A stretch of 54,547 nucleotides of DNA, taken from positions 1-54,547 of the forward strand of contig JAJPKL010000025.1 of the NCBI GenBank assembly GCA_021323705.1, given 5' to 3'. A program made the translations under genes and the position numbers. The notes beneath the pieces are model-generated. The model saw only the letters and a program-made list of their open reading frames with translations. It made no database searches and was not told where the DNA came from. Positions 1 through 54,547 of the stretch are shown here, piece after piece; position 1 is the stretch's first letter, and every line of letters begins with the position of its first letter. The stretch is from Nitrososphaerota archaeon. Its GTDB lineage: Archaea > Thermoproteota > Nitrososphaeria > Nitrososphaerales > Nitrosopumilaceae.

Positions 1-370
1 CACGATCATACGCAAACATGTCATTGTCTTCATATGGAGATTGCACAATTATGGAAACAAAACCAAAAAAATTGTGCAAATCAGTTACAGAAGGTTTTGC
101 TACGCCGGTTGGGTGTGAATGGACAGTTCCAACATAGCTTGGATCAAGTGGCAAAAACGTATGCGGAAAGCCTGCAAACGTGGGGCCCGTGTGAGAAAAT
201 GGTGGTATTACTAGGCCGTCGACAAAGACTTCGCCTTTTTTGTATTTGCCACGTAAGATGAGAATCCCTTCATTTGGATGGTTCATCTTGCAATAGGTCA
301 GAATTCCATCTCGAGTCTCTTTTGTGATGGTTATAGTACGTCGCGTCCGCTGTTTATTCTTGAAGATCAC
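1..370 (-). CDS. JAMM/MPN metalloprotease, 3' end cut by window
   Basis: A partial reverse-strand gene of 123 visible codons that runs off the window start. It begins at GTG 370, the only start codon after an in-frame stop. The sequence carries a complete JAMM zinc-peptidase motif: Glu34, then His84-Ser-His86, seven residues, Ser94 and Asp97 (spacing HxH-x7-SxxD). JAMM/MPN+ enzymes cleave isopeptide bonds next to ubiquitin-like proteins or act as related amidases; the substrate here is unknown. The gene follows the coiled-coil gene on the same strand after about 50 bases, so the two may be co-transcribed. The motif is seen directly; the deubiquitinase-like role is inferred from the family. 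Confidence 0.85.
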   Translation of the reverse strand, partial: MIFKNKQRTRRTITITKETRDGILTYCKMNHPNEGILILRGKYKKGEVFVDGLVIPPFSHTGPTFAGFPHTFLPLDPSYVGTVHSHPTGVAKPSVTDLHNFFGFVSIIVQSPYEDNDMFAYDR

Positions 371-422
371 GCCATATCTTTTACATGGAAACTAATTAAC
401 CTTAGAATGAAAATTTCTAATT

Positions 423-1703
423 TCATATTCTGACCACTATTTTTTCATTGCTTAGATGGGCAAGCCTCTTTTCCAATTCTTGTTTTGCAGAATCTGCCTG
501 AATCTGATTCTCTCCGATCTCCTTTTCTATCTTTTTATGTGATGCTTCAAGGTCTGTCAAGTTAAGCTTAGCCTTTTCAAGTTCTCTCTCTTTTTCTTCT
601 AATCTTCTTATATCGAATATGCTCAGGTTTGATTTCAGATCTGCAATTTTCTTTGCATGACTCTCTTTGAGTTTTAAAAATTCATCCAGCTTTTCTATTG
701 TTTCTTCTATGAGGTCAACCGATCTGTCAGAATCTTTAACTGAAACGTTCCCCGCCACAACTGACTTGGCAACAGCTTGCAGAATCTCTGTAATTGGTCC
801 CTTATTTTCGGGTGATATTGCATGATAAGGGTCAGCAATAGTCTCTTCCATTATTTTTTTCATCGGCTTATCAAATGACGAGACATAGCTGTACTTGTTT
901 AGCGGTCTTGAAATCTTGGAAAATTGGGCGGTTATCTTGTCCCTTATTTCGTATTTCTCATCATCAAGTGCATCTATCTTCTTTTTTACTTCCAGAAATT
1001 GGCTGTATTCTGGTCTGGTTCTCATATCTGATATTTCTTCTTGAAGTCTAGCTAGTACCTTTAACGTCTCATTCCTCTCATTTATTATCTCATTTATCCT
1101 GTGAATCTTTTGTGTTCTTTCTGAATCTAACTCATCCATCTTTTTAATAGTATCAAGTATAGCATTGGAACTAGACTTGAAATTTTCTTGTTCTGTTATC
1201 AATTGATGCAATAAATTCCTGTTTTTTGCAATCTCTGAAATCTCTTCTTTTAGCTTGTCAACATATTTTCTTGCAAAAACATGCATGACTCGGGTATGCA
1301 GTCCCAATGTGTCGCCCATCCTCTTGAGTATCTGGCTTACTTCATTGTTAAGTTCGATAACATCTTCATAATTTTGTATATCTCCAAGTCTGGTCTTGGT
1401 CTCTTTTTTAATGGTGGCCACAACTGCATCCTTGCCCCTTTTCCCAATTGTTTTCAGATTCTTGTCCACATCATCAAGCTTTAGATCGTCTGATTCTAAT
1501 TGCAGAATCAACTCGTGGATGTTTTTTTGGTTTAATTCAATGCCTGTCTTTAGCCTACGTGCTTCCTGTATCAAGTTTGAAATGCGTGGGGCCTCTAATT
1601 CTTTGATTATTGAGGGAATCTCTTGCAAGGACGCCTCTCTTTGCTGATGGTTATGAGTTGGAGGCGTTTCTACCACTTTTTTCTTTCCAAAACCAAAGAC
1701 CAT
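423..1703 (-). CDS. Long coiled-coil protein, function unknown
   Basis: A 426-residue protein made almost wholly of charged heptad-like helices (Glu/Lys/Leu-rich stretches at about residues 30-110, 140-260 and 320-420), with a short basic start (GFGKKK) and a His/Gln/Pro-rich linker near residue 17. No signal peptide, membrane segment or nucleotide-binding motif is visible, so it is not an SMC ATPase. The build suggests a structural or scaffolding protein, possibly associated with chromosome or membrane. I do not recognise the family. It lies directly upstream of the JAMM gene on the same strand. Confidence 0.8.
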   Translation of the reverse strand: MVFGFGKKKVVETPPTHNHQQREASLQEIPSIIKELEAPRISNLIQEARRLKTGIELNQKNIHELILQLESDDLKLDDVDKNLKTIGKRGKDAVVATIKKETKTRLGDIQNYEDVIELNNEVSQILKRMGDTLGLHTRVMHVFARKYVDKLKEEISEIAKNRNLLHQLITEQENFKSSSNAILDTIKKMDELDSERTQKIHRINEIINERNETLKVLARLQEEISDMRTRPEYSQFLEVKKKIDALDDEKYEIRDKITAQFSKISRPLNKYSYVSSFDKPMKKIMEETIADPYHAISPENKGPITEILQAVAKSVVAGNVSVKDSDRSVDLIEETIEKLDEFLKLKESHAKKIADLKSNLSIFDIRRLEEKERELEKAKLNLTDLEASHKKIEKEIGENQIQADSAKQELEKRLAHLSNEKIVVRI

Positions 1704-1761
1704 GATATCACTGAAGATAGGAGCTTACAACGTTAAATATTATGCATAGCAAATCATAACC

Positions 1762-2070
1762 ATGAGCGACATCAGGCTGATAATGATAGGCTCTGTAATC
1801 ATATTTGTAGGATTTTACGTTGCAAGCATGGGAGGCTCTGAATATTCTCAAATGTCGATGCAAGCCTCACAGTTTGATGACTGTTATGACTATTCTTCTG
1901 GTAACGCTGTACATGTTAGCTGTGTGCAGGTAGAGCACGATGCGCTTCTTTATCTTGCACTAGCATTGGGTCTTATAGGGGGAGGCTCGTATATTATTTT
2001 TAGAGGAATCCGGGGCAAGTGGGACCAAAATGTGAAAAGTGATGAGATGATTGGCCCAAAACATGGATAA
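1762..2070 (+). CDS. Small two-helix membrane protein
   Basis: A 102-residue protein with two hydrophobic helices, about residues 5-24 and 60-80, joined by a polar loop with two cysteines (about residues 41 and 54) that could form an extracytoplasmic disulphide. The C-terminus is basic and polar. It is divergent from the coiled-coil gene with a 58-base gap that must hold both promoters. No family is recognised. Confidence 0.65.
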   Translation: MSDIRLIMIGSVIIFVGFYVASMGGSEYSQMSMQASQFDDCYDYSSGNAVHVSCVQVEHDALLYLALALGLIGGGSYIIFRGIRGKWDQNVKSDEMIGPKHG

Positions 2071-2200
2071 AAGAAATCGTTGATAATTTGAATAGAATTA
2101 CCTTCAAGTAATTAGAATTTTAGATCATGTGAAAAACCTGAATTGAGACGTAAGTAGACAAAACAATAAAAAACAAAATTATTTTGTACTTCAGAACATG

Positions 2201-2446
2201 TTAGAATGAAATCAAGTCACTGATTTCATCATATGCTTGCAGAAAGTCTCTCCCTTTTTCAGTAACTCTAAAAAGTTGAGGCCCCTCTTCATATTTTATA
2301 AGATTGTTTTCTTGTAGAAATTTGAGATATTCTCTAACTTGGGTATATGACAAGTACGCTTTATACATTATTTTCGTTTTCGTGGTTCCAGTACTAGTTG
2401 CTTGAAGTATCGTTGCAATTATTTCCATTCTGTTTCTATACTTCAA
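2201..2446 (-). CDS. Small winged-helix DNA-binding protein
   Basis: An 81-residue protein with the layout of the short archaeal winged-helix regulators (HTH_45-like): an N-terminal helix (RMEIIATILQA), a recognition-helix region (TKIMYKAYLSYTQVREYL), then a wing and helix with the typical 'L..ENNLI.YE......VTEKGRDFL' pattern. It is probably a transcription regulator. It is divergent from a second winged-helix gene at 2625, with an AT-rich 178-base region between them that contains an inverted repeat. Confidence 0.75.
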   Translation of the reverse strand: MKYRNRMEIIATILQATSTGTTKTKIMYKAYLSYTQVREYLKFLQENNLIKYEEGPQLFRVTEKGRDFLQAYDEISDLISF

Positions 2447-2523
2447 GATGGATCAATAATACGATTTTATTATAAAAATAATTCGGTTATTTGAAATAGA
2501 ACATTATTATATGTAAAAGTTCC

Positions 2524-2554
2524 TGTACCGTAAAAAAACAATTTGTAAGGTACA
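2524..2554. promoter_or_regulatory. Inverted repeat between two divergent regulator genes
   Basis: TGTACC (2524-2529) and GGTACA (2549-2554) form a perfect 6-base inverted repeat with a 19-base AT-rich spacer, in the shared upstream region of the winged-helix genes at 2446 and 2625. It could be an operator for one of them. Six bases can match by chance, so confidence is low. Confidence 0.3.
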
Positions 2555-2624
2555 TCTAAATTAATATTTAGTAGAAAATATACGTAATACTTTATTCGTT
2601 TAACCTATTTTTCGCCTATGTCTG

Positions 2625-2933
2625 TTGAAAATGATCTCATTTAGGGAGAGCAGATTGAATCAACTAAAACAAAGAAAACGAGAACTCAAAAGAATAGACT
2701 GGAAAACTGTAACACGAGTTATAATCACATTGCACCAAAACGCACGAATGAAAAAAACTCTTCTTGCAAGTGCTTGCAATATGGGATATGATAAGTGCAG
2801 GCTGTACATTAATTGGCTTGAGATGATGGAATTGATAAGAAAAGAAATCAATGACGATGGATATGAAGAATTAATTTTGACAGAGAAAGGACTTTCACTT
2901 TGCAATAGGAATCTTGACATGGAAAATTTCTAG
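2625..2933 (+). CDS. Small winged-helix DNA-binding protein
   Basis: A 102-residue protein starting at TTG 2625 or ATG 2631. It has a strongly basic N-terminus (about residues 8-27), a helix-turn-helix region (MKKTLLASACNMGYDKCRLY) and the 'WLEMMELI.KE.....ELILTEKG' wing pattern of archaeal HTH_45-type regulators. It is the divergent partner of the winged-helix gene ending at 2446, and the two may regulate each other. An out-of-frame 8-codon ATG frame at 2618 overlaps the start. Confidence 0.7.
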   Translation: MKMISFRESRLNQLKQRKRELKRIDWKTVTRVIITLHQNARMKKTLLASACNMGYDKCRLYINWLEMMELIRKEINDDGYEELILTEKGLSLCNRNLDMENF

Positions 2934-3031
2934 GTAAATTAAACCTGACATATGGAAGATTTCTAAGTAAAATTTTCACTTTCTTCTGAGGTGAGAGTCA
3001 GTTATTAATCATAAAATGAATAGAGGAACTG

Positions 3032-3244
3032 ATGCACGACGAACTTTGTAGACGGTGCGGCGGTGTGTTGGCAAACTTGCTTTTATGTTCCGAATGTAGG
3101 AAAGTGGTAAAAAGAATCTGTCTCCAATGTGGCTCGCATACTGAAGAAATCGTCCATGCTTCGTGTTTTTATCGCTTGCAACCATTTCAGATGGTTGCTG
3201 TAAACGTTAACATTCAAGAGAAAAGAATGGGGAAAAACCTATGA
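3032..3244 (+). CDS. Small Cys-rich zinc-binding protein
   Basis: A 70-residue protein with three CxxC pairs in its first half (CRRC, CSEC, CLQC) plus a later HxxC, which fits one or two structural zinc sites. A GAGG ribosome-binding site lies 4-8 bases before ATG 3032. Such small zinc-ribbon proteins often act in protein or nucleic-acid contacts; no specific family is recognised. It is followed by 174 bases with no gene before the tRNA on the other strand. Confidence 0.6.
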   Translation: MHDELCRRCGGVLANLLLCSECRKVVKRICLQCGSHTEEIVHASCFYRLQPFQMVAVNVNIQEKRMGKNL

Positions 3245-3338
3245 GTTATGGGCAGAATTGTGATTCAAATCAACTTGTAAACGAAATTGCGTGATTTTTA
3301 CTCTTCCGCATCTCTTTTGGCGGGATAAACCGAAAATC

Positions 3339-3361
3339 TTAGGATTACTATTTGGTCCTAA
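3339..3361. other. Short intergenic hairpin
   Basis: TTAGGA (3339-3344) and TCCTAA (3356-3361) pair around an 11-base loop, in the 174-base gap between the zinc protein and tRNA-Ser. It has no T-run typical of a terminator. Its role is unknown and it may be chance. Confidence 0.25.
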
Positions 3362-3418
3362 TCAGAATTACGCGTTTCAGAGCTGGGTTTAATCTAAAAA
3401 TGTTGTGGAATACAAAAG

Positions 3419-3515
3419 CGCCAGGTAAGGGATTCGAACCCCTGAGTGCAGATGCACAACCGCTGCCTTGTTGAATGATCTCGAGGCGGTCGCCGTACCG
3501 CTTGGCTAACCTGGC
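3419..3515 (-). tRNA. tRNA-Ser(CGA) with a 15-base intron
   Basis: On the reverse strand the acceptor strands GCCAGGT and ACCTGGC pair perfectly, followed by G73, the usual serine discriminator base. The D-arm, T-arm (AGGGG-TTCGAAT-CCCTT) and a long variable arm (GTGCA-TC-TGCAC) mark a class II tRNA. The anticodon stem ACCGC/GCGGT encloses 22 bases instead of 7. Removing 15 bases (3465-3479) after position 37 leaves loop CTCGAGA with anticodon CGA, serine. The 37/38 site is the standard archaeal intron position. CCA is not encoded, and a T-run follows the gene. Confidence 0.9.
3465..3479 (-). other. tRNA-Ser intron
   Basis: A 15-base insert between anticodon-loop positions 37 and 38, needed to restore a 7-base loop. 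Archaeal tRNA introns are removed by the splicing endonuclease at a bulge-helix-bulge fold. The intron end AGGC could pair with GCCT in the 5' exon, but I did not establish a full bulge-helix-bulge by eye. Confidence 0.75.
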
Positions 3516-3560
3516 TTCATAAAAGACTCGGTTCTGGGTACATAAATACAATCAGAATAG

Positions 3561-3582
3561 TGATCAGATGATCATATGATCA
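3561..3582. promoter_or_regulatory. GATC palindrome cluster, operator candidate
   Basis: A perfect 14-base palindrome TGATCATATGATCA (3569-3582) is preceded by another TGATCA (3561-3566). The cluster lies between tRNA-Ser (reverse) and the small gene at 3631 (forward), just upstream of the forward TATA box. The position and symmetry fit a binding site for a dimeric regulator. Confidence 0.4.
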
Positions 3583-3596
3583 AATACATAATAAAG

Positions 3597-3605
3597 GATA
3601 TAAAG
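3597..3605 (+). promoter_or_regulatory. TATA box for the gene at 3631
   Basis: GGATATAAA is centred about 28 bases before ATG 3631, the spacing expected if transcription starts at or just before the start codon (a leaderless mRNA). Confidence 0.5.
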
Positions 3606-3630
3606 TAGATAATTTATCTTAAAAACATTG

Positions 3631-3801
3631 ATGGAAGCAGTAACAAAGAAAACAATAACCGTCGAGTTTGAAGGAACAAAATATGCAATATCTGATGATT
3701 GTACTGTAGAGGATCTACGAGTTCGCCTTGGTTTGCCAAATGACAAGCCTGTACAATTACAATTCAAAAACGGTCGTTTTGTCTTAATTTGCAATAATTG
3801 A
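3631..3801 (+). CDS. 56-residue protein, possible beta-grasp fold
   Basis: A short gene of 56 codons with a TATA box at leaderless spacing. The protein alternates a beta hairpin (KTITVEFEGTKYAIS), a helix (TVEDLRVRLGL) and beta strands (VQLQFKNGRFVLI), an order that recalls small ubiquitin-like or beta-grasp proteins, though there is no C-terminal Gly-Gly. It precedes the ribbon-helix-helix gene by 51 bases. The frame is supported by promoter placement and regular secondary-structure pattern; the function is unknown. Confidence 0.6.
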   Translation: MEAVTKKTITVEFEGTKYAISDDCTVEDLRVRLGLPNDKPVQLQFKNGRFVLICNN

Positions 3802-3852
3802 TAATAGATAGTTTATTATTGATATGTGCTGACTAGAATCTAGTCAAATAGT

Positions 3853-4035
3853 ATGGCAAAGACACGTGTATCAATTACCATAGATGGAAAGATTGCCAAA
3901 GCAATTGAAAACTATTATCGCGAAAAGGTAAAGGTCGCCGCAGAAAAGGGCGAGGCCATACCAAAACTCTCAAACGTCTACGAAGAGATAATTGAAAGAG
4001 GATGGGAGTCTAAATCCGGACCCAAGAAGAGATAG
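3853..4035 (+). CDS. Ribbon-helix-helix type small protein
   Basis: A 60-residue basic protein beginning with a beta strand (RVSITIDGKIAKAIENYY) and followed by two helices, as in CopG/MetJ-type ribbon-helix-helix DNA-binding proteins. The 'IAKAIE' and 'LSNVYEEIIERGWE' stretches fit helices A and B. It is probably a dimeric transcription regulator. It lies 35 bases upstream of FEN1 on the same strand and is probably co-transcribed with it. The GATC palindrome upstream of the preceding gene is one possible target. Confidence 0.65.
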   Translation: MAKTRVSITIDGKIAKAIENYYREKVKVAAEKGEAIPKLSNVYEEIIERGWESKSGPKKR

Positions 4036-4070
4036 GAAAAGCAAAAAGCACCATTCTATAAACTGAACAT

Positions 4071-5096
4071 GTGGGATTAGATCTCAAGGTTTTATGTGTT
4101 CGGGAAAAGACAACTTTGGAGTCTTTTGCATCAAAAGTAGTAGCCATAGATGCCTATAACGCAATTTACCAATTCTTGTCTATCATACGCGGACCAGACG
4201 GACTGCCCTTGACTGACTATAGTGGTAAAATTACAAGCCACATATCCGGTCTATTCTATAGGAACATCAACTTCCTATCGCTTGGAATCAAGCCGGTTTA
4301 TGTATTTGACGGCAAACCTCCATCATTAAAATCAGCCGAGATTGAGAGAAGAAAGCAGATCAAAAAAGAGGCTACTATAAAATATGAAAATGCGATTAGT
4401 CAAGGCAGATATGAAGAAGCAAAAAAGTATGCACAGCAAACATCTGTCCTAAAACACGATATGGTTGAAGACTCGAAGAGACTGCTTGGTCTGTTTGGAA
4501 TACCGTTTGTACAGGCTCCATCTGAAGGAGAGGCAACGGCTGCACACATGACCATGACTGGACAAGCTCATGCATCTGCAAGCCAAGACTTTGACTCGCT
4601 TTTGTTTGGGGCAAAGAAGCTTGTACGAAATTTTACAAACAGCGGTAAGAGAAAACTTCCAAATAGAAACACTACAATCGAAGTTGAACCCGAGATTATT
4701 GACCTTAACAAGACTTTAAATGATCTTGGCATAACCCGAGAGCAACTAGTGGACATTGGCATAATGATAGGGACTGATTTCAACCCTGATGGGTTTGAGC
4801 GTATTGGCCCAAAGACTGCACTCAAGGCAATAAAACAATATGGCAAACTGGAAGAAATTCCACAAATTCAAGAAAAACTAGACCAAATAGATTACAAACA
4901 GATAAGGGAGATCTTTTTGAATCCTCAGGTAGCCCAAGTTTCTGAACTGAAATTTGGTGACGTAGATTATGGTGGTATGACAAACTATCTTACAAAAGAG
5001 AGGAATTTTTCAAGCGAGAGGGTTGAGGCGTCATTAAATAGGCTAAAAAAAGCCATAGAAAAGAAGAGCCACACTCTAGAACAGTGGTTCAAGTAA
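4071..5096 (+). CDS. fen: Flap endonuclease FEN1
   Basis: A 341-residue structure-specific nuclease of the FEN1/XPG family that removes 5' flaps during Okazaki-fragment maturation and base-excision repair. Visible family features are the N-terminal nuclease block ([14 protein letters not shown]), the metal-binding acidic patch ([10 protein letters not shown], then [10 protein letters not shown]), the helix-hairpin-helix region ([25 protein letters not shown]) and a C-terminal 'TLEQWF' tail resembling a PCNA-binding box. It starts with GTG 4071. The length matches archaeal FEN1. Confidence 0.97.
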
Positions 5097-5102
5097 AAGA
5101 AT

Positions 5103-6737
5103 TCAGCGTAAGTGTTTCCGTTTCTCTTCTATTCTTTTTTCGGATTCAAACCTCTCAAGGTTGTAACTCTTAAGATCTACGTATTTTATTATCTGACTAA
5201 GGTTTGGATGAACCTTTTTAATTGAGTTGAACATTTCTTGAGCAACTTTGCGATAATCTGGATGTCCTTGTGGAACTGTTCTTAGTTCAATCAAGTGTGC
5301 AGCTTCCCTCAAGTTTAGCTTCATAAAATAATGATACTTGTATGCAAAGTTTACAACATATTGCGCTTGATGCGGTATGTTTTTTTTCATCAAATCAAAG
5401 ACTTCTTTTGATTTGTACATACAATCCTCAAAATCCTTTCTTATCCCAAGTGATACGATTTCGTCTGGAACTGAAAATCCGTGATCTGTTGTTAACAACT
5501 GTCGTTCTAGTGTTAGCACGCGATGTCTGTGAAAATCTCGAAACATACCAAAGTTAGTTAATAGATCAAACGTATAGTCTGTCATCTCAAACCCTCTTGG
5601 CGGCCTCTGCCTCCTATTCATTCGTAATCCTGAATAAGTCTTGATAATCTTCTTTCTTGTAGACAAGTCCGTTTTTTTTATCTGAGCCACAATTTCTCCA
5701 TATGGCACTCCAGGTGACTGCTCATACAACAGTGCGGAAATTATCTTGTCCTCTGCTCTTTTTTCAGATTCTGATTCGATCATCTCTACAAGAAAATCTT
5801 TGGTTTTTTTGGTTTTCAGATATTTTTTGGCAAACATGTTTCCAGTTTCTCTTAACTCTGCAAGATATTTTTGCAAGTCTTTCCCATGTTTATCATCAGA
5901 TCTCTTGACAAAAGACTTGATTGTGGTATCAAGCTCTCGGTGTATTTTTTGTGCAAGTTCCTTCTCTTCTTTTAGGCTTGAGGAATACAGTATTGTGAGA
6001 AGGTATTCAAACGCCCTTCCATTGCCTGTGATTCCAACATTTGTGAGAGTTGAGGCAGGCAATATGCCCCGGAGAACATCTAATGCCTTGGCTTTTATTG
6101 TTGCATTGTAAATGCGTGTGGCAGACTTGATTTCCTCTTCCTCCTTGAGATGGGAAAATAAAACGTCGTCCCCTGAAGAATTTTTGAACTTTTGTTCTTC
6201 AATTGGCTCTTTTTCTTTAATGTAATCTATCATTGGTTGAATATTTCTCGAATAGACGTCAAAGTCAAAATTGCAAGACTCTAGGTACCTATCTGCATGC
6301 TTTGAATTCATTATGTCGGGTTCTTTGAAAAATTTGTACGCTCCATTGACTTTTTTGTCCCATGCTACATAACGTGATGATTTTTCAAGATATGATAGCC
6401 CTATTCTTCTATCCTCTATCTTCTTTACTGCAATGTTAGACAAACCCTCTATTGCGATCTGCGCTTCTCCAAGTTCTGCGACAGAATCGTCTCCGTATTC
6501 TAGCAAAACTTTGTTGTAAAATTCTTCTCCGCGGTTTTCATTTTGAAGAAATTCATCAAGAAAAACTTTGCGCATGTTCTTGTCAGTTCTGCTGTACCTT
6601 GACATGAGCGCACCTCGATCTACTTGTCGCGGTGTTATGATTGCAAAGACAGAATCATCTACGTTAGAAAAGTGATTTAGCAAGATCTTTTTTTCAGATT
6701 CCGAAAACTCTGACAACACGATTCGAAAGTAGTTCAA
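5103..6737 (-). CDS. Tandem ThyX-like (FAD-dependent thymidylate synthase) protein
   Basis: A 544-residue protein with two ThyX-like halves. The first (about residues 75-130) has '[25 protein letters not shown]', matching the ThyX core but with DRR for RHR. The second (about 395-440) has '[19 protein letters not shown]', keeping RHR but with Thr for the motif Ser, and then '[23 protein letters not shown]', like the ThyX C-terminal block. ThyX makes dTMP from dUMP using FAD and methylene-folate at sites formed between subunits, so a fused pair could build a complete composite site or be non-catalytic. It is convergent with fen. The ThyX relationship is fairly sure; activity is uncertain. Confidence 0.8.
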
Positions 6738-6756
6738 TTATAAATAATCTACTTTT

Positions 6757-7050
6757 TTATCGTCCTGTCTTTTTTCCAATCTGAATTAGATCTGTCTGAC
6801 TCGTTTTCAGTGTGTTGTGCTTTGCTTGCCATCTGAGCAGCACTTCCTTGAACGATTCTGCTTCAGATGCATCTTCGGTATACATCAAAGTCGTTATCCA
6901 TCTTCCTTCGCCTGCAGTTCCGCCCATGGAGTTCATCCAAAAATCAGTGGGCATGTTTTCAAAAGCTTTATGGTTTGGTTCACGGCTCATGTCTACCCAG
7001 CGTTTGGAGACAAAGTGTAGGACTTCGTCCAATTCTTCTTTTGTAATCAT
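6757..7050 (-). CDS. Conserved-looking small protein, unknown
   Basis: A 97-residue soluble protein with no signal or membrane segment. Its sequence has an N-terminal helix, a Trp/Gly-rich middle (FWMNSMGGTAGEGRWITTLMY) and a C-terminal helix. It lies 19 bases upstream of the ThyX-like gene on the same strand and is probably in its operon. No family is recognised. Confidence 0.6.
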   Translation of the reverse strand: MITKEELDEVLHFVSKRWVDMSREPNHKAFENMPTDFWMNSMGGTAGEGRWITTLMYTEDASEAESFKEVLLRWQAKHNTLKTSQTDLIQIGKKTGR

Positions 7051-7165
7051 TGTTGGACCATTACGATGTAACTCATTTTAAAATTACTGATTCTTGTATA
7101 AAGGATAGAAAAACTTTGTTAAAATGATCTTACAAAAATTTGAAACCTTGTTAACACTTTGCTGG

Positions 7166-7173
7166 TTATATTA
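7166..7173 (+). promoter_or_regulatory. TATA box for cdvA
   Basis: TTATATTA is centred about 23 bases before ATG 7193 and 14 before ATG 7184. Leaderless spacing favours the second ATG as the real start. Confidence 0.5.
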
Positions 7174-7183
7174 AAAATTTAAC

Positions 7184-8011
7184 ATGTTTTCAATGAGCAA
7201 AGAAGATGTCGAGTTTATCGGCAAGCAAGTTAAGGACATGTATGGCACATACATTGGTAAAGTCATTGGCACCATAACTGACATAGACGGAAGTGTACAA
7301 ACCGTAGGTGTTGATTGTGGTTCCGAAGGGCTAAAACAAGTTCCTTTTGAGCAATTGGTCGTTCAGGGTCAATATGTGATTTTCATTCCTAGGTGGAGAT
7401 TAGACGCCCAACGATTGTTGCGCGAGAAGGGCCTTACATTGCGCCGAATTCGTGCGCTGATAGACATCGTATCTGAAAATGACGACATGAAGGAGGATGC
7501 TGAATTGATCCACGAGAAGTATAAGACGAAATTACTAACTCTGGAAGAGACCGAGAAAAAGATCAAAGAAAAATTAGAGCAGAGGCTGGCAGATCTTGAC
7601 AATCAGCTCAAGTCTATACGAATGCTGAGATTTGATGCCAAATTACAAAATAAAAGCAATGAGATCTCTGATGCCAAGTACGAGTCGGTCAAAACTCACA
7701 CGGTCGAAATCATCGAACACATCGAGCACGAAAAGGCAGAGATAGTAAACATCCAACGTCGCATCAACGATCTTTCAGTTGAAACTATGGAGCGAACAGA
7801 AAGTCCAAAACAGGACGTCCATTCAGCCGCCGTTTCTTACCTAGGCAAGGTAGAAACCCCTTCTTCTCAACCAAAGACGCCAGTATCTACTGGAGTGGCA
7901 GTTGATAATAATATTCCCCCAACATCAACTCCCAAACCAGTTGCTATTGGAGCCGATGGTGACGAAGAACCTCAAGATTCAGACTGGCTCAAGAGAATAT
8001 CTTCTTCTTGA
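7184..8011 (+). CDS. cdvA: Cell-division protein CdvA
   Basis: A 275-residue protein with the CdvA layout: an N-terminal PRC-barrel-like beta domain (about residues 12-72, with 'MYGTYIGKVIGTITDIDGSVQ'), a central coiled coil (about 100-200), a low-complexity Pro/Thr/Ser linker and a short acidic C-terminal tail (about 255-275) of the sort that binds ESCRT-III-like CdvB. CdvA polymerises on the membrane and recruits CdvB during archaeal division. The TATA position suggests translation from ATG 7193 (272 residues). No cdvB or cdvC lies beside it, in contrast to Sulfolobus, where the three are clustered. Confidence 0.88.
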   Translation: MFSMSKEDVEFIGKQVKDMYGTYIGKVIGTITDIDGSVQTVGVDCGSEGLKQVPFEQLVVQGQYVIFIPRWRLDAQRLLREKGLTLRRIRALIDIVSENDDMKEDAELIHEKYKTKLLTLEETEKKIKEKLEQRLADLDNQLKSIRMLRFDAKLQNKSNEISDAKYESVKTHTVEIIEHIEHEKAEIVNIQRRINDLSVETMERTESPKQDVHSAAVSYLGKVETPSSQPKTPVSTGVAVDNNIPPTSTPKPVAIGADGDEEPQDSDWLKRISSS

Positions 8012-8089
8012 ATGTCTGATGGGATTGGGGACATACGCTCCACCCTCCTTTTGAGCGAACCTTTTTTTGATGACACGTTACATTAATCC

Positions 8090-10012
8090 TTGTTGGATAC
8101 CAAATATGCTATAGGGCTTGGTAACAATGATGTCTTAACAAGAAAAAGAGCCAAAGAGGATTATGTAAAATTCTGGGATGAGCAGGCAAACAATCTTCAT
8201 TGGTTTGAAAAATGGAGTAAAACGCTTGAATGGAATCCGCCCTTTGCGAAATGGTTTGTAAATGGGAAAATAAACGCATCATATAACGCACTTGACGTAA
8301 CATCCCAAAAAAATGGCAAGAAAACTGCCATATTGTGGGAAGGCGAAGATGGTAAGAAACGCTCCTTGACATATCAAGAACTGCTAAGCTATGTATGTCA
8401 AGTTGCGAATACTCTCAAATCCCTTGGGGTGAAAAAAGGAGATAGAGTTACAGTATACCTACCAATGATTCCAGAATTGGTAGTATCACTACTTGCTTGT
8501 GCAAGAATTGGTGCCATACACACAGTAATTTTTTCTGGCTTTAGCTCACAGTCTATTCGTGATAGGGTAAGTGATTCTAAATCTAAGGTCATAATTACTG
8601 CAGATGGTGGCTTTAGAAGGGGAGCGATAGTAAAACTAAAGCAAGTAGTAGATGAAGCTATCTCCGGTCTTGATTTTGTAGAACATGTGTTGGTATATGA
8701 GCATACAAAGATTCCTATATCCATGGGAAAAAAAGACAAAAAGTGGACAGATCTTGTAAGCGGCGCGTCAGAGCACTGTGAACCTGAAAAGCTTGACAGT
8801 ACACACCCACTTTACATCCTGTATACGTCAGGAACAACGGGCAAACCAAAAGGAGTGCTGCACGGCACTGGTGGCTATCTGGTGCATCTTTACAGCACGT
8901 TCCAGTGGATTTTTGATATCAAAGAATCAGATATCTATTTTTGTACCGCTGACATTGGATGGGTGACAGGGCACAGTTATGTGGTTTATGGACCTTTACT
9001 GCATGGTACCACCCAAGTCATGTATGAAGGAACTCTAGTATATCCAACACCGGCAAGAATTTGGGAAATCATTGAAAGATACAAAGTTACAATTCTTTAT
9101 ACAACTCCTACTGCGTTACGCATGTTCATGAAATATGGCGATGATCTTCCAAACTCAAAAAACCTTTCAAGCTTGAGACTTCTTGGCACAGTGGGCGAGC
9201 CAATAAATCCTGAGGTTTGGAAGTGGTATTTCAGAGTAATTGGAAAAGAAAAATGTCCAATAATAGATACATGGTGGCAGACTGAAACAGGAGGAGCATT
9301 GATCTCGCCAGTACCTGGACTTGAAACAATCCCTCTAAAGCCAGGCTCTGCAACCAGAGAATTGCCTGGGATAAACGTGGCGGTGGTCGATGACCATGGC
9401 ATCGAACTTCCGCCTGAAAAAAAGGGGTACCTTGTCGTAAAGACACCATGGCCAGGAATGCTTCTTTCTTTGTGGAATGATGACGAGAAATACAAAACTG
9501 TTTACTGGTCAAAGTACAAGGACGTGTACTATCCGGGGGACTATGCCATTAGGGACAAGGATGGATACTTTTGGATGCTTGGCAGGGCAGATGATGTGCT
9601 AAAAGTGGCAGGGCATAGGCTTGGAACTGCAGAGATTGAAAGCGGCTTTGTATCTCACAAATCGGTGGCAGAAGCTGCAGTTTGCGGAATACCACATGAG
9701 GTAAAAGGAGAGTCAATAATCGCATTTTTGGTTCTAAAAGAGGGGATAACACCAAGTAAACAATTAGAATCTGAACTAATTCAACACATACGTAAGGTAG
9801 TAGGACCAATTGCAACTCCTGATCAGCTATACGTGGTCTCAAAACTACCAAAGACACGGAGTGGTAAGATAATGCGTAGGTTACTAAAATCTGTGGCAAA
9901 TAACGAAAAGATTGGAGATATCAGTACGCTTGAAGATGAGGCGGCTGTCGATGAAGTACGTAATGCATTCAGTGAACTGCAGAAAGCAATTCAAGAAAGT
10001 AAGGTCAAATAG
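8090..10012 (+). CDS. acs: AMP-forming acetyl/acyl-CoA synthetase
   Basis: A 640-residue adenylate-forming enzyme that activates acetate or another short acid to its CoA thioester with ATP. It shows the phosphate-binding loop 'YTSGTTGKPKGVLH' (about residue 245), 'DTWWQTETGG' (about 395), the hinge 'GRADDVLKVAGHRLG' and the C-terminal catalytic Lys in 'PKTRSGKIMRRLL'. The length matches Acs. It starts at TTG 8090. In this archaeal group it might serve acetate reuse or a propionate/3-hydroxypropionate step; the sequence alone does not fix the acid. Its 3' end overlaps the convergent DUF192 gene by 8 bases. Confidence 0.92.
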   Translation: MLDTKYAIGLGNNDVLTRKRAKEDYVKFWDEQANNLHWFEKWSKTLEWNPPFAKWFVNGKINASYNALDVTSQKNGKKTAILWEGEDGKKRSLTYQELLSYVCQVANTLKSLGVKKGDRVTVYLPMIPELVVSLLACARIGAIHTVIFSGFSSQSIRDRVSDSKSKVIITADGGFRRGAIVKLKQVVDEAISGLDFVEHVLVYEHTKIPISMGKKDKKWTDLVSGASEHCEPEKLDSTHPLYILYTSGTTGKPKGVLHGTGGYLVHLYSTFQWIFDIKESDIYFCTADIGWVTGHSYVVYGPLLHGTTQVMYEGTLVYPTPARIWEIIERYKVTILYTTPTALRMFMKYGDDLPNSKNLSSLRLLGTVGEPINPEVWKWYFRVIGKEKCPIIDTWWQTETGGALISPVPGLETIPLKPGSATRELPGINVAVVDDHGIELPPEKKGYLVVKTPWPGMLLSLWNDDEKYKTVYWSKYKDVYYPGDYAIRDKDGYFWMLGRADDVLKVAGHRLGTAEIESGFVSHKSVAEAAVCGIPHEVKGESIIAFLVLKEGITPSKQLESELIQHIRKVVGPIATPDQLYVVSKLPKTRSGKIMRRLLKSVANNEKIGDISTLEDEAAVDEVRNAFSELQKAIQESKVK

Positions 10013-10511
10013 ATATTATTTGTAGTTTGGAACTTGCCGTGATGTTATATTTGTTAACAAAACCCGCCGTAGTCTCAAGAACATATTTTGCAAGCTTGCC
10101 TCCCCCATTGTCCACAGTACATGTTACTGTTTCAAGAGCCGACTTGCATGGTTGCACGTATTTTGCTATGTGTACAACATTTCCATCACTATCAAACCAA
10201 ATTATGTCCAGTGGGAATTGCATGTTGAGCATCCAGATGGGAACAACCTGGGGGTTATCGACAACAAAGATCATTCCTTGATCATATGGCAAAGAATCTT
10301 GAAACATCAAACCTCTTGCTCTCTGGGCGTCTGTTTCAGCTATTTGTACATCCAGAGTGATATTGTCTATCTTTATGGTACCCTTTGGAAATTTAACTTC
10401 GGCAAGTTTAGAATCTGCAGGAACTGTTAGCACTCCAACGATTCCAATTATTGCTGCAGTAATTGCTATTGGGATTAATATCTGGCCTCTTGTAGCCACA
10501 AAATCTGTCAC
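10005..10511 (-). CDS. Membrane-anchored DUF192 protein
   Basis: A 168-residue protein starting at GTG 10511. It has an N-terminal hydrophobic anchor (about residues 11-30) and a DUF192 domain (about 40-150) shown by 'RARGLMFQDSLPYDQGMIFV', 'IWMLNMQFPLDIIWFD' and 'VLETTAGFVNKYNI'. DUF192 proteins are small extracytoplasmic beta-barrel proteins of unsettled role. Two cysteines near residues 122 and 131 may form a disulphide. Convergent with acs. Confidence 0.85.
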   Translation of the reverse strand: MTDFVATRGQILIPIAITAAIIGIVGVLTVPADSKLAEVKFPKGTIKIDNITLDVQIAETDAQRARGLMFQDSLPYDQGMIFVVDNPQVVPIWMLNMQFPLDIIWFDSDGNVVHIAKYVQPCKSALETVTCTVDNGGGKLAKYVLETTAGFVNKYNITASSKLQIISI

Positions 10512-10563
10512 TCCATTTCTAGTTAAAAACTAATGGAAAAATTGTAAAATAGTATTACAGAAC

Positions 10564-10920
10564 TTATTTTATTGTATCCTTAAAATCAGAAATATTGATT
10601 GCAAAGTTCCTTGTTTCGTGTCCGACATCTTTGATTGTGGCACCATTGTAAACTCTATCTAGATATTTACCAGCTATTATCATAGGGACGCCGATAGGAG
10701 TGGTAAACGGATCAGGTGAAAGCAAGAAGATGAACCCTATCTTTTGGATCTTCTTGCCAGGTGCAGAGGCACGTTGAAGAGAGCCTAGCGCACGCGCAGT
10801 TCCACGATCATCAAGTGCTCCAAGCGATGAATATACTTCTGCGCGTCTCTTAATAGATTCTCTCATTTTTTTAATTTTATGAATATTCTTTCTAAGTCCC
10901 TCATCCATAACTTGTCTCAT
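10564..10920 (-). CDS. Small basic protein, unknown
   Basis: A 118-residue protein with a basic helical N-terminal third (about residues 10-30) and a hydrophobic Pro-rich middle (IGFIFLLSPDPFTTPIGVPMIIAGK) that is too short and broken for a clear membrane span. No family is recognised. Divergent from the MntR-like regulator with a 26-base gap, so the promoters overlap. Confidence 0.6.
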   Translation of the reverse strand: MRQVMDEGLRKNIHKIKKMRESIKRRAEVYSSLGALDDRGTARALGSLQRASAPGKKIQKIGFIFLLSPDPFTTPIGVPMIIAGKYLDRVYNGATIKDVGHETRNFAINISDFKDTIK

Positions 10921-10946
10921 CTTATGAGATTTCTAGTTAAGAATCC

Positions 10947-11486
10947 ATGCAAAAGATCAATTACAATAAGGTAAAGAATTCTGATCAAAGGATAGGTTAT
11001 ATCACTTGGAGTGTAACCGATCAGTCATATATGAAAGAGAAACGCGGTGAGCGGCTCGAGTCTATAAAGGAGGCCCATAAATCAGCAAAAGGGGATTATT
11101 CCAGAATGGAAGATTATCTGGAGGTAATATCAGAACTTGTGGAATTGAAAGGGTATGCCAATACCATAGACATTTCAAGATATCTAAATGTCAGTGCTCC
11201 ATCAGTTACAAAGATGCTCCAAAGGCTTGACGAAAATGGCTACTTGGAATATGAAAAGTATAAGGGGATTAACCTAACTGCAAAAGGCAACACGATTGCA
11301 GAAGCCATACGGCAAAAACACGGAACTTTGCTTGAATTTTTTAAGATGCTTGGAATTAGCCATGAGATAGCAAACCAAGATACTGAAGGAATAGAACACC
11401 ATCTAAATCCTCAAACCATAAGGCAGCTTAGAAAATTCATCGCATTTCTAAAGGAAAACCCAAAGATTCTTGAGGACTTTCAGTAA
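10947..11486 (+). CDS. mntR: DtxR/MntR-family metal-dependent repressor
   Basis: The C-terminal 125 residues match MntR: 'MEDYLEVISELVELKGYANT' with the first metal ligands (Asp/Glu), a winged helix (YLNVSAPSVTKMLQRLDENGYL) and the metal-binding 'KHGTLLEFFKMLG' and 'DTEGIEHHL' segments holding the His/Glu ligands. It would repress metal-uptake genes when Mn(II) or Fe(II) is bound. The first 50 or so residues are not typical, and true starts at ATG 11031 or 11106 are possible. Its targets are not evident here. Confidence 0.85.
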   Translation: MQKINYNKVKNSDQRIGYITWSVTDQSYMKEKRGERLESIKEAHKSAKGDYSRMEDYLEVISELVELKGYANTIDISRYLNVSAPSVTKMLQRLDENGYLEYEKYKGINLTAKGNTIAEAIRQKHGTLLEFFKMLGISHEIANQDTEGIEHHLNPQTIRQLRKFIAFLKENPKILEDFQ

Positions 11487-13295
11487 CTAGTGCACAACTA
11501 TCTTGATATCGTCTTTTGACATTACTGCATTAATTATTCTCTTTCCAGAACTAGACCTCTTGGCTATGATTATTCTTCCTCTCTTTCCTACCCTAGTAGA
11601 CAACAAGTGTTTGTCTTTGACGTAAACGTCCGCATCCATTCCAGACTTGTCCTCATCTACTTCAAATATGAAATTATTTCCAGACTCTGACATATCAAAC
11701 CATTCACCGTCGCCGCGTGACGACGTTTTTGGTTCTACATCTATGTGAACTCCGAGGCTTTTTTCAAGTTCATTAATTGTCGAGCCTCCACGCCCTATCA
11801 TTGATGGTATTGAATCTTTGTCAACCCTTACTCGAATGCTATTGTTTGAGAGAATCTCAATTTCAGCATCAGGATCAAACCGTCTTATTGTTTCTTTTAT
11901 CTTTGATTCAGCAAGTTTTTCAACTCCGCCGCTTTTTACTTCCTTTGATATTGGTATGACAATGTTTTCTTCTCCATAGGTATAGATCTCGTATTCTAAT
12001 ACGTGGTTTTCAAAATTTCTAACTTCTATTACAGGCCTTGCCAAATCCTGCTCTGTCATTCCTGTGGGAACCTTGACTTTGAACTCTAACTCATATACTT
12101 TGGAAATCTGTCCTGCTTTTACAAATACTACTGTATCCAATATGTGTGGGATCATGCCAAGCTCTACCTTCCCTATGAATCTCTGAATAGCATCAAGTGG
12201 CGCGTTTGCATGCACTACGCCTACCATGCCTACTCCAGCTAATCTCAAATCTGAAAAGACTCGAAAATCATGATGTCTCCTAACTTCATCAAATATGGTA
12301 TAGTCAGGACGGACCAAGAGCAAAATGTCTGCCGCATTCTCAAAACTTCCATCAAGATGTGTATATTGGGTGACCTTCTCATCCACTTGAAGATCTCTTG
12401 GTGATTCGAATGTTTTGACGATCTTGCCTTTTCTGGAATAAAAGTCGGCAAGACTTGATGCTAGCGTGCTCTTCCCAGAACCTGGTGCTCCTGCAACAAG
12501 TATTCCCTCTGCGCTTTCAGATAATCGTTTCATGAGTTTTTCTGATATGTTGTACTGTTCAAGTGATAACTTGACAAGCGGATGTGTTATTGTAATTTCA
12601 TAACTGTCAGAAAATGGTCTATGCGTTATGACTACCCTAAAATCTCGAAACTGGACTACTAGTGCTCCAGATTTTGAAATTTCAATGACTCCGCTCTGGT
12701 TAACCTTGGAAGACTCTAAAATCTCTGTAGTGATACTCTCCAGATATTCCTTGTCAAGTATCCTGTCTTCCAATTCCACCAGAGAAAATGCTCCCGGTTT
12801 TCCTCGCTTGGCAACTGGCTTTGTTCCCTCTTTGAGGTGCACACTCATTGTTTCCTTGTCAAAATATTTTTCAAATTCTAGGTCTAGTATCTTAACTTGG
12901 GGTTTCGAATAGTTTGTCTTGATGCCTTCTGCTTGTGCAACTAGAGCTTGCACATAATCTGCCGTGTAGAAGGTGGCAGCATTCTTTTTTGCAATGTCTT
13001 TTATTATGGCATCAATTCTTCCATGCCTTGCTAATTTTATGTCCTCCATACTAGGACGCTCTCCCTCGAATCTAATTGCGATGTTGTTTTTTTGCGCCAG
13101 CTCGCGAATCTTCTTTATCTCCTCTAAACCGACAAAACCATAGTCCTTACTCTGTGAGGCTTGAGCCTGGAGCTCATCTAAAACTGCAACAGGCACAATT
13201 ATTTCACAGTCTTTAAGATTTCCTGATTCTATCAGCTTGGTTATCTCGCCATCTATTATGATGCTTGTATCTACTACTATCTTCTCCAATAGCAA
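11487..13295 (-). CDS. PIN domain-ATPase-KH protein, PINA-like
   Basis: A 602-residue protein with an N-terminal PIN domain (KIVVDTSIIIDGE, then DELQAQAS and RIDAIIKD), a VirB11/PilT-type ATPase with Walker A 'GAPGSGKST' (about residue 267) and 'DYTIFDEVRRHHDF', and a C-terminal KH domain (SIPSMIGRGGSTINELEKSLG, about 495-520). This order defines the archaeal PIN-ATPase family; a Sulfolobus member (PINA) is reported to promote Holliday-junction migration, so a recombination or repair role is plausible here. Starts with TTG 13295. Confidence 0.9.
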   Translation of the reverse strand: MLLEKIVVDTSIIIDGEITKLIESGNLKDCEIIVPVAVLDELQAQASQSKDYGFVGLEEIKKIRELAQKNNIAIRFEGERPSMEDIKLARHGRIDAIIKDIAKKNAATFYTADYVQALVAQAEGIKTNYSKPQVKILDLEFEKYFDKETMSVHLKEGTKPVAKRGKPGAFSLVELEDRILDKEYLESITTEILESSKVNQSGVIEISKSGALVVQFRDFRVVITHRPFSDSYEITITHPLVKLSLEQYNISEKLMKRLSESAEGILVAGAPGSGKSTLASSLADFYSRKGKIVKTFESPRDLQVDEKVTQYTHLDGSFENAADILLLVRPDYTIFDEVRRHHDFRVFSDLRLAGVGMVGVVHANAPLDAIQRFIGKVELGMIPHILDTVVFVKAGQISKVYELEFKVKVPTGMTEQDLARPVIEVRNFENHVLEYEIYTYGEENIVIPISKEVKSGGVEKLAESKIKETIRRFDPDAEIEILSNNSIRVRVDKDSIPSMIGRGGSTINELEKSLGVHIDVEPKTSSRGDGEWFDMSESGNNFIFEVDEDKSGMDADVYVKDKHLLSTRVGKRGRIIIAKRSSSGKRIINAVMSKDDIKIVVH

Positions 13296-13386
13296 GTCAA
13301 GCTATTTGGCACCTTTTAATCATAACTGTGCATTATACAATAATGAGCAGTCTTCTAAATGGAGATTCCCAAAAATTACGTTTGAA

Positions 13387-13749
13387 CTATGAATCAAGGA
13401 CCTGCGTTATTTTGGCTAACACATCATTGAAATCAAACGGCTTTAGTATGTAGGCTGCTGCTCCTTCAGCAACACATTGTTTTATGACTGCCTGATTGTC
13501 AGTTGCAGTAATCATGATCACTTTAGCTTTTGGTTTTAGGAGCATCATCTCCTTTAACACTGCAAGGCCGTCTTTTTTTGGCATTGCCATATCCAAAAGT
13601 ACCACATCGGGATCTATTTTTTTAAATTGCTCAATAGCTTCCAGTCCGTTTGCCGCCTCGGCTACACATTCATGTTTGCCTATGGCAATTATGTCTTTGA
13701 GCACCATCCTTATGGCATCTGAATCATCGGCTATCATTACCCTAGTCAT
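13387..13749 (-). CDS. CheY-like response regulator
   Basis: A 120-residue stand-alone receiver domain. The acidic pair is Asp8-Asp9, the phosphoacceptor is Asp53 (VVLLDMAMP), with Thr81 and Lys103 (ILKPF) in the expected places. There is no output domain, so it acts by protein contact. It clusters with an HPt protein and a sensor kinase, and the three could form a phosphorelay. No chemotaxis genes are nearby. Confidence 0.93.
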   Translation of the reverse strand: MTRVMIADDSDAIRMVLKDIIAIGKHECVAEAANGLEAIEQFKKIDPDVVLLDMAMPKKDGLAVLKEMMLLKPKAKVIMITATDNQAVIKQCVAEGAAAYILKPFDFNDVLAKITQVLDS

Positions 13750-13855
13750 TTCTTACATCTCTACATTCAAAGTATTTAAAGTCAAAAGCAGTTCACAAGT
13801 CTGACACTTGTGGAAATTTATTGCGCATCATTTTTTTGAAACAAGTCGTATACAC

Positions 13856-14155
13856 TCAAGCCATAAAATATTTTTTCATATCTTCTACAGCTTTAGCAAT
13901 CGCATGACAAGAACCGGGCAGCGCTCCCTTGCTTGTTATGTGTTTTAAGATGTTATCACTAGTTCGTGCAATCTCGCCAACTTTTTCATGTCCTATCATG
14001 GGGGCCAGCCCTTTAATTTTATGTAGATGCTCTTTGATGTTTTGTGAATTTTTAAAAATATGCTCGTCATTATTACAATGAGATACAATACGTTCCAATT
14101 TCTCTATCTCTGACTGTACTTCTTGTCTTGCAACCTTCAGAAACTCGTCAGACAT
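13856..14155 (-). CDS. Histidine phosphotransfer (HPt) protein
   Basis: A 99-residue helical protein with the HPt phosphorylation motif 'HLHKIKGLAPMIG', in which His45 matches the CheA P1/HPt histidine of 'HxxKGxA'. It would shuttle phosphate between the kinase and receiver. It lies 106 bases upstream of the response regulator on the same strand and divergent from the kinase gene at 14222. Confidence 0.85.
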   Translation of the reverse strand: MSDEFLKVARQEVQSEIEKLERIVSHCNNDEHIFKNSQNIKEHLHKIKGLAPMIGHEKVGEIARTSDNILKHITSKGALPGSCHAIAKAVEDMKKYFMA

Positions 14156-14221
14156 TTTAACTAATTACCATATCTATTTTATACAAGCTTTTATAGGCTT
14201 GCCTTTCGTCTTCCTATCAAA

Positions 14222-16096
14222 TTGAAGATCACCCAGAAAACATACTTGTTACTTGGGGTAATAATTGGTGTTTCTGCAATTAACCTGTTTCTTCTGCTCT
14301 CTATATCGCAAGAAAACTTGGACGTACTTCATTCTATTAGCGATGCAAACGATCTAAAAGTTATTGTAGAGAGAATTTCAGGCACTGCCAATTCCATTGC
14401 AAGTGGTAATGAAACAGATAGGCAAACACTGGTAAACGAAATCAATGACTTTGAGCAGACTTACGCAGTTTTGGGAACGGGGGGGACATTTCAAGATACT
14501 AATGTAGTTGCAGTTCCGTCTGAATTGAGACCAATGTATGACCAAGTGGGAAATTCATGGCAAAGTTACAAGCAGGATACAGAAAAAATCCGTCAAGAAT
14601 CTGTCTTTGATCCAAAAGTTAAGAATGCACTCAGTTACGTTTTGGGAAAAAATGGAGACTTGATATCATTAACAAATGGGATTGTAAACGATTTAGCACC
14701 TTTAGATAGGAATTACAATAAGCACAAGATAATTGCAGCACAAATGGTTGACATCGCTAAAGACATAGGGCAGAATACTCTCTTGATTTCAATAGGTGAG
14801 GGAAATAATGCCACCGAAGCCATCAAAAAAGACCGGATAATCTATGACGGTGATCTCAAAAATCTTGAAGGAGTGCCACTTGATACTGCAGAATACGCTA
14901 AATATGGTATAACACAAGAAAATTTGCAGCAAATTCCAAGAGAGAATTCTGATTCCTTGCGAAGCATTGACCCGTTATGGGCAGCAGAAAATGCCAAGAT
15001 AGAATTTATTGAAAACAATACCTTGATTTCTAAAGAGTTCGGTTTGGCGCTCAAACAACTTGAGAGTCAACGAACGGATTTACTTGGAACCACTTCGCAG
15101 TTTGTAGATGAATGGAATAAATTCATTGATTCCAAATTAAACCAAAACGTGGTTATAGTTCAAGGATTGCTCATCGCAGACATTGGAGTGTTTGCAGTAG
15201 TATTATTTTCAATAAAAAGATCACTTGACCCCTTGAAAATGCTTATTCAAGCAATTGTTAGAGTACGGGAAGGAATCTATGGCGAGCACATCAATTATAG
15301 TTCCAATGATGAAGTAGGAGAACTGGCAAACACTATCAACTCTCTATCAAACACCATACAGAAAAAAGAAGAAGACGCTAAAAAAGTTGAGGTAGCAAAA
15401 GATGAATTTCTTGCCATGATAACACATGAACTAAAAACTCCCCTGGTGCCAATACAAGGATACTCTGACATATTGTTGGGCGAGCATCTTGGAACCTTGA
15501 ATAAGAATCAAAAAGAAAGAATAGAAGTTATTAGGTCAAGTGCGTCATCCCTCTTACAACTAATATCTGATCTACTTGATGCGCAGAAGCTGGAGTTGGG
15601 TCAACTCAGAATCAAAAAATCAAATAATAACCTGAGAAAAACATTAGAAAGTACTATAGTAGCCATGCAGCCGCAGGCCATGGCTGATAAAATAACTCTT
15701 ACACAAACGCTGAATCATGACATTTATGCTAACTACGATGAAGAAAGAATAATTCAAGTACTCACAAACCTAATTAAAAATAGCCTAAAGGCAACATCTC
15801 CTAAGACTGGAAAGATCGAAATATCAGTCGAAGAAAATCCAAACGAGGTAACCGTTTCTGTAAAAGACAATGGAAAAGGAATTCCGCCTGATGCAATTGG
15901 TAATGTATTCAAGAAGTTTTATCAAGTGGATACTTCAACTACAAGAGAATCTGGTGGAAGTGGTTTGGGGCTGTCAATTTGCAAGGGAATCATCGATGCG
16001 CACGGTGGAAGAATATGGGTTACAAGTGAGGTCAACAAGGGTTCGGTTTTTTCATTTACTATCCTGAAAAACGAGTCATCAAGAACTCCAATATAA
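14222..16096 (+). CDS. Membrane sensor histidine kinase
   Basis: A 624-residue kinase starting at TTG 14222. It has two membrane helices (about residues 7-27 and 313-333) bracketing a roughly 285-residue extracytoplasmic helical sensor, a HAMP domain (about 335-385), a HisKA domain with His402 (ITHELKTPL) and a HATPase_c domain with the N box (LTNLIKNSLKAT), G1 (DNGKGIPPDAIG) and G2 (GGSGLGLSICKGI). There is no attached receiver. The signal is unknown. The divergent HPt and receiver genes are the likely partners. Confidence 0.93.
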   Translation: MKITQKTYLLLGVIIGVSAINLFLLLSISQENLDVLHSISDANDLKVIVERISGTANSIASGNETDRQTLVNEINDFEQTYAVLGTGGTFQDTNVVAVPSELRPMYDQVGNSWQSYKQDTEKIRQESVFDPKVKNALSYVLGKNGDLISLTNGIVNDLAPLDRNYNKHKIIAAQMVDIAKDIGQNTLLISIGEGNNATEAIKKDRIIYDGDLKNLEGVPLDTAEYAKYGITQENLQQIPRENSDSLRSIDPLWAAENAKIEFIENNTLISKEFGLALKQLESQRTDLLGTTSQFVDEWNKFIDSKLNQNVVIVQGLLIADIGVFAVVLFSIKRSLDPLKMLIQAIVRVREGIYGEHINYSSNDEVGELANTINSLSNTIQKKEEDAKKVEVAKDEFLAMITHELKTPLVPIQGYSDILLGEHLGTLNKNQKERIEVIRSSASSLLQLISDLLDAQKLELGQLRIKKSNNNLRKTLESTIVAMQPQAMADKITLTQTLNHDIYANYDEERIIQVLTNLIKNSLKATSPKTGKIEISVEENPNEVTVSVKDNGKGIPPDAIGNVFKKFYQVDTSTTRESGGSGLGLSICKGIIDAHGGRIWVTSEVNKGSVFSFTILKNESSRTPI

Positions 16097-16126
16097 GATA
16101 AAATAGTTGCAGAATAGAATCTGAGT

Positions 16127-17542
16127 GTGTTACAAGATCTTGCAGATGGAGCAGTACTGTTTGCACTACAAAATGGTGCAAAATACTGTGACGTTAGGGC
16201 TGAAAAGATCAAAAGTAACAGTTTTTTACTTGAAAATGGACAGGTAGAACACTTTTCCATCAGGGCAGAGAATGGATTGGGAATACGTCTACTAGCAGAT
16301 GGTGCTTGGGGGTTTTTTTCTATATCCAATCCAAAATCCATGGATGAATTAAAAGATGGTATAATTAATGCAATAAAGAGTGCTCTTCACTATTCGCAAA
16401 CAAAGAAACAGAAAGTAAAACTTGCAGAATCAAAGGCACATGTAGATACGGTAGTTCATAGCATGCTCAAAAAACCCGCTACTGAAGAAATGATTGATCT
16501 TGCACTTGATTGTGATAAAATAATTAGAGCAAGACATAGAATACACAAATCTTCAATCGTTATGCATTATGACGAATTTCACAAATATTTTGCCAATAGC
16601 GAGGGTGCAAAAATTACTCAAATATACGATGATACCATAGCCAACCTGTCTGCCACTGCTAATGAATCCGGACTTTCTGAAACTGTGAGTACTACTGAAG
16701 GTGGTCGGGGAGGACTAGAAACAATTACCGGAGAAAATAATGTGTTAAAAAGAGCAGAATCCATTTCTGAAAAAGCAGACAAACTAGTGGATGCTAAGCC
16801 TGTAAAAGAGGAAAAGAGCACTGTTGTTATGAATCCTGACTTTGTAGCGCTTTTGGCTCATGAAATCCTTGGTCATCCATCTGAAGCAGATAGAGTTCTT
16901 GGAAAAGAAATGGCATGGGCAGGAGGTGCATGGTGGGCAGGAAAGCTTGGAACAAAGATAGGCTCTGCCGAACTTGATGTAATTGATGATCCTACAATCA
17001 AATCAAGCCTTGGATGCTTCAAATATGACGATGAGGGGGTGCTTGCATCAAGAAAGTCACTTGTAGAAAATGGTGTTCTTGTTGGACACATGCAGAGCAG
17101 AGAGACTGCCTCCCTTTTTGACACAACACCAAACTCTGCTATGCGTTCTGCGGGATATTCGTTTATGCCACTTATTCGAATGGCGTGTACTTGCATTGGG
17201 CCAGGTGATTGGAATCCCGAAGAGATGATAAAGGAAGTAAAATCTGGTTATTTAATTTGTGACATGAAGGTTCCGTCGATAGATATGATGAGATACAACT
17301 GGAGCATTTCATGTCAATATGCTCAAAAAATTGAGAATGGCGAACGCAAGGAGTTACTAAGAGACATAATAGTAATGGGCAATGCCCCAGAATTTTTCAA
17401 CTCAATTGATGCACGAGGTAATGATTTTACAGTGCGTCCAATAACAAACTGTGGAAAGGGTGATCCAATGCAAATAATGAGAATGGGAAATGGCGGTCCG
17501 CATATTAGAGGAATAGCTACCGTAAAGAGCATAGGAGATTAA
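16127..17542 (+). CDS. tldD: TldD/PmbA-family metalloprotease
   Basis: A 471-residue TldD-type protein with the zinc motif HEILGH at about residue 244 (HExxxH, as in E. coli TldD) and the conserved C-terminal 'NCGKGDP' segment. TldD works with TldE/PmbA as a heterodimeric peptidase; the partner is not in this window. It starts at GTG 16127 and is followed after 1 base by udg, so the genes are probably translated from one mRNA. Confidence 0.9.
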   Translation: MLQDLADGAVLFALQNGAKYCDVRAEKIKSNSFLLENGQVEHFSIRAENGLGIRLLADGAWGFFSISNPKSMDELKDGIINAIKSALHYSQTKKQKVKLAESKAHVDTVVHSMLKKPATEEMIDLALDCDKIIRARHRIHKSSIVMHYDEFHKYFANSEGAKITQIYDDTIANLSATANESGLSETVSTTEGGRGGLETITGENNVLKRAESISEKADKLVDAKPVKEEKSTVVMNPDFVALLAHEILGHPSEADRVLGKEMAWAGGAWWAGKLGTKIGSAELDVIDDPTIKSSLGCFKYDDEGVLASRKSLVENGVLVGHMQSRETASLFDTTPNSAMRSAGYSFMPLIRMACTCIGPGDWNPEEMIKEVKSGYLICDMKVPSIDMMRYNWSISCQYAQKIENGERKELLRDIIVMGNAPEFFNSIDARGNDFTVRPITNCGKGDPMQIMRMGNGGPHIRGIATVKSIGD

Positions 17543-17543
17543 A

Positions 17544-18125
17544 ATGTCCGACGAACTTGACACTTTGAAAAAATCTGTTGTTTTATGCACTCTATGCGAT
17601 TTGTCAAAATCAAGAACAAATGCAGTGCCTGGCTCCGGAAGTATCAAAACTGATGTCATATTCATTGGCGAGGCTCCAGGTCGCAACGAGGATCTGCAAG
17701 GGGCTCCGTTTGTTGGCACTGCGGGTAAGATACTCTCGGAAGCATTAGAGTATGCGGGATTTACACGAAGTGATATTTACATAACAAACGTAGTAAAATG
17801 CAGACCGCCTAACAACAGAAGACCAAACAAACAAGAGCTAGATTCTTGTAGAATTTACTTGCAAAAAGAACTTGAAATTATTAGACCAAAGATTGTCTGC
17901 ATATTGGGTAATACTGCATATGGCTCATTGCTAGATGGAAGTGAAATAACTAAGAACAGAGGCAAAGTGATTAAAAGAGACGATCAACTATATTTTGTTA
18001 CAGTGCATCCAGCCGCTGTCATATACAATCCAGAATTAGGTCAAGTCTTAAAAAATGATTTAAAAACACTCCACGATATTCTTGACAAGATAAAAAAGGG
18101 AATTCAAATACAAACCAGTGAATGA
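17544..18125 (+). CDS. udg: Family-4 uracil-DNA glycosylase, Fe-S
   Basis: A 193-residue uracil-DNA glycosylase. Motif 1 is 'GEAPGRNED' (about residue 42) and motif 2 is 'VHPAA' with His155. The four [4Fe-4S] cysteines are visible: Cys15, Cys18, Cys86 and Cys102. It removes uracil from DNA in base-excision repair. It overlaps the downstream 3-methyladenine glycosylase gene by 4 bases (ATGA). Confidence 0.95.
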   Translation: MSDELDTLKKSVVLCTLCDLSKSRTNAVPGSGSIKTDVIFIGEAPGRNEDLQGAPFVGTAGKILSEALEYAGFTRSDIYITNVVKCRPPNNRRPNKQELDSCRIYLQKELEIIRPKIVCILGNTAYGSLLDGSEITKNRGKVIKRDDQLYFVTVHPAAVIYNPELGQVLKNDLKTLHDILDKIKKGIQIQTSE

Positions 18126-18706
18126 GTCTTCTTTCACGTTCGTTTTACCGCAGGGATACAGTAGATGTGGCAAAAGATCTTTTGGGCAAATTATTGATTC
18201 GAAAAATGGATGGAATGTTAGTTTCGGGAATCATCTCAGAGACAGAAGCTTATAGGTACAAAGACGATCCTGCGAGCCATTCTTTTAGAGGTATGACAGA
18301 AAGGAACAAAGCAATGTTTGGGGATGTGGGTAAAGCCTATGTCTATTTCACATATGGGATGCATTACTGTGTAAATGCCGTTGCAAGAGATGAAGAGTTT
18401 GATGCAGGAGCCGTACTAATGCGAGCCCTTGTTCCAAAATCTGGTCTTAACTTTATGATGAAACAACGAAAAACAGACGTAATCTCGAACCTTACAAACG
18501 GTCCTGCAAAGCTGACTCAGGCACTAAAGATAACAAAGGATCAATATGGTGAAGACTTGACAAAAATTTCAAAATTGTACATCGCTGATGGTATTGACAT
18601 AAAAAAGTCTATGATAGAGTCAAGACCTAGAATTGGAATCAAAAAGGCAACTGCTAATTTATGGAATTTCAGCATTAGGTCCAGTCATCTTAAATCATTG
18701 GGATGA
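18122..18706 (+). CDS. 3-methyladenine DNA glycosylase, AAG type
   Basis: A 194-residue AAG/MPG-family enzyme, which excises alkylated and deaminated purines. The catalytic-Glu motif is 'SETEAY' (Glu42), followed by 'DPASHSFRGMTERNKAMF' and 'AYVYFTYGMHYCVNAV', the family DNA-binding blocks, and 'LTNGPAKLTQAL'. It is translationally coupled to udg, giving a two-glycosylase repair pair. Its 3' end overlaps the convergent htrA gene by 12 bases. Confidence 0.95.
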   Translation: MSLLSRSFYRRDTVDVAKDLLGKLLIRKMDGMLVSGIISETEAYRYKDDPASHSFRGMTERNKAMFGDVGKAYVYFTYGMHYCVNAVARDEEFDAGAVLMRALVPKSGLNFMMKQRKTDVISNLTNGPAKLTQALKITKDQYGEDLTKISKLYIADGIDIKKSMIESRPRIGIKKATANLWNFSIRSSHLKSLG

Positions 18707-19912
18707 CGTGGGTCTTGCAGCCAGTGTAACAGTAACATCTGTGGATTTTCCCTGCCTGTCTACTGTAAGCACTGTCTTATCACCCACGGCCTTTTGGTCG
18801 TCCAAATATGCTATTATGTCATCAATTGTCTTGATTGGATGCCCATCTATTGCAGTTATGATATCTCCTCCGTGAGGAATGTTGTTGTTGTCAAGTGTTG
18901 CTGCCACAATGCCAGCCTTGTCGGCAGGACCACCTTTTACAACATTTTCAACTATGACGCCCTTGAAATTACGTGCAAGTCCGTTGGCAAGAGAAACGTC
19001 TGGATCCAAAGTCCTTCCTGCTATTCCGAGATAGGGGTGCTGATACGAACCATTTTTAATTAAAATTGGTACTATCTTCTTAATAGTATTTGAGGGAATG
19101 GCAAACCCGATTCCTGAAAAGTCACCGGTGTTTGTCTTGATTGCTGTATTCATTCCTATAACCTCGCCTTGCAAGTTTAGAAGTGGGCCTCCAGAATTGC
19201 CTGGATTTATTGCAGCGTCGACTTGGATCACGTCAGGTATTGAGTATTTTGTGTTTTCATTTGGAAGCAGACGTGCCAAGGCACTTACTATTCCTGTAGT
19301 CATTGAATCACTTAGGCCAAAAGGATTGCCTATTGCAACAACCTGCTGTCCGGGCTGAAGTTCGGATGAGTTTCCTAAAGTAAGCGGAACGAGGTTTTCA
19401 TCTGAAAAATTATCTATGATTTGTATCACTGCTATATCGTTGTCAGGATCAGTTCCTACAACTTTTGCTGTGTATGTATTTCCATCAATAAATGTGACAT
19501 TTACAGTGCTTGATCCGTCTACAACATGATTATTTGTTATAATGCGACCTTCTTTGTCATAAATGAATCCAGAACCTAGTCTTGTTGACTGGCTTGAAAG
19601 AGGTTGCCCATTTATTATTATGGTCGCATCTGTCGTAGCAACTTTGCTAGTTATTTGAACTACTGAATTTTCTGTTTTCTTGAAGAGATCTGTCAGAGTT
19701 GAATCTAATAATGGATCCGTACTGCTAACTGTTCCAGGTTTCCCAGGAGGACCGGGTGGACCTTGTGGCCCAGGTGGTCCTGGAGGACCTTGAGGCCCCT
19801 GCACTGTTGCTTGAGATAAATCTCCAAAATCCCGACCGTTGGTGAATTGTATAACGATAACAGCTGAGAGTGCGATAACTGCTCCAATTAGTACCATTTC
19901 AAGTCTTTTCAT
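18695..19912 (-). CDS. HtrA/DegP-like serine protease with collagen-like stalk
   Basis: A 405-residue membrane-anchored protease. It has an N-terminal hydrophobic anchor (about residues 5-23), then seven to eight Gly-X-Y triplets (residues 39-61, [10 protein letters not shown]-like), a trypsin-like domain with His129 (TNNHVV), Asp159 (DPDNDIAVI) and Ser240 (NPGNSGGPL), and one PDZ domain (about 293-395). HtrA proteases are trimers, so a collagen-like stalk could help trimer assembly and hold the protease away from the membrane. It probably acts outside the cytoplasmic membrane in protein quality control. The stalk is unusual for the family. Confidence 0.94.
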   Translation of the reverse strand: MKRLEMVLIGAVIALSAVIVIQFTNGRDFGDLSQATVQGPQGPPGPPGPQGPPGPPGKPGTVSSTDPLLDSTLTDLFKKTENSVVQITSKVATTDATIIINGQPLSSQSTRLGSGFIYDKEGRIITNNHVVDGSSTVNVTFIDGNTYTAKVVGTDPDNDIAVIQIIDNFSDENLVPLTLGNSSELQPGQQVVAIGNPFGLSDSMTTGIVSALARLLPNENTKYSIPDVIQVDAAINPGNSGGPLLNLQGEVIGMNTAIKTNTGDFSGIGFAIPSNTIKKIVPILIKNGSYQHPYLGIAGRTLDPDVSLANGLARNFKGVIVENVVKGGPADKAGIVAATLDNNNIPHGGDIITAIDGHPIKTIDDIIAYLDDQKAVGDKTVLTVDRQGKSTDVTVTLAARPTSSQ

Positions 19913-20011
19913 AACGTCTATCGGTTGTAAAATAGCGCAAAACAGAATAATATTCTTTACGAAGCTTTGTTAATCTCAACATAAATATACACACTATCCA
20001 GTTAACACTTA

Positions 20012-20506
20012 GTGGCAAAGAAGCAAAAAAACAAGGCAAAAACTACCTCCTTTTCACGCGGTACAATAATAGTTATGGCTGCAATAGTAGCAGCGGCTGG
20101 TGCAGGAATTTACTATTTTATCAGTACTTCGACACCAGTTAACATGGACCATCCAGTGTTTGCCACACCGACAAATATCTACATTGTAGGAGTTCATGAT
20201 CCGATTCAAGGGTATGTCTACGAACAAGAATCTACTCGACAGGCAAAAAAGGCAGTGTCGGGAGGAGTGGCTGATGCATCAATTCACATTCCAAAAGGTA
20301 CATTGGTCTCACTTCACTTCATTAATGAAGATAAGGACACTCTCTCTACGATGGACCTTAACATAGATGAATTTAAGGTGCACACAAACAAACTGACCTA
20401 CTTCCAAGCTCAAACAATAAACTTCATGGCTGACAAAGAAGGGACCTATTCATATTATTCTAATTTGCATCCGGAAATGAAAGGAACTATAACGGTAGAC
20501 CCGTAA
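20012..20506 (+). CDS. Membrane-anchored cupredoxin-fold protein, copper site degenerate
   Basis: A 164-residue protein starting at GTG 20012, with a basic N-terminus, a membrane anchor (about residues 17-37) and a cupredoxin-like domain. The C-terminal 'GTYSYYSNLHPEMKG' has the family pattern Y-x-C-x-x-H-P-x-M but with Ser150 for Cys; His153 and Met156 remain. The upstream 'NIDEFKV' has Asp119 where a His ligand usually stands. A type 1 copper site therefore looks lost or changed. It may bind another metal or be structural. Confidence 0.8.
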   Translation: MAKKQKNKAKTTSFSRGTIIVMAAIVAAAGAGIYYFISTSTPVNMDHPVFATPTNIYIVGVHDPIQGYVYEQESTRQAKKAVSGGVADASIHIPKGTLVSLHFINEDKDTLSTMDLNIDEFKVHTNKLTYFQAQTINFMADKEGTYSYYSNLHPEMKGTITVDP

Positions 20507-20521
20507 TGATATTGAAAATGT

Positions 20522-20947
20522 TTGAGAAACATTCAACATATGAAGCGGAGTTCATTGGACTTGATGGATGATAAAGAGCGATCCTTTTCTAGAACCAACG
20601 TACTTAGTTTACTGGATAATTTTATTGAAAGAATCCTTGAAATCAGACGAATACTTCTCGGCGTTTCAGTCTCTGCGTTAATTCTTGCACCGCTTGCAAC
20701 AGGCCTATCAATTTTTCTCTTGACACACCCTAGTTTCTACAATGTTCTTGAAAGCGAGCATGACTTTGGAACAATACTTGGCATCCTCTTGGGAGTGATA
20801 ATCTCGATTTCTGTAGTGTGGATAGCTACTGGGATCAGACAATATGTTACGCTGAAATCATGGGACCAGCAGTATAAAGAATACCTCAAGCAAAAAGATG
20901 AGATTGACAAGAGAATTGCATCAGATTATGGTCTAGATAAAGACTAG
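20522..20947 (+). CDS. Two-helix membrane protein, unknown
   Basis: A 141-residue protein (TTG 20522 or, more likely, ATG 20540) with two membrane helices at about residues 45-69 and 83-104 and a charged C-terminal helix (LKSWDQQYKEYLKQKDEIDKR cut by the stop soon after). It follows the cupredoxin-like gene by 15 bases and is probably co-transcribed. Function unknown. Its last 4 bases overlap the convergent winged-helix gene. Confidence 0.75.
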   Translation: MRNIQHMKRSSLDLMDDKERSFSRTNVLSLLDNFIERILEIRRILLGVSVSALILAPLATGLSIFLLTHPSFYNVLESEHDFGTILGILLGVIISISVVWIATGIRQYVTLKSWDQQYKEYLKQKDEIDKRIASDYGLDKD

Positions 20948-21276
20948 AGTTCACTTTCATTTTTTTCTGTTGCGCCCTTTTTGCGTGGAAAAACTTTTTC
21001 GTATGGGTCTAAAATAGTGCGACAGAATTCTATTCCTTTTTGTGTAGGCTTGAATATTGTTATTGTTCTCTTTCCCAATGATCTCTCTTCACTAGTTATC
21101 AAGCCGTTTGATTCGAGATCATCAAGTATGGGTTTGTGTTTTTTAAGGTTAAGGCCACAAAAGCTAACCAATGCTGTCTGATTGAGCTCGCCATACTGGA
21201 CAAGCATAAGGATTATGTCTTTTATAATGTATATTCGATCCCGATATGAACTTGAACCCGACATTTGTCGTCTCAA
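20944..21276 (-). CDS. Winged-helix transcription regulator
   Basis: A 110-residue HTH_45-like protein: helices 'YIIKDIILMLVQYGELNQTALVSFC' and 'NLKKHKPILDDLESNGLI', then the wing 'KRTITIFKPTQKGIEFC'. It resembles the two small winged-helix proteins near 2.2-2.9 kb but is longer, with a basic/acidic tail. It is convergent with the membrane protein gene (4-base overlap). Targets are unknown. Confidence 0.8.
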   Translation of the reverse strand: MRRQMSGSSSYRDRIYIIKDIILMLVQYGELNQTALVSFCGLNLKKHKPILDDLESNGLITSEERSLGKRTITIFKPTQKGIEFCRTILDPYEKVFPRKKGATEKNESEL

Positions 21277-21324
21277 CCATGACTACTAAATATAATCTCT
21301 GGTTGCTAACAATTCAAACAAAGT

Positions 21325-22767
21325 CTAGTATCCTCTTGCAAACATGGCATCTGATTTGCTTGGTGTGCCGCATACTATGCATGAAGAATTTGATGTCTTT
21401 GCATCAAACGGAATTACCCTAATGTCGGCTCCAGTATCCTCTTTTATGGTTTCTTCACATTTCTGATCCCCGCACCAAGGTGCGATAAGAAACATTCCAT
21501 TTTCTATCTCTTTTTTAAACCTGTCAAAATCTGCTACATTTTTTATTCGATCATTTAGAAGTTTTCTTGCCTTCCCGAACAGATCTGCCTGAATTTCATC
21601 TAAGGCTTTAACAATTCCCTCTTCGATATTTTCAAAAAAAAGATCAGACTTTTTCAGATTGTCACGACGCACAAGAACTACCTTATTTTTTGCCATGTCC
21701 TTTGGTCCAATCTCTATCCTAAGAGGAACCCCTTTCATTTCCCAGTCATTAAATTTGTAGCCAGGAGTAAATTCATCTCTTGAATCCACGTGAATTCTCA
21801 AACTTTTTTTTAGAAGTGTATCTTTGATCTCATTTGCCTTCTTTAATACTGCATCCTTGTCTGACTGTGAAGAGTATATTGGAATTATGACTGCCTGAAT
21901 GGGGGCAACACGTGGTGGCAAAACCAATCCCTTGTCATCTCCATGAACCATTATCAAAGCTCCAATGAGGCGCCATGAAACGCCCCATGAAGTCTGCCAT
22001 GCGTAGGTTTCCACATTCTGCTTGTCTAGAAACTTGACGTCAAACGGCTTTGAAAAGTTTTGACCAAGAAAATGTGAGGTTCCCATCTGTAATGCCTTCC
22101 CATCTGGCATTATGGATTCCATGGTAGTAGTGTATACTGCACCGACAAACTTTTCTTTCTCACTCTTTTTTCCAATTATCACTGGTATTGCAAGTTCTTC
22201 TTCTACAGTTTTTCTATAAATGTCAAGTATGGTCATAACTTCTTCCTTTGCCTCTTCTTTTGTGGCATGAACTGTATGGCCCTCTTGCCAAAGAAACTCT
22301 GATGTTCTAAGAAATGGTTTTGTTGACTTGATCTCCGCTCTTAGTGCAGAGTTCCAAAAATTAATTTTTACAGGCAAATCCCTCCAACTCTTTATCCATT
22401 TTGAATACATTGAGTATGCAAGAGTCTCAGAGGTGGGTCTGAGTGCTAATCTGTCTCCAACCTCGGTATCGCCTGAATGTGTGACCCAAAAGACTTCCGG
22501 CGTAAACCCTGCAAAGTGTGTTGCTTCTTTGCTTAGGAGTGATTCTGGAATTAACACTGGAAGGAAACCATTCTCATGCCCTGTAGCTTTTAGTTTTTGA
22601 TCAATTGACGACTTGAGAAATTCCCAAATGGAGTAACCATAAGGTCTCAGTACAATGAGGCCTTTAACTGGGGCATAGTCTGTAAGTTGTGCTTTTATCA
22701 CTACCTGAGTATACCACTCGCTAAAATCTTCATTCTTTTTAACTGTGATCCCAATCTCTTTGCTCAA
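21325..22767 (-). CDS. proS: Prolyl-tRNA synthetase, archaeal type
   Basis: A 480-residue class II synthetase that charges tRNA-Pro. It is of the archaeal/eukaryotic form: the short catalytic core (class II motif 2 region with 'FRTSEFLWQEGHTVH'), an anticodon-binding domain (about residues 290-395) and a C-terminal zinc-binding domain with 'WCGDQKC' and 'CIVCG', ending in the conserved Tyr. Complete. Confidence 0.96.
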   Translation of the reverse strand: MSKEIGITVKKNEDFSEWYTQVVIKAQLTDYAPVKGLIVLRPYGYSIWEFLKSSIDQKLKATGHENGFLPVLIPESLLSKEATHFAGFTPEVFWVTHSGDTEVGDRLALRPTSETLAYSMYSKWIKSWRDLPVKINFWNSALRAEIKSTKPFLRTSEFLWQEGHTVHATKEEAKEEVMTILDIYRKTVEEELAIPVIIGKKSEKEKFVGAVYTTTMESIMPDGKALQMGTSHFLGQNFSKPFDVKFLDKQNVETYAWQTSWGVSWRLIGALIMVHGDDKGLVLPPRVAPIQAVIIPIYSSQSDKDAVLKKANEIKDTLLKKSLRIHVDSRDEFTPGYKFNDWEMKGVPLRIEIGPKDMAKNKVVLVRRDNLKKSDLFFENIEEGIVKALDEIQADLFGKARKLLNDRIKNVADFDRFKKEIENGMFLIAPWCGDQKCEETIKEDTGADIRVIPFDAKTSNSSCIVCGTPSKSDAMFARGY

Positions 22768-22807
22768 TTTACATCATTTTAGAGTCTACCCTAATGAGCC
22801 TTATGTT

Positions 22808-23092
22808 CTACAAGGGGTCGCCCTTACAAAGGACTTTGCCAGTGATTCTACTTTGGAAGTTAGAACAGACAAAACACTGGATAAACGGAACTTCTTTTTT
22901 CAAAACAGGACAATCTACTGCTTCCTCTTTCATTTTTTTTAACATCTTGGGACTCACTCCTTTTAACTTTAATTTCCCTTTATCGTCCATCATTCCAGAT
23001 GCTTTTAATTCCTCTTTTGTCTCATCTGACAATCTGTTAGCTGTCGTAGCGGCTTTGATTACAACTTCATATTTATGTGGAAGCTCGCTCAT
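22808..23092 (-). CDS. Small Cys-containing protein, unknown
   Basis: A 94-residue soluble protein. The N-terminal half is helical and charged. The C-terminal third holds five-residue-scale Cys features: Cys61 and a 'CFVCSN...VLCKG' stretch that could bind zinc or an Fe-S cluster. It lies 40 bases upstream of proS on the same strand. No family is recognised. Confidence 0.6.
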   Translation of the reverse strand: MSELPHKYEVVIKAATTANRLSDETKEELKASGMMDDKGKLKLKGVSPKMLKKMKEEAVDCPVLKKEVPFIQCFVCSNFQSRITGKVLCKGDPL

Positions 23093-23192
23093 TACTTCAA
23101 ATTTGTATATCTTGAATATATTGCTAGTGGTGAAGAATTGGCGGATCGCTTAAGATTAATATAATCTGCATTATTCCACAAAGCAGAAACTG

Positions 23193-23843
23193 ATGTTAGC
23201 AATTTTTGATGTGGAAGGCGTGTTACTTGATGCAGAATTCCTTCCAATACTGGCAGAAAAAATCAACAAGCAAGATGAGATTTGGGAAATAACAAGAAAA
23301 GGAATAGAGGGGACTATAAAATGGGAAGAAGGATTAAGAAAGCGAATTGAACTTCTCCGTGGAATAGACTACGAAACTTGTAAAGAAGTTGCAGATTCTC
23401 TTAAAGTAATGACTGGCGCAAGAGAAGCTTGTTTTGCACTCAAGGCAGCTGGTTGGAAAGTAATGGCGGTATCAGGAGGATTTACTATAATGACTGATAG
23501 GCTAAAAGAAGAATTGGGGTTGGACTATGTATTTTCAAATGAACTTATCTTCAAAAATGGTACATTGGATGGTGTTGTGATAAACGTTGATTCTGACAAG
23601 GCCAAGTCCGCCATGATAAAGATTAAGGAATGGAAGGAAAAGAAAGAGAACATTGTAGTAGTAGTCGATGGCGCAAACGACGTCAAACTATTTGAGATCT
23701 GCGGCCTTGGGGTTGCGTTTAGAGCCCAAGACATTGTTAAGGATTTGGCAACCGTTACACTAGAAGAAAAAGACCTTTCAAAACTAATTGATCTAATCAA
23801 CACACATTACGGACTGAAGATACAGACGCAAACTATAGCATAA
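23193..23843 (+). CDS. serB: SerB-like HAD phosphatase
   Basis: A 216-residue HAD-family phosphatase resembling phosphoserine phosphatase, the last step of serine synthesis. Motif I reads 'FDVEGVLLD' (Asp6 nucleophile, Glu8 in place of the usual second Asp), motif II is 'VSGGF', and motif III 'VVVDGANDVKLF' has Val for the usual Gly before Asp. These changes leave the nucleophile and Mg-binding Asp intact but could alter rate or substrate. The annotation as SerB is likely, not certain. Confidence 0.75.
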   Translation: MLAIFDVEGVLLDAEFLPILAEKINKQDEIWEITRKGIEGTIKWEEGLRKRIELLRGIDYETCKEVADSLKVMTGAREACFALKAAGWKVMAVSGGFTIMTDRLKEELGLDYVFSNELIFKNGTLDGVVINVDSDKAKSAMIKIKEWKEKKENIVVVVDGANDVKLFEICGLGVAFRAQDIVKDLATVTLEEKDLSKLIDLINTHYGLKIQTQTIA

Positions 23844-23883
23844 ACAGAATACGATTTTAAGCAGTTAGATGATAATTTACTAG

Positions 23884-24627
23884 ATGATGATATTAGAAAT
23901 CATTCCTGTACAAATTGAAAAAGAAATAGGACAAAATGACAATCTTGTGGATATCATGCTTGCCTCAAGTTCAAAGCCTATTTTACAAGATAACGATATA
24001 GTTATCTTTACACAGAAAATTGTCTCAAAACAAGAGGGACAAATTGTAAATCTTTCAAATGTTCATCCAACTCTTCTTGCGATTGGTATGGCAAGCGAGT
24101 ATGGGAAAGATCCGCGAGTAATGCAGTTGATACTTGAACAATCAAAACGTCTAGTCCGTATGCATAATGGAATAATAATATCTGAGACATCACATGGATT
24201 TATCTGTGCAAATGCCGGAGTGGATGAAAGCAACGTGGAAGAAGGATATGCCACACTTTTGCCGAGCAATGCAGATCTCTCAGCTGATACGTTGCGCAAG
24301 CAAATAAAGGAAAAGACAGGAAAGAATGTAGCTGTTGTGATATCAGATACGTTTGGCCGTCCATTTAGGCAAGGTCAAACTAACGTAGCCATTGGAGTTG
24401 CTGGAATAAATGCAATACTTGATTATGCTGGAGCGCCAGATAATTTTGGAAGATCTCTTCGTGTTACTGCTATTGCTATTGCAGACGAACTGTGTTCTGC
24501 TTCTGAACTTGTTATGAGAAAATCACATCGTATACCAATATCAATAATCCGAAACTATAGCTTTGATGAGGTGAAAAGTACAATAAATGATATCATCAGA
24601 TCGAGGCCAGATGATCTGTTTAGATAA
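23884..24627 (+). CDS. cofE: F420-0:gamma-glutamyl ligase CofE
   Basis: A 247-residue enzyme that adds glutamate to coenzyme F420-0 with GTP. Family features are the N-terminal 'IVIFTQKIVSKQEG', 'ETSHGFICANAGVDESN', 'VVISDTFGRPFRQGQTNVAIG' and 'LDYAGAPDNFGRSL'. It implies F420 production in this organism; other cof genes are not in the window. It follows the phosphatase gene by 40 bases. Confidence 0.95.
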   Translation: MMILEIIPVQIEKEIGQNDNLVDIMLASSSKPILQDNDIVIFTQKIVSKQEGQIVNLSNVHPTLLAIGMASEYGKDPRVMQLILEQSKRLVRMHNGIIISETSHGFICANAGVDESNVEEGYATLLPSNADLSADTLRKQIKEKTGKNVAVVISDTFGRPFRQGQTNVAIGVAGINAILDYAGAPDNFGRSLRVTAIAIADELCSASELVMRKSHRIPISIIRNYSFDEVKSTINDIIRSRPDDLFR

Positions 24628-24681
24628 GTAAAAATTTCAAAAACAAAGATTATATTCATTGTGTGAGGGAAGCGATAAACA

Positions 24682-25602
24682 TTGGATAATTTACGGGCAG
24701 AACTACACTGCCACAATGAGTTTTCAAACTTTCATCTGGGATTAAGAGAGACTCCGTATGACTGTGGCATAACAGTACAAGAGCAGTTAGAACAAGCATA
24801 CAAAACAGGTCTTGATGTTATCTTTATTACAAATCACAACACACTTGATGGATACAATAATTTACTGCATTACAAAGATAACCATGAAAAATTCAAAGAT
24901 ATTCAGGTATATCCTGGTGAAGAAATTACAACTGATCAAGGAATCCATGTGTTGGCATACGGCATAACATCAACAATAAAACCAGGACAAAGCCTTGAAG
25001 AAATACTTGACATTATACATTCACAGGGTGCGCTCTCATGCGCTCCTCATCCTTTTGGACTAAACAATGGATTGCGGGAAAGGGCCATGCTGTGCGATCT
25101 AATTGAGGTCTTTAACAGTAATAACGTTGACAGGTACTCAAACCTTCGTGCCTACAATTTTGCAAAAGCAAACAACATGATAGAGGTGGTAGGTAGCGAC
25201 TCTCACGTTGTATCAACATTGGGAAGATGCATCAATGTAATTGAATCAGAAAATACCCTTGACAGTGTACTGAGAGCAATGAAGAAGGGAAAAATTACCA
25301 TTGGTAATACAGAATACATTACACGTAGTGAGATGATAGAACATGCCCGATATAAAATCCAGAACTCAAAAGATGACATTATTGTGTATTTTAAAGAAAA
25401 TCACCCCCATCTAACTGGAATCTGCCGCTTTCTCATTAACGCATTTGAATCAAATCCCAATAGCTTGGTATGGGCAGCCATTTACAAGATTGCCGTTCAT
25501 CTCACAACCAGACTATCAAACAAAATCAATTTCAAAAATCAGGACTATAACATATTGTATGAACGCAATCTTAGAGCCATATTGCCTATGATTCTGACCT
25601 GA
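24682..25602 (+). CDS. PHP-domain phosphoesterase
   Basis: A 306-residue protein starting at TTG 24682. The PHP metal motifs are seen in order: 'ELHCHNEFS', 'ITNHNTLDGY', 'YPGEEITTDQGIHVLAYG', 'APHPFG' and 'VGSDSHVVSTLG'. The PHP core ends near residue 215, and the last 90 residues are an unassigned helical extension. PHP enzymes hydrolyse phosphoesters such as nucleotides, histidinol phosphate or nucleic-acid ends; the substrate cannot be told here. Confidence 0.88.
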   Translation: MDNLRAELHCHNEFSNFHLGLRETPYDCGITVQEQLEQAYKTGLDVIFITNHNTLDGYNNLLHYKDNHEKFKDIQVYPGEEITTDQGIHVLAYGITSTIKPGQSLEEILDIIHSQGALSCAPHPFGLNNGLRERAMLCDLIEVFNSNNVDRYSNLRAYNFAKANNMIEVVGSDSHVVSTLGRCINVIESENTLDSVLRAMKKGKITIGNTEYITRSEMIEHARYKIQNSKDDIIVYFKENHPHLTGICRFLINAFESNPNSLVWAAIYKIAVHLTTRLSNKINFKNQDYNILYERNLRAILPMILT

Positions 25603-25625
25603 ACAATTCTGCACACAAGAATAGC

Positions 25626-25634
25626 TTTTAATAT
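25626..25634 (+). promoter_or_regulatory. TATA-like box upstream of tusA
   Basis: TTTTAATAT centred about 41 bases before the proposed ATT start. It would give a short leader holding the ribosome-binding sequence GGTGA at 25660-25664. Confidence 0.4.
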
Positions 25635-25670
25635 CCACTCCACTAGCTTTTTGTTTACTGGTGAATTGAT

Positions 25671-25910
25671 ATTTCGGAGTTATCACCGACTAAAACAATC
25701 GATGTTCGAGGAATGTTCTGTCCAGAACCTGTCTTCAGAACAAAGATAGAGATGGAAAGAATGACTGTAGGAAACATTCTGAAAATAATTGCAGATGACC
25801 CCGCATCTGAGGAAGACATATCACGATGGGTAAACAGAAATGGGCACCAATTACTTGGAATCAACAAATCTGGAAAAGATCTAGAGTTTACCATTAAGAA
25901 GGTGAAATAG
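25671..25910 (+). CDS. tusA: TusA-like sulfur carrier, apparent ATT start
   Basis: A 79-residue TusA/SirA-family protein with the hallmark 'DVRGMFCPEPVFRTK', whose Cys carries sulfane sulfur to acceptors. The conserved first beta strand lies upstream of the first ATG (25713, inside GMFCPEP), and an in-frame TGA stands at 25662. No ATG, GTG or TTG exists between them. ATT 25671 is 6 bases after the ribosome-binding sequence GGTGA (25660-25664) and gives a natural N-terminus ISELSPTKTIDVRG. Either ATT is the real start or a base has been misread. The cysteine synthase gene begins 6 bases after its stop. Confidence 0.85.
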   Translation: MSELSPTKTIDVRGMFCPEPVFRTKIEMERMTVGNILKIIADDPASEEDISRWVNRNGHQLLGINKSGKDLEFTIKKVK

Positions 25911-25915
25911 ACTAC

Positions 25916-26917
25916 TTGACAATTGAGGCACTCAGCGATGCCGAGACAATACTAAAAAAAATTGGCAACACACCAATCGTAAAACTTGAGTCTCTTTCAA
26001 ATAATCAAACTGAATTTTATGCAAAACTGGAATCACATAATCCATTTGGCTCTGTAAAAGACAGGGCGGCATTTTGGATGGTGAAACTAGCAGAAGAAAA
26101 TGGCCTTATAAAAAGAGGACATAGCGTAATAATGGAACCTACCTCTGGAAATACAGGCATTGCCTTGGCAGGAATTGCAAAACTTCTTGGATACAAAGTA
26201 GAGATTGTAATACCTGAAAAAGCAAGTGATGAAACAAAAAAAATAATCGAATCTCTTGGAGCTACACTTTACCAAACAAGCGATGATTTATGCCCAAAAG
26301 TTGGAGCAGGCACTGATCAGAGCATTGCTCTGGCAAAATCAATCGCATCTGCAAGGCCTGACAAGTATTACTCGCCAAACCAGTATGCAAATGAAGCAAA
26401 CTTCATGGGGCACTACAAAGGTACTGGCCCTGAGATCTGGGAACAAACAAAGGGTAAGATTACTCACTTCTTCTCAGGGGTTGGGACTGGTGGCACCATC
26501 ACAGGAATAGGTGCATACTTGAAAGAGAAAAATTCTAACATAAAGATAATCGCAGTGCAACCGCAACAAAACCATCTGATTCAGGGGCTTCGAAACTTTG
26601 AAGAATCTGACAAGCCTGACCTGTTTCTCAAACGAGAACAGGTTGTCGATGATTGGATTACTATTACAAACGAAGAGGCATTTGCTTCTGTGAAAGAAAT
26701 ACTGCAAAAAGAAAAAATGCTAGTCAGCCCTTCTTCTGCGACTGTATACACTGCAATGAAAAAATATGGAATTGAAAAGGGATGCGTAGTAGGAATTTTT
26801 GCCGATGATGGGAAAAAATTCAAGAGTCTTTACACGCAACAGAATGTACTTACAGCAGAAGAGTTTGACAAAGCACTAAAGGAATCAAGATACCTCTCTA
26901 AGGATTCACTTTACTAG
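25916..26917 (+). CDS. cysK: Cysteine synthase, PLP-dependent
   Basis: A 333-residue fold-type II PLP enzyme that makes cysteine from O-acetylserine (or O-phosphoserine) and sulfide. The PLP lysine lies in 'FGSVKDRAAF', the substrate loop in 'TSGNTGIALA' and the phosphate-binding Gly loop in 'GTGGTITG'. It starts at TTG 25916, directly after tusA, which points to a sulfur-transfer operon. Convergent with trxB, with no gap. Confidence 0.93.
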   Translation: MTIEALSDAETILKKIGNTPIVKLESLSNNQTEFYAKLESHNPFGSVKDRAAFWMVKLAEENGLIKRGHSVIMEPTSGNTGIALAGIAKLLGYKVEIVIPEKASDETKKIIESLGATLYQTSDDLCPKVGAGTDQSIALAKSIASARPDKYYSPNQYANEANFMGHYKGTGPEIWEQTKGKITHFFSGVGTGGTITGIGAYLKEKNSNIKIIAVQPQQNHLIQGLRNFEESDKPDLFLKREQVVDDWITITNEEAFASVKEILQKEKMLVSPSSATVYTAMKKYGIEKGCVVGIFADDGKKFKSLYTQQNVLTAEEFDKALKESRYLSKDSLY

Positions 26918-27886
26918 TTACTTTTTGTTCTTCTCTGAAAGATATCTGTCAACATCTATTGCGGCCATACAGCCAAACCCTGCTGCAGTGATTGCCTGCC
27001 TGTATCTGTGGTCATGCACATCTCCTGCAGCAAATACTCCTTCTACACTGGTATGCGTGTGATTTTTGAGAATGATGTAGCCTTGCTCATCTAGCTCGAT
27101 TTGGCCTTTGAACATCTTTGTGTTTGGTTCATGGCCTATGGCTACAAACAAGCCGCCAATATCCATAGTTTCTTGTTGGTTGGTTGTCACATTTTTTATC
27201 ATTACTTGGTTTACCTTTTCCTTTCCTCTGATCTCTTCAATCACAGAATTCCAGTGGAACTTTATCTTGTTGTTCTCAAATGCTCTGTCTTGCATTATCT
27301 TGCTTGCTCTAAGTTTGTCTTTCCTATGAATGACATGAACGTTTTTTGCAAATTTGGTAAGAAAGATTGCCTCTTCCATGGCAGAATCTCCCCCGCCTGC
27401 CACAACTATCTCTTGATTTCTGAAAAACGGTCCATCGCATGTGGCACAGTATGAGACACCTCTTGCACTAAATTCATGCTCTCCTTTTGCACCTAGCTTT
27501 CTTGGGCTTGCACCGGTTGCAATTATGACTGCCTCTGACTCGTATTCTTCTGAATTAGTCAGTATCTTGAACGGTTTCCTTCTAAAATCAACATTTACTA
27601 CTTCATCATCGATTATTGTTGCACCCATTCTCTCTGTTTGTTTTCTCATGGTTGTCATCAATTCCGGACCCATGATGCCCTCTGCAAAACCTGGATAATT
27701 TTCAACCTCGGTTGTAAGCACTAACTGACCTCCCGGCAGTGAGCCAGATATTACAAGAGTGTCTCGCTTGGCCCGTGAGGTGTAAATGGCTGCAGTGTAC
27801 CCTGCAGGTCCTGCTCCAATTATTATGACATCGAATTTTTTCTTTACTTCTGGCTTTTTGTCTTCAGCTCTTATTTCTGCTTGCAC
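26918..27886 (-). CDS. trxB: Thioredoxin reductase
   Basis: A 322-residue FAD/NADPH disulphide reductase. FAD motif 'GAGPAGYTAA' (about residue 25), redox pair 'CATCDG' (about 147), NADPH motif 'GGGDSAMEEA' and C-terminal FAD motif 'GVFAAGDVHDHRYRQA' are all present. Complete and of normal length apart from about 17 extra N-terminal residues. It keeps thioredoxin reduced. Confidence 0.96.
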   Translation of the reverse strand: MQAEIRAEDKKPEVKKKFDVIIIGAGPAGYTAAIYTSRAKRDTLVISGSLPGGQLVLTTEVENYPGFAEGIMGPELMTTMRKQTERMGATIIDDEVVNVDFRRKPFKILTNSEEYESEAVIIATGASPRKLGAKGEHEFSARGVSYCATCDGPFFRNQEIVVAGGGDSAMEEAIFLTKFAKNVHVIHRKDKLRASKIMQDRAFENNKIKFHWNSVIEEIRGKEKVNQVMIKNVTTNQQETMDIGGLFVAIGHEPNTKMFKGQIELDEQGYIILKNHTHTSVEGVFAAGDVHDHRYRQAITAAGFGCMAAIDVDRYLSEKNKK

Positions 27887-27930
27887 AAATAAAATTCATC
27901 TTTAATTCATATTTAAGTTATACATCGATT

Positions 27931-28689
27931 TCAATAATTGTCAAGTACTGACTGATGTTGCTCACATAATGCCCCGACTTCTAGTTGAGAGTGTAAAAGA
28001 TCTTCTTGCCAGTGTGCATTGTACAAGATGCATTCTTTTGATTCACAAAAGGGCATTCCAGTTAGATAATAAAATATTGCCTGTAACGCATACCCCCTTG
28101 CGACCAAATCAAGTCTTGTATCATTATATTCAAGAAACCTTCCCTTGAACTCGTGCCTGATCTCATCTAAGTTAAGACCCAGTGACATTTTTTCATGTAT
28201 CTGGAGATAGTATTCACGAGGCTTTGCAGGGGCTTCGATAATTCCAGTGGTGGAGATGATTGCAGGATTGGAACATATCGCAGCCCTACCGTGATATCTG
28301 TAATCGTCATAGTCATAACTACAAGTAAGTTTTTTTGTAAATATGAGGTGAAATTTGTCTTGCAACCTCTCCATCTCGGGTATTATATCTCTGCAAACAT
28401 TTTGTAATTCAAATCCATCATATAGTATGATGTTGTCTGTTACGTTTTGTTTTTCAAATTCCATCTCTTCTACAGTTGGATTGCGCCTTTCGAATGGAAC
28501 ATACAGATCAAAAACTCTACACGATGCAAGGTTGAAACTGGTTTTTTCTCCTTTATTAAAATGAGTGAAAAAAGATGGCCGTACCTCAACATCTATTCTG
28601 ATTTGTTTTTCAATAAACCTTGCAAGTTCGTTTATCTTTATCTGAGGTACACTTGGCTCATCATACAAAAACAGTTTGGATATTCTCAA
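27931..28689 (-). CDS. Conserved unknown protein with C-terminal Cys/His site
   Basis: A 252-residue soluble protein. The C-terminus holds Cys215, Cys220, His226, His233, Cys242 and His245, spaced like a zinc site and loosely recalling the Cys-rich end of archaemetzincin proteases. No HExxH motif is visible, so a peptidase role is only a possibility. It lies between trxB and thi4 on the same strand. Confidence 0.7.
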   Translation of the reverse strand: MRISKLFLYDEPSVPQIKINELARFIEKQIRIDVEVRPSFFTHFNKGEKTSFNLASCRVFDLYVPFERRNPTVEEMEFEKQNVTDNIILYDGFELQNVCRDIIPEMERLQDKFHLIFTKKLTCSYDYDDYRYHGRAAICSNPAIISTTGIIEAPAKPREYYLQIHEKMSLGLNLDEIRHEFKGRFLEYNDTRLDLVARGYALQAIFYYLTGMPFCESKECILYNAHWQEDLLHSQLEVGALCEQHQSVLDNY

Positions 28690-28714
28690 TAGGAAAAGTT
28701 ATTCGGTAATTGAT

Positions 28715-29530
28715 TTATCTTCTTAGCTCTTTTACCTTTGCCGCTGTGATTTCAGCCGCCTTTTTGCCTGAGAGCAACATGGAACCATAAGTGGGACCCA
28801 TTCTTGCAATGCCATATGTTTCAGTCACCGACATTCCAGCTACTACCAGGCCTGGGAATACTTCGCCCGTGTGATATACTACCTTGTTTTCGCCGTCATC
28901 TACCCACATTGGATCCATGCCTTTCCACTCGACAAGTTTTCTATCTACAAGTCTTTTTACTGCTACCGAATCATGACCTGATGCGTCTATGACAACTTTG
29001 GACTCGAGAGCGACGGGGTCAACACATGTGATGTTTCTTGGAAGTGCAGAGACGGGCATCCAATTTACCACAATGCCTGCCACTCTTCCATTCTTTAATA
29101 CGAGATCATCGAACTTTGTCAAATTCAAGAATTTCACGCCAGCGTCACACGCGGCAGCTATTAATTTTGAAACTGCGTGAGGTCCTGGTGTTAGGTAAAG
29201 GCCCTCTCTTACCTTTTTGTAAGGCACTCCAAGCTCATCCCAAATTTTTTGAGCCGGCGCTCTTACTGTTACAGGATTCATCATGTATCCGCCAAGCCAA
29301 TATCCTCCTCCGAGATAGTTGTTCTGCTCTATCACTAACGTCTTAAATCCCATCGATGCAAGTTCTCTGCTTGCAGTCAGACCTGCTGGGCCTGCACCTA
29401 TGACGATGACATCTGAATCGGCTCTATCTACAAGCACTGAATGAAATTCATCTGCAATAGCACGTGTAATCTCTTTTTCATCTACATCTGCAAAGATCTT
29501 GGGTACGCCCGTTTCAACACTTTTCTGCAT
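28715..29530 (-). CDS. thi4: Thiamine thiazole synthase Thi4, Cys type
   Basis: A 271-residue Thi4 enzyme that makes the thiazole half of thiamine from NAD, glycine and sulfur. The NAD-binding motif 'GAGPAGLTASREL' is at about residue 45, and the family blocks 'GGGYWLGGYMMN' and 'DASGHDSVAVKRL' follow. The active-site position holds Cys169 (NITCVDP), as in yeast, where the Cys gives up its sulfur in a single turnover; methanogen forms carry His and use free sulfide. The chemistry here is inferred from that residue. Confidence 0.93.
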   Translation of the reverse strand: MQKSVETGVPKIFADVDEKEITRAIADEFHSVLVDRADSDVIVIGAGPAGLTASRELASMGFKTLVIEQNNYLGGGYWLGGYMMNPVTVRAPAQKIWDELGVPYKKVREGLYLTPGPHAVSKLIAAACDAGVKFLNLTKFDDLVLKNGRVAGIVVNWMPVSALPRNITCVDPVALESKVVIDASGHDSVAVKRLVDRKLVEWKGMDPMWVDDGENKVVYHTGEVFPGLVVAGMSVTETYGIARMGPTYGSMLLSGKKAAEITAAKVKELRR

Positions 29531-29579
29531 GGAAAATATCGTTGTTAGAGCACATTAATAGTTTGCTTTGAAAAAAGAG

Positions 29580-30596
29580 CTAGTTTACAAAAGAGTCTTC
29601 AAATAACTTGATGGATTCCCTTATGTGCATCTTTTTTGCAGGGTTCTTGAACGCATAGGATGATATGATGTCGGATTTGCCTAGATCTTTTTTTATGAGC
29701 AAATCTTTTGCGGCTCTTAACGAATCAACTATTACATTGCAGCCGTTGGTACTGTCGTTTGTTCTAAGGGACAGGTCCATCTCGATTGCAGAACCCAAAA
29801 ATCCCTTGGCTTCCATCCAGTAATAACTGACCCTCGAGTCACCAAGTTGCTCCGCATATTCTGTCGTACCTGCAGTAGACCTGAAAGGATAAGGCGATTC
29901 AACTGCAATGGACTCTGTCTTGATATTGCGCTTTCTTTCTCGAACCTCTTCAGCCATAGTATTCATAGTGTCTTGGTTTCCTCCTACATCGAGTTGATAC
30001 GCTTTTTGTACCCTGATACCCCTGCTTGACATAAAATCAATCATCCCTCTGTGGAAGGCAGTGCCACCAAACTGGCTCATCAGATCGTCTCCCAAGATGA
30101 TCAACCCCTTTGATTCAAACGCACTTCTTGTCTTGTCAGTCGCGGTCTTGGCAGATGTTGCATTGAAAAAAGAGCATCCAGCTTCCAATGCTGCATCGGC
30201 ATATCTCTCTGATGTTTTATCCAAGCCCGATGAAATCAAATTAACAAGAAAATCTGGCTTGACCATCTTGAGTTTTTTTACAAACTCATCATAGTTTATC
30301 GATCTAGTCTGACCCCTCTGACTTATTTGAGCAGGTATGACATCTAACATGATTCCAGGCTCAACCGAAATATCTGAAAAAGATGCTTTGCAATCTGTGA
30401 TCTGGCCCGCCTTTTTGCCTACTTTGGTAGAGTCTATATCAAAAACTGCTAAAATTTCAATATCATTTAATGTAAGGCCTCCAACTTTGGGGTGCCATAA
30501 TCCTTCGGTAGAGTTTTTGTAAAATTCAAGTCCTTTTGCTAATGTTGATGCAACATTGCCAATTCCAGTAATTGCAATCTTTATCTTGTCTGGCAC
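29580..30596 (-). CDS. ino1: Myo-inositol-1-phosphate synthase
   Basis: A 338-residue enzyme that converts glucose-6-phosphate to inositol-1-phosphate with NAD. 'ITGIGNVASTLAKGLEF' is the NAD motif, and 'SSGLDKTSERYADAALEAG', 'GDDLMSQFGGTAFHRG', 'LDVGGNQDTMN' and 'YYWMEAKGFLGSAIEMD' match the family active-site blocks. It supplies the inositol headgroup of archaeal phospholipids. Complete; 49 bases upstream of thi4. Confidence 0.92.
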   Translation of the reverse strand: MPDKIKIAITGIGNVASTLAKGLEFYKNSTEGLWHPKVGGLTLNDIEILAVFDIDSTKVGKKAGQITDCKASFSDISVEPGIMLDVIPAQISQRGQTRSINYDEFVKKLKMVKPDFLVNLISSGLDKTSERYADAALEAGCSFFNATSAKTATDKTRSAFESKGLIILGDDLMSQFGGTAFHRGMIDFMSSRGIRVQKAYQLDVGGNQDTMNTMAEEVRERKRNIKTESIAVESPYPFRSTAGTTEYAEQLGDSRVSYYWMEAKGFLGSAIEMDLSLRTNDSTNGCNVIVDSLRAAKDLLIKKDLGKSDIISSYAFKNPAKKMHIRESIKLFEDSFVN

Positions 30597-30749
30597 GCAA
30601 ATTTTTCTTGCCGGTCTTCATTTAACTCTTTTCTGATATCATCTGATTAGCTTTTCCTAAGCGAATTAACCCCCTTCTTGTATATGTGCAAAGGTGGAAA
30701 ATCTTGCCACTATATCTTTGAGCAGTTACGTATCTGGTGTCTACTTTAA

Positions 30750-30758
30750 AATTTATAT
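30750..30758 (+). promoter_or_regulatory. TATA box for the sulfite reductase gene
   Basis: AATTTATAT centred about 31 bases before TTG 30785, in the 188-base gap after ino1. The spacing fits a leaderless or very short-leader mRNA. The rest of the gap shows no other clear feature. Confidence 0.45.
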
Positions 30759-30784
30759 GCGCTCTGGAGAGTAGCTATCAATAA

Positions 30785-32590
30785 TTGAGCAAGACAAGCC
30801 TTTCTCAGTCAAGACCTGATAATTTGCCCAAGCCAAAAACTCAATGGGGCCGTCTAGAGGAGGCTGAAAAGTTTGCAGAGATGGTAAAACTCTTCAGACA
30901 GGGCAAGATCAGTCGTGATGACTTGCGCAGATTCAGACTTCAGCATGGCGCATATGGCAGTAGAATGACGGATGATTACAGCATGGTGCGTATCAAGATT
31001 CCGGCTGGCGAAGTCTATCCTGAACAGTTAGAAAAAATTGCAGAGCTGAGTGAATCATTTTCAATCGGAAACGCGCACGTTTCTACACGACAGAATTTCC
31101 AACTCCACTGGATAGCACTTGAAGATGTCTCAGAGGTGATGCGTGGACTTGCAGAGATTGGATTGACGTCAAGAGAAGCATGTGGAAACTCTGTAAGAAA
31201 TGTGATGTGTAGTCCACTTGCTGGCGTATGTCCTGACGAAGTATTCGATCCTACACCATATGCCTTGTCCACTGCCAAGTTTCTACTTCGAAACGCTATG
31301 AACCAATCACTCCCAAGAAAATTCAAGATCAATTATACGTGCTGTGAAAAGCACGGGATGGCAAGAATAGTAGACGTTGGACTAATCCCACAGAGAGCAG
31401 AGATTAACGGAAAGCCGTACAATGGCTTCAAAGTTTTTCTGGGTGGAGGACTAGGAGCTCAATCATTTGTTGGGCATCAACTCGAAGGCTTTACTCCTGA
31501 AGAAGACCTTCTTTATACAATAATTGCAGTAATACGGGTGTACGATAGGATGGGCAACCGTGAGAACATGGCAAGAAATAGGATGAGATATCTTGTAAAT
31601 GAACTGGGATGGGAAAAATTCCAAAATATTGTACTAAAAGAAAGGACAATGGTAAAGCTAACCCAGTCTGTAGTTGTAAAACTAGATCTTGACAAGACTA
31701 CCGACGTTTTACGTAAAGTTTTGATAAGATCAGAGTTACCATCCACGCCGCAAGGATTTGCTAGATGGCTCAAGTCTAATACTATGAAACAAAAACAACA
31801 AGGATACAGTACCGCGTTTATTACTTTGGAATCTGGTGATATAACTGCAAGCCAACTGAGAGCAGTTGCTGACATGGCAAGAGAACTTTCTGCGGAAGGA
31901 CGAGTAAGAAATGGATTTGCCCAAGATATTGTATTTAGGTGGATACGAGATGAGGATCTTCCAAAGCTTTATGCTAAACTGTTAGAGGTTGGTCTTGCAA
32001 ACCCAGGTGCTCTAACTATGGCATCCGTTGTTGGATGTTCTGGCACTACGTCATGTAACCTTGCACTGACCAATTCTCACAGGCTTGCAAAAGAAGTGCA
32101 GAGAAAGTTCCTTGAGATGAAACTTGACGAAGATGACGATCTACGAGACTCGACAATAAAGATAAGCGGATGCCCAAACTCATGTGGCCAGCATGAAATA
32201 GCAACAATTGGATTTTATGGTGGTGGTGGAAGACTCGGCAAAGACATGTACCCTCTGTATACTATGTTACTTGGCGGAAGAGCCGACGAGAGATCAATGC
32301 TTGGTATTACAACGATTAAGGTTCCAGCAAAACGAGTCATTCCGACAATTTTAAAAGTAATTGAAATTTTCAAATCTGAAAAAAGAAGTGGTGAAACTCT
32401 GAATTCTTGGATATCTAGAATTACGGAAGGAAACGGAAGTTCCAAGATTAAATCTATTAATGATGTAAAAGAATTACTCAAGCCTGTTGTGGCACCCCCT
32501 ACTATCGAACAGGAGAATGACTTTTACGTCGATTATGGAAACGACGGCAGTTATCACGCTAGAACCGGAAGGGGCGAATGTGCCGCTTGA
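30785..32590 (+). CDS. Ferredoxin-type sulfite/nitrite reductase
   Basis: A 601-residue siroheme reductase that reduces sulfite to sulfide or nitrite to ammonia with six electrons. The coupled [4Fe-4S]-siroheme ligands are Cys418 and Cys424 (GCSGTTSC) and Cys463 and Cys467 (GCPNSCG). The tandem ferrodoxin-like half domains begin near residues 60 and 340. It starts at TTG 30785. The neighbouring rhodanese gene and the cysteine synthase about 4 kb away favour sulfite as substrate; nitrite cannot be excluded. Confidence 0.9.
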   Translation: MSKTSLSQSRPDNLPKPKTQWGRLEEAEKFAEMVKLFRQGKISRDDLRRFRLQHGAYGSRMTDDYSMVRIKIPAGEVYPEQLEKIAELSESFSIGNAHVSTRQNFQLHWIALEDVSEVMRGLAEIGLTSREACGNSVRNVMCSPLAGVCPDEVFDPTPYALSTAKFLLRNAMNQSLPRKFKINYTCCEKHGMARIVDVGLIPQRAEINGKPYNGFKVFLGGGLGAQSFVGHQLEGFTPEEDLLYTIIAVIRVYDRMGNRENMARNRMRYLVNELGWEKFQNIVLKERTMVKLTQSVVVKLDLDKTTDVLRKVLIRSELPSTPQGFARWLKSNTMKQKQQGYSTAFITLESGDITASQLRAVADMARELSAEGRVRNGFAQDIVFRWIRDEDLPKLYAKLLEVGLANPGALTMASVVGCSGTTSCNLALTNSHRLAKEVQRKFLEMKLDEDDDLRDSTIKISGCPNSCGQHEIATIGFYGGGGRLGKDMYPLYTMLLGGRADERSMLGITTIKVPAKRVIPTILKVIEIFKSEKRSGETLNSWISRITEGNGSSKIKSINDVKELLKPVVAPPTIEQENDFYVDYGNDGSYHARTGRGECAA

Positions 32591-33387
32591 GCAAAGAAAA
32601 GATTACAAGAGTAACAATTGATGCAGACACGCTAAGATCGGAGATTAGGGATAAGAGTGTCAAGGTACTTGATATAAGAAAAGAAGATGATTACAAGCAA
32701 GGACACGTGCCCGACGCAATAAACTTCCCCCTATCTACACTGCTTGCTGACGACTCGCCTGAAAAAATTCTCCAGTATGCGCAATCTTTTGGCATTGATG
32801 ATGAAACTCCGGTAGTGGTATATGATGACACTTTTGGTGCTCTGGCGTCACGCGTAGCATGGACGCTTCAATACATTGGTCATGAAGAGGTATCGCTACT
32901 TGATATCACGTATACAGAATGGAAAAAACTTGGCCTTGAGACAAGTCTAGAATCTACACCCCTTAGCAAAAAAACACATTCGCTCAAGTTGCAGCCGCAA
33001 ATTCTTGCCACTGCTGACTATCTAATGCCTGCCAAAGAGAAGGGTGCAGTATTAGTAGATAACCGAGAAAGACTCAACTTTCTTGAAAACCACATTCCTG
33101 GAGCCATTAACATTCCATATAGGATGCTTGCCTCACCTCAGAACATACTGCGACCAAAAGATGAACTAAAGAGACTCATGCAAAACAGAAACCTGTCTTC
33201 TGATTCTGAAATAATCACATACTGTGGAAGTGTAGGGACTCTCTCAGGGCTTGGATATTATGCACTCAAGTCTATCGGAATCCCAAACGTGAAACTTTAT
33301 GTTCGTTCATTTAAAGAATGGAAGTCCCTTGAAAGACCAATAGAAAAACAAAAAGATGCCAACTATTGGGATCTCTCCGCAGAATAA
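32578..33387 (+). CDS. Two-domain rhodanese sulfurtransferase
   Basis: A 269-residue protein with two rhodanese domains. The C-terminal active loop 'TYCGSVGTLSGL' carries the catalytic Cys216; the N-terminal loop 'VYDDTFGALASR' lacks Cys (Asp83), as is typical of thiosulfate or mercaptopyruvate sulfurtransferases. It overlaps the sulfite reductase gene by 13 bases, so the two are co-translated and probably handle the same sulfur pool. Confidence 0.93.
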   Translation: MCRLSKEKITRVTIDADTLRSEIRDKSVKVLDIRKEDDYKQGHVPDAINFPLSTLLADDSPEKILQYAQSFGIDDETPVVVYDDTFGALASRVAWTLQYIGHEEVSLLDITYTEWKKLGLETSLESTPLSKKTHSLKLQPQILATADYLMPAKEKGAVLVDNRERLNFLENHIPGAINIPYRMLASPQNILRPKDELKRLMQNRNLSSDSEIITYCGSVGTLSGLGYYALKSIGIPNVKLYVRSFKEWKSLERPIEKQKDANYWDLSAE

Positions 33388-33392
33388 AACCT

Positions 33393-34529
33393 CTACGTGT
33401 TTTGAGCAGTCTCGCTTCTTAGCTTCTTTGTAGTCTGACTCTCTATGTGATCGAAGAGATCCAACATTTTTTGTTTGTTTGACTGGAGATATTCGTAGCC
33501 TTTGTCAGTCAATCTAATTTTAAAAAATCTGATATCGCGATGTTCCTCAAAAAAGTGCTCTATCATCTGTGCGCCTCTCTTGTTTGGATCAATGAAGACA
33601 TCCATCTTTGCAATGGCGTCTTTTACATCGCCTTTTTCTATTGCAGCCTTTACTGCTTGAACTGCCTCGCTGATCTCTTTTAAATGTTGAACCAACAACG
33701 GGTTTATTTTCTTAGTTGTGCCAAACAATCCCTTCTTTTCAACACCTATCTTGGCTGCCAATTCTGGAGCAATCTCATACTCTTCTATCTTGGTTAAACC
33801 AATGTTTTTGTCAACTTTTACCAAAAGGCCTTTTTCTAACAATTTCTTGGCCGCATCCTCAACCTCGGACTTTCCTAACATCGTCGTCCAAACTATCTGG
33901 CCAACCTTGTGATATCCTTGTCTTACTGATTCCAAAACGACAACTTCGACAATTCTTCTATAGCCCTCATCTGCCTTGACATTTTCAAAGTCTCTGTCTC
34001 TCACAGCTTTTTTTGCATTTTTTACATCGATTTCAATTGAACGTTTCAAAGCCTCGATGGATTCTGGAATGTTGTTTAGAAGAGAATTATAGCAAGCCTT
34101 GTTGTACCAAGACATACCGTCCGTTGGATTTATCTCAATTGACTTTTCTACGCACTCGAGCGCTTTTTCATAATTTTTCTGCCTGTAGTATATGAGGCCC
34201 TTGAGATTCCAGGCTTCCGAGTTTGTGACATCTATCTCATGAACCTTGTTATATGCTTCCATGGCTCCTGCAAAGTCTCCCATGTGAAACCTTGCATAAC
34301 CTAACTTGAGGATGGAGTCTACGTGTCCAGGGTCTATCTGTATGGCTGCTTCAAAGGCAGTGACAGCATCTTCCATTTTTTCATCTGCCATCAAAGAAAT
34401 TCCCTTTTTGTACATCTTGTCTCTGGTGTAGTTTGGATTGGTTAGCTTTGATTCAGATGACTCTACCGACCTTTCTTGCTCCTCTTTATCTTTGGAGGGT
34501 TCGGGATTGCCTTTGAATAATTTTTTCAC
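33393..34529 (-). CDS. TPR-repeat protein with winged-helix-like C-terminus
   Basis: A 378-residue protein with a charged N-terminus, about four tetratricopeptide repeats (about residues 35-175, for example 'AWNLKGLIYYRQKNYEKALECVEKSIEINP') and a C-terminal region with winged-helix features (KSEVEDAAKKLLEKGLLV, later RLTDKGYEYLQ). It is a likely protein-protein scaffold, perhaps linking to DNA or RNA. Convergent with the rhodanese gene. Confidence 0.85.
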   Translation of the reverse strand: MKKLFKGNPEPSKDKEEQERSVESSESKLTNPNYTRDKMYKKGISLMADEKMEDAVTAFEAAIQIDPGHVDSILKLGYARFHMGDFAGAMEAYNKVHEIDVTNSEAWNLKGLIYYRQKNYEKALECVEKSIEINPTDGMSWYNKACYNSLLNNIPESIEALKRSIEIDVKNAKKAVRDRDFENVKADEGYRRIVEVVVLESVRQGYHKVGQIVWTTMLGKSEVEDAAKKLLEKGLLVKVDKNIGLTKIEEYEIAPELAAKIGVEKKGLFGTTKKINPLLVQHLKEISEAVQAVKAAIEKGDVKDAIAKMDVFIDPNKRGAQMIEHFFEEHRDIRFFKIRLTDKGYEYLQSNKQKMLDLFDHIESQTTKKLRSETAQNT

Positions 34530-34656
34530 GGATGGTAAAATATGGATTTTCCATGGATAAATACTATTCCGGGTGGTCTAAAAAGTAAATTTTATTGGCA
34601 AACGGCCTTTATAACGCCTGATAAATACAAAAATACTCAGGTATCACAACTAGGAT

Positions 34657-36072
34657 ATGTCAGCCAGAGATAGGACAATCGAGATAACTGGCGATTCGCC
34701 ATTTAAGCTATCGTCAGGAGTCTTTGAGGTGCAGATCTCCATATGTGACTACCAGCCTTCTCAGGAAGATGTTAAACGTAGAAATTTTCCTACTATATGG
34801 AAAGATAACTTTCATCTAAGAGTAAAAGACAAAAAATTTACTCAAGTTCTAGGTTCTACCCGAAACCCAATCCCAGATTTTGTATTTACAAGAGATACTG
34901 TTTGGATTGTAGTCCTAGATCAGTTTTCGTCAGTCAATAACACTTTTCAAATAAACATACCACAGATCCCAGGCGAAGCAACACCATCCCCAAGTCTAGA
35001 AAGCGAGCAACTGACAAAGAGCAGCCCAAAACCGCCTACAGAATATTATTATCCGACTCCAGGTGCTCCGGGCCCTCGGGGTCCACAAGGACCGGCGGGG
35101 GTTCAAGGTCCACCAGGTCCGCCAGGTCAACAAGGGCCTATGGGCCCCCCAGGTCCCCAGGGCCAGCAAGGTGACAAGGGTCCGCCCGGCCCTCATGGTC
35201 CTCCAGGTGATCAGGGTCCAAGGGGTCAGCCAGGGGATAAAGGAGACAAAGGAGACAAGGGACCAACTGGCGATAAAGGAATTACTGGTGACAAGGGTCC
35301 GTCAGGAGACAAAGGCCCACGAGGTGACAAGGGAGAAACTGGTGACAAAGGTGACAAAGGCGATAAGGGTGACAAGGGAGAAAAAGGAATTACTGGAGAG
35401 GTAGGACCACCAGGTGATAAAGGTCCAACTGGGCCGCCGGGTCCATCAGGTGATAAAGGTATTCTTGGTCCTCCTGGAGAGAAAGGACCAAAGGGTCCAG
35501 TAGGCCCAATAGGTGACAAGGGTCCAGTGGGTCCCCAAGGTCCGCAAGGCGACAAGGGACTTACAGGTCCACAAGGTCCGCCAGGCGATAAAGGCCCCCA
35601 AGGTCCACAAGGTCCACCAGGCGAGAAAGGCCTGACAGGAATTCCGGGCCCACAAGGAGAAAAAGGCCCGCGAGGCTTACCAGGTCCGCCGGGAGAACAA
35701 GGCCCACGAGGTCCAGCCGGTCCACAAGGTCCGCCCGGTCCACAAGGCATTCAAGGCCCCCAAGGTGATAAAGGTCCACTAGGTCCACAAGGTCAATCTG
35801 GTGACAAGGGACCTCAGGGAGTACAAGGTCCGCAAGGCGACAAAGGGGTTACAGGTCCTCCAGGTTCTCCAGGCGATAAAGGCCCCCAAGGCCCCCAAGG
35901 TCCTATGGGAGAACAAGGCCCACGTGGTCCCCCCGGTCCACCAGGTCCTGCAGGACAACCGGGATTCTCAGAACAACAAAAACAACTGATCACTCAACTT
36001 CTTGAGATCTTGGCATCAAAGAATTTGATCACAACAGAGCAACAAATAAAGTTGCTAAGCTTCCTCTACTAA
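34657..36072 (+). CDS. Collagen-like protein with 100 Gly-X-Y triplets
   Basis: A 471-residue protein in three parts: a beta-rich N-terminal domain (residues 1-105) and linker, an uninterrupted Gly-X-Y region (residues 136-436, 100 triplets by count) and a 35-residue helical C-terminus with a Leu/Ile pattern. GDK is the commonest triplet, and KGD sequences, known to stabilise collagen helices by Lys-Asp salt bridges, are frequent. That could substitute for hydroxyproline. No signal peptide or membrane helix is visible, so the location is unclear. It probably trimerises. Confidence 0.93.
35062..35964 (+). repeat. Gly-X-Y coding repeat tract
   Basis: About 900 bases of imperfect 9-base units encoding the 100 Gly-X-Y triplets, rich in GGT/GGC and CCA/CCG codons. 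It stands out from the AT-rich surroundings and is a natural site for recombination or repeat-number change between strains. Confidence 0.85.
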
Positions 36073-36083
36073 AAATTTTTTTT
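36071..36083 (+). terminator. T-run after the collagen-like gene
   Basis: The stop codon is followed by AAAAATTTTTTTT, an 8-T run. Archaeal RNA polymerase stops at such T-runs, so this is a likely end for the collagen-like gene transcript. Confidence 0.6.
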
Positions 36084-36159
36084 GCGTACCAATCAGATAA
36101 AATCGAAAAATTTTCTATGAAATATCAAATCAAAATAATCATGCACAATGAGTTTATGT

Positions 36160-36170
36160 CAAATTATATC
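36160..36170 (+). promoter_or_regulatory. TATA-like box for a possible small RNA
   Basis: AAATTATATC lies about 20-25 bases before the first hairpin at 36185, in a gap that contains no coding frame. It is the expected spacing for an archaeal promoter of a small RNA. Confidence 0.35.
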
Positions 36171-36184
36171 TAAAGAAATTTTTT

Positions 36185-36275
36185 GGCCTGAATCTGTTAC
36201 TGTCCGAACCCAACAGCCAGGCTCCATCTTGCTAAAAGATTAAAATTATCGCCTGATTGCAAGCGATAATTTTTT
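36185..36275 (+). ncRNA. Candidate structured small RNA with three hairpins
   Basis: Three consecutive hairpins fill this gap. Hairpin 1: GCCTG (36186-36190) pairs with CAGGC (36218-36222), and inside it CTGTT (36194-36198) pairs with AACAG (36212-36216). Hairpin 2: ATCTT/AAGAT (36226-36240) around a GCTAA loop. Hairpin 3: an 11-base stem (36242-36252 with 36263-36273) followed by T bases. A TATA-like box lies upstream. I do not recognise a known RNA family. Chance pairing is possible, but the three exact, ordered stems argue for a real RNA. Confidence 0.45.
36242..36275. terminator. Bidirectional hairpin terminator
   Basis: AAAATTATCGC / GCGATAATTTT form an 11-bp stem with a 10-base loop. 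The forward strand ends in six Ts, and the reverse strand also ends T-rich. It sits 5 bases after the stop of the basic protein gene (reverse strand) and ends the candidate small RNA (forward strand), so it can serve both. Confidence 0.6.
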
Positions 36276-36279
36276 GATT

Positions 36280-36417
36280 TTATCTTCTGCGTTTTGCTGA
36301 AGATCTTTTAGCTTTTTTACCCGCTGTTTTTCTTGCTGCAGATCGTCTCTTCGGAGCTTTTCTCTTCGGAGCTGATCTTCTTTTAGCAGCTTTCTTAGCG
36401 CGTCTTTTAGTTGCCAT
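36280..36417 (-). CDS. 45-residue Lys/Arg-rich protein, histone-H1-like
   Basis: A short reverse-strand gene (ATG 36417, stop TAA 36280-36282) whose product is almost only Lys, Arg, Ala, Ser and Pro (MATKRRAKKAAKRR, then SAPKRKAPKRRSAARK), like the tail of histone H1 or a small nucleic-acid-binding protein. A 63-codon frame covers the same bases in another phase, but it runs through the terminator hairpin and is less like a real protein. This frame ends just before that hairpin. The DRG GTPase and zinc-ribbon genes upstream hint at a ribosome- or RNA-related role. Confidence 0.7.
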   Translation of the reverse strand: MATKRRAKKAAKRRSAPKRKAPKRRSAARKTAGKKAKRSSAKRRR

Positions 36418-36534
36418 TGCAACATTTTACATTTCACTTGTTTTTCTATCGTTATGCTTAAGAAAATTACACTAAATGATGATGTTGTATCAACAAATTT
36501 TTGATAAAATCCTAAAATTTTGATCGCGTTTTAG

Positions 36535-36729
36535 CTAGTAAACTGATTCAGCTGATGGTCGTCTTCCTTGCAGCCATGAGATCTGACCGCAATGCGTACA
36601 TTTGTACTGTCTCCTTCTCTTGTAAGTTGGAATTTCTGGCATGAAAACTATTTCCTGTCGAGTCTTGCAAAGACATTTCTTGCACCATCTGTTTTCGAAT
36701 TCTTTTTCCACAAATAGTAGAGGTTTCAC
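36535..36729 (-). CDS. Small zinc-ribbon protein
   Basis: A 64-residue protein with two CxxC pairs (CKKC near residue 16 and CTHC near residue 44) separated by a basic stretch, as in zinc ribbons of ribosomal or transcription proteins. It follows the DRG GTPase gene by 16 bases and is probably co-transcribed with it. A longer overlapping frame (36548-36742) lacks the paired cysteines and is rejected. Confidence 0.75.
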   Translation of the reverse strand: MKPLLFVEKEFENRWCKKCLCKTRQEIVFMPEIPTYKRRRQYKCTHCGQISWLQGRRPSAESVY

Positions 36730-36745
36730 GCAAAAATATCAATTG

Positions 36746-37846
36746 CTATTTGTTCTTCACTATGGTAAGTACATCCTCGTCTTCCAATGTGTGACTGATG
36801 CCTACTCTTTGTCCTCCAAACTTGACGCTCTTGCCCCAAACGAGGGCATATCTGAAATCTTTCTTCAAGTCCCGATGCAGTTTGTTGCAGACCTCTAAAA
36901 CTGTGGAATCACGTCTAACTATGAGAGGTTCCTTGTAGTCGGTGTCACCACCTTTTGGCCTCATGTAGATTCTGATAAAATCTAATTTCTCATAAATCGC
37001 GTCTTTGAGGGCGTTAATGTTGATGTCTGCGTCAGCAGATATGGGTATAATTTTCGATTTTACTTTTTCCTGTAATTCATTTAAGAACCCTTGATTTACA
37101 AGATCTATCTTATTCATGACGGTTAATGACTCCACATAGAACTTGTTGCCTGAAACATAATCTATCAACTGTTCCGAATCAATATCCTCTCTTATCAAGA
37201 CACGAGCGTTGTTAATTCCATATACTCTCAAGATGTCTTTGAGAAGACTGACTGACATTTTTGTTATAGATACCTGTTGGCTAACGGCTATTCCGCCGTC
37301 CCCCGATTTTTCTATCACTATGTTTGGTGGTTTCTGGTCTAGCCTGATTCCTATGTTTCCAAGCTCTGTCCTTATGACCCCTTCATGATATGGCTGAAAG
37401 ACATCAAGAACTATCAGTACAAGGTCTGCACTCTTGGCTACTGCAAGGACTCTTTTACCTAGTCCTTTGCCAGTAGAAGCTCCCTTGATTATTCCCGGCA
37501 AATCAAGCACCTGAATCTTTGCTCCACGATGCTCCATCATGCCTGGTACTACGGTTGTAGTAGTAAATTGAAAAGCTCCTACTGCTGATTTTGCACCAGT
37601 GAGTCTGTTAAGCAAGGTTGATTTCCCAACACTTGGCAATCCGATGAAAACAACTGTTGCATCTCCAGTCCTTTTTACATCAAAGCCAATAGAACTTCCT
37701 GACCCTTTTGATTTTACCTCTTCTTGTTCTCTTCTCAGCTTGGCAAGCTTTGCTTTGAGTAGACCTATGTGATGCTCTGTAGCTTTGTTTATCTGAGTGC
37801 GGGCCATCTCGTCTTTTATGGCCTGAATCTTTTCGGGAATTCCCAT
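36746..37846 (-). CDS. DRG-family GTPase with TGS domain
   Basis: A 366-residue GTPase of the DRG/Obg group. G1 is 'GLPSVGKST' (about residue 69), G3 'DLPG', and G4 'NKID' (about residue 241). The helical N-terminus (about residues 1-50) and a C-terminal TGS domain (about 288-365) match archaeal DRG proteins, which bind translating ribosomes. The downstream zinc-ribbon and basic protein genes may act with it. Confidence 0.95.
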   Translation of the reverse strand: MGIPEKIQAIKDEMARTQINKATEHHIGLLKAKLAKLRREQEEVKSKGSGSSIGFDVKRTGDATVVFIGLPSVGKSTLLNRLTGAKSAVGAFQFTTTTVVPGMMEHRGAKIQVLDLPGIIKGASTGKGLGKRVLAVAKSADLVLIVLDVFQPYHEGVIRTELGNIGIRLDQKPPNIVIEKSGDGGIAVSQQVSITKMSVSLLKDILRVYGINNARVLIREDIDSEQLIDYVSGNKFYVESLTVMNKIDLVNQGFLNELQEKVKSKIIPISADADININALKDAIYEKLDFIRIYMRPKGGDTDYKEPLIVRRDSTVLEVCNKLHRDLKKDFRYALVWGKSVKFGGQRVGISHTLEDEDVLTIVKNK

Positions 37847-37903
37847 CTTGCTTACCTACATCTTTGCTGAATAAAATCGTAGCAGTTGCGTCTAAATATG
37901 TGA

Positions 37904-38401
37904 TTAAATTTTGAGACTGTTAAAATACTGAATAAACATATTTCCAAAATAGACTGAAGCAAAAGCGCTCAGGGTCCTTGCCACGGACATGGATATCACA
38001 AATTTTCTAAAGTTGTATCTCTGAACCCCTGCAATTATTGTGACGATTTCGGTGAGAATTGGTACAAGACTTAGGGCAAATATTATGACCCAACCGTGCT
38101 TGTTTAGCCTCTCAAAATTTTTGTTATAGTGTTCTTCCTTGTGGGTCTTTCTCAGTAACCTGTACATCTTTTTCCCATCATATCCTATGAAATAAGTTAG
38201 AATTCCACCACCGACAGATCCGCTTGCCATGACTATGAATACTAATGATGGATTCTCGCCGTCAAGCAACAGAGCTGTTGACGTTAATACAATGGGAAAT
38301 GGTATAACTGACGCAAAAACGCAGTTAAGGAAAAGCCCTATCATGCCATACTTGACAAAGAAAGGATTTTCAAGTAAAGTCTTTAGAAAATCAATAAACA
38401 C
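37904..38401 (-). CDS. VTT/DedA-like membrane protein (YqaA type)
   Basis: A 165-residue membrane protein with about four hydrophobic segments and the SNARE-associated/DedA-like features 'GSVGGGILTYFIGYDGKK' and 'ARTLSAFASVYFGNMF'. Short YqaA-type members of this superfamily are thought to help move lipids across membranes. The specific role here is unknown. Confidence 0.8.
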   Translation of the reverse strand: MFIDFLKTLLENPFFVKYGMIGLFLNCVFASVIPFPIVLTSTALLLDGENPSLVFIVMASGSVGGGILTYFIGYDGKKMYRLLRKTHKEEHYNKNFERLNKHGWVIIFALSLVPILTEIVTIIAGVQRYNFRKFVISMSVARTLSAFASVYFGNMFIQYFNSLKI

Positions 38402-38435
38402 AACTAATCTGAGATGTACTGTTTATTTAATCCAA

Positions 38436-38681
38436 TTAAAAACTGGCCTTGCTTGATTCGCTTTTACCATCCTGCTTTGAGTACAAGATCTCTTTCCCTT
38501 TTCGTATGTGCACAATCCTTGTTGCAGGAATTATCTCAAAATTTTCGGACAATTTAAGAAATTCAGGTAACGCAACCTCTTTGACTGTATCAAAATCAAG
38601 ATATCCTATAACATAAAGATCTGCACTGTCATGGTGCAATGCCTTGCTAAAGATTTCAGCAATTACTCCCTTCCTTGTCAT
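38436..38681 (-). CDS. DUF504/MJ1316-like RNA-repair domain protein
   Basis: An 81-residue protein with 'IPATRIVHIRKGKEILYSK' at the end of a beta-rich domain, which resembles the UPF0248/MJ1316 domain (also called the RNA cyclic end recognition domain). It is probably an RNA-processing accessory protein. The match is by pattern only. It lies 34 bases upstream of the DedA-like gene. Confidence 0.6.
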   Translation of the reverse strand: MTRKGVIAEIFSKALHHDSADLYVIGYLDFDTVKEVALPEFLKLSENFEIIPATRIVHIRKGKEILYSKQDGKSESSKASF

Positions 38682-38752
38682 GATGTGATAATACCATATG
38701 AATATTTTAGTTAGCAGATGAGCCTGTACTTGATGTGGTATCAGTTATTATT

Positions 38753-38770
38753 CCCCACTACAGTATGGGG
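38753..38770 (+). promoter_or_regulatory. Short hairpin before the phosphoglycolate phosphatase gene
   Basis: CCCCA (38753-38757) and TGGGG (38766-38770) form a GC-rich 5-bp hairpin ending 5 bases before ATG 38776. It could affect translation start. A looser repeat, ATACCA/TGGTAT (38691-38741), lies further upstream. Confidence 0.3.
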
Positions 38771-38775
38771 TTTGA

Positions 38776-39471
38776 ATGAAGCCAAAGATATTTGCAGTAG
38801 ACATTGATGGAACCATCACCGACAATAAGGGGGGAAGGGTAGATCTTGACGCGCTTGCCGCATTGCGCTATTTGGTAAAGCTTGGCCACAAAGTAATCTA
38901 TGTGACAGGTAGGTCATCAATTGAGGCCTACGTCCTTTCAGTATTTGGTGGAACAACTAGAATTGCAGTTGGTGAGAATGGAGGAATAATTACCTCTGGC
39001 CCAAATGAGCACAAACTAATTGGAAACAAGCAAGAATGTTTACAAGCGTTTCAATTTCTTAAAACAAAGATTCCCACGGCATCTGAAAAATCAGTCTTTC
39101 CACGTATTACGGAGGTAGTTCTTGAAAGAAATTTTGATATCAATACGGGCAAAAAGATCTTGTCTGAAAATAATTTTGACGTTCAGCTCTCAGATAGCAT
39201 GTATGCATACCATATCAACTCAAAGGGGATAAACAAGGCAAACGGATTCCTTGAAGTAATGAAGATGTTCTCTGCTACAAGACAAGACGTCATTGCAATT
39301 GGAGACAGTGAGACTGACATTCCACTTTTTGAATTGGCAGAGGTCAGCGTTGCAATGGGAAATGCGTCAGAAGATGTCAAGTCTCATGCTACAATTGCTG
39401 TTCAGGGGCGTGAGGGAGACGGAGTAATGGAAGCACTTGAAAAAATTGAATTAAAACTACATGTGAAATGA
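38776..39471 (+). CDS. Archaeal phosphoglycolate phosphatase, HAD type
   Basis: A 231-residue HAD phosphatase of the TA0175/archaeal PGP type. Motif I is 'DIDGTITD' (Asp8 nucleophile), motif II 'VTGRSS', and motif III 'AIGDSETDIPLF'. The cap between motifs II and III is of the C2 type. It hydrolyses phosphoglycolate or related phosphates. First gene of a forward run through psmB. Confidence 0.88.
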   Translation: MKPKIFAVDIDGTITDNKGGRVDLDALAALRYLVKLGHKVIYVTGRSSIEAYVLSVFGGTTRIAVGENGGIITSGPNEHKLIGNKQECLQAFQFLKTKIPTASEKSVFPRITEVVLERNFDINTGKKILSENNFDVQLSDSMYAYHINSKGINKANGFLEVMKMFSATRQDVIAIGDSETDIPLFELAEVSVAMGNASEDVKSHATIAVQGREGDGVMEALEKIELKLHVK

Positions 39472-39475
39472 TGCC

Positions 39476-41362
39476 ATGACACTTCGACTTCTTTTTGATG
39501 AGATAAGGTCTACGGTGAAAAAAATCTTAGCCGATCTTGGTTATCCCGATGTGTCTTTTGAGGTATCTGAGGCATCAAGACCTGAATTTGGGGATGCAAG
39601 CTGCAACATTGGATTCCTACTTGCAAAACCGCTCAAAAAAAGACCATCCGAGATATCTGAATCTATAGCAGAAAGATTTGGACAATACAAAGGTACGCTC
39701 ATATCAAAAGTAAACGTTCATCCGTCAGGCTATCTGAACTTTGTTGCAAACAACTCTTATCTCATCAAGTCCGTTCTCAAAGTATCTGCAGACCCAAGCT
39801 ATGGGACATTTGATCTTGGAAAAAATTCCAAAATTGTTGTAGAGCATACAAGCGTAAATCCCAACAAGGCGTTGCATATAGGCCATGTCAGAAATATAAT
39901 AATCGGTGATACTGTCGCAAGAATTTTGTTCAAGGCAAACTATGACGTTAGGGTACTAAACTATGTAGACGACTCGGGACTTCAGGTGGCAGACATTATA
40001 GTGGGATTCATGTACGGCGGCTTTTCAAAGGAGCCACCCCAGGGTCAAAAGTTTGATCATTACTGCGGTGACATAGTCTATGTAAGCATAACAGATAGAT
40101 ATGAAAAGGAGCCATCACTTGCAGAAAAAAGAATACTTGTTCTAAAAGAACTTGAGGAAGGAAAGTCAGAGATTGCAAAGTTTGGCGATGAGATAACAAG
40201 ACGAGTCTTGGAAGAGCAACTCAAGACATGCTGGAGGCTCGGGGCAACGTACGACTGTCTTAACTACGAGTCTCAGATAGTACGCTCAGGTTTATGGAAA
40301 TCTGTCTTTGAAAAAATGAAGTCGATGGGCGTAATCTATCTTGAAAGCGAGGGGAAAAATTCCGGATGTTGGATGATAAAGTCTGATTCTGAGGTAGAAG
40401 AGGACAAGATTCTTGTGAGAAGCAATGGAGTTGCCACATACATTGCAAAAGACATTCCATATGCCTCATGGAAGCTTGGCATTTTAGATGATCCATTTTA
40501 CTACAAACAATACATGGTCCAAAAAAACAGCCGGGTATTGTGGCAAACGACACTTGAAAACACTGGCACAAAACTTGATTTTACTGGCGAGCGCGTGATA
40601 ACAGTAATTGATTCTAGGCAATCTAGATTGCAGAAAATCATCACAAAGATAATCTCAGATTTTAGGTCAGAAAACAAGTCATATATGCACCTTGGATACG
40701 AGTCAGTCACCCTGAGCCCTGACACTGCAAAGACTCTGAATCTTGATACTGGAGGCAAGTCTGTTCAGATGTCTGGCAGAAAAGGAATCTATGTCAACGC
40801 TGACTATGTTCTTGACATACTTGGAGTGAAAACATACGACGAGGCAAAGAAGCGAAACCCGGATCTTGACGAAGTCACACTAGTAAAGATTGCAGAGCAG
40901 GTTGCAGTAGGAGCACTACGATATGCCATGATAAAGCAAGACCTTGACAAGATTATCACATTTGATATGACAGAATCTCTAAGCCTTGAAGGAGATACTG
41001 GACCCTACCTACAATATGCATACGCAAGGGCAGTTAGAATTCTTGAAAAAGCAGGCAAAGTGCCAGAGTTTGATGTACCCTTTGATGGATTGTCCACGCC
41101 ATACGAGATAAACCTTGCAAAAGCCATTGGCAAGTTTGACATACAGGTAGAGGACTCGGCAAGAAATCTCTCCCCAAAAATAATCGCAAGATACTGCTAT
41201 GAACTTGCGGTTTCGTTCAACTCTTTCTATGAGCATGTCAAGGTGTTAGCAGCTGATTCTGAGGATCTGATAAACGCAAGATTGTGCCTTGTATGGTCGT
41301 TCAAGGAAACGTTGGGCAAAGCACTTTCCCTTCTTGGAATTGATGCTCCAGAGAGGATGTAG
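39476..41362 (+). CDS. argS: Arginyl-tRNA synthetase
   Basis: A 628-residue class I synthetase. It has the N-terminal ArgRS recognition domain, the 'HIGHVRN' signature (about residue 138), 'VQMSGRKG' at the KMSKS-equivalent position (about 430) and the C-terminal DALR anticodon-binding domain (about 505-628). Starts at ATG 39476, 4 bases after the phosphatase stop. Confidence 0.97.
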   Translation: MTLRLLFDEIRSTVKKILADLGYPDVSFEVSEASRPEFGDASCNIGFLLAKPLKKRPSEISESIAERFGQYKGTLISKVNVHPSGYLNFVANNSYLIKSVLKVSADPSYGTFDLGKNSKIVVEHTSVNPNKALHIGHVRNIIIGDTVARILFKANYDVRVLNYVDDSGLQVADIIVGFMYGGFSKEPPQGQKFDHYCGDIVYVSITDRYEKEPSLAEKRILVLKELEEGKSEIAKFGDEITRRVLEEQLKTCWRLGATYDCLNYESQIVRSGLWKSVFEKMKSMGVIYLESEGKNSGCWMIKSDSEVEEDKILVRSNGVATYIAKDIPYASWKLGILDDPFYYKQYMVQKNSRVLWQTTLENTGTKLDFTGERVITVIDSRQSRLQKIITKIISDFRSENKSYMHLGYESVTLSPDTAKTLNLDTGGKSVQMSGRKGIYVNADYVLDILGVKTYDEAKKRNPDLDEVTLVKIAEQVAVGALRYAMIKQDLDKIITFDMTESLSLEGDTGPYLQYAYARAVRILEKAGKVPEFDVPFDGLSTPYEINLAKAIGKFDIQVEDSARNLSPKIIARYCYELAVSFNSFYEHVKVLAADSEDLINARLCLVWSFKETLGKALSLLGIDAPERM

Positions 41363-41411
41363 GATCAGTTAATTTGGAAATACTCTTATCCATAAGGGGT
41401 CAGGCTTAGTT

Positions 41412-42275
41412 GTGAAGAAAATAAAACAGAACAGCAATGTCTTGTTCTTTTTCAGTGACTCTAAAAAGTGGCTTATGAAAGTATCAAAAAAGCAACAGTT
41501 TCACACCCATGTCGGAGTTATTGATCATAAAAAAGTAATAGGAAAAGAATATGGTAGTGCAATTAAGACCAACAAGGGCAAGATAATCTATCTGCTGGAG
41601 CCTACCATATACGATTATGTCATGAAGAGCCAGCGCAGCACTCAGATTGTTTATCCCAAGGACCTTGGATATATTGCAGCAAGAACAGGACTGCAGAGTG
41701 GGCAGAAAATAATTGAGATAGGGACAGGCAGCGGCTCTCTTACTACCTTTCTTGCAAGTGTAGTAAAACCAAGAGGTCATGTATACACGTATGACGTTGA
41801 TGAAAATTTTATAGCAATTGCAAGAAAAAACATCGAAAGAGCGGGGGTATCAAAATATGTCACAATGGAAAAACTTGATATTAAAAACTCCAAAAAAGTT
41901 CCACAAACAGAGGCAGATATGGTTGTAGTAGACCTTGGTGACCCTTGGACTGTCGTACCGCAGGCAAGAAAGATGTTAAAGGGCAGTGGCTTTATCGTGG
42001 CAATATGCCCGACCATGAACCAGCTTGAAAAACTTGCAGCGGCACTTTGGGAAAATGATTTCTTTGACATGGAATTTACCGAACAAATTGTAAGAACTAT
42101 AGAAGCACGAGAGGGAAAAACCAGGCACTCTTTTCGAGGAATCGGGCACACCACATACGTAGCATTTGCAAGAAAGGTAACAACACCAAAAGAGCTCCGA
42201 AAGACCATACCCGATGTGCAAGAAATACCAGAAGAATCTTCAGAAGACGAAGGTTTATCCACCGTGGAAAAATAA
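41412..42275 (+). CDS. trmI: tRNA (adenine-N1)-methyltransferase TrmI
   Basis: A 287-residue SAM-dependent enzyme that methylates adenine 57/58 in the tRNA T-loop. SAM motif I is 'IIEIGTGSGSLTTF' (about residue 97), and the catalytic region is 'VVDLGDPW'. It has the N-terminal beta-barrel-like domain of archaeal TrmI. Starts with GTG 41412. The acidic Ser-rich tail (about 270-287) is a species-specific extra. Confidence 0.94.
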   Translation: MKKIKQNSNVLFFFSDSKKWLMKVSKKQQFHTHVGVIDHKKVIGKEYGSAIKTNKGKIIYLLEPTIYDYVMKSQRSTQIVYPKDLGYIAARTGLQSGQKIIEIGTGSGSLTTFLASVVKPRGHVYTYDVDENFIAIARKNIERAGVSKYVTMEKLDIKNSKKVPQTEADMVVVDLGDPWTVVPQARKMLKGSGFIVAICPTMNQLEKLAAALWENDFFDMEFTEQIVRTIEAREGKTRHSFRGIGHTTYVAFARKVTTPKELRKTIPDVQEIPEESSEDEGLSTVEK

Positions 42276-42284
42276 AAAGACTCG

Positions 42285-43145
42285 TTGATCAAGCCTCTGC
42301 AATATACAATTGTTAAAAATTTCATTCCTTCAAGGAAATCTTTGTCAAGAAAGGGAGAAAACGGCAAAGTTCTAGTTCTTGGCGGTAGCTATCTGTATCA
42401 CGGTGCACCAATTTTGTCGTCACTTGCTGCCCTCAGGACTGGCACCGACCTTGTTTACACATGCGTGCCCAAGATAAATGTCACATCCACAAGGGCCTAC
42501 TCGCCAAATCTTATAGTAGTTCCACTTGTTGATGCCAAGCTTACAAGGGGAGCTGCAAGAAAACTCGTTGGAATAATTCCAAAAGAGTTAGACTCGGCCA
42601 CAATTGGTATGGGGCTTGCAATTCAGGACAGGGAGGCATTAAAGATGCTGATAAAAGATCTTCTTGACCGGACAGTCATGCTGTCGCTTGACGCAAGCGC
42701 ACTTGTACCAGAAATCCTTCCTGAAATAAAAGACAAAAAAGTTACAGTAACTCCACACGCCGGTGAGTTCAAAAGACTGTTTGGTGAGATGCCTCCAGAC
42801 AACATAAAGCAAAGAGCAATGCTTGTGCAAAAACATGCCAAAGAAAATGGCGTCACCGTACTTCTCAAGGGACCAACTGACATAATATCCGATGGCACCA
42901 AAACTTTTCTCAATCCAAAGAACCTTGCGTCAATGACAGTTGGGGGGACAGGTGATGTATTGTCGGGTGTAGTGGCCGCAATGTTATCAAAGAACAGAAC
43001 TCCTGTGGAAGCTGCATCTGCAGCAGCGTTTGTAAACGGGAAGGCCGGAGCTATGGCACAAAAGAAAAACGGCTTGCACATTGTAGCGACAGATTTGCTT
43101 GATTTCATTCCTGCCGCAATGAGGCCATTTGACAGGATAAAGTGA
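42285..43145 (+). CDS. nnrD: ADP-dependent NAD(P)H-hydrate dehydratase
   Basis: A 286-residue NnrD of the carbohydrate-kinase-like fold, which repairs hydrated NADH/NADPH using ADP. The C-terminal signature 'TVGGTGDVLSGVVAAM' (about residue 222) holds the active Asp, and 'VTPHAGEFKRLFG' is also typical. The epimerase domain often fused to it is absent; it is a stand-alone dehydratase. Starts with TTG 42285. Confidence 0.92.
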   Translation: MIKPLQYTIVKNFIPSRKSLSRKGENGKVLVLGGSYLYHGAPILSSLAALRTGTDLVYTCVPKINVTSTRAYSPNLIVVPLVDAKLTRGAARKLVGIIPKELDSATIGMGLAIQDREALKMLIKDLLDRTVMLSLDASALVPEILPEIKDKKVTVTPHAGEFKRLFGEMPPDNIKQRAMLVQKHAKENGVTVLLKGPTDIISDGTKTFLNPKNLASMTVGGTGDVLSGVVAAMLSKNRTPVEAASAAAFVNGKAGAMAQKKNGLHIVATDLLDFIPAAMRPFDRIK

Positions 43146-43152
43146 TGATCTA

Positions 43153-44502
43153 ATGCAGCAAGAACAATACATTGACAAAAACATGCCGTCTCTGATATCT
43201 GATCTGAAGGAGCTAATCAGACAACCAAGCGTCTCTGCAAAAAACCTTGGGCTGGAAGAATGTGCAATGCTTGTGGTTCAAATAATGATAAAGTCTGGAA
43301 TACATGCTGAGATTTTACGCCTTGGACAAGACATTCCTCCTGCAGTATATGGAGAGGTGAGGTCAAAGAAAAACCCGAACAAGACGATTCTGTTTTACAA
43401 CCACTATGACGTTCAACCTGAAGAGCCCCTTGAACTGTGGCGCGACCCGCCGTTTAGCGGCAAGGTGAGGGGCAACAAGATCTATGGACGTGGTTCTGCA
43501 GATGACAAGGGAGAGCTTGTTACGCGAATCAAGGCAGTAGAGGCATTTCTCAAGACTGACGGAGACGTTCCATGCAACATCAAGTTCTTGATAGAAGGGG
43601 AAGAAGAAGTAGGAAGCATGCATGTAGAGGAGTATTTGAAAAGATATCAAAGGAAACTATCTTGTGATGGAATAATCTGGGAGTTTGGATACGTGGATGA
43701 GAAAGACAGACCCATCATCAGCCTTGGTATGAAAGGGTTGCTCTACGTTGAGCTGTCTGTGCAAGAGTCTGTACGCGATGCACACTCGAGTCTTGCTGTA
43801 TTGATTGAGAATCCTGCTTGGAGGATGGTTGAGGCACTAAAGACACTGCGTGACAAGAACGGAAAGATCCTAATCAAAGATTGGTACAAGGAAGTTGATG
43901 CATTTACAAGAGAAGAACTCGGTGTAATTGCACAGGAGCCATTTGATGAAAAATCCTTCAAAAAAGAGTACGGCGTAACTAGGTTTGTTGGAAACAAGAA
44001 AGGAATTGATATACGAAAAGCAGTAGTGGGTGACCCCACCTGCAATATTGCAGGATTCTCGTCTGGATGGGAAGGGCCTGGCGCAAAGACAGTTTTACCA
44101 TCAAAGGCCACAGTAAAGATTGATTTCAGGCTGGTTCCAAAAATGGATCCCCTAAAACAACTTTCTAGATTGAAGCGTCACCTAAAAGAGAAAGGTTTTG
44201 CAGATGTACAAGTACACATGATTCATGGTGAAGCAGCTTCAAGGACTGCAATCTCAGATCCGTTTGTCAAGATTGTAAAAAAAGCAGCAGACGAGTCCTT
44301 TGGAACTTCGGTAGTTAGTGTATCGTCCGCTGGAACTGGCCCGATGTACTCCTTTTCCAAAGTGCTCAAGGCGCCATGCATCTCAGTTGGCAGCACCTAT
44401 GTCTATGCAAGAATTCATTCTCCAAACGAGTTTGCGCGAATCGACTTGCTACGAAAGACAACAAAATGCATGTGTAAAATAATAAGAAGATTCAGTTCCT
44501 AG
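43153..44502 (+). CDS. M20-family peptidase (dipeptidase type)
   Basis: A 449-residue dizinc peptidase. Metal and catalytic residues are visible in 'YNHYDVQP', 'GRGSADDKG', 'EGEEEVGS' and the C-terminal 'RIHSPNEF'. The dimerisation domain lies at about residues 195-315. It hydrolyses dipeptides or acylated amino acids; the exact substrate is unclear. It lies 8 bases after nnrD and 19 before the proteasome gene. Confidence 0.9.
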   Translation: MQQEQYIDKNMPSLISDLKELIRQPSVSAKNLGLEECAMLVVQIMIKSGIHAEILRLGQDIPPAVYGEVRSKKNPNKTILFYNHYDVQPEEPLELWRDPPFSGKVRGNKIYGRGSADDKGELVTRIKAVEAFLKTDGDVPCNIKFLIEGEEEVGSMHVEEYLKRYQRKLSCDGIIWEFGYVDEKDRPIISLGMKGLLYVELSVQESVRDAHSSLAVLIENPAWRMVEALKTLRDKNGKILIKDWYKEVDAFTREELGVIAQEPFDEKSFKKEYGVTRFVGNKKGIDIRKAVVGDPTCNIAGFSSGWEGPGAKTVLPSKATVKIDFRLVPKMDPLKQLSRLKRHLKEKGFADVQVHMIHGEAASRTAISDPFVKIVKKAADESFGTSVVSVSSAGTGPMYSFSKVLKAPCISVGSTYVYARIHSPNEFARIDLLRKTTKCMCKIIRRFSS

Positions 44503-44556
44503 GGCTCTCATTTAACAATTTTGTATCTTACAAGATCATCTGATCTCAGAGAAAGG

Positions 44557-44564
44557 CCTTTATT
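44557..44564 (+). promoter_or_regulatory. TATA box for psmB
   Basis: CTTTATTG centred about 27 bases before ATG 44587, which supports that ATG as a leaderless start and not the upstream in-frame ATG at 44521. Confidence 0.5.
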
Positions 44565-44586
44565 GTGCTCATTTGGCAGTTCAAAC

Positions 44587-45180
44587 ATGGCCTATATGTA
44601 CATGCCCGGTGCCACCGCTGTTGGAATCGCATACGACGGGGGCGTGGTACTTGCAAGCGAGAGGAGAATATCTTATGGAAACTTTGTAGTAAGCAAGAGT
44701 ACCAAGAAGACATTTAAGATAACGGACTTTGTAGGCGCATGTTGCGCAGGAATGGTAGCGGACATGCAGGTGCTTGCAATGCAAATGAGGGCGCTCACAA
44801 AGGTTCGAAAACTGGAACTTAAACGCGAGATTCCGCCAAACTCTGTTGCCAAGATGATGTCATCGTTAATGTATGAACGAAGATTCTATCCGCTGTTAAC
44901 TCAGGTTATAGTAGGTGGAGTAGACGGCGAGGCGGCTATCTACACACTAGACCCATTAGGCTCTGTCCTGCCTGATGATTATGCCGCCGTCGGTACAGGC
45001 GCTGAGATGGCGCTTGGAGTCCTAGATCAGGAATTCAAAAAAGGGATGAAAGAAAAAGATGCAGTAACTCTTGCAGTAAAATCCATAAAATCTGCTATAA
45101 TGAGAGACGCTGCAAGCGGGGATGGCATAGACGTGCTTGTAGTAGACAAAAGCGGAATACGCGAGTCAACAGAAAAGTAA
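44587..45180 (+). CDS. psmB: Proteasome beta subunit, catalytic Thr1 replaced by Ala
   Basis: A 197-residue 20S proteasome beta subunit. Aligned without gaps to the Thermoplasma beta subunit, 'PGATAVGI' puts Ala at position 1, where the catalytic Thr is required; Glu17 and Lys33 are kept ('LASERR', 'STKKTF'). It therefore looks non-catalytic and probably pairs with a second, active beta subunit encoded elsewhere. The start is chosen from the TATA box; a longer form from 44521 (219 residues) is possible. Confidence 0.93.
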   Translation: MAYMYMPGATAVGIAYDGGVVLASERRISYGNFVVSKSTKKTFKITDFVGACCAGMVADMQVLAMQMRALTKVRKLELKREIPPNSVAKMMSSLMYERRFYPLLTQVIVGGVDGEAAIYTLDPLGSVLPDDYAAVGTGAEMALGVLDQEFKKGMKEKDAVTLAVKSIKSAIMRDAASGDGIDVLVVDKSGIRESTEK

Positions 45181-45182
45181 AA

Positions 45183-45659
45183 CTACTTTTTCATTGTTTT
45201 TGCAGCTTCCCAGTACTTGTCAGAGATATAGTGCAAGTTTTTCACTGTCTCGCCTTTTGTAATGTTTGACATTTCGTCACTTGATACAAGTGCCTTTCCT
45301 ATGGCCAGGAACTTGTTGTGGGTCTCTTCTGCGACACACACTATTTCGTCTTTTTGAAAATTTGTAAAACTCTTGATTCCGGGGCGCATGATGTTTGCTC
45401 CGTTGCAGACAAATTTGATGGCCCCTGCATCCACCATCACTTTTGGAAATTTTTCAAGCAAACTTGTCTCTGACAGAAAAGGTATGTACATACCTCCGAT
45501 CTTGATTGCGGTAAAACCCTCTCCAGTAATGATTGCTGCATCCTCGTCAATCTCATGCTTTACCAGAGTCTTTATCTTTGGCATCTCCATCTTCCACTGG
45601 GATGACATTGATTCTAGCATCTCATTGCTGTCTGTCTTGGATAGCGTGTACGACTTCAA
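45183..45659 (-). CDS. PUA-domain RNA-binding protein, MCT-1-like
   Basis: A 158-residue protein with a pre-PUA domain (about residues 1-70) and a C-terminal PUA domain (about 75-150, with 'VMVDAGAIKFVCNGANIMRPGI' and 'IGKALVSSDEM'). The layout is that of archaeal MCT-1/Tma20-like proteins that bind the ribosome or tRNA. Its start overlaps the end of the homoserine dehydrogenase gene by 4 bases. Confidence 0.88.
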   Translation of the reverse strand: MKSYTLSKTDSNEMLESMSSQWKMEMPKIKTLVKHEIDEDAAIITGEGFTAIKIGGMYIPFLSETSLLEKFPKVMVDAGAIKFVCNGANIMRPGIKSFTNFQKDEIVCVAEETHNKFLAIGKALVSSDEMSNITKGETVKNLHYISDKYWEAAKTMKK

Positions 45660-46666
45660 ACTCTTGCCATTTCCTGTTTTATATCGAGCAAGTCACGCAA
45701 TATCGAACTTGCAGTCTCCATACCTCCTGCTCCTCGGCCTATGATGGTTTGCTGACCAGAGTGTTCAGAATTGAACGTAATTGCGTTTAGTGTGCCGTTG
45801 ACACAGAGAGGATCGTCTACAGGGATCTCTCTTGGAGAGACCTCAAGGTCCCTGTCACATGACGCAATCAGTTTTACAGCAGAATTGTTCTCGGACGCCT
45901 TTTTGATATCATCTGTTGTAACATCTCTTATTCCCTTTCTCTTGATGTCCTTGATTGTAACCTTCATGTCCATTATCCAGTTTGCAAGTATGACAAGCTT
46001 GGCCGCTGCATCAAAACCATCTATATCTAAAGACTCGTCGGCCTCTACATACCCCTTCTTCTTTGCGTCAGCAAGGGCAGTCTTGAATGTCATGCCGCCT
46101 GCCATGTTTGTGAGAATGTAATTTGTGGTGCCGTTGAGTATTCCTTGAAATGAAACTATCCTCTCTCCCCGTAGGCTGTTTTTTGCATAATCAAGTATGG
46201 GAGTTCCACCACCCACGGTTCCGCTAAACTTTAGCTGCACTTGGTTGTATGTTGCCAGTTCTATCAGAGACGGAAATGCAAGGGCAAGAGGCCCTTTGTT
46301 TACTGTAATGACATGAAGGCCTTTTTTCATTGCGGCAACTATATGCGACATGCCTGGCTCTGCATCTTTATAGTTGGAAGGAGTGGTCTCTATCAGAACC
46401 TCGGCCTCCATGCCTTTTATCATGTCAAGACCGTTTGCTTGTTTTTCCTTGTTGTGGTATTTTCGTATGTTTCCATATTTTTTCTTGGTCTCAAGCAACC
46501 TGTCAAGATCAATTCCTGCAGAAGACGCGGCAGAGCCCTTGCTGTCAAAGACGCCAACAATTCTTGGTTTGAGCCCGTGCTTTGCATACAAATCCTCTGA
46601 CCTTGAGAGTAAAAGTTTTGCAAAACTTTGTCCAACAACGCCAAAACCGCAAAGTATTATGCGCAA
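45656..46666 (-). CDS. hom: Homoserine dehydrogenase
   Basis: A 336-residue NAD(P)-dependent enzyme of threonine and methionine synthesis. 'CGFGVVGQSFAKLL' is the Rossmann motif, 'VTVNKGPLALAF' holds the NKGP catalytic region, and 'GTVGGGTPILDYAKNSLRGE' and 'ANWIMDMKV' are family blocks. It has no ACT domain. Complete. Confidence 0.95.
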   Translation of the reverse strand: MRIILCGFGVVGQSFAKLLLSRSEDLYAKHGLKPRIVGVFDSKGSAASSAGIDLDRLLETKKKYGNIRKYHNKEKQANGLDMIKGMEAEVLIETTPSNYKDAEPGMSHIVAAMKKGLHVITVNKGPLALAFPSLIELATYNQVQLKFSGTVGGGTPILDYAKNSLRGERIVSFQGILNGTTNYILTNMAGGMTFKTALADAKKKGYVEADESLDIDGFDAAAKLVILANWIMDMKVTIKDIKRKGIRDVTTDDIKKASENNSAVKLIASCDRDLEVSPREIPVDDPLCVNGTLNAITFNSEHSGQQTIIGRGAGGMETASSILRDLLDIKQEMARV

Positions 46667-46720
46667 CAGACACCAGACACATCTTGGTATTAATTAAGAT
46701 TCACGAACTGCGAGATTCCT

Positions 46721-46731
46721 TTATTAAAGCA
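46721..46731 (+). promoter_or_regulatory. TATA box for the gene at 46751
   Basis: CTTTATTAAAG centred about 25 bases before GTG 46751: leaderless spacing. Confidence 0.5.
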
Positions 46732-46750
46732 AGAAAAACTTTGGATACAA

Positions 46751-47401
46751 GTGAAATCTAAAAAATATGCTTACATTGGAATTGCAGCAGCTGGTGTTGC
46801 AGTAGCTGTGATATTTCTTACTCAATTTAATACAAGTCCTACAGTAACTACTGCAGGAATATCTGCATATACTCTTGATTTCACATATGAGACAGCAAAC
46901 TCTGATCTGCGCAATACCTTGATATCACAGAACATAAACATGTCAAAACCGCTCAAGTTTAGCACACCGGACTACATCAATCGGTACTGTAACTTTCTCT
47001 CAAACCAGACAAAGCAGGCAATGATTGAATACTGTACATCCACTGAGATAAAAGACAAACATGCTAACTTTCTTGGCAATGTCAACATGGTGGGCTCTAC
47101 CATTGCACCTGTGCTTGTTATTGCTACTGCGTTATCAGATCCTACATTTAACAACTATAATGATGTCAAGACCTTGTTCAACGATGTGATGAACGAGACT
47201 GTCTGCCAGTGCTGGGCAAAGGAAAAGCCAGGTGGATATTCTACGTTATCTGACATGATGGGCGCCTTGCGTGACTTTCACCTCAAAGGAAAAGAGCCAA
47301 ACAGCACCACTCATGGAATACCACTAGGTGGAAAACACTTTGAGATTGAACTGTCTACAACCACGCAAGGATACCTCTGGAAACTTCTTGTGGCAAAATA
47401 A
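46751..47401 (+). CDS. Membrane-anchored extracytoplasmic protein, unknown
   Basis: A 216-residue protein (GTG start) with an N-terminal signal anchor (about residues 6-25). The rest is polar and has five cysteines, including a 'VCQCWAKE' pair, which could form disulphides or bind a metal outside the cell. No family recognised. Confidence 0.75.
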   Translation: MKSKKYAYIGIAAAGVAVAVIFLTQFNTSPTVTTAGISAYTLDFTYETANSDLRNTLISQNINMSKPLKFSTPDYINRYCNFLSNQTKQAMIEYCTSTEIKDKHANFLGNVNMVGSTIAPVLVIATALSDPTFNNYNDVKTLFNDVMNETVCQCWAKEKPGGYSTLSDMMGALRDFHLKGKEPNSTTHGIPLGGKHFEIELSTTTQGYLWKLLVAK

Positions 47402-47461
47402 CCATTCTATGTCTTGGTTCATTAAGCTTGACGCGCTCACTTAACCTCTGGAGTCTTTAAC

Positions 47462-48241
47462 TTGGTATTAGAATTGCTTGAATATCTGTGGCTTGTGCCG
47501 CTTGGATTTGCAGCAGGAGTTCTTGGGTCGATGGTAGGCCTTGGAGGTGGGTTTATTGTAGTGCCATCGCTTACATTTGCGGGATTTTCGCCAACCCTTG
47601 CTGCAAGCGACAGCCTCTTTGCAGCATTTTGCAATGCAGTAGCATCGACCATATCGTATGCAAGGCAGAGGCGTATAGTGTATTCGCTTGGGATAAAACT
47701 TGCACTACTTTCTATTCCTGGAACAGTACTTGGGGCATACATATCAGACGAGATCTCTGCACCCACATTCAAGTTTCTCTTTGGAATCGTACTTGTTGCA
47801 TCAGGTGTTTACATTTATTCGAGACGAAAGATGGAGCCAAGAGAATACAACACATCAAAGCAGGTGATGGTACTTGCAATTGGTGCAAGTTTTTTTGCAG
47901 GTATTATATCAAGTCTCTTTGGAATCGGGGGCGGTACAGTCTTTGTACCTTTGATGGTTGTAGCAATGGGGCTTGCCATGAAGCTTGCCGCACCAACATC
48001 GCAATTCATACTAATGTTTGCAGCAGCTTCAGGAATGATTATGCATACAATGCTTGGACATGCTGACTATCTCCAAGCAGGGCTCTTGTCCATTGGGGCA
48101 TTTGCAGGAGGAATTGTTGGAAGTAAGATATCGCTACGGGTGGGGGAGGGAAGACTACGAGTACTGGTTACGATAATTCTTGTCATAACCTCAGCCAAGC
48201 TATTCATGGATGCGTTCAACGCACCGGTAAAGATTCCGTAG
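47462..48241 (+). CDS. TauE/SafE-type membrane transporter
   Basis: A 259-residue protein starting at TTG 47462 with about eight membrane helices and two related halves, each with the family Gly motif: 'GSMVGLGGGFIVVPSL' (about residue 22) and 'SLFGIGGGTVFVPLM' (about 145). Members export sulfite, sulfoacetate or related anions, but the substrate is rarely certain. The distance from the sulfur genes gives no strong context. Confidence 0.9.
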   Translation: MVLELLEYLWLVPLGFAAGVLGSMVGLGGGFIVVPSLTFAGFSPTLAASDSLFAAFCNAVASTISYARQRRIVYSLGIKLALLSIPGTVLGAYISDEISAPTFKFLFGIVLVASGVYIYSRRKMEPREYNTSKQVMVLAIGASFFAGIISSLFGIGGGTVFVPLMVVAMGLAMKLAAPTSQFILMFAAASGMIMHTMLGHADYLQAGLLSIGAFAGGIVGSKISLRVGEGRLRVLVTIILVITSAKLFMDAFNAPVKIP

Positions 48242-48263
48242 GTGATGACATGCCATCTTTTGA

Positions 48264-48725
48264 TTAAACGCTTGGAGGTTCTTTTTTCATTTGGTACAAG
48301 TTTCTTTTTGATATCAGAACAGTCTGGTCGTCATCTTTTGTTCCTTCAAAATCTACTGCCAAAAGGCCAAATTCGTCATTGAGGTCTCGCTTGTCCGATA
48401 TCCTAAATTTTATCTTCAATCTCTCGCCTGTATGGAGCGGCTTGAGAAACCTTGTCTGCCTGCTGTTCCATGCGGGGTCGCCATCTATACCATAAAAGAT
48501 AAGGAGGTTTCCGTACATCTCTTCTAGTTTTGTAAATTCGCCTTCCATTCTTGCAAGTATTGCTCTACCTGAGACCATCTTGTTGTCCGTGTTTGAAAAT
48601 TCCTTTTTTTCATAGATGACATTTCTTATTCCTGAAAAAGAAAGATACTTTTCAAGCTCATCTGATGATATGGCGCACTCTGAGAAAAACTCGTCTCCCA
48701 CTCTGAGCTCGGAGAATCTCTTCAT
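48264..48725 (-). CDS. MaoC-like hotdog-fold protein
   Basis: A 153-residue protein with a hotdog-fold pattern typical of MaoC-like hydratases or acyl-binding proteins ('FSELRVGDEFFSE', 'MVSGRAILARMEGEF', 'PLHTGERLKIKFRISDKRD'). The catalytic Asp/His pair of active MaoC enzymes is not evident. The stop of the SDR gene overlaps its start by 1 base, so the two are co-translated. Confidence 0.7.
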   Translation of the reverse strand: MKRFSELRVGDEFFSECAISSDELEKYLSFSGIRNVIYEKKEFSNTDNKMVSGRAILARMEGEFTKLEEMYGNLLIFYGIDGDPAWNSRQTRFLKPLHTGERLKIKFRISDKRDLNDEFGLLAVDFEGTKDDDQTVLISKRNLYQMKKEPPSV

Positions 48726-50527
48726 TAAGATCTTGTTTCGTCTGGATAGTAGATTACTTCGGAGCTTGCGACTGATTTTCCAGAAATGAAATAGTTTATC
48801 GCGTTTAGGATCCTGGAATTGTTTGGTTCTGTTCCGTCTACGCTGCCAGGGAGAACTAGGTTTACCCTAATCTTTGACTTGAGGACATCGCTTAGCTCTT
48901 GGTTAACCGTAGTTGCAAAAGGCCTCAGTGCACCTCGAAATACCTCTGCCTTTGCCCTGTCCTTTCCTGTTACCTTGCCTCCTGATGGCATGTCAGGACC
49001 AATTACTATGATGGCTCCTTCTTTATCCTTGAAAAGTGGAGGATTCTTTCCACCGCCTGGCACAAATCTTTCAAGCACTTGTTGCAGTACTACTGCAGGC
49101 GTATTTATGAACTTGTCAACCAGTCCGTCCCACTGTTGCCTTGGCATGTCTACAAGTCTTGGTATCTGTGCAAGTTTTCCTGTGACGTATATTACGGCAT
49201 TAATGGGTCCTATCTTTTGTGTTGCAGTGCTTAGCATCCTTTTCATGTTTTCCTGACTTGTGATGTCCATCACATGAGAGTGGAACTTGGATAGTCTTTC
49301 TTCTGCTTGTTTTGTGCTGGTCTTTGAGATCAAGATGACGGTCTTTCCCCCATTGCTCTCAATGTTTTGTGCAAGGTATTCTACCCTTGATACGTCTGAC
49401 TCGTCAGTTGCATCCACCACAAATAGTATGACCTTGGAATTGTAATCTGGTTTTGTATCGGGTATAGAGCACGCGATGTGTGGCTTGACTGGATAGAAAA
49501 CCCTGTCGCCTGGAATCACCTTGCCGTTTAGTATCTTTGATATGTTTTCATCGCAGAGCATCAATACGGTTTCTGCAACTTGCTGTTGTGAAAGGAACTG
49601 CTCGTCTGCAATCATCTTGCTTGTATTGTTTTGTATCTTTTCTGCAATCTGCTGTATCTTGGCCAAAAGCAATGCGATTGTACTAGATAACTTTTGGATC
49701 TCTTGCTCTGATGTTATTGATTTTGTTTTTGCAAGCTTTGATGCGGCTTGTATAATTCCGTTCTTTACCGTATTTTCGTCTTCTCCTAACAACGGCAGTA
49801 TGTCGTTATTGACACTCTCTACGTCTTCTGGTGAAAGATTCTCAAAACCGCTCACTCGCATAAACTCTGCTGCTGCCTTGGGGTATACAGTCTTGTATAT
49901 TCTGTCAGAATGTACAGGTCCTGGGTTTGTGGCAATAGATACGATTCCGTTTTCCGTAAGCTCCCACGACATGGCTTCTGCCAGCCTGTTCTTTGCTCCC
50001 TGTGATGCTGTATATGGACTTCTAAATCTGTATGGTCTTTGTTCGAATGGTCGCTCTTCGGTAAAGAAGGTAGATATGGTTACAATCTTGCACCCTGGCT
50101 TCATGGCTTTTATCGCTTGGGTTGATGTCCAAAAGGTTCCTGTAAGATGGATAGCTACTGTGCTCTTGAAATCATTAATTGGTGAATTTGGAAAGCATGT
50201 TACAGGGCCTGAGACGCCTGCGTTGTTGACAACAATGTCTACTGTACCATGCGATTTTTTCAAATCTTCAAACATTTTTGAAACTCCCTCCTCATCGCTT
50301 ACGTCAACTCCTGGGAAGATCTTCACAAAGGCGCCGCTCTTTGCCTTGTCAATTACCTGTTGCAATTCTTTTGCGGCCTCCTCTAACGGCTCTTTTCTCC
50401 TTCCTAAGATGACAATATTTGCGCCATTTTCTGCAAATTTGATTGCAATTGCCTTTCCTATGCCGGTACCGCTACCTGTTATTACTGCAATTTTATTTTG
50501 GAACTTTAGCATGACAGAATTTGGCAT
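48725..50527 (-). CDS. Tandem short-chain dehydrogenase protein
   Basis: A 600-residue fusion of two SDR-like domains. The first (residues 8-270) has 'GSGTGIGKAIA' for NAD(P) binding and 'NNAGVSGP', but its catalytic motif reads YTASQ, with Gln for the Lys of YxxxK. Residues 270-350 are a helical linker. The second domain (about 355-600) has a Rossmann-like start (KVILFVVDATDESD) and no YxxxK motif. Both halves thus look catalytically altered. The co-transcribed MaoC-like gene suggests acyl-CoA or lipid chemistry. Confidence 0.85.
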   Translation of the reverse strand: MPNSVMLKFQNKIAVITGSGTGIGKAIAIKFAENGANIVILGRRKEPLEEAAKELQQVIDKAKSGAFVKIFPGVDVSDEEGVSKMFEDLKKSHGTVDIVVNNAGVSGPVTCFPNSPINDFKSTVAIHLTGTFWTSTQAIKAMKPGCKIVTISTFFTEERPFEQRPYRFRSPYTASQGAKNRLAEAMSWELTENGIVSIATNPGPVHSDRIYKTVYPKAAAEFMRVSGFENLSPEDVESVNNDILPLLGEDENTVKNGIIQAASKLAKTKSITSEQEIQKLSSTIALLLAKIQQIAEKIQNNTSKMIADEQFLSQQQVAETVLMLCDENISKILNGKVIPGDRVFYPVKPHIACSIPDTKPDYNSKVILFVVDATDESDVSRVEYLAQNIESNGGKTVILISKTSTKQAEERLSKFHSHVMDITSQENMKRMLSTATQKIGPINAVIYVTGKLAQIPRLVDMPRQQWDGLVDKFINTPAVVLQQVLERFVPGGGKNPPLFKDKEGAIIVIGPDMPSGGKVTGKDRAKAEVFRGALRPFATTVNQELSDVLKSKIRVNLVLPGSVDGTEPNNSRILNAINYFISGKSVASSEVIYYPDETRS

Positions 50528-50613
50528 ATTTTTGGACTATTTATTCGATTGTACGTTTGTCTTAAGATAGGTATGATGGTTCTATCTTTCAAGGGAAAAA
50601 TGTTAACGTGATT

Positions 50614-51855
50614 CTAATTTATTTTATTTAGCTCTAAAATAGTACCTGCTTTTATTAAAACAGCAGTGCCAGTCTCAGAAGCTGCTTTTAGTTCGAGATT
50701 TCCTGATCCTGTAACCACAACAACACCATCAACAATCGCCTCTATGTTGGCGTTGGCAGTATCCACACCTGCAGAATCACTCGTAATGGTATTTTTTACT
50801 CTTTCAGATTTTCCCTCTACCAATTGCCCTGCATTTGTACTTGAAACCTGATCGCCTATACCTGTTGCTGCGGTTGTACCCGTTGTTACGTGATACCAAT
50901 CCATTACAAATGTTCCGGTAGATCCTGAATGATTTACAGCTATGCCAATGCCTGTACCTGTTGCAGTAGATTGATAAATGACCAGGTATTTGAAATGCCA
51001 TGTACCTGCACCTACTCCAGTAGTTGTCATCACTACGGTAGGAGTAGTTGATGTGATTGAAGATGAATCTGATGATAGAGTTTGCCATGTCATGTCATTA
51101 CCGGCTGCTCCAGAATTACCATTAATGCGAGTCAAGGTCGCAATAGTATCAGAAGTCGTAATTGCTGGCAAATTCAATGTTTGGTTTGCAGATACAGCTC
51201 CGCCAACTAAATTTGTATAAAATGTATTGGCAGGATTTCTTATTTTGATTGCCGTGTTACCAAAGTGGTCAAACTGACTTGTTCCAAAATCTAGATTTTT
51301 AGAAAACGTTTGAGCGGAACCGTCTGTGACAACAACCTTAGAGTCAACACCTATCTGAATTTGGTTTGTAGAGTTTGTTATTGTGATGTATCCCGGTTGT
51401 CGTACTACGTTGATCGCAGGACCACTCTGGGAGTTAAGACTTGTAATTCCAGAAGTGAGGTCAGTACATGTCCATGCACTTCCAGTGGTGGTATATTTCA
51501 AAATTTGATTATTATTACATGAGGTGGTGGGAAGAGAACCTATTATTCCAAGGTTGCCAGCCCTTGCAGCATCTGTTCCCAAAGTAGGAACAGCTAAATT
51601 GGTTATTTTATGACTATTTGCATTTTCATCTCCTCCCAAAGTGAGTGAATCTATTGTTATTGCAGCTACAATTTCCTTTGCTACATCCGTAAAAACTGTT
51701 GTTGATGGTAAATCACTTTCTGCAAAATTCTGGAATGGTGAGATTGCTCTCTTTGGAATTCCTACAGCCTCTGCGGAATATACCACTACCGTGGTTAATA
51801 CCATGATTGACACTGCCATTATGGCAACGGTCTTACGTTTCATTCTTTTTGACAT
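50614..51855 (-). CDS. Secreted protein with tail-fibre-like motif
   Basis: About 413 residues from ATG 51855 (or ATG 51843, which fits the TATA box at 51860-51869). It has a signal peptide (about residues 5-27, MKRKTVAIMAVS-type), a segment 'NSHKITNLAVPTLGTDAARA' that matches the repeat found in phage tail fibres and similar adhesins, and Thr/Ser/Gly-rich beta structure to the end. It is probably an extracellular surface or attachment protein. The phage-like motif may come from horizontal transfer. Confidence 0.8.
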   Translation of the reverse strand: MSKRMKRKTVAIMAVSIMVLTTVVVYSAEAVGIPKRAISPFQNFAESDLPSTTVFTDVAKEIVAAITIDSLTLGGDENANSHKITNLAVPTLGTDAARAGNLGIIGSLPTTSCNNNQILKYTTTGSAWTCTDLTSGITSLNSQSGPAINVVRQPGYITITNSTNQIQIGVDSKVVVTDGSAQTFSKNLDFGTSQFDHFGNTAIKIRNPANTFYTNLVGGAVSANQTLNLPAITTSDTIATLTRINGNSGAAGNDMTWQTLSSDSSSITSTTPTVVMTTTGVGAGTWHFKYLVIYQSTATGTGIGIAVNHSGSTGTFVMDWYHVTTGTTAATGIGDQVSSTNAGQLVEGKSERVKNTITSDSAGVDTANANIEAIVDGVVVVTGSGNLELKAASETGTAVLIKAGTILELNKIN

Positions 51856-51859
51856 GTTT

Positions 51860-51869
51860 CTATATATTG
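51860..51869 (-). promoter_or_regulatory. TATA box of the secreted-protein gene
   Basis: On the reverse strand, CAATATATAG is centred about 21 bases before ATG 51843. It supports a start at 51843 or 51855 and argues against the longer frame beginning at 51942. Confidence 0.5.
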
Positions 51870-51950
51870 AAATTTGTAAGAATGCTTGTAAAGCATCATG
51901 TCGATTTTCAGGCCTGATAATCAACCCTGAAATAGCTTCCAAGATTTGCG

Positions 51951-54547
51951 CTATGGTAGAACCGAAACTAGCGGCACTGCTTCCCTTAGATACTTTACCT
52001 TCAACAGAGTCTTTTCTTCCAAGTCTATCTGTTCAATGCCGCCTTTTTGTATGGTCACCTTCCATGGCCCAACTATTGGCTCAGACGAGGTAATCGTAAA
52101 TCTCTGGATCACAGCACCGGTGCCAGAGTACTGGATGTTGTACGCATGATTGTTTACATTGACGGTTACAAACCTCTCTCCCTGCTTGACGGTGGAATTT
52201 CCTACGATGCAGTAAGCAGATCCTATCAAACATGTACCGCTAGGCGATACTACCTTGAAGGTAAGATTGCCAGTGTTGTAAAATGACGAATACATGATGT
52301 ACGGTCTTGCAGTTGTATTTCCATCAATTCCAACAAAGTCCTGTACCGAAGTAAGATTGGACAATGGTATGGATACCGTAATTGGATATGTGTTGATGTT
52401 TACTTGCTTTGAAGCAAACGTAGTGTTGTAGAACTGGGCCTCTACCTGTACTGGATATGAGGTGGCATTGAATATCTTGGGTACAGTCCACTCTAGCTGC
52501 AATACTGAAGTTCCGTTTTCAAACAACTGGTTGGCATATGACGACACTACAGTACCATTTACTACAAGAGATACAGTTCCAAATATTGTTCCATTCGCAT
52601 TGTTTTGTACATATATTGTTGGACTCTGCACACTTCCCTCCGCTATGTTTTGGTTCATCTCAAAGCCTACGGTGCCGTTAATTGCAAACGGAGGCATTAC
52701 GCCAATTGAATATCTGCTAGACTCTGCAGTAATCTGGTCTGTGTTTCTTACCCAAACCCAATAAGTTATGCCTGGCTCTGTCATCTGATCTCTTGGTATG
52801 GTACCTGAGATGACATATGTGTTTGACATGTTGGTGCCAGTAACATTCATCTTTGCTGCGATGTATCCTGTCTCATTCTGTCCTGCTTGTACGAATCTAA
52901 TCTCGGCACGGTCGATAGGTGTTGGACTGTAAATTATGCTAGATGCTGACAGTGTCTCGTTTGACACATACTGTGTCGTGGCATTGGCTGCAAGTATCTT
53001 TGATTGGTTTCCTACTTGGAATTTGACATCAAATATCTTCGGTGCCATAGGTGAGTACTTGCCAACCTCTGGAATTTCTGCATAGCTTACTGTCCTTTCA
53101 CACTTTGTGATGTCTACTCTTGATGTGATGTAATCGGTACCGTTTGCTTCTTTGATTAGCAAGTTAAATGACTTGAATTGAGGTCGTAGCGGTGCCTCGT
53201 ATACCGTGATGTGTTGACGCGTAAGGTTTAGCAGTGACGCATATGGCTGCATTGGGGATATGGTAGCATCTACTATGCCTACCGGCGTTCGTAGTATTAC
53301 ATCTGGCAATATCTCTGATTTGCTCCCAACAACTATCTCTGTCTTGTACTGGTTGCATACATCATAGCTTACTTGGTATAGTGTAAGGTCTGGCGTTATT
53401 GTTCCACCAAGTCCTGCTGCTCCAATTGCACCTGATATTGTTACGCCTGTGGCATATCCTCCACCTGAAGATAGTGCTGGCGGAGCAGGTGGTGCAGGTG
53501 GAGCATGTAGTGACCAAGTAACAAACTCTGAAAAGTGATTGGTCCAGACTACTAGGTTTCTACCCTGTAATTCCTTGCACTCGTTTGCTCCTACAGGGAT
53601 CGCATTATTGACACATGATAGCGTTATCTCTCTTACTACGTTGCCATATGTGAATCCAACCGAGTTTCCCGATTCTCCAAAGAATGTTATCTTTGACGGC
53701 TTGCTAGACTCTATTGTAGTGCTGCCATTTCCTGCCTCAAACTGTGTTACAATCGTACTGACTTTTCCTGGAGTTACTGGGAGAACAAGCGGATTGGAAA
53801 GAATTGTTGGTAGATTAAACAACGCGTTCCATGATGCCGGACCACTAAGATCGGTATCAGGCTGAATCATTACTTGTAATTCAGTAGAGCCGTCTCCATT
53901 TGTATCCTTGTTGATTGTAAGGCCGTTTGAAATGTGTACTGTGCTTTTTAGCGCAGTCTGTGTCATTATCATGGAATAGTCTGATGAGCTACTCTTTACA
54001 GCAAACGGTATGTTTACTGTACTTAGCTGAACTGAGGGGCTTGATACTACAAGTCTTGGTTGTGACGGCACTAGGTTGATGGTAGGCTCAAAAGGCATCA
54101 CCAACCTCTGGTCTGAGGCCAAGTTCCTTGCATGTGCAATACCTTCAACTACATCAAGCGATTCACTAAGGCTGGATATTGACTGCTTTGAACGTGAAAC
54201 CGTGTCAGAGACTGTCATGGGTTCTATCAGTGTTGCAAATGCATTCATTTGTCTGGTATTAGAATCTGTAATGTTTACTGATTCAGACAAATATGCCGCA
54301 GCTGATTTTTGCGGAACGATTGTTTCGTTTAGTGGAATGGATTCTACAAGCGAACTAGTTCTACTTGACTGAGTCAATGTGATATCAGACAAAGCTATGG
54401 GTTCTGAGATTGATTTGATTGCAGCCAATTGATGCGTTACAGTTCCATCATCAAGAGACAATGATTCTGATGCTGATACCGTATATGCTGATCTTACCTC
54501 GACTGTGCCATCGTTGATGGATAGACTCTCAGTGATCGGCATCATAC
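51951..54547 (-). CDS. Large cell-surface repeat protein, 5' end outside window
   Basis: At least 864 residues, open at the window edge. The N-terminal part has about seven repeats of about 20 residues, each with a '(S/I)E(S/P)xxxxD' core (for example SESLSLDDG), followed by beta-rich segments, a Pro/Gly-rich stretch with 'APPAPPALSSGGGY', and a long C-terminal region with many NxT/S sites and domain-like spacing. No membrane anchor is visible near the C-terminus. The look is of archaeal S-layer or adhesin proteins. Confidence 0.85.
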   Translation of the reverse strand, partial: MMPITESLSINDGTVEVRSAYTVSASESLSLDDGTVTHQLAAIKSISEPIALSDITLTQSSRTSSLVESIPLNETIVPQKSAAAYLSESVNITDSNTRQMNAFATLIEPMTVSDTVSRSKQSISSLSESLDVVEGIAHARNLASDQRLVMPFEPTINLVPSQPRLVVSSPSVQLSTVNIPFAVKSSSSDYSMIMTQTALKSTVHISNGLTINKDTNGDGSTELQVMIQPDTDLSGPASWNALFNLPTILSNPLVLPVTPGKVSTIVTQFEAGNGSTTIESSKPSKITFFGESGNSVGFTYGNVVREITLSCVNNAIPVGANECKELQGRNLVVWTNHFSEFVTWSLHAPPAPPAPPALSSGGGYATGVTISGAIGAAGLGGTITPDLTLYQVSYDVCNQYKTEIVVGSKSEILPDVILRTPVGIVDATISPMQPYASLLNLTRQHITVYEAPLRPQFKSFNLLIKEANGTDYITSRVDITKCERTVSYAEIPEVGKYSPMAPKIFDVKFQVGNQSKILAANATTQYVSNETLSASSIIYSPTPIDRAEIRFVQAGQNETGYIAAKMNVTGTNMSNTYVISGTIPRDQMTEPGITYWVWVRNTDQITAESSRYSIGVMPPFAINGTVGFEMNQNIAEGSVQSPTIYVQNNANGTIFGTVSLVVNGTVVSSYANQLFENGTSVLQLEWTVPKIFNATSYPVQVEAQFYNTTFASKQVNINTYPITVSIPLSNLTSVQDFVGIDGNTTARPYIMYSSFYNTGNLTFKVVSPSGTCLIGSAYCIVGNSTVKQGERFVTVNVNNHAYNIQYSGTGAVIQRFTITSSEPIVGPWKVTIQKGGIEQIDLEEKTLLKVKYLREAVPLVSVLP
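54110..54535 (-). repeat. About seven 60-base tandem repeats
   Basis: The coding repeats of the surface protein: successive units of about 20 codons with an 'SE-S-(L/I)-x-x-(D/N)' core. They are diverged in bases, so they are old, and may continue beyond the window. Confidence 0.75.

Follow-up and report, generated by a model that had tools for sequence, protein, structure and literature searches.

The window analysed, a stretch of 54,547 nucleotides from an archaeon of the Nitrosopumilaceae, encodes on the plus strand (34657..36072, ATG start) a collagen-like protein of 471 residues with orthologues across 22 of the 22 Nitrosopumilaceae genera. It is built of a head, a linker, a rod of 101 Gly-X-Y triplets in one run without a break and a short tail; head and tail matched no known family, and no export signal was found. 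The collagens known from prokaryotes are accessory proteins of surfaces, spores or phages and vary between strains. The gene described here is a clade-defining, single-copy core gene of the Nitrosopumilaceae, a family of ammonia oxidisers abundant in the sea and in soil. Its repeat is of a known kind; new are the core status, the end domains and the apparent cytosolic synthesis in archaea.

Architecture of the gene and its product

The head (residues 1-105; 34657..34971, plus strand, as are all parts of the gene) was modelled with confidence by AlphaFold2 as an Ig-like beta-sandwich (mean pLDDT 90), in agreement with the preliminary description, which had noted a distinct N-terminal beta domain. 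Ten columns of the head are invariant in an alignment of 31 genus-level representatives, and the head contains the motif WKDxFHLRVKDxxFxxxLGSxxNPLP...WIVVxDQFSS. It matched no Pfam or NCBIfam family, and its fold had no significant counterpart among PDB or BFVD structures. The linker that follows (residues 106-135; 34972..35061) is rich in Pro, Ser, Lys and Glu and variable in an alignment of 28 orthologues.

In the AlphaFold2 model the tail (residues 439-471, 33 aa; 35971..36069) folds into a hairpin of two helices (pLDDT 94). A helical C-terminal domain had been recognised in the preliminary description, as a single helix, and in this respect the assignment had to be changed. In the window protein the tail terminates exactly at ...IKLLSFLY, and in an alignment of 27 genus-level sequences ...IKLMSYLY stands at the chain end; tail length is 33-37 aa across 57 full-length orthologues. 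Neither Pfam nor NCBIfam has a family matching the tail, and Foldseek with the 36-residue tail as query found no informative fold match. A SHOCT-like or other Pfam identity, suggested by eye, was dropped, no Pfam family having matched consistently. We propose that the tail may be a trimerisation or docking module. Cysteines number 0-1 per protein and form no disulphide pattern.

The collagen gene is monocistronic; its constant neighbour, transcribed divergently, encodes a TPR and winged-helix-like protein (33393..34529, minus strand; Pfam TPR). The 50 nucleotides upstream of the start codon (34607..34656, plus strand), with the arrangement CTTTATAACG ... GATAAATACAAAAATAC ... ATG, are strongly conserved in 18 congeneric sequences and probably act as promoter and leader. 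On the other side of the gene a small Lys/Arg-rich open reading frame (36246-36437, minus strand) lies between the collagen gene and a Zn-ribbon-like gene; homologues were found only at nearby congeneric loci.

A Gly-X-Y register kept by selection

The rod (residues 136-438; 35062..35970) accounts for the match of the open reading frame to PF01391, which scores 170.9 bits where the cut-off is 27.2, and it aligns to fibrillar collagen chains in the PDB along their length. The preliminary description had counted 100 triplets in residues 136-436; the run is indeed uninterrupted, and its count and extent are to be corrected to 101 and to residue 438. At the glycine content of this protein such a run has a probability of approximately 10^-66, and a chance origin is therefore excluded. 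The X position is occupied by Pro in 51% and by Asp or Glu in 30% of the triplets, the Y position by Lys in 26%, Gln in 24% and Pro in 21%. The commonest triplets are GDK (21 of the 101, which bears out that the rod is GDK-rich), GPQ (16) and GPP (15). In its perfect repeat, its proline-rich X position and its K, Q or P at Y the rod is like other PF01391 collagens; unlike animal collagens, the protein has no animal-type propeptides, and its head and tail are of no known family. The PF01391 match to the repeat says nothing about origin.

Codons were compared between 11 congeneric species, each of which has exactly 101 triplets. Each of the 101 glycine codons is variable at its third base while positions 1 and 2 never change; in pairwise comparison these codons show 3473 synonymous differences versus 0 non-synonymous ones, whereas non-synonymous differences number 1051 at X and 1113 at Y. 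The DNA repeat has decayed while the protein register has been maintained, and every glycine of the rod is under purifying selection. Towards the middle of the rod two stretches of the window protein (approximately triplets 21-35 and 51-66) are conserved between genera above shuffled triplets, which hints at a putative binding zone there.

Salt bridges in KGD pairs had been suggested as a possible source of the rod's stability, without hydroxyproline. Such pairs are present (KGD 5, KGE 2, RGD 1) but not enriched: the window protein has 8 pairs from Y to the X of the next triplet versus 9.5 expected, slightly under chance, and in its relatives K/R-G-D/E pairs are at or below chance. Enrichment is seen instead for acidic-basic pairs within single triplets (GDK or GEK), with 25 seen versus 9.5 expected and relatives alike. 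Nor can a collagen free of hydroxyproline be assumed, because among the genes of the genome is one for a 2OG-Fe(II) oxygenase of 250 aa (PF13640, 65.5-67.5 bits; G000:C25:91338-91649 and L220:1462-2214, minus strand in both) whose top PDB match is a prolyl 4-hydroxylase. From this similarity the oxygenase is a possible candidate for the proline hydroxylase of the collagen.

Distribution in the Nitrosopumilaceae and the conserved locus

Counted with a profile of the head domain, the gene is present in 205 of 250 Nitrosopumilaceae genomes and in 122 of the 131 high-quality ones, and the related genes that were sought in relatives were found in every genus (22/22). In a sample of the order 124 of 300 genomes contain the gene, all of them Nitrosopumilaceae, and the matches listed for a sample of the class likewise all belong to this family; no orthologue was found in the other sampled families of order and class. 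Twelve genomes of the family without a match were probed for the neighbouring TPR gene, which was present in seven. In six of these seven the contig stops within or just past the TPR gene, at the expected start of the collagen gene; only G088 has room upstream of the TPR gene without a collagen gene, and here the absence may be a true one.

The orthologue set comprises 57 distinct full-length sequences, three more that were broken, N-filled or divergent having been left out. All 57 have a single unbroken Gly-X-Y run, of 69-185 triplets, so that the register, examined for loss between strains, was kept throughout. Run lengths in Nitrosotalea are 98-102 triplets in one clade and 123-124 in a second; an alignment of one member of each clade indicates that the length changed by insertion of whole triplets, including a repeated block of 22 residues. 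Head and tail accompany the rod in every genus examined, except in single broken or N-filled copies. Frameshifts were seen within the head in the copy of Nitrosotalea sp. TS (L040) and within the rod in the copy of G101 (L107, 5985 onward; a closed genome), each in a single genome, and may reflect decay of the gene or sequencing error.

In almost all loci the order of genes is sulphite reductase, rhodanese, TPR (minus), collagen (plus), DRG GTPase (minus), HAD (plus) and ArgRS (plus). The TPR gene is also found in ammonia-oxidising archaea (AOA) of three further families of the order, which lack the collagen gene, and is absent from the other members of the class sampled. In two of these three families it lies near the HAD-ArgRS pair without an adjoining head-like gene. 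Most simply, therefore, the collagen gene would have been gained in the ancestor of the Nitrosopumilaceae beside an older TPR gene.

Cellular location and possible function

The protein has no signal peptide, because an in-frame TAG stop (34651..34653, plus strand) one codon 5' of the ATG rules out an N-terminal extension; the one-codon spacing from TAG to ATG is the same in 17 of the 18 congeneric sequences examined. Signal peptide, transmembrane segment and anchor were lacking in all orthologues checked. In 45 orthologues no 19-residue window reaches transmembrane hydropathy (maximum 1.54 versus 2.48 in a membrane-anchored HtrA control), and the LPXTG motif occurs in 0 of 45 sequences. The preliminary description, which had seen no signal peptide on an archaeal collagen-like protein with distinct head and tail and had called its location puzzling, was right on these points. 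Having neither a Sec/Tat signal nor membrane segments, the protein most likely acts intracellularly; the collagen appears to serve as an internal component or to be exported via an unrecognised route. When charge composition was compared between the acidophilic genus and the others in search of an inside/outside signature, both kinds of control were shifted, HtrA and AmoB as well as the cytosolic ones.

The window also encodes an HtrA/DegP-type protease (18695-19912, minus strand) in which 8 collagen triplets (approximately 19730-19804) come after a membrane anchor at the N-terminus. This linker has approximately 2 to 11 triplets in congeners and 8 in one sister genus (G261); the HtrA/DegP homologues of other genera are without it.

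We give about an even chance to the reading that the gene product is a core homotrimeric collagen rod with heads and tail that most likely serves as an intracellular strut or spacer. Three identical chains would join by the C-terminal helical hairpin and zip into a straight, unbroken triple helix of approximately 87 nm, as calculated from 303 residues and the established collagen rise of 0.286 nm per residue. The architecture places the three Ig-like heads at the N-terminal end on linkers that are probably flexible, where they would act as ligand-binding ends. Synthesized without a Sec/Tat signal or membrane segments, the rigid rod would bridge partners held by the heads and by the tail inside the cell.

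Known prokaryotic collagens are found mostly on surfaces, on spores or on phage tails, and the protein was compared with each kind. The LPXTG-anchored adhesins Scl1 and Scl2 (NF038329, NF038330) also have a long Gly-X-Y rod, charged triplets and a globular head, but they differ from the window protein, which has no signal peptide, wall-spanning region or LPXTG motif and ends in a helical hairpin of 33 aa. BclA of the Bacillus exosporium likewise lacks a signal peptide, is synthesised in the cytosol and has separate end domains; it is spore-specific, has a repeat of strain-variable length and carries a C-terminal TNF-like jelly roll. Unlike BclA, the archaeal protein has a length fixed by clade (98-102 or 123-124 triplets), is encoded in the core genome of an archaeon that forms no spores and has a tail modelled as a two-helix hairpin rather than a TNF/C1q-like beta jelly roll. 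The family is not described in the open-access literature searched, which is weak evidence of novelty since most subscription journals were outside its scope.

One alternative is an extracellular collagen, an adhesin or an S-layer-associated stalk leaving the cell by an unrecognised, signal-independent route. It is in line with the surface location of most prokaryotic collagens characterised so far, and the Ig-like head, whose first PDB match is the bacterial adhesin SgrA (insignificant; E 0.05, TM 0.48), is consistent with it. The lack of signal peptide, anchor, LPXTG motif and transmembrane segment in the orthologues checked argues against it, as do the NF038329 scores (233.9 for the window protein and 289.2 for an orthologue with 163 triplets; cut-off 325), and we consider it doubtful. 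Identity with an LPXTG-anchored adhesin is ruled out by the absent motif, the absent signal and the sub-cut-off score; judged from its sequence, the protein does not have the features that define this annotation label. For N. chungbukensis an "LPXTG-anchored collagen-like adhesin" has been published that is raised in low-salt medium and was seen in the proteome (PMC13037477); it is possibly, but not necessarily, the orthologue. Equating the two is not justified, because in one related genus some genomes encode further Gly-X-Y proteins. An example from a related genus is a separate Gly-X-Y frame of 2518 aa in a Nitrosopumilaceae genome (G246:C1, approximately 1250779-1255668, minus strand), the locus of which is unrelated.

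Two further explanations were weighed. Proteins with repeats of biased composition can be disordered, and the rod could be a hydrophilic low-complexity linker selected for its composition alone rather than a triple helix. Selection for composition only would not maintain the register, and here glycine stands at exactly every third position without a break in 57 orthologues while X and Y vary, insertions and deletions preserve the register, and X is rich in proline and Y in K, Q and P as in triple helices. This makes a disordered linker quite improbable. Very improbable is also a domesticated viral tail-fibre or virion collagen, used for example in a particle or an injection-type device. Phage collagen-like tail fibres (PHROG 6320, 5073, 819 and others) do have Gly-X-Y stalks without signal peptides, and these PHROG families match the repeat, but the matches are confined to it and the end domains are not shared. 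Searches of 2.9 million viral contigs and of 50,697 phage records gave no relative of the head, which also had no significant fold match in BFVD. The neighbours, from sulphite reductase and rhodanese through TPR, DRG GTPase and HAD to ArgRS, are housekeeping genes rather than virion or prophage genes, and the gene is present vertically and in single copy in 22 genera.

For an intracellular strut the most attractive specific guess is a role in cell shape or as a scaffold, because the cells of the Nitrosopumilaceae are thin rods. In culture Nitrosopumilales grow as rods and Nitrososphaerales as cocci (PMC4129164), Nitrosocaldus are cocci (PMC5817080, PMC5797428), and the same contrast of rod and coccus between AOA families is given in PMC13037477. 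Presence of the collagen gene tracks the rod-shaped AOA family and absence the coccoid families; this match is a correlation only and goes back to a single evolutionary gain. It is distinctly unlikely as it stands that the collagen, as a triple-helical strut in the cytosol with a clade-dependent length of 59-159 nm, is a cytoskeletal element helping to set the slender rod shape. If true, the strut would represent a class of prokaryotic cytoskeleton not recognised before, in archaea that are very abundant.

An archaeal family of global importance thus has a vertically inherited, single-copy core collagen that lacks an export signal and has new domains at both ends. The gene makes it testable whether a cell can use collagen in its cytoplasm and how the Nitrosopumilaceae come by their rod shape, and it would be a source of natural, unbroken triple-helical rods of defined, clade-specific lengths.
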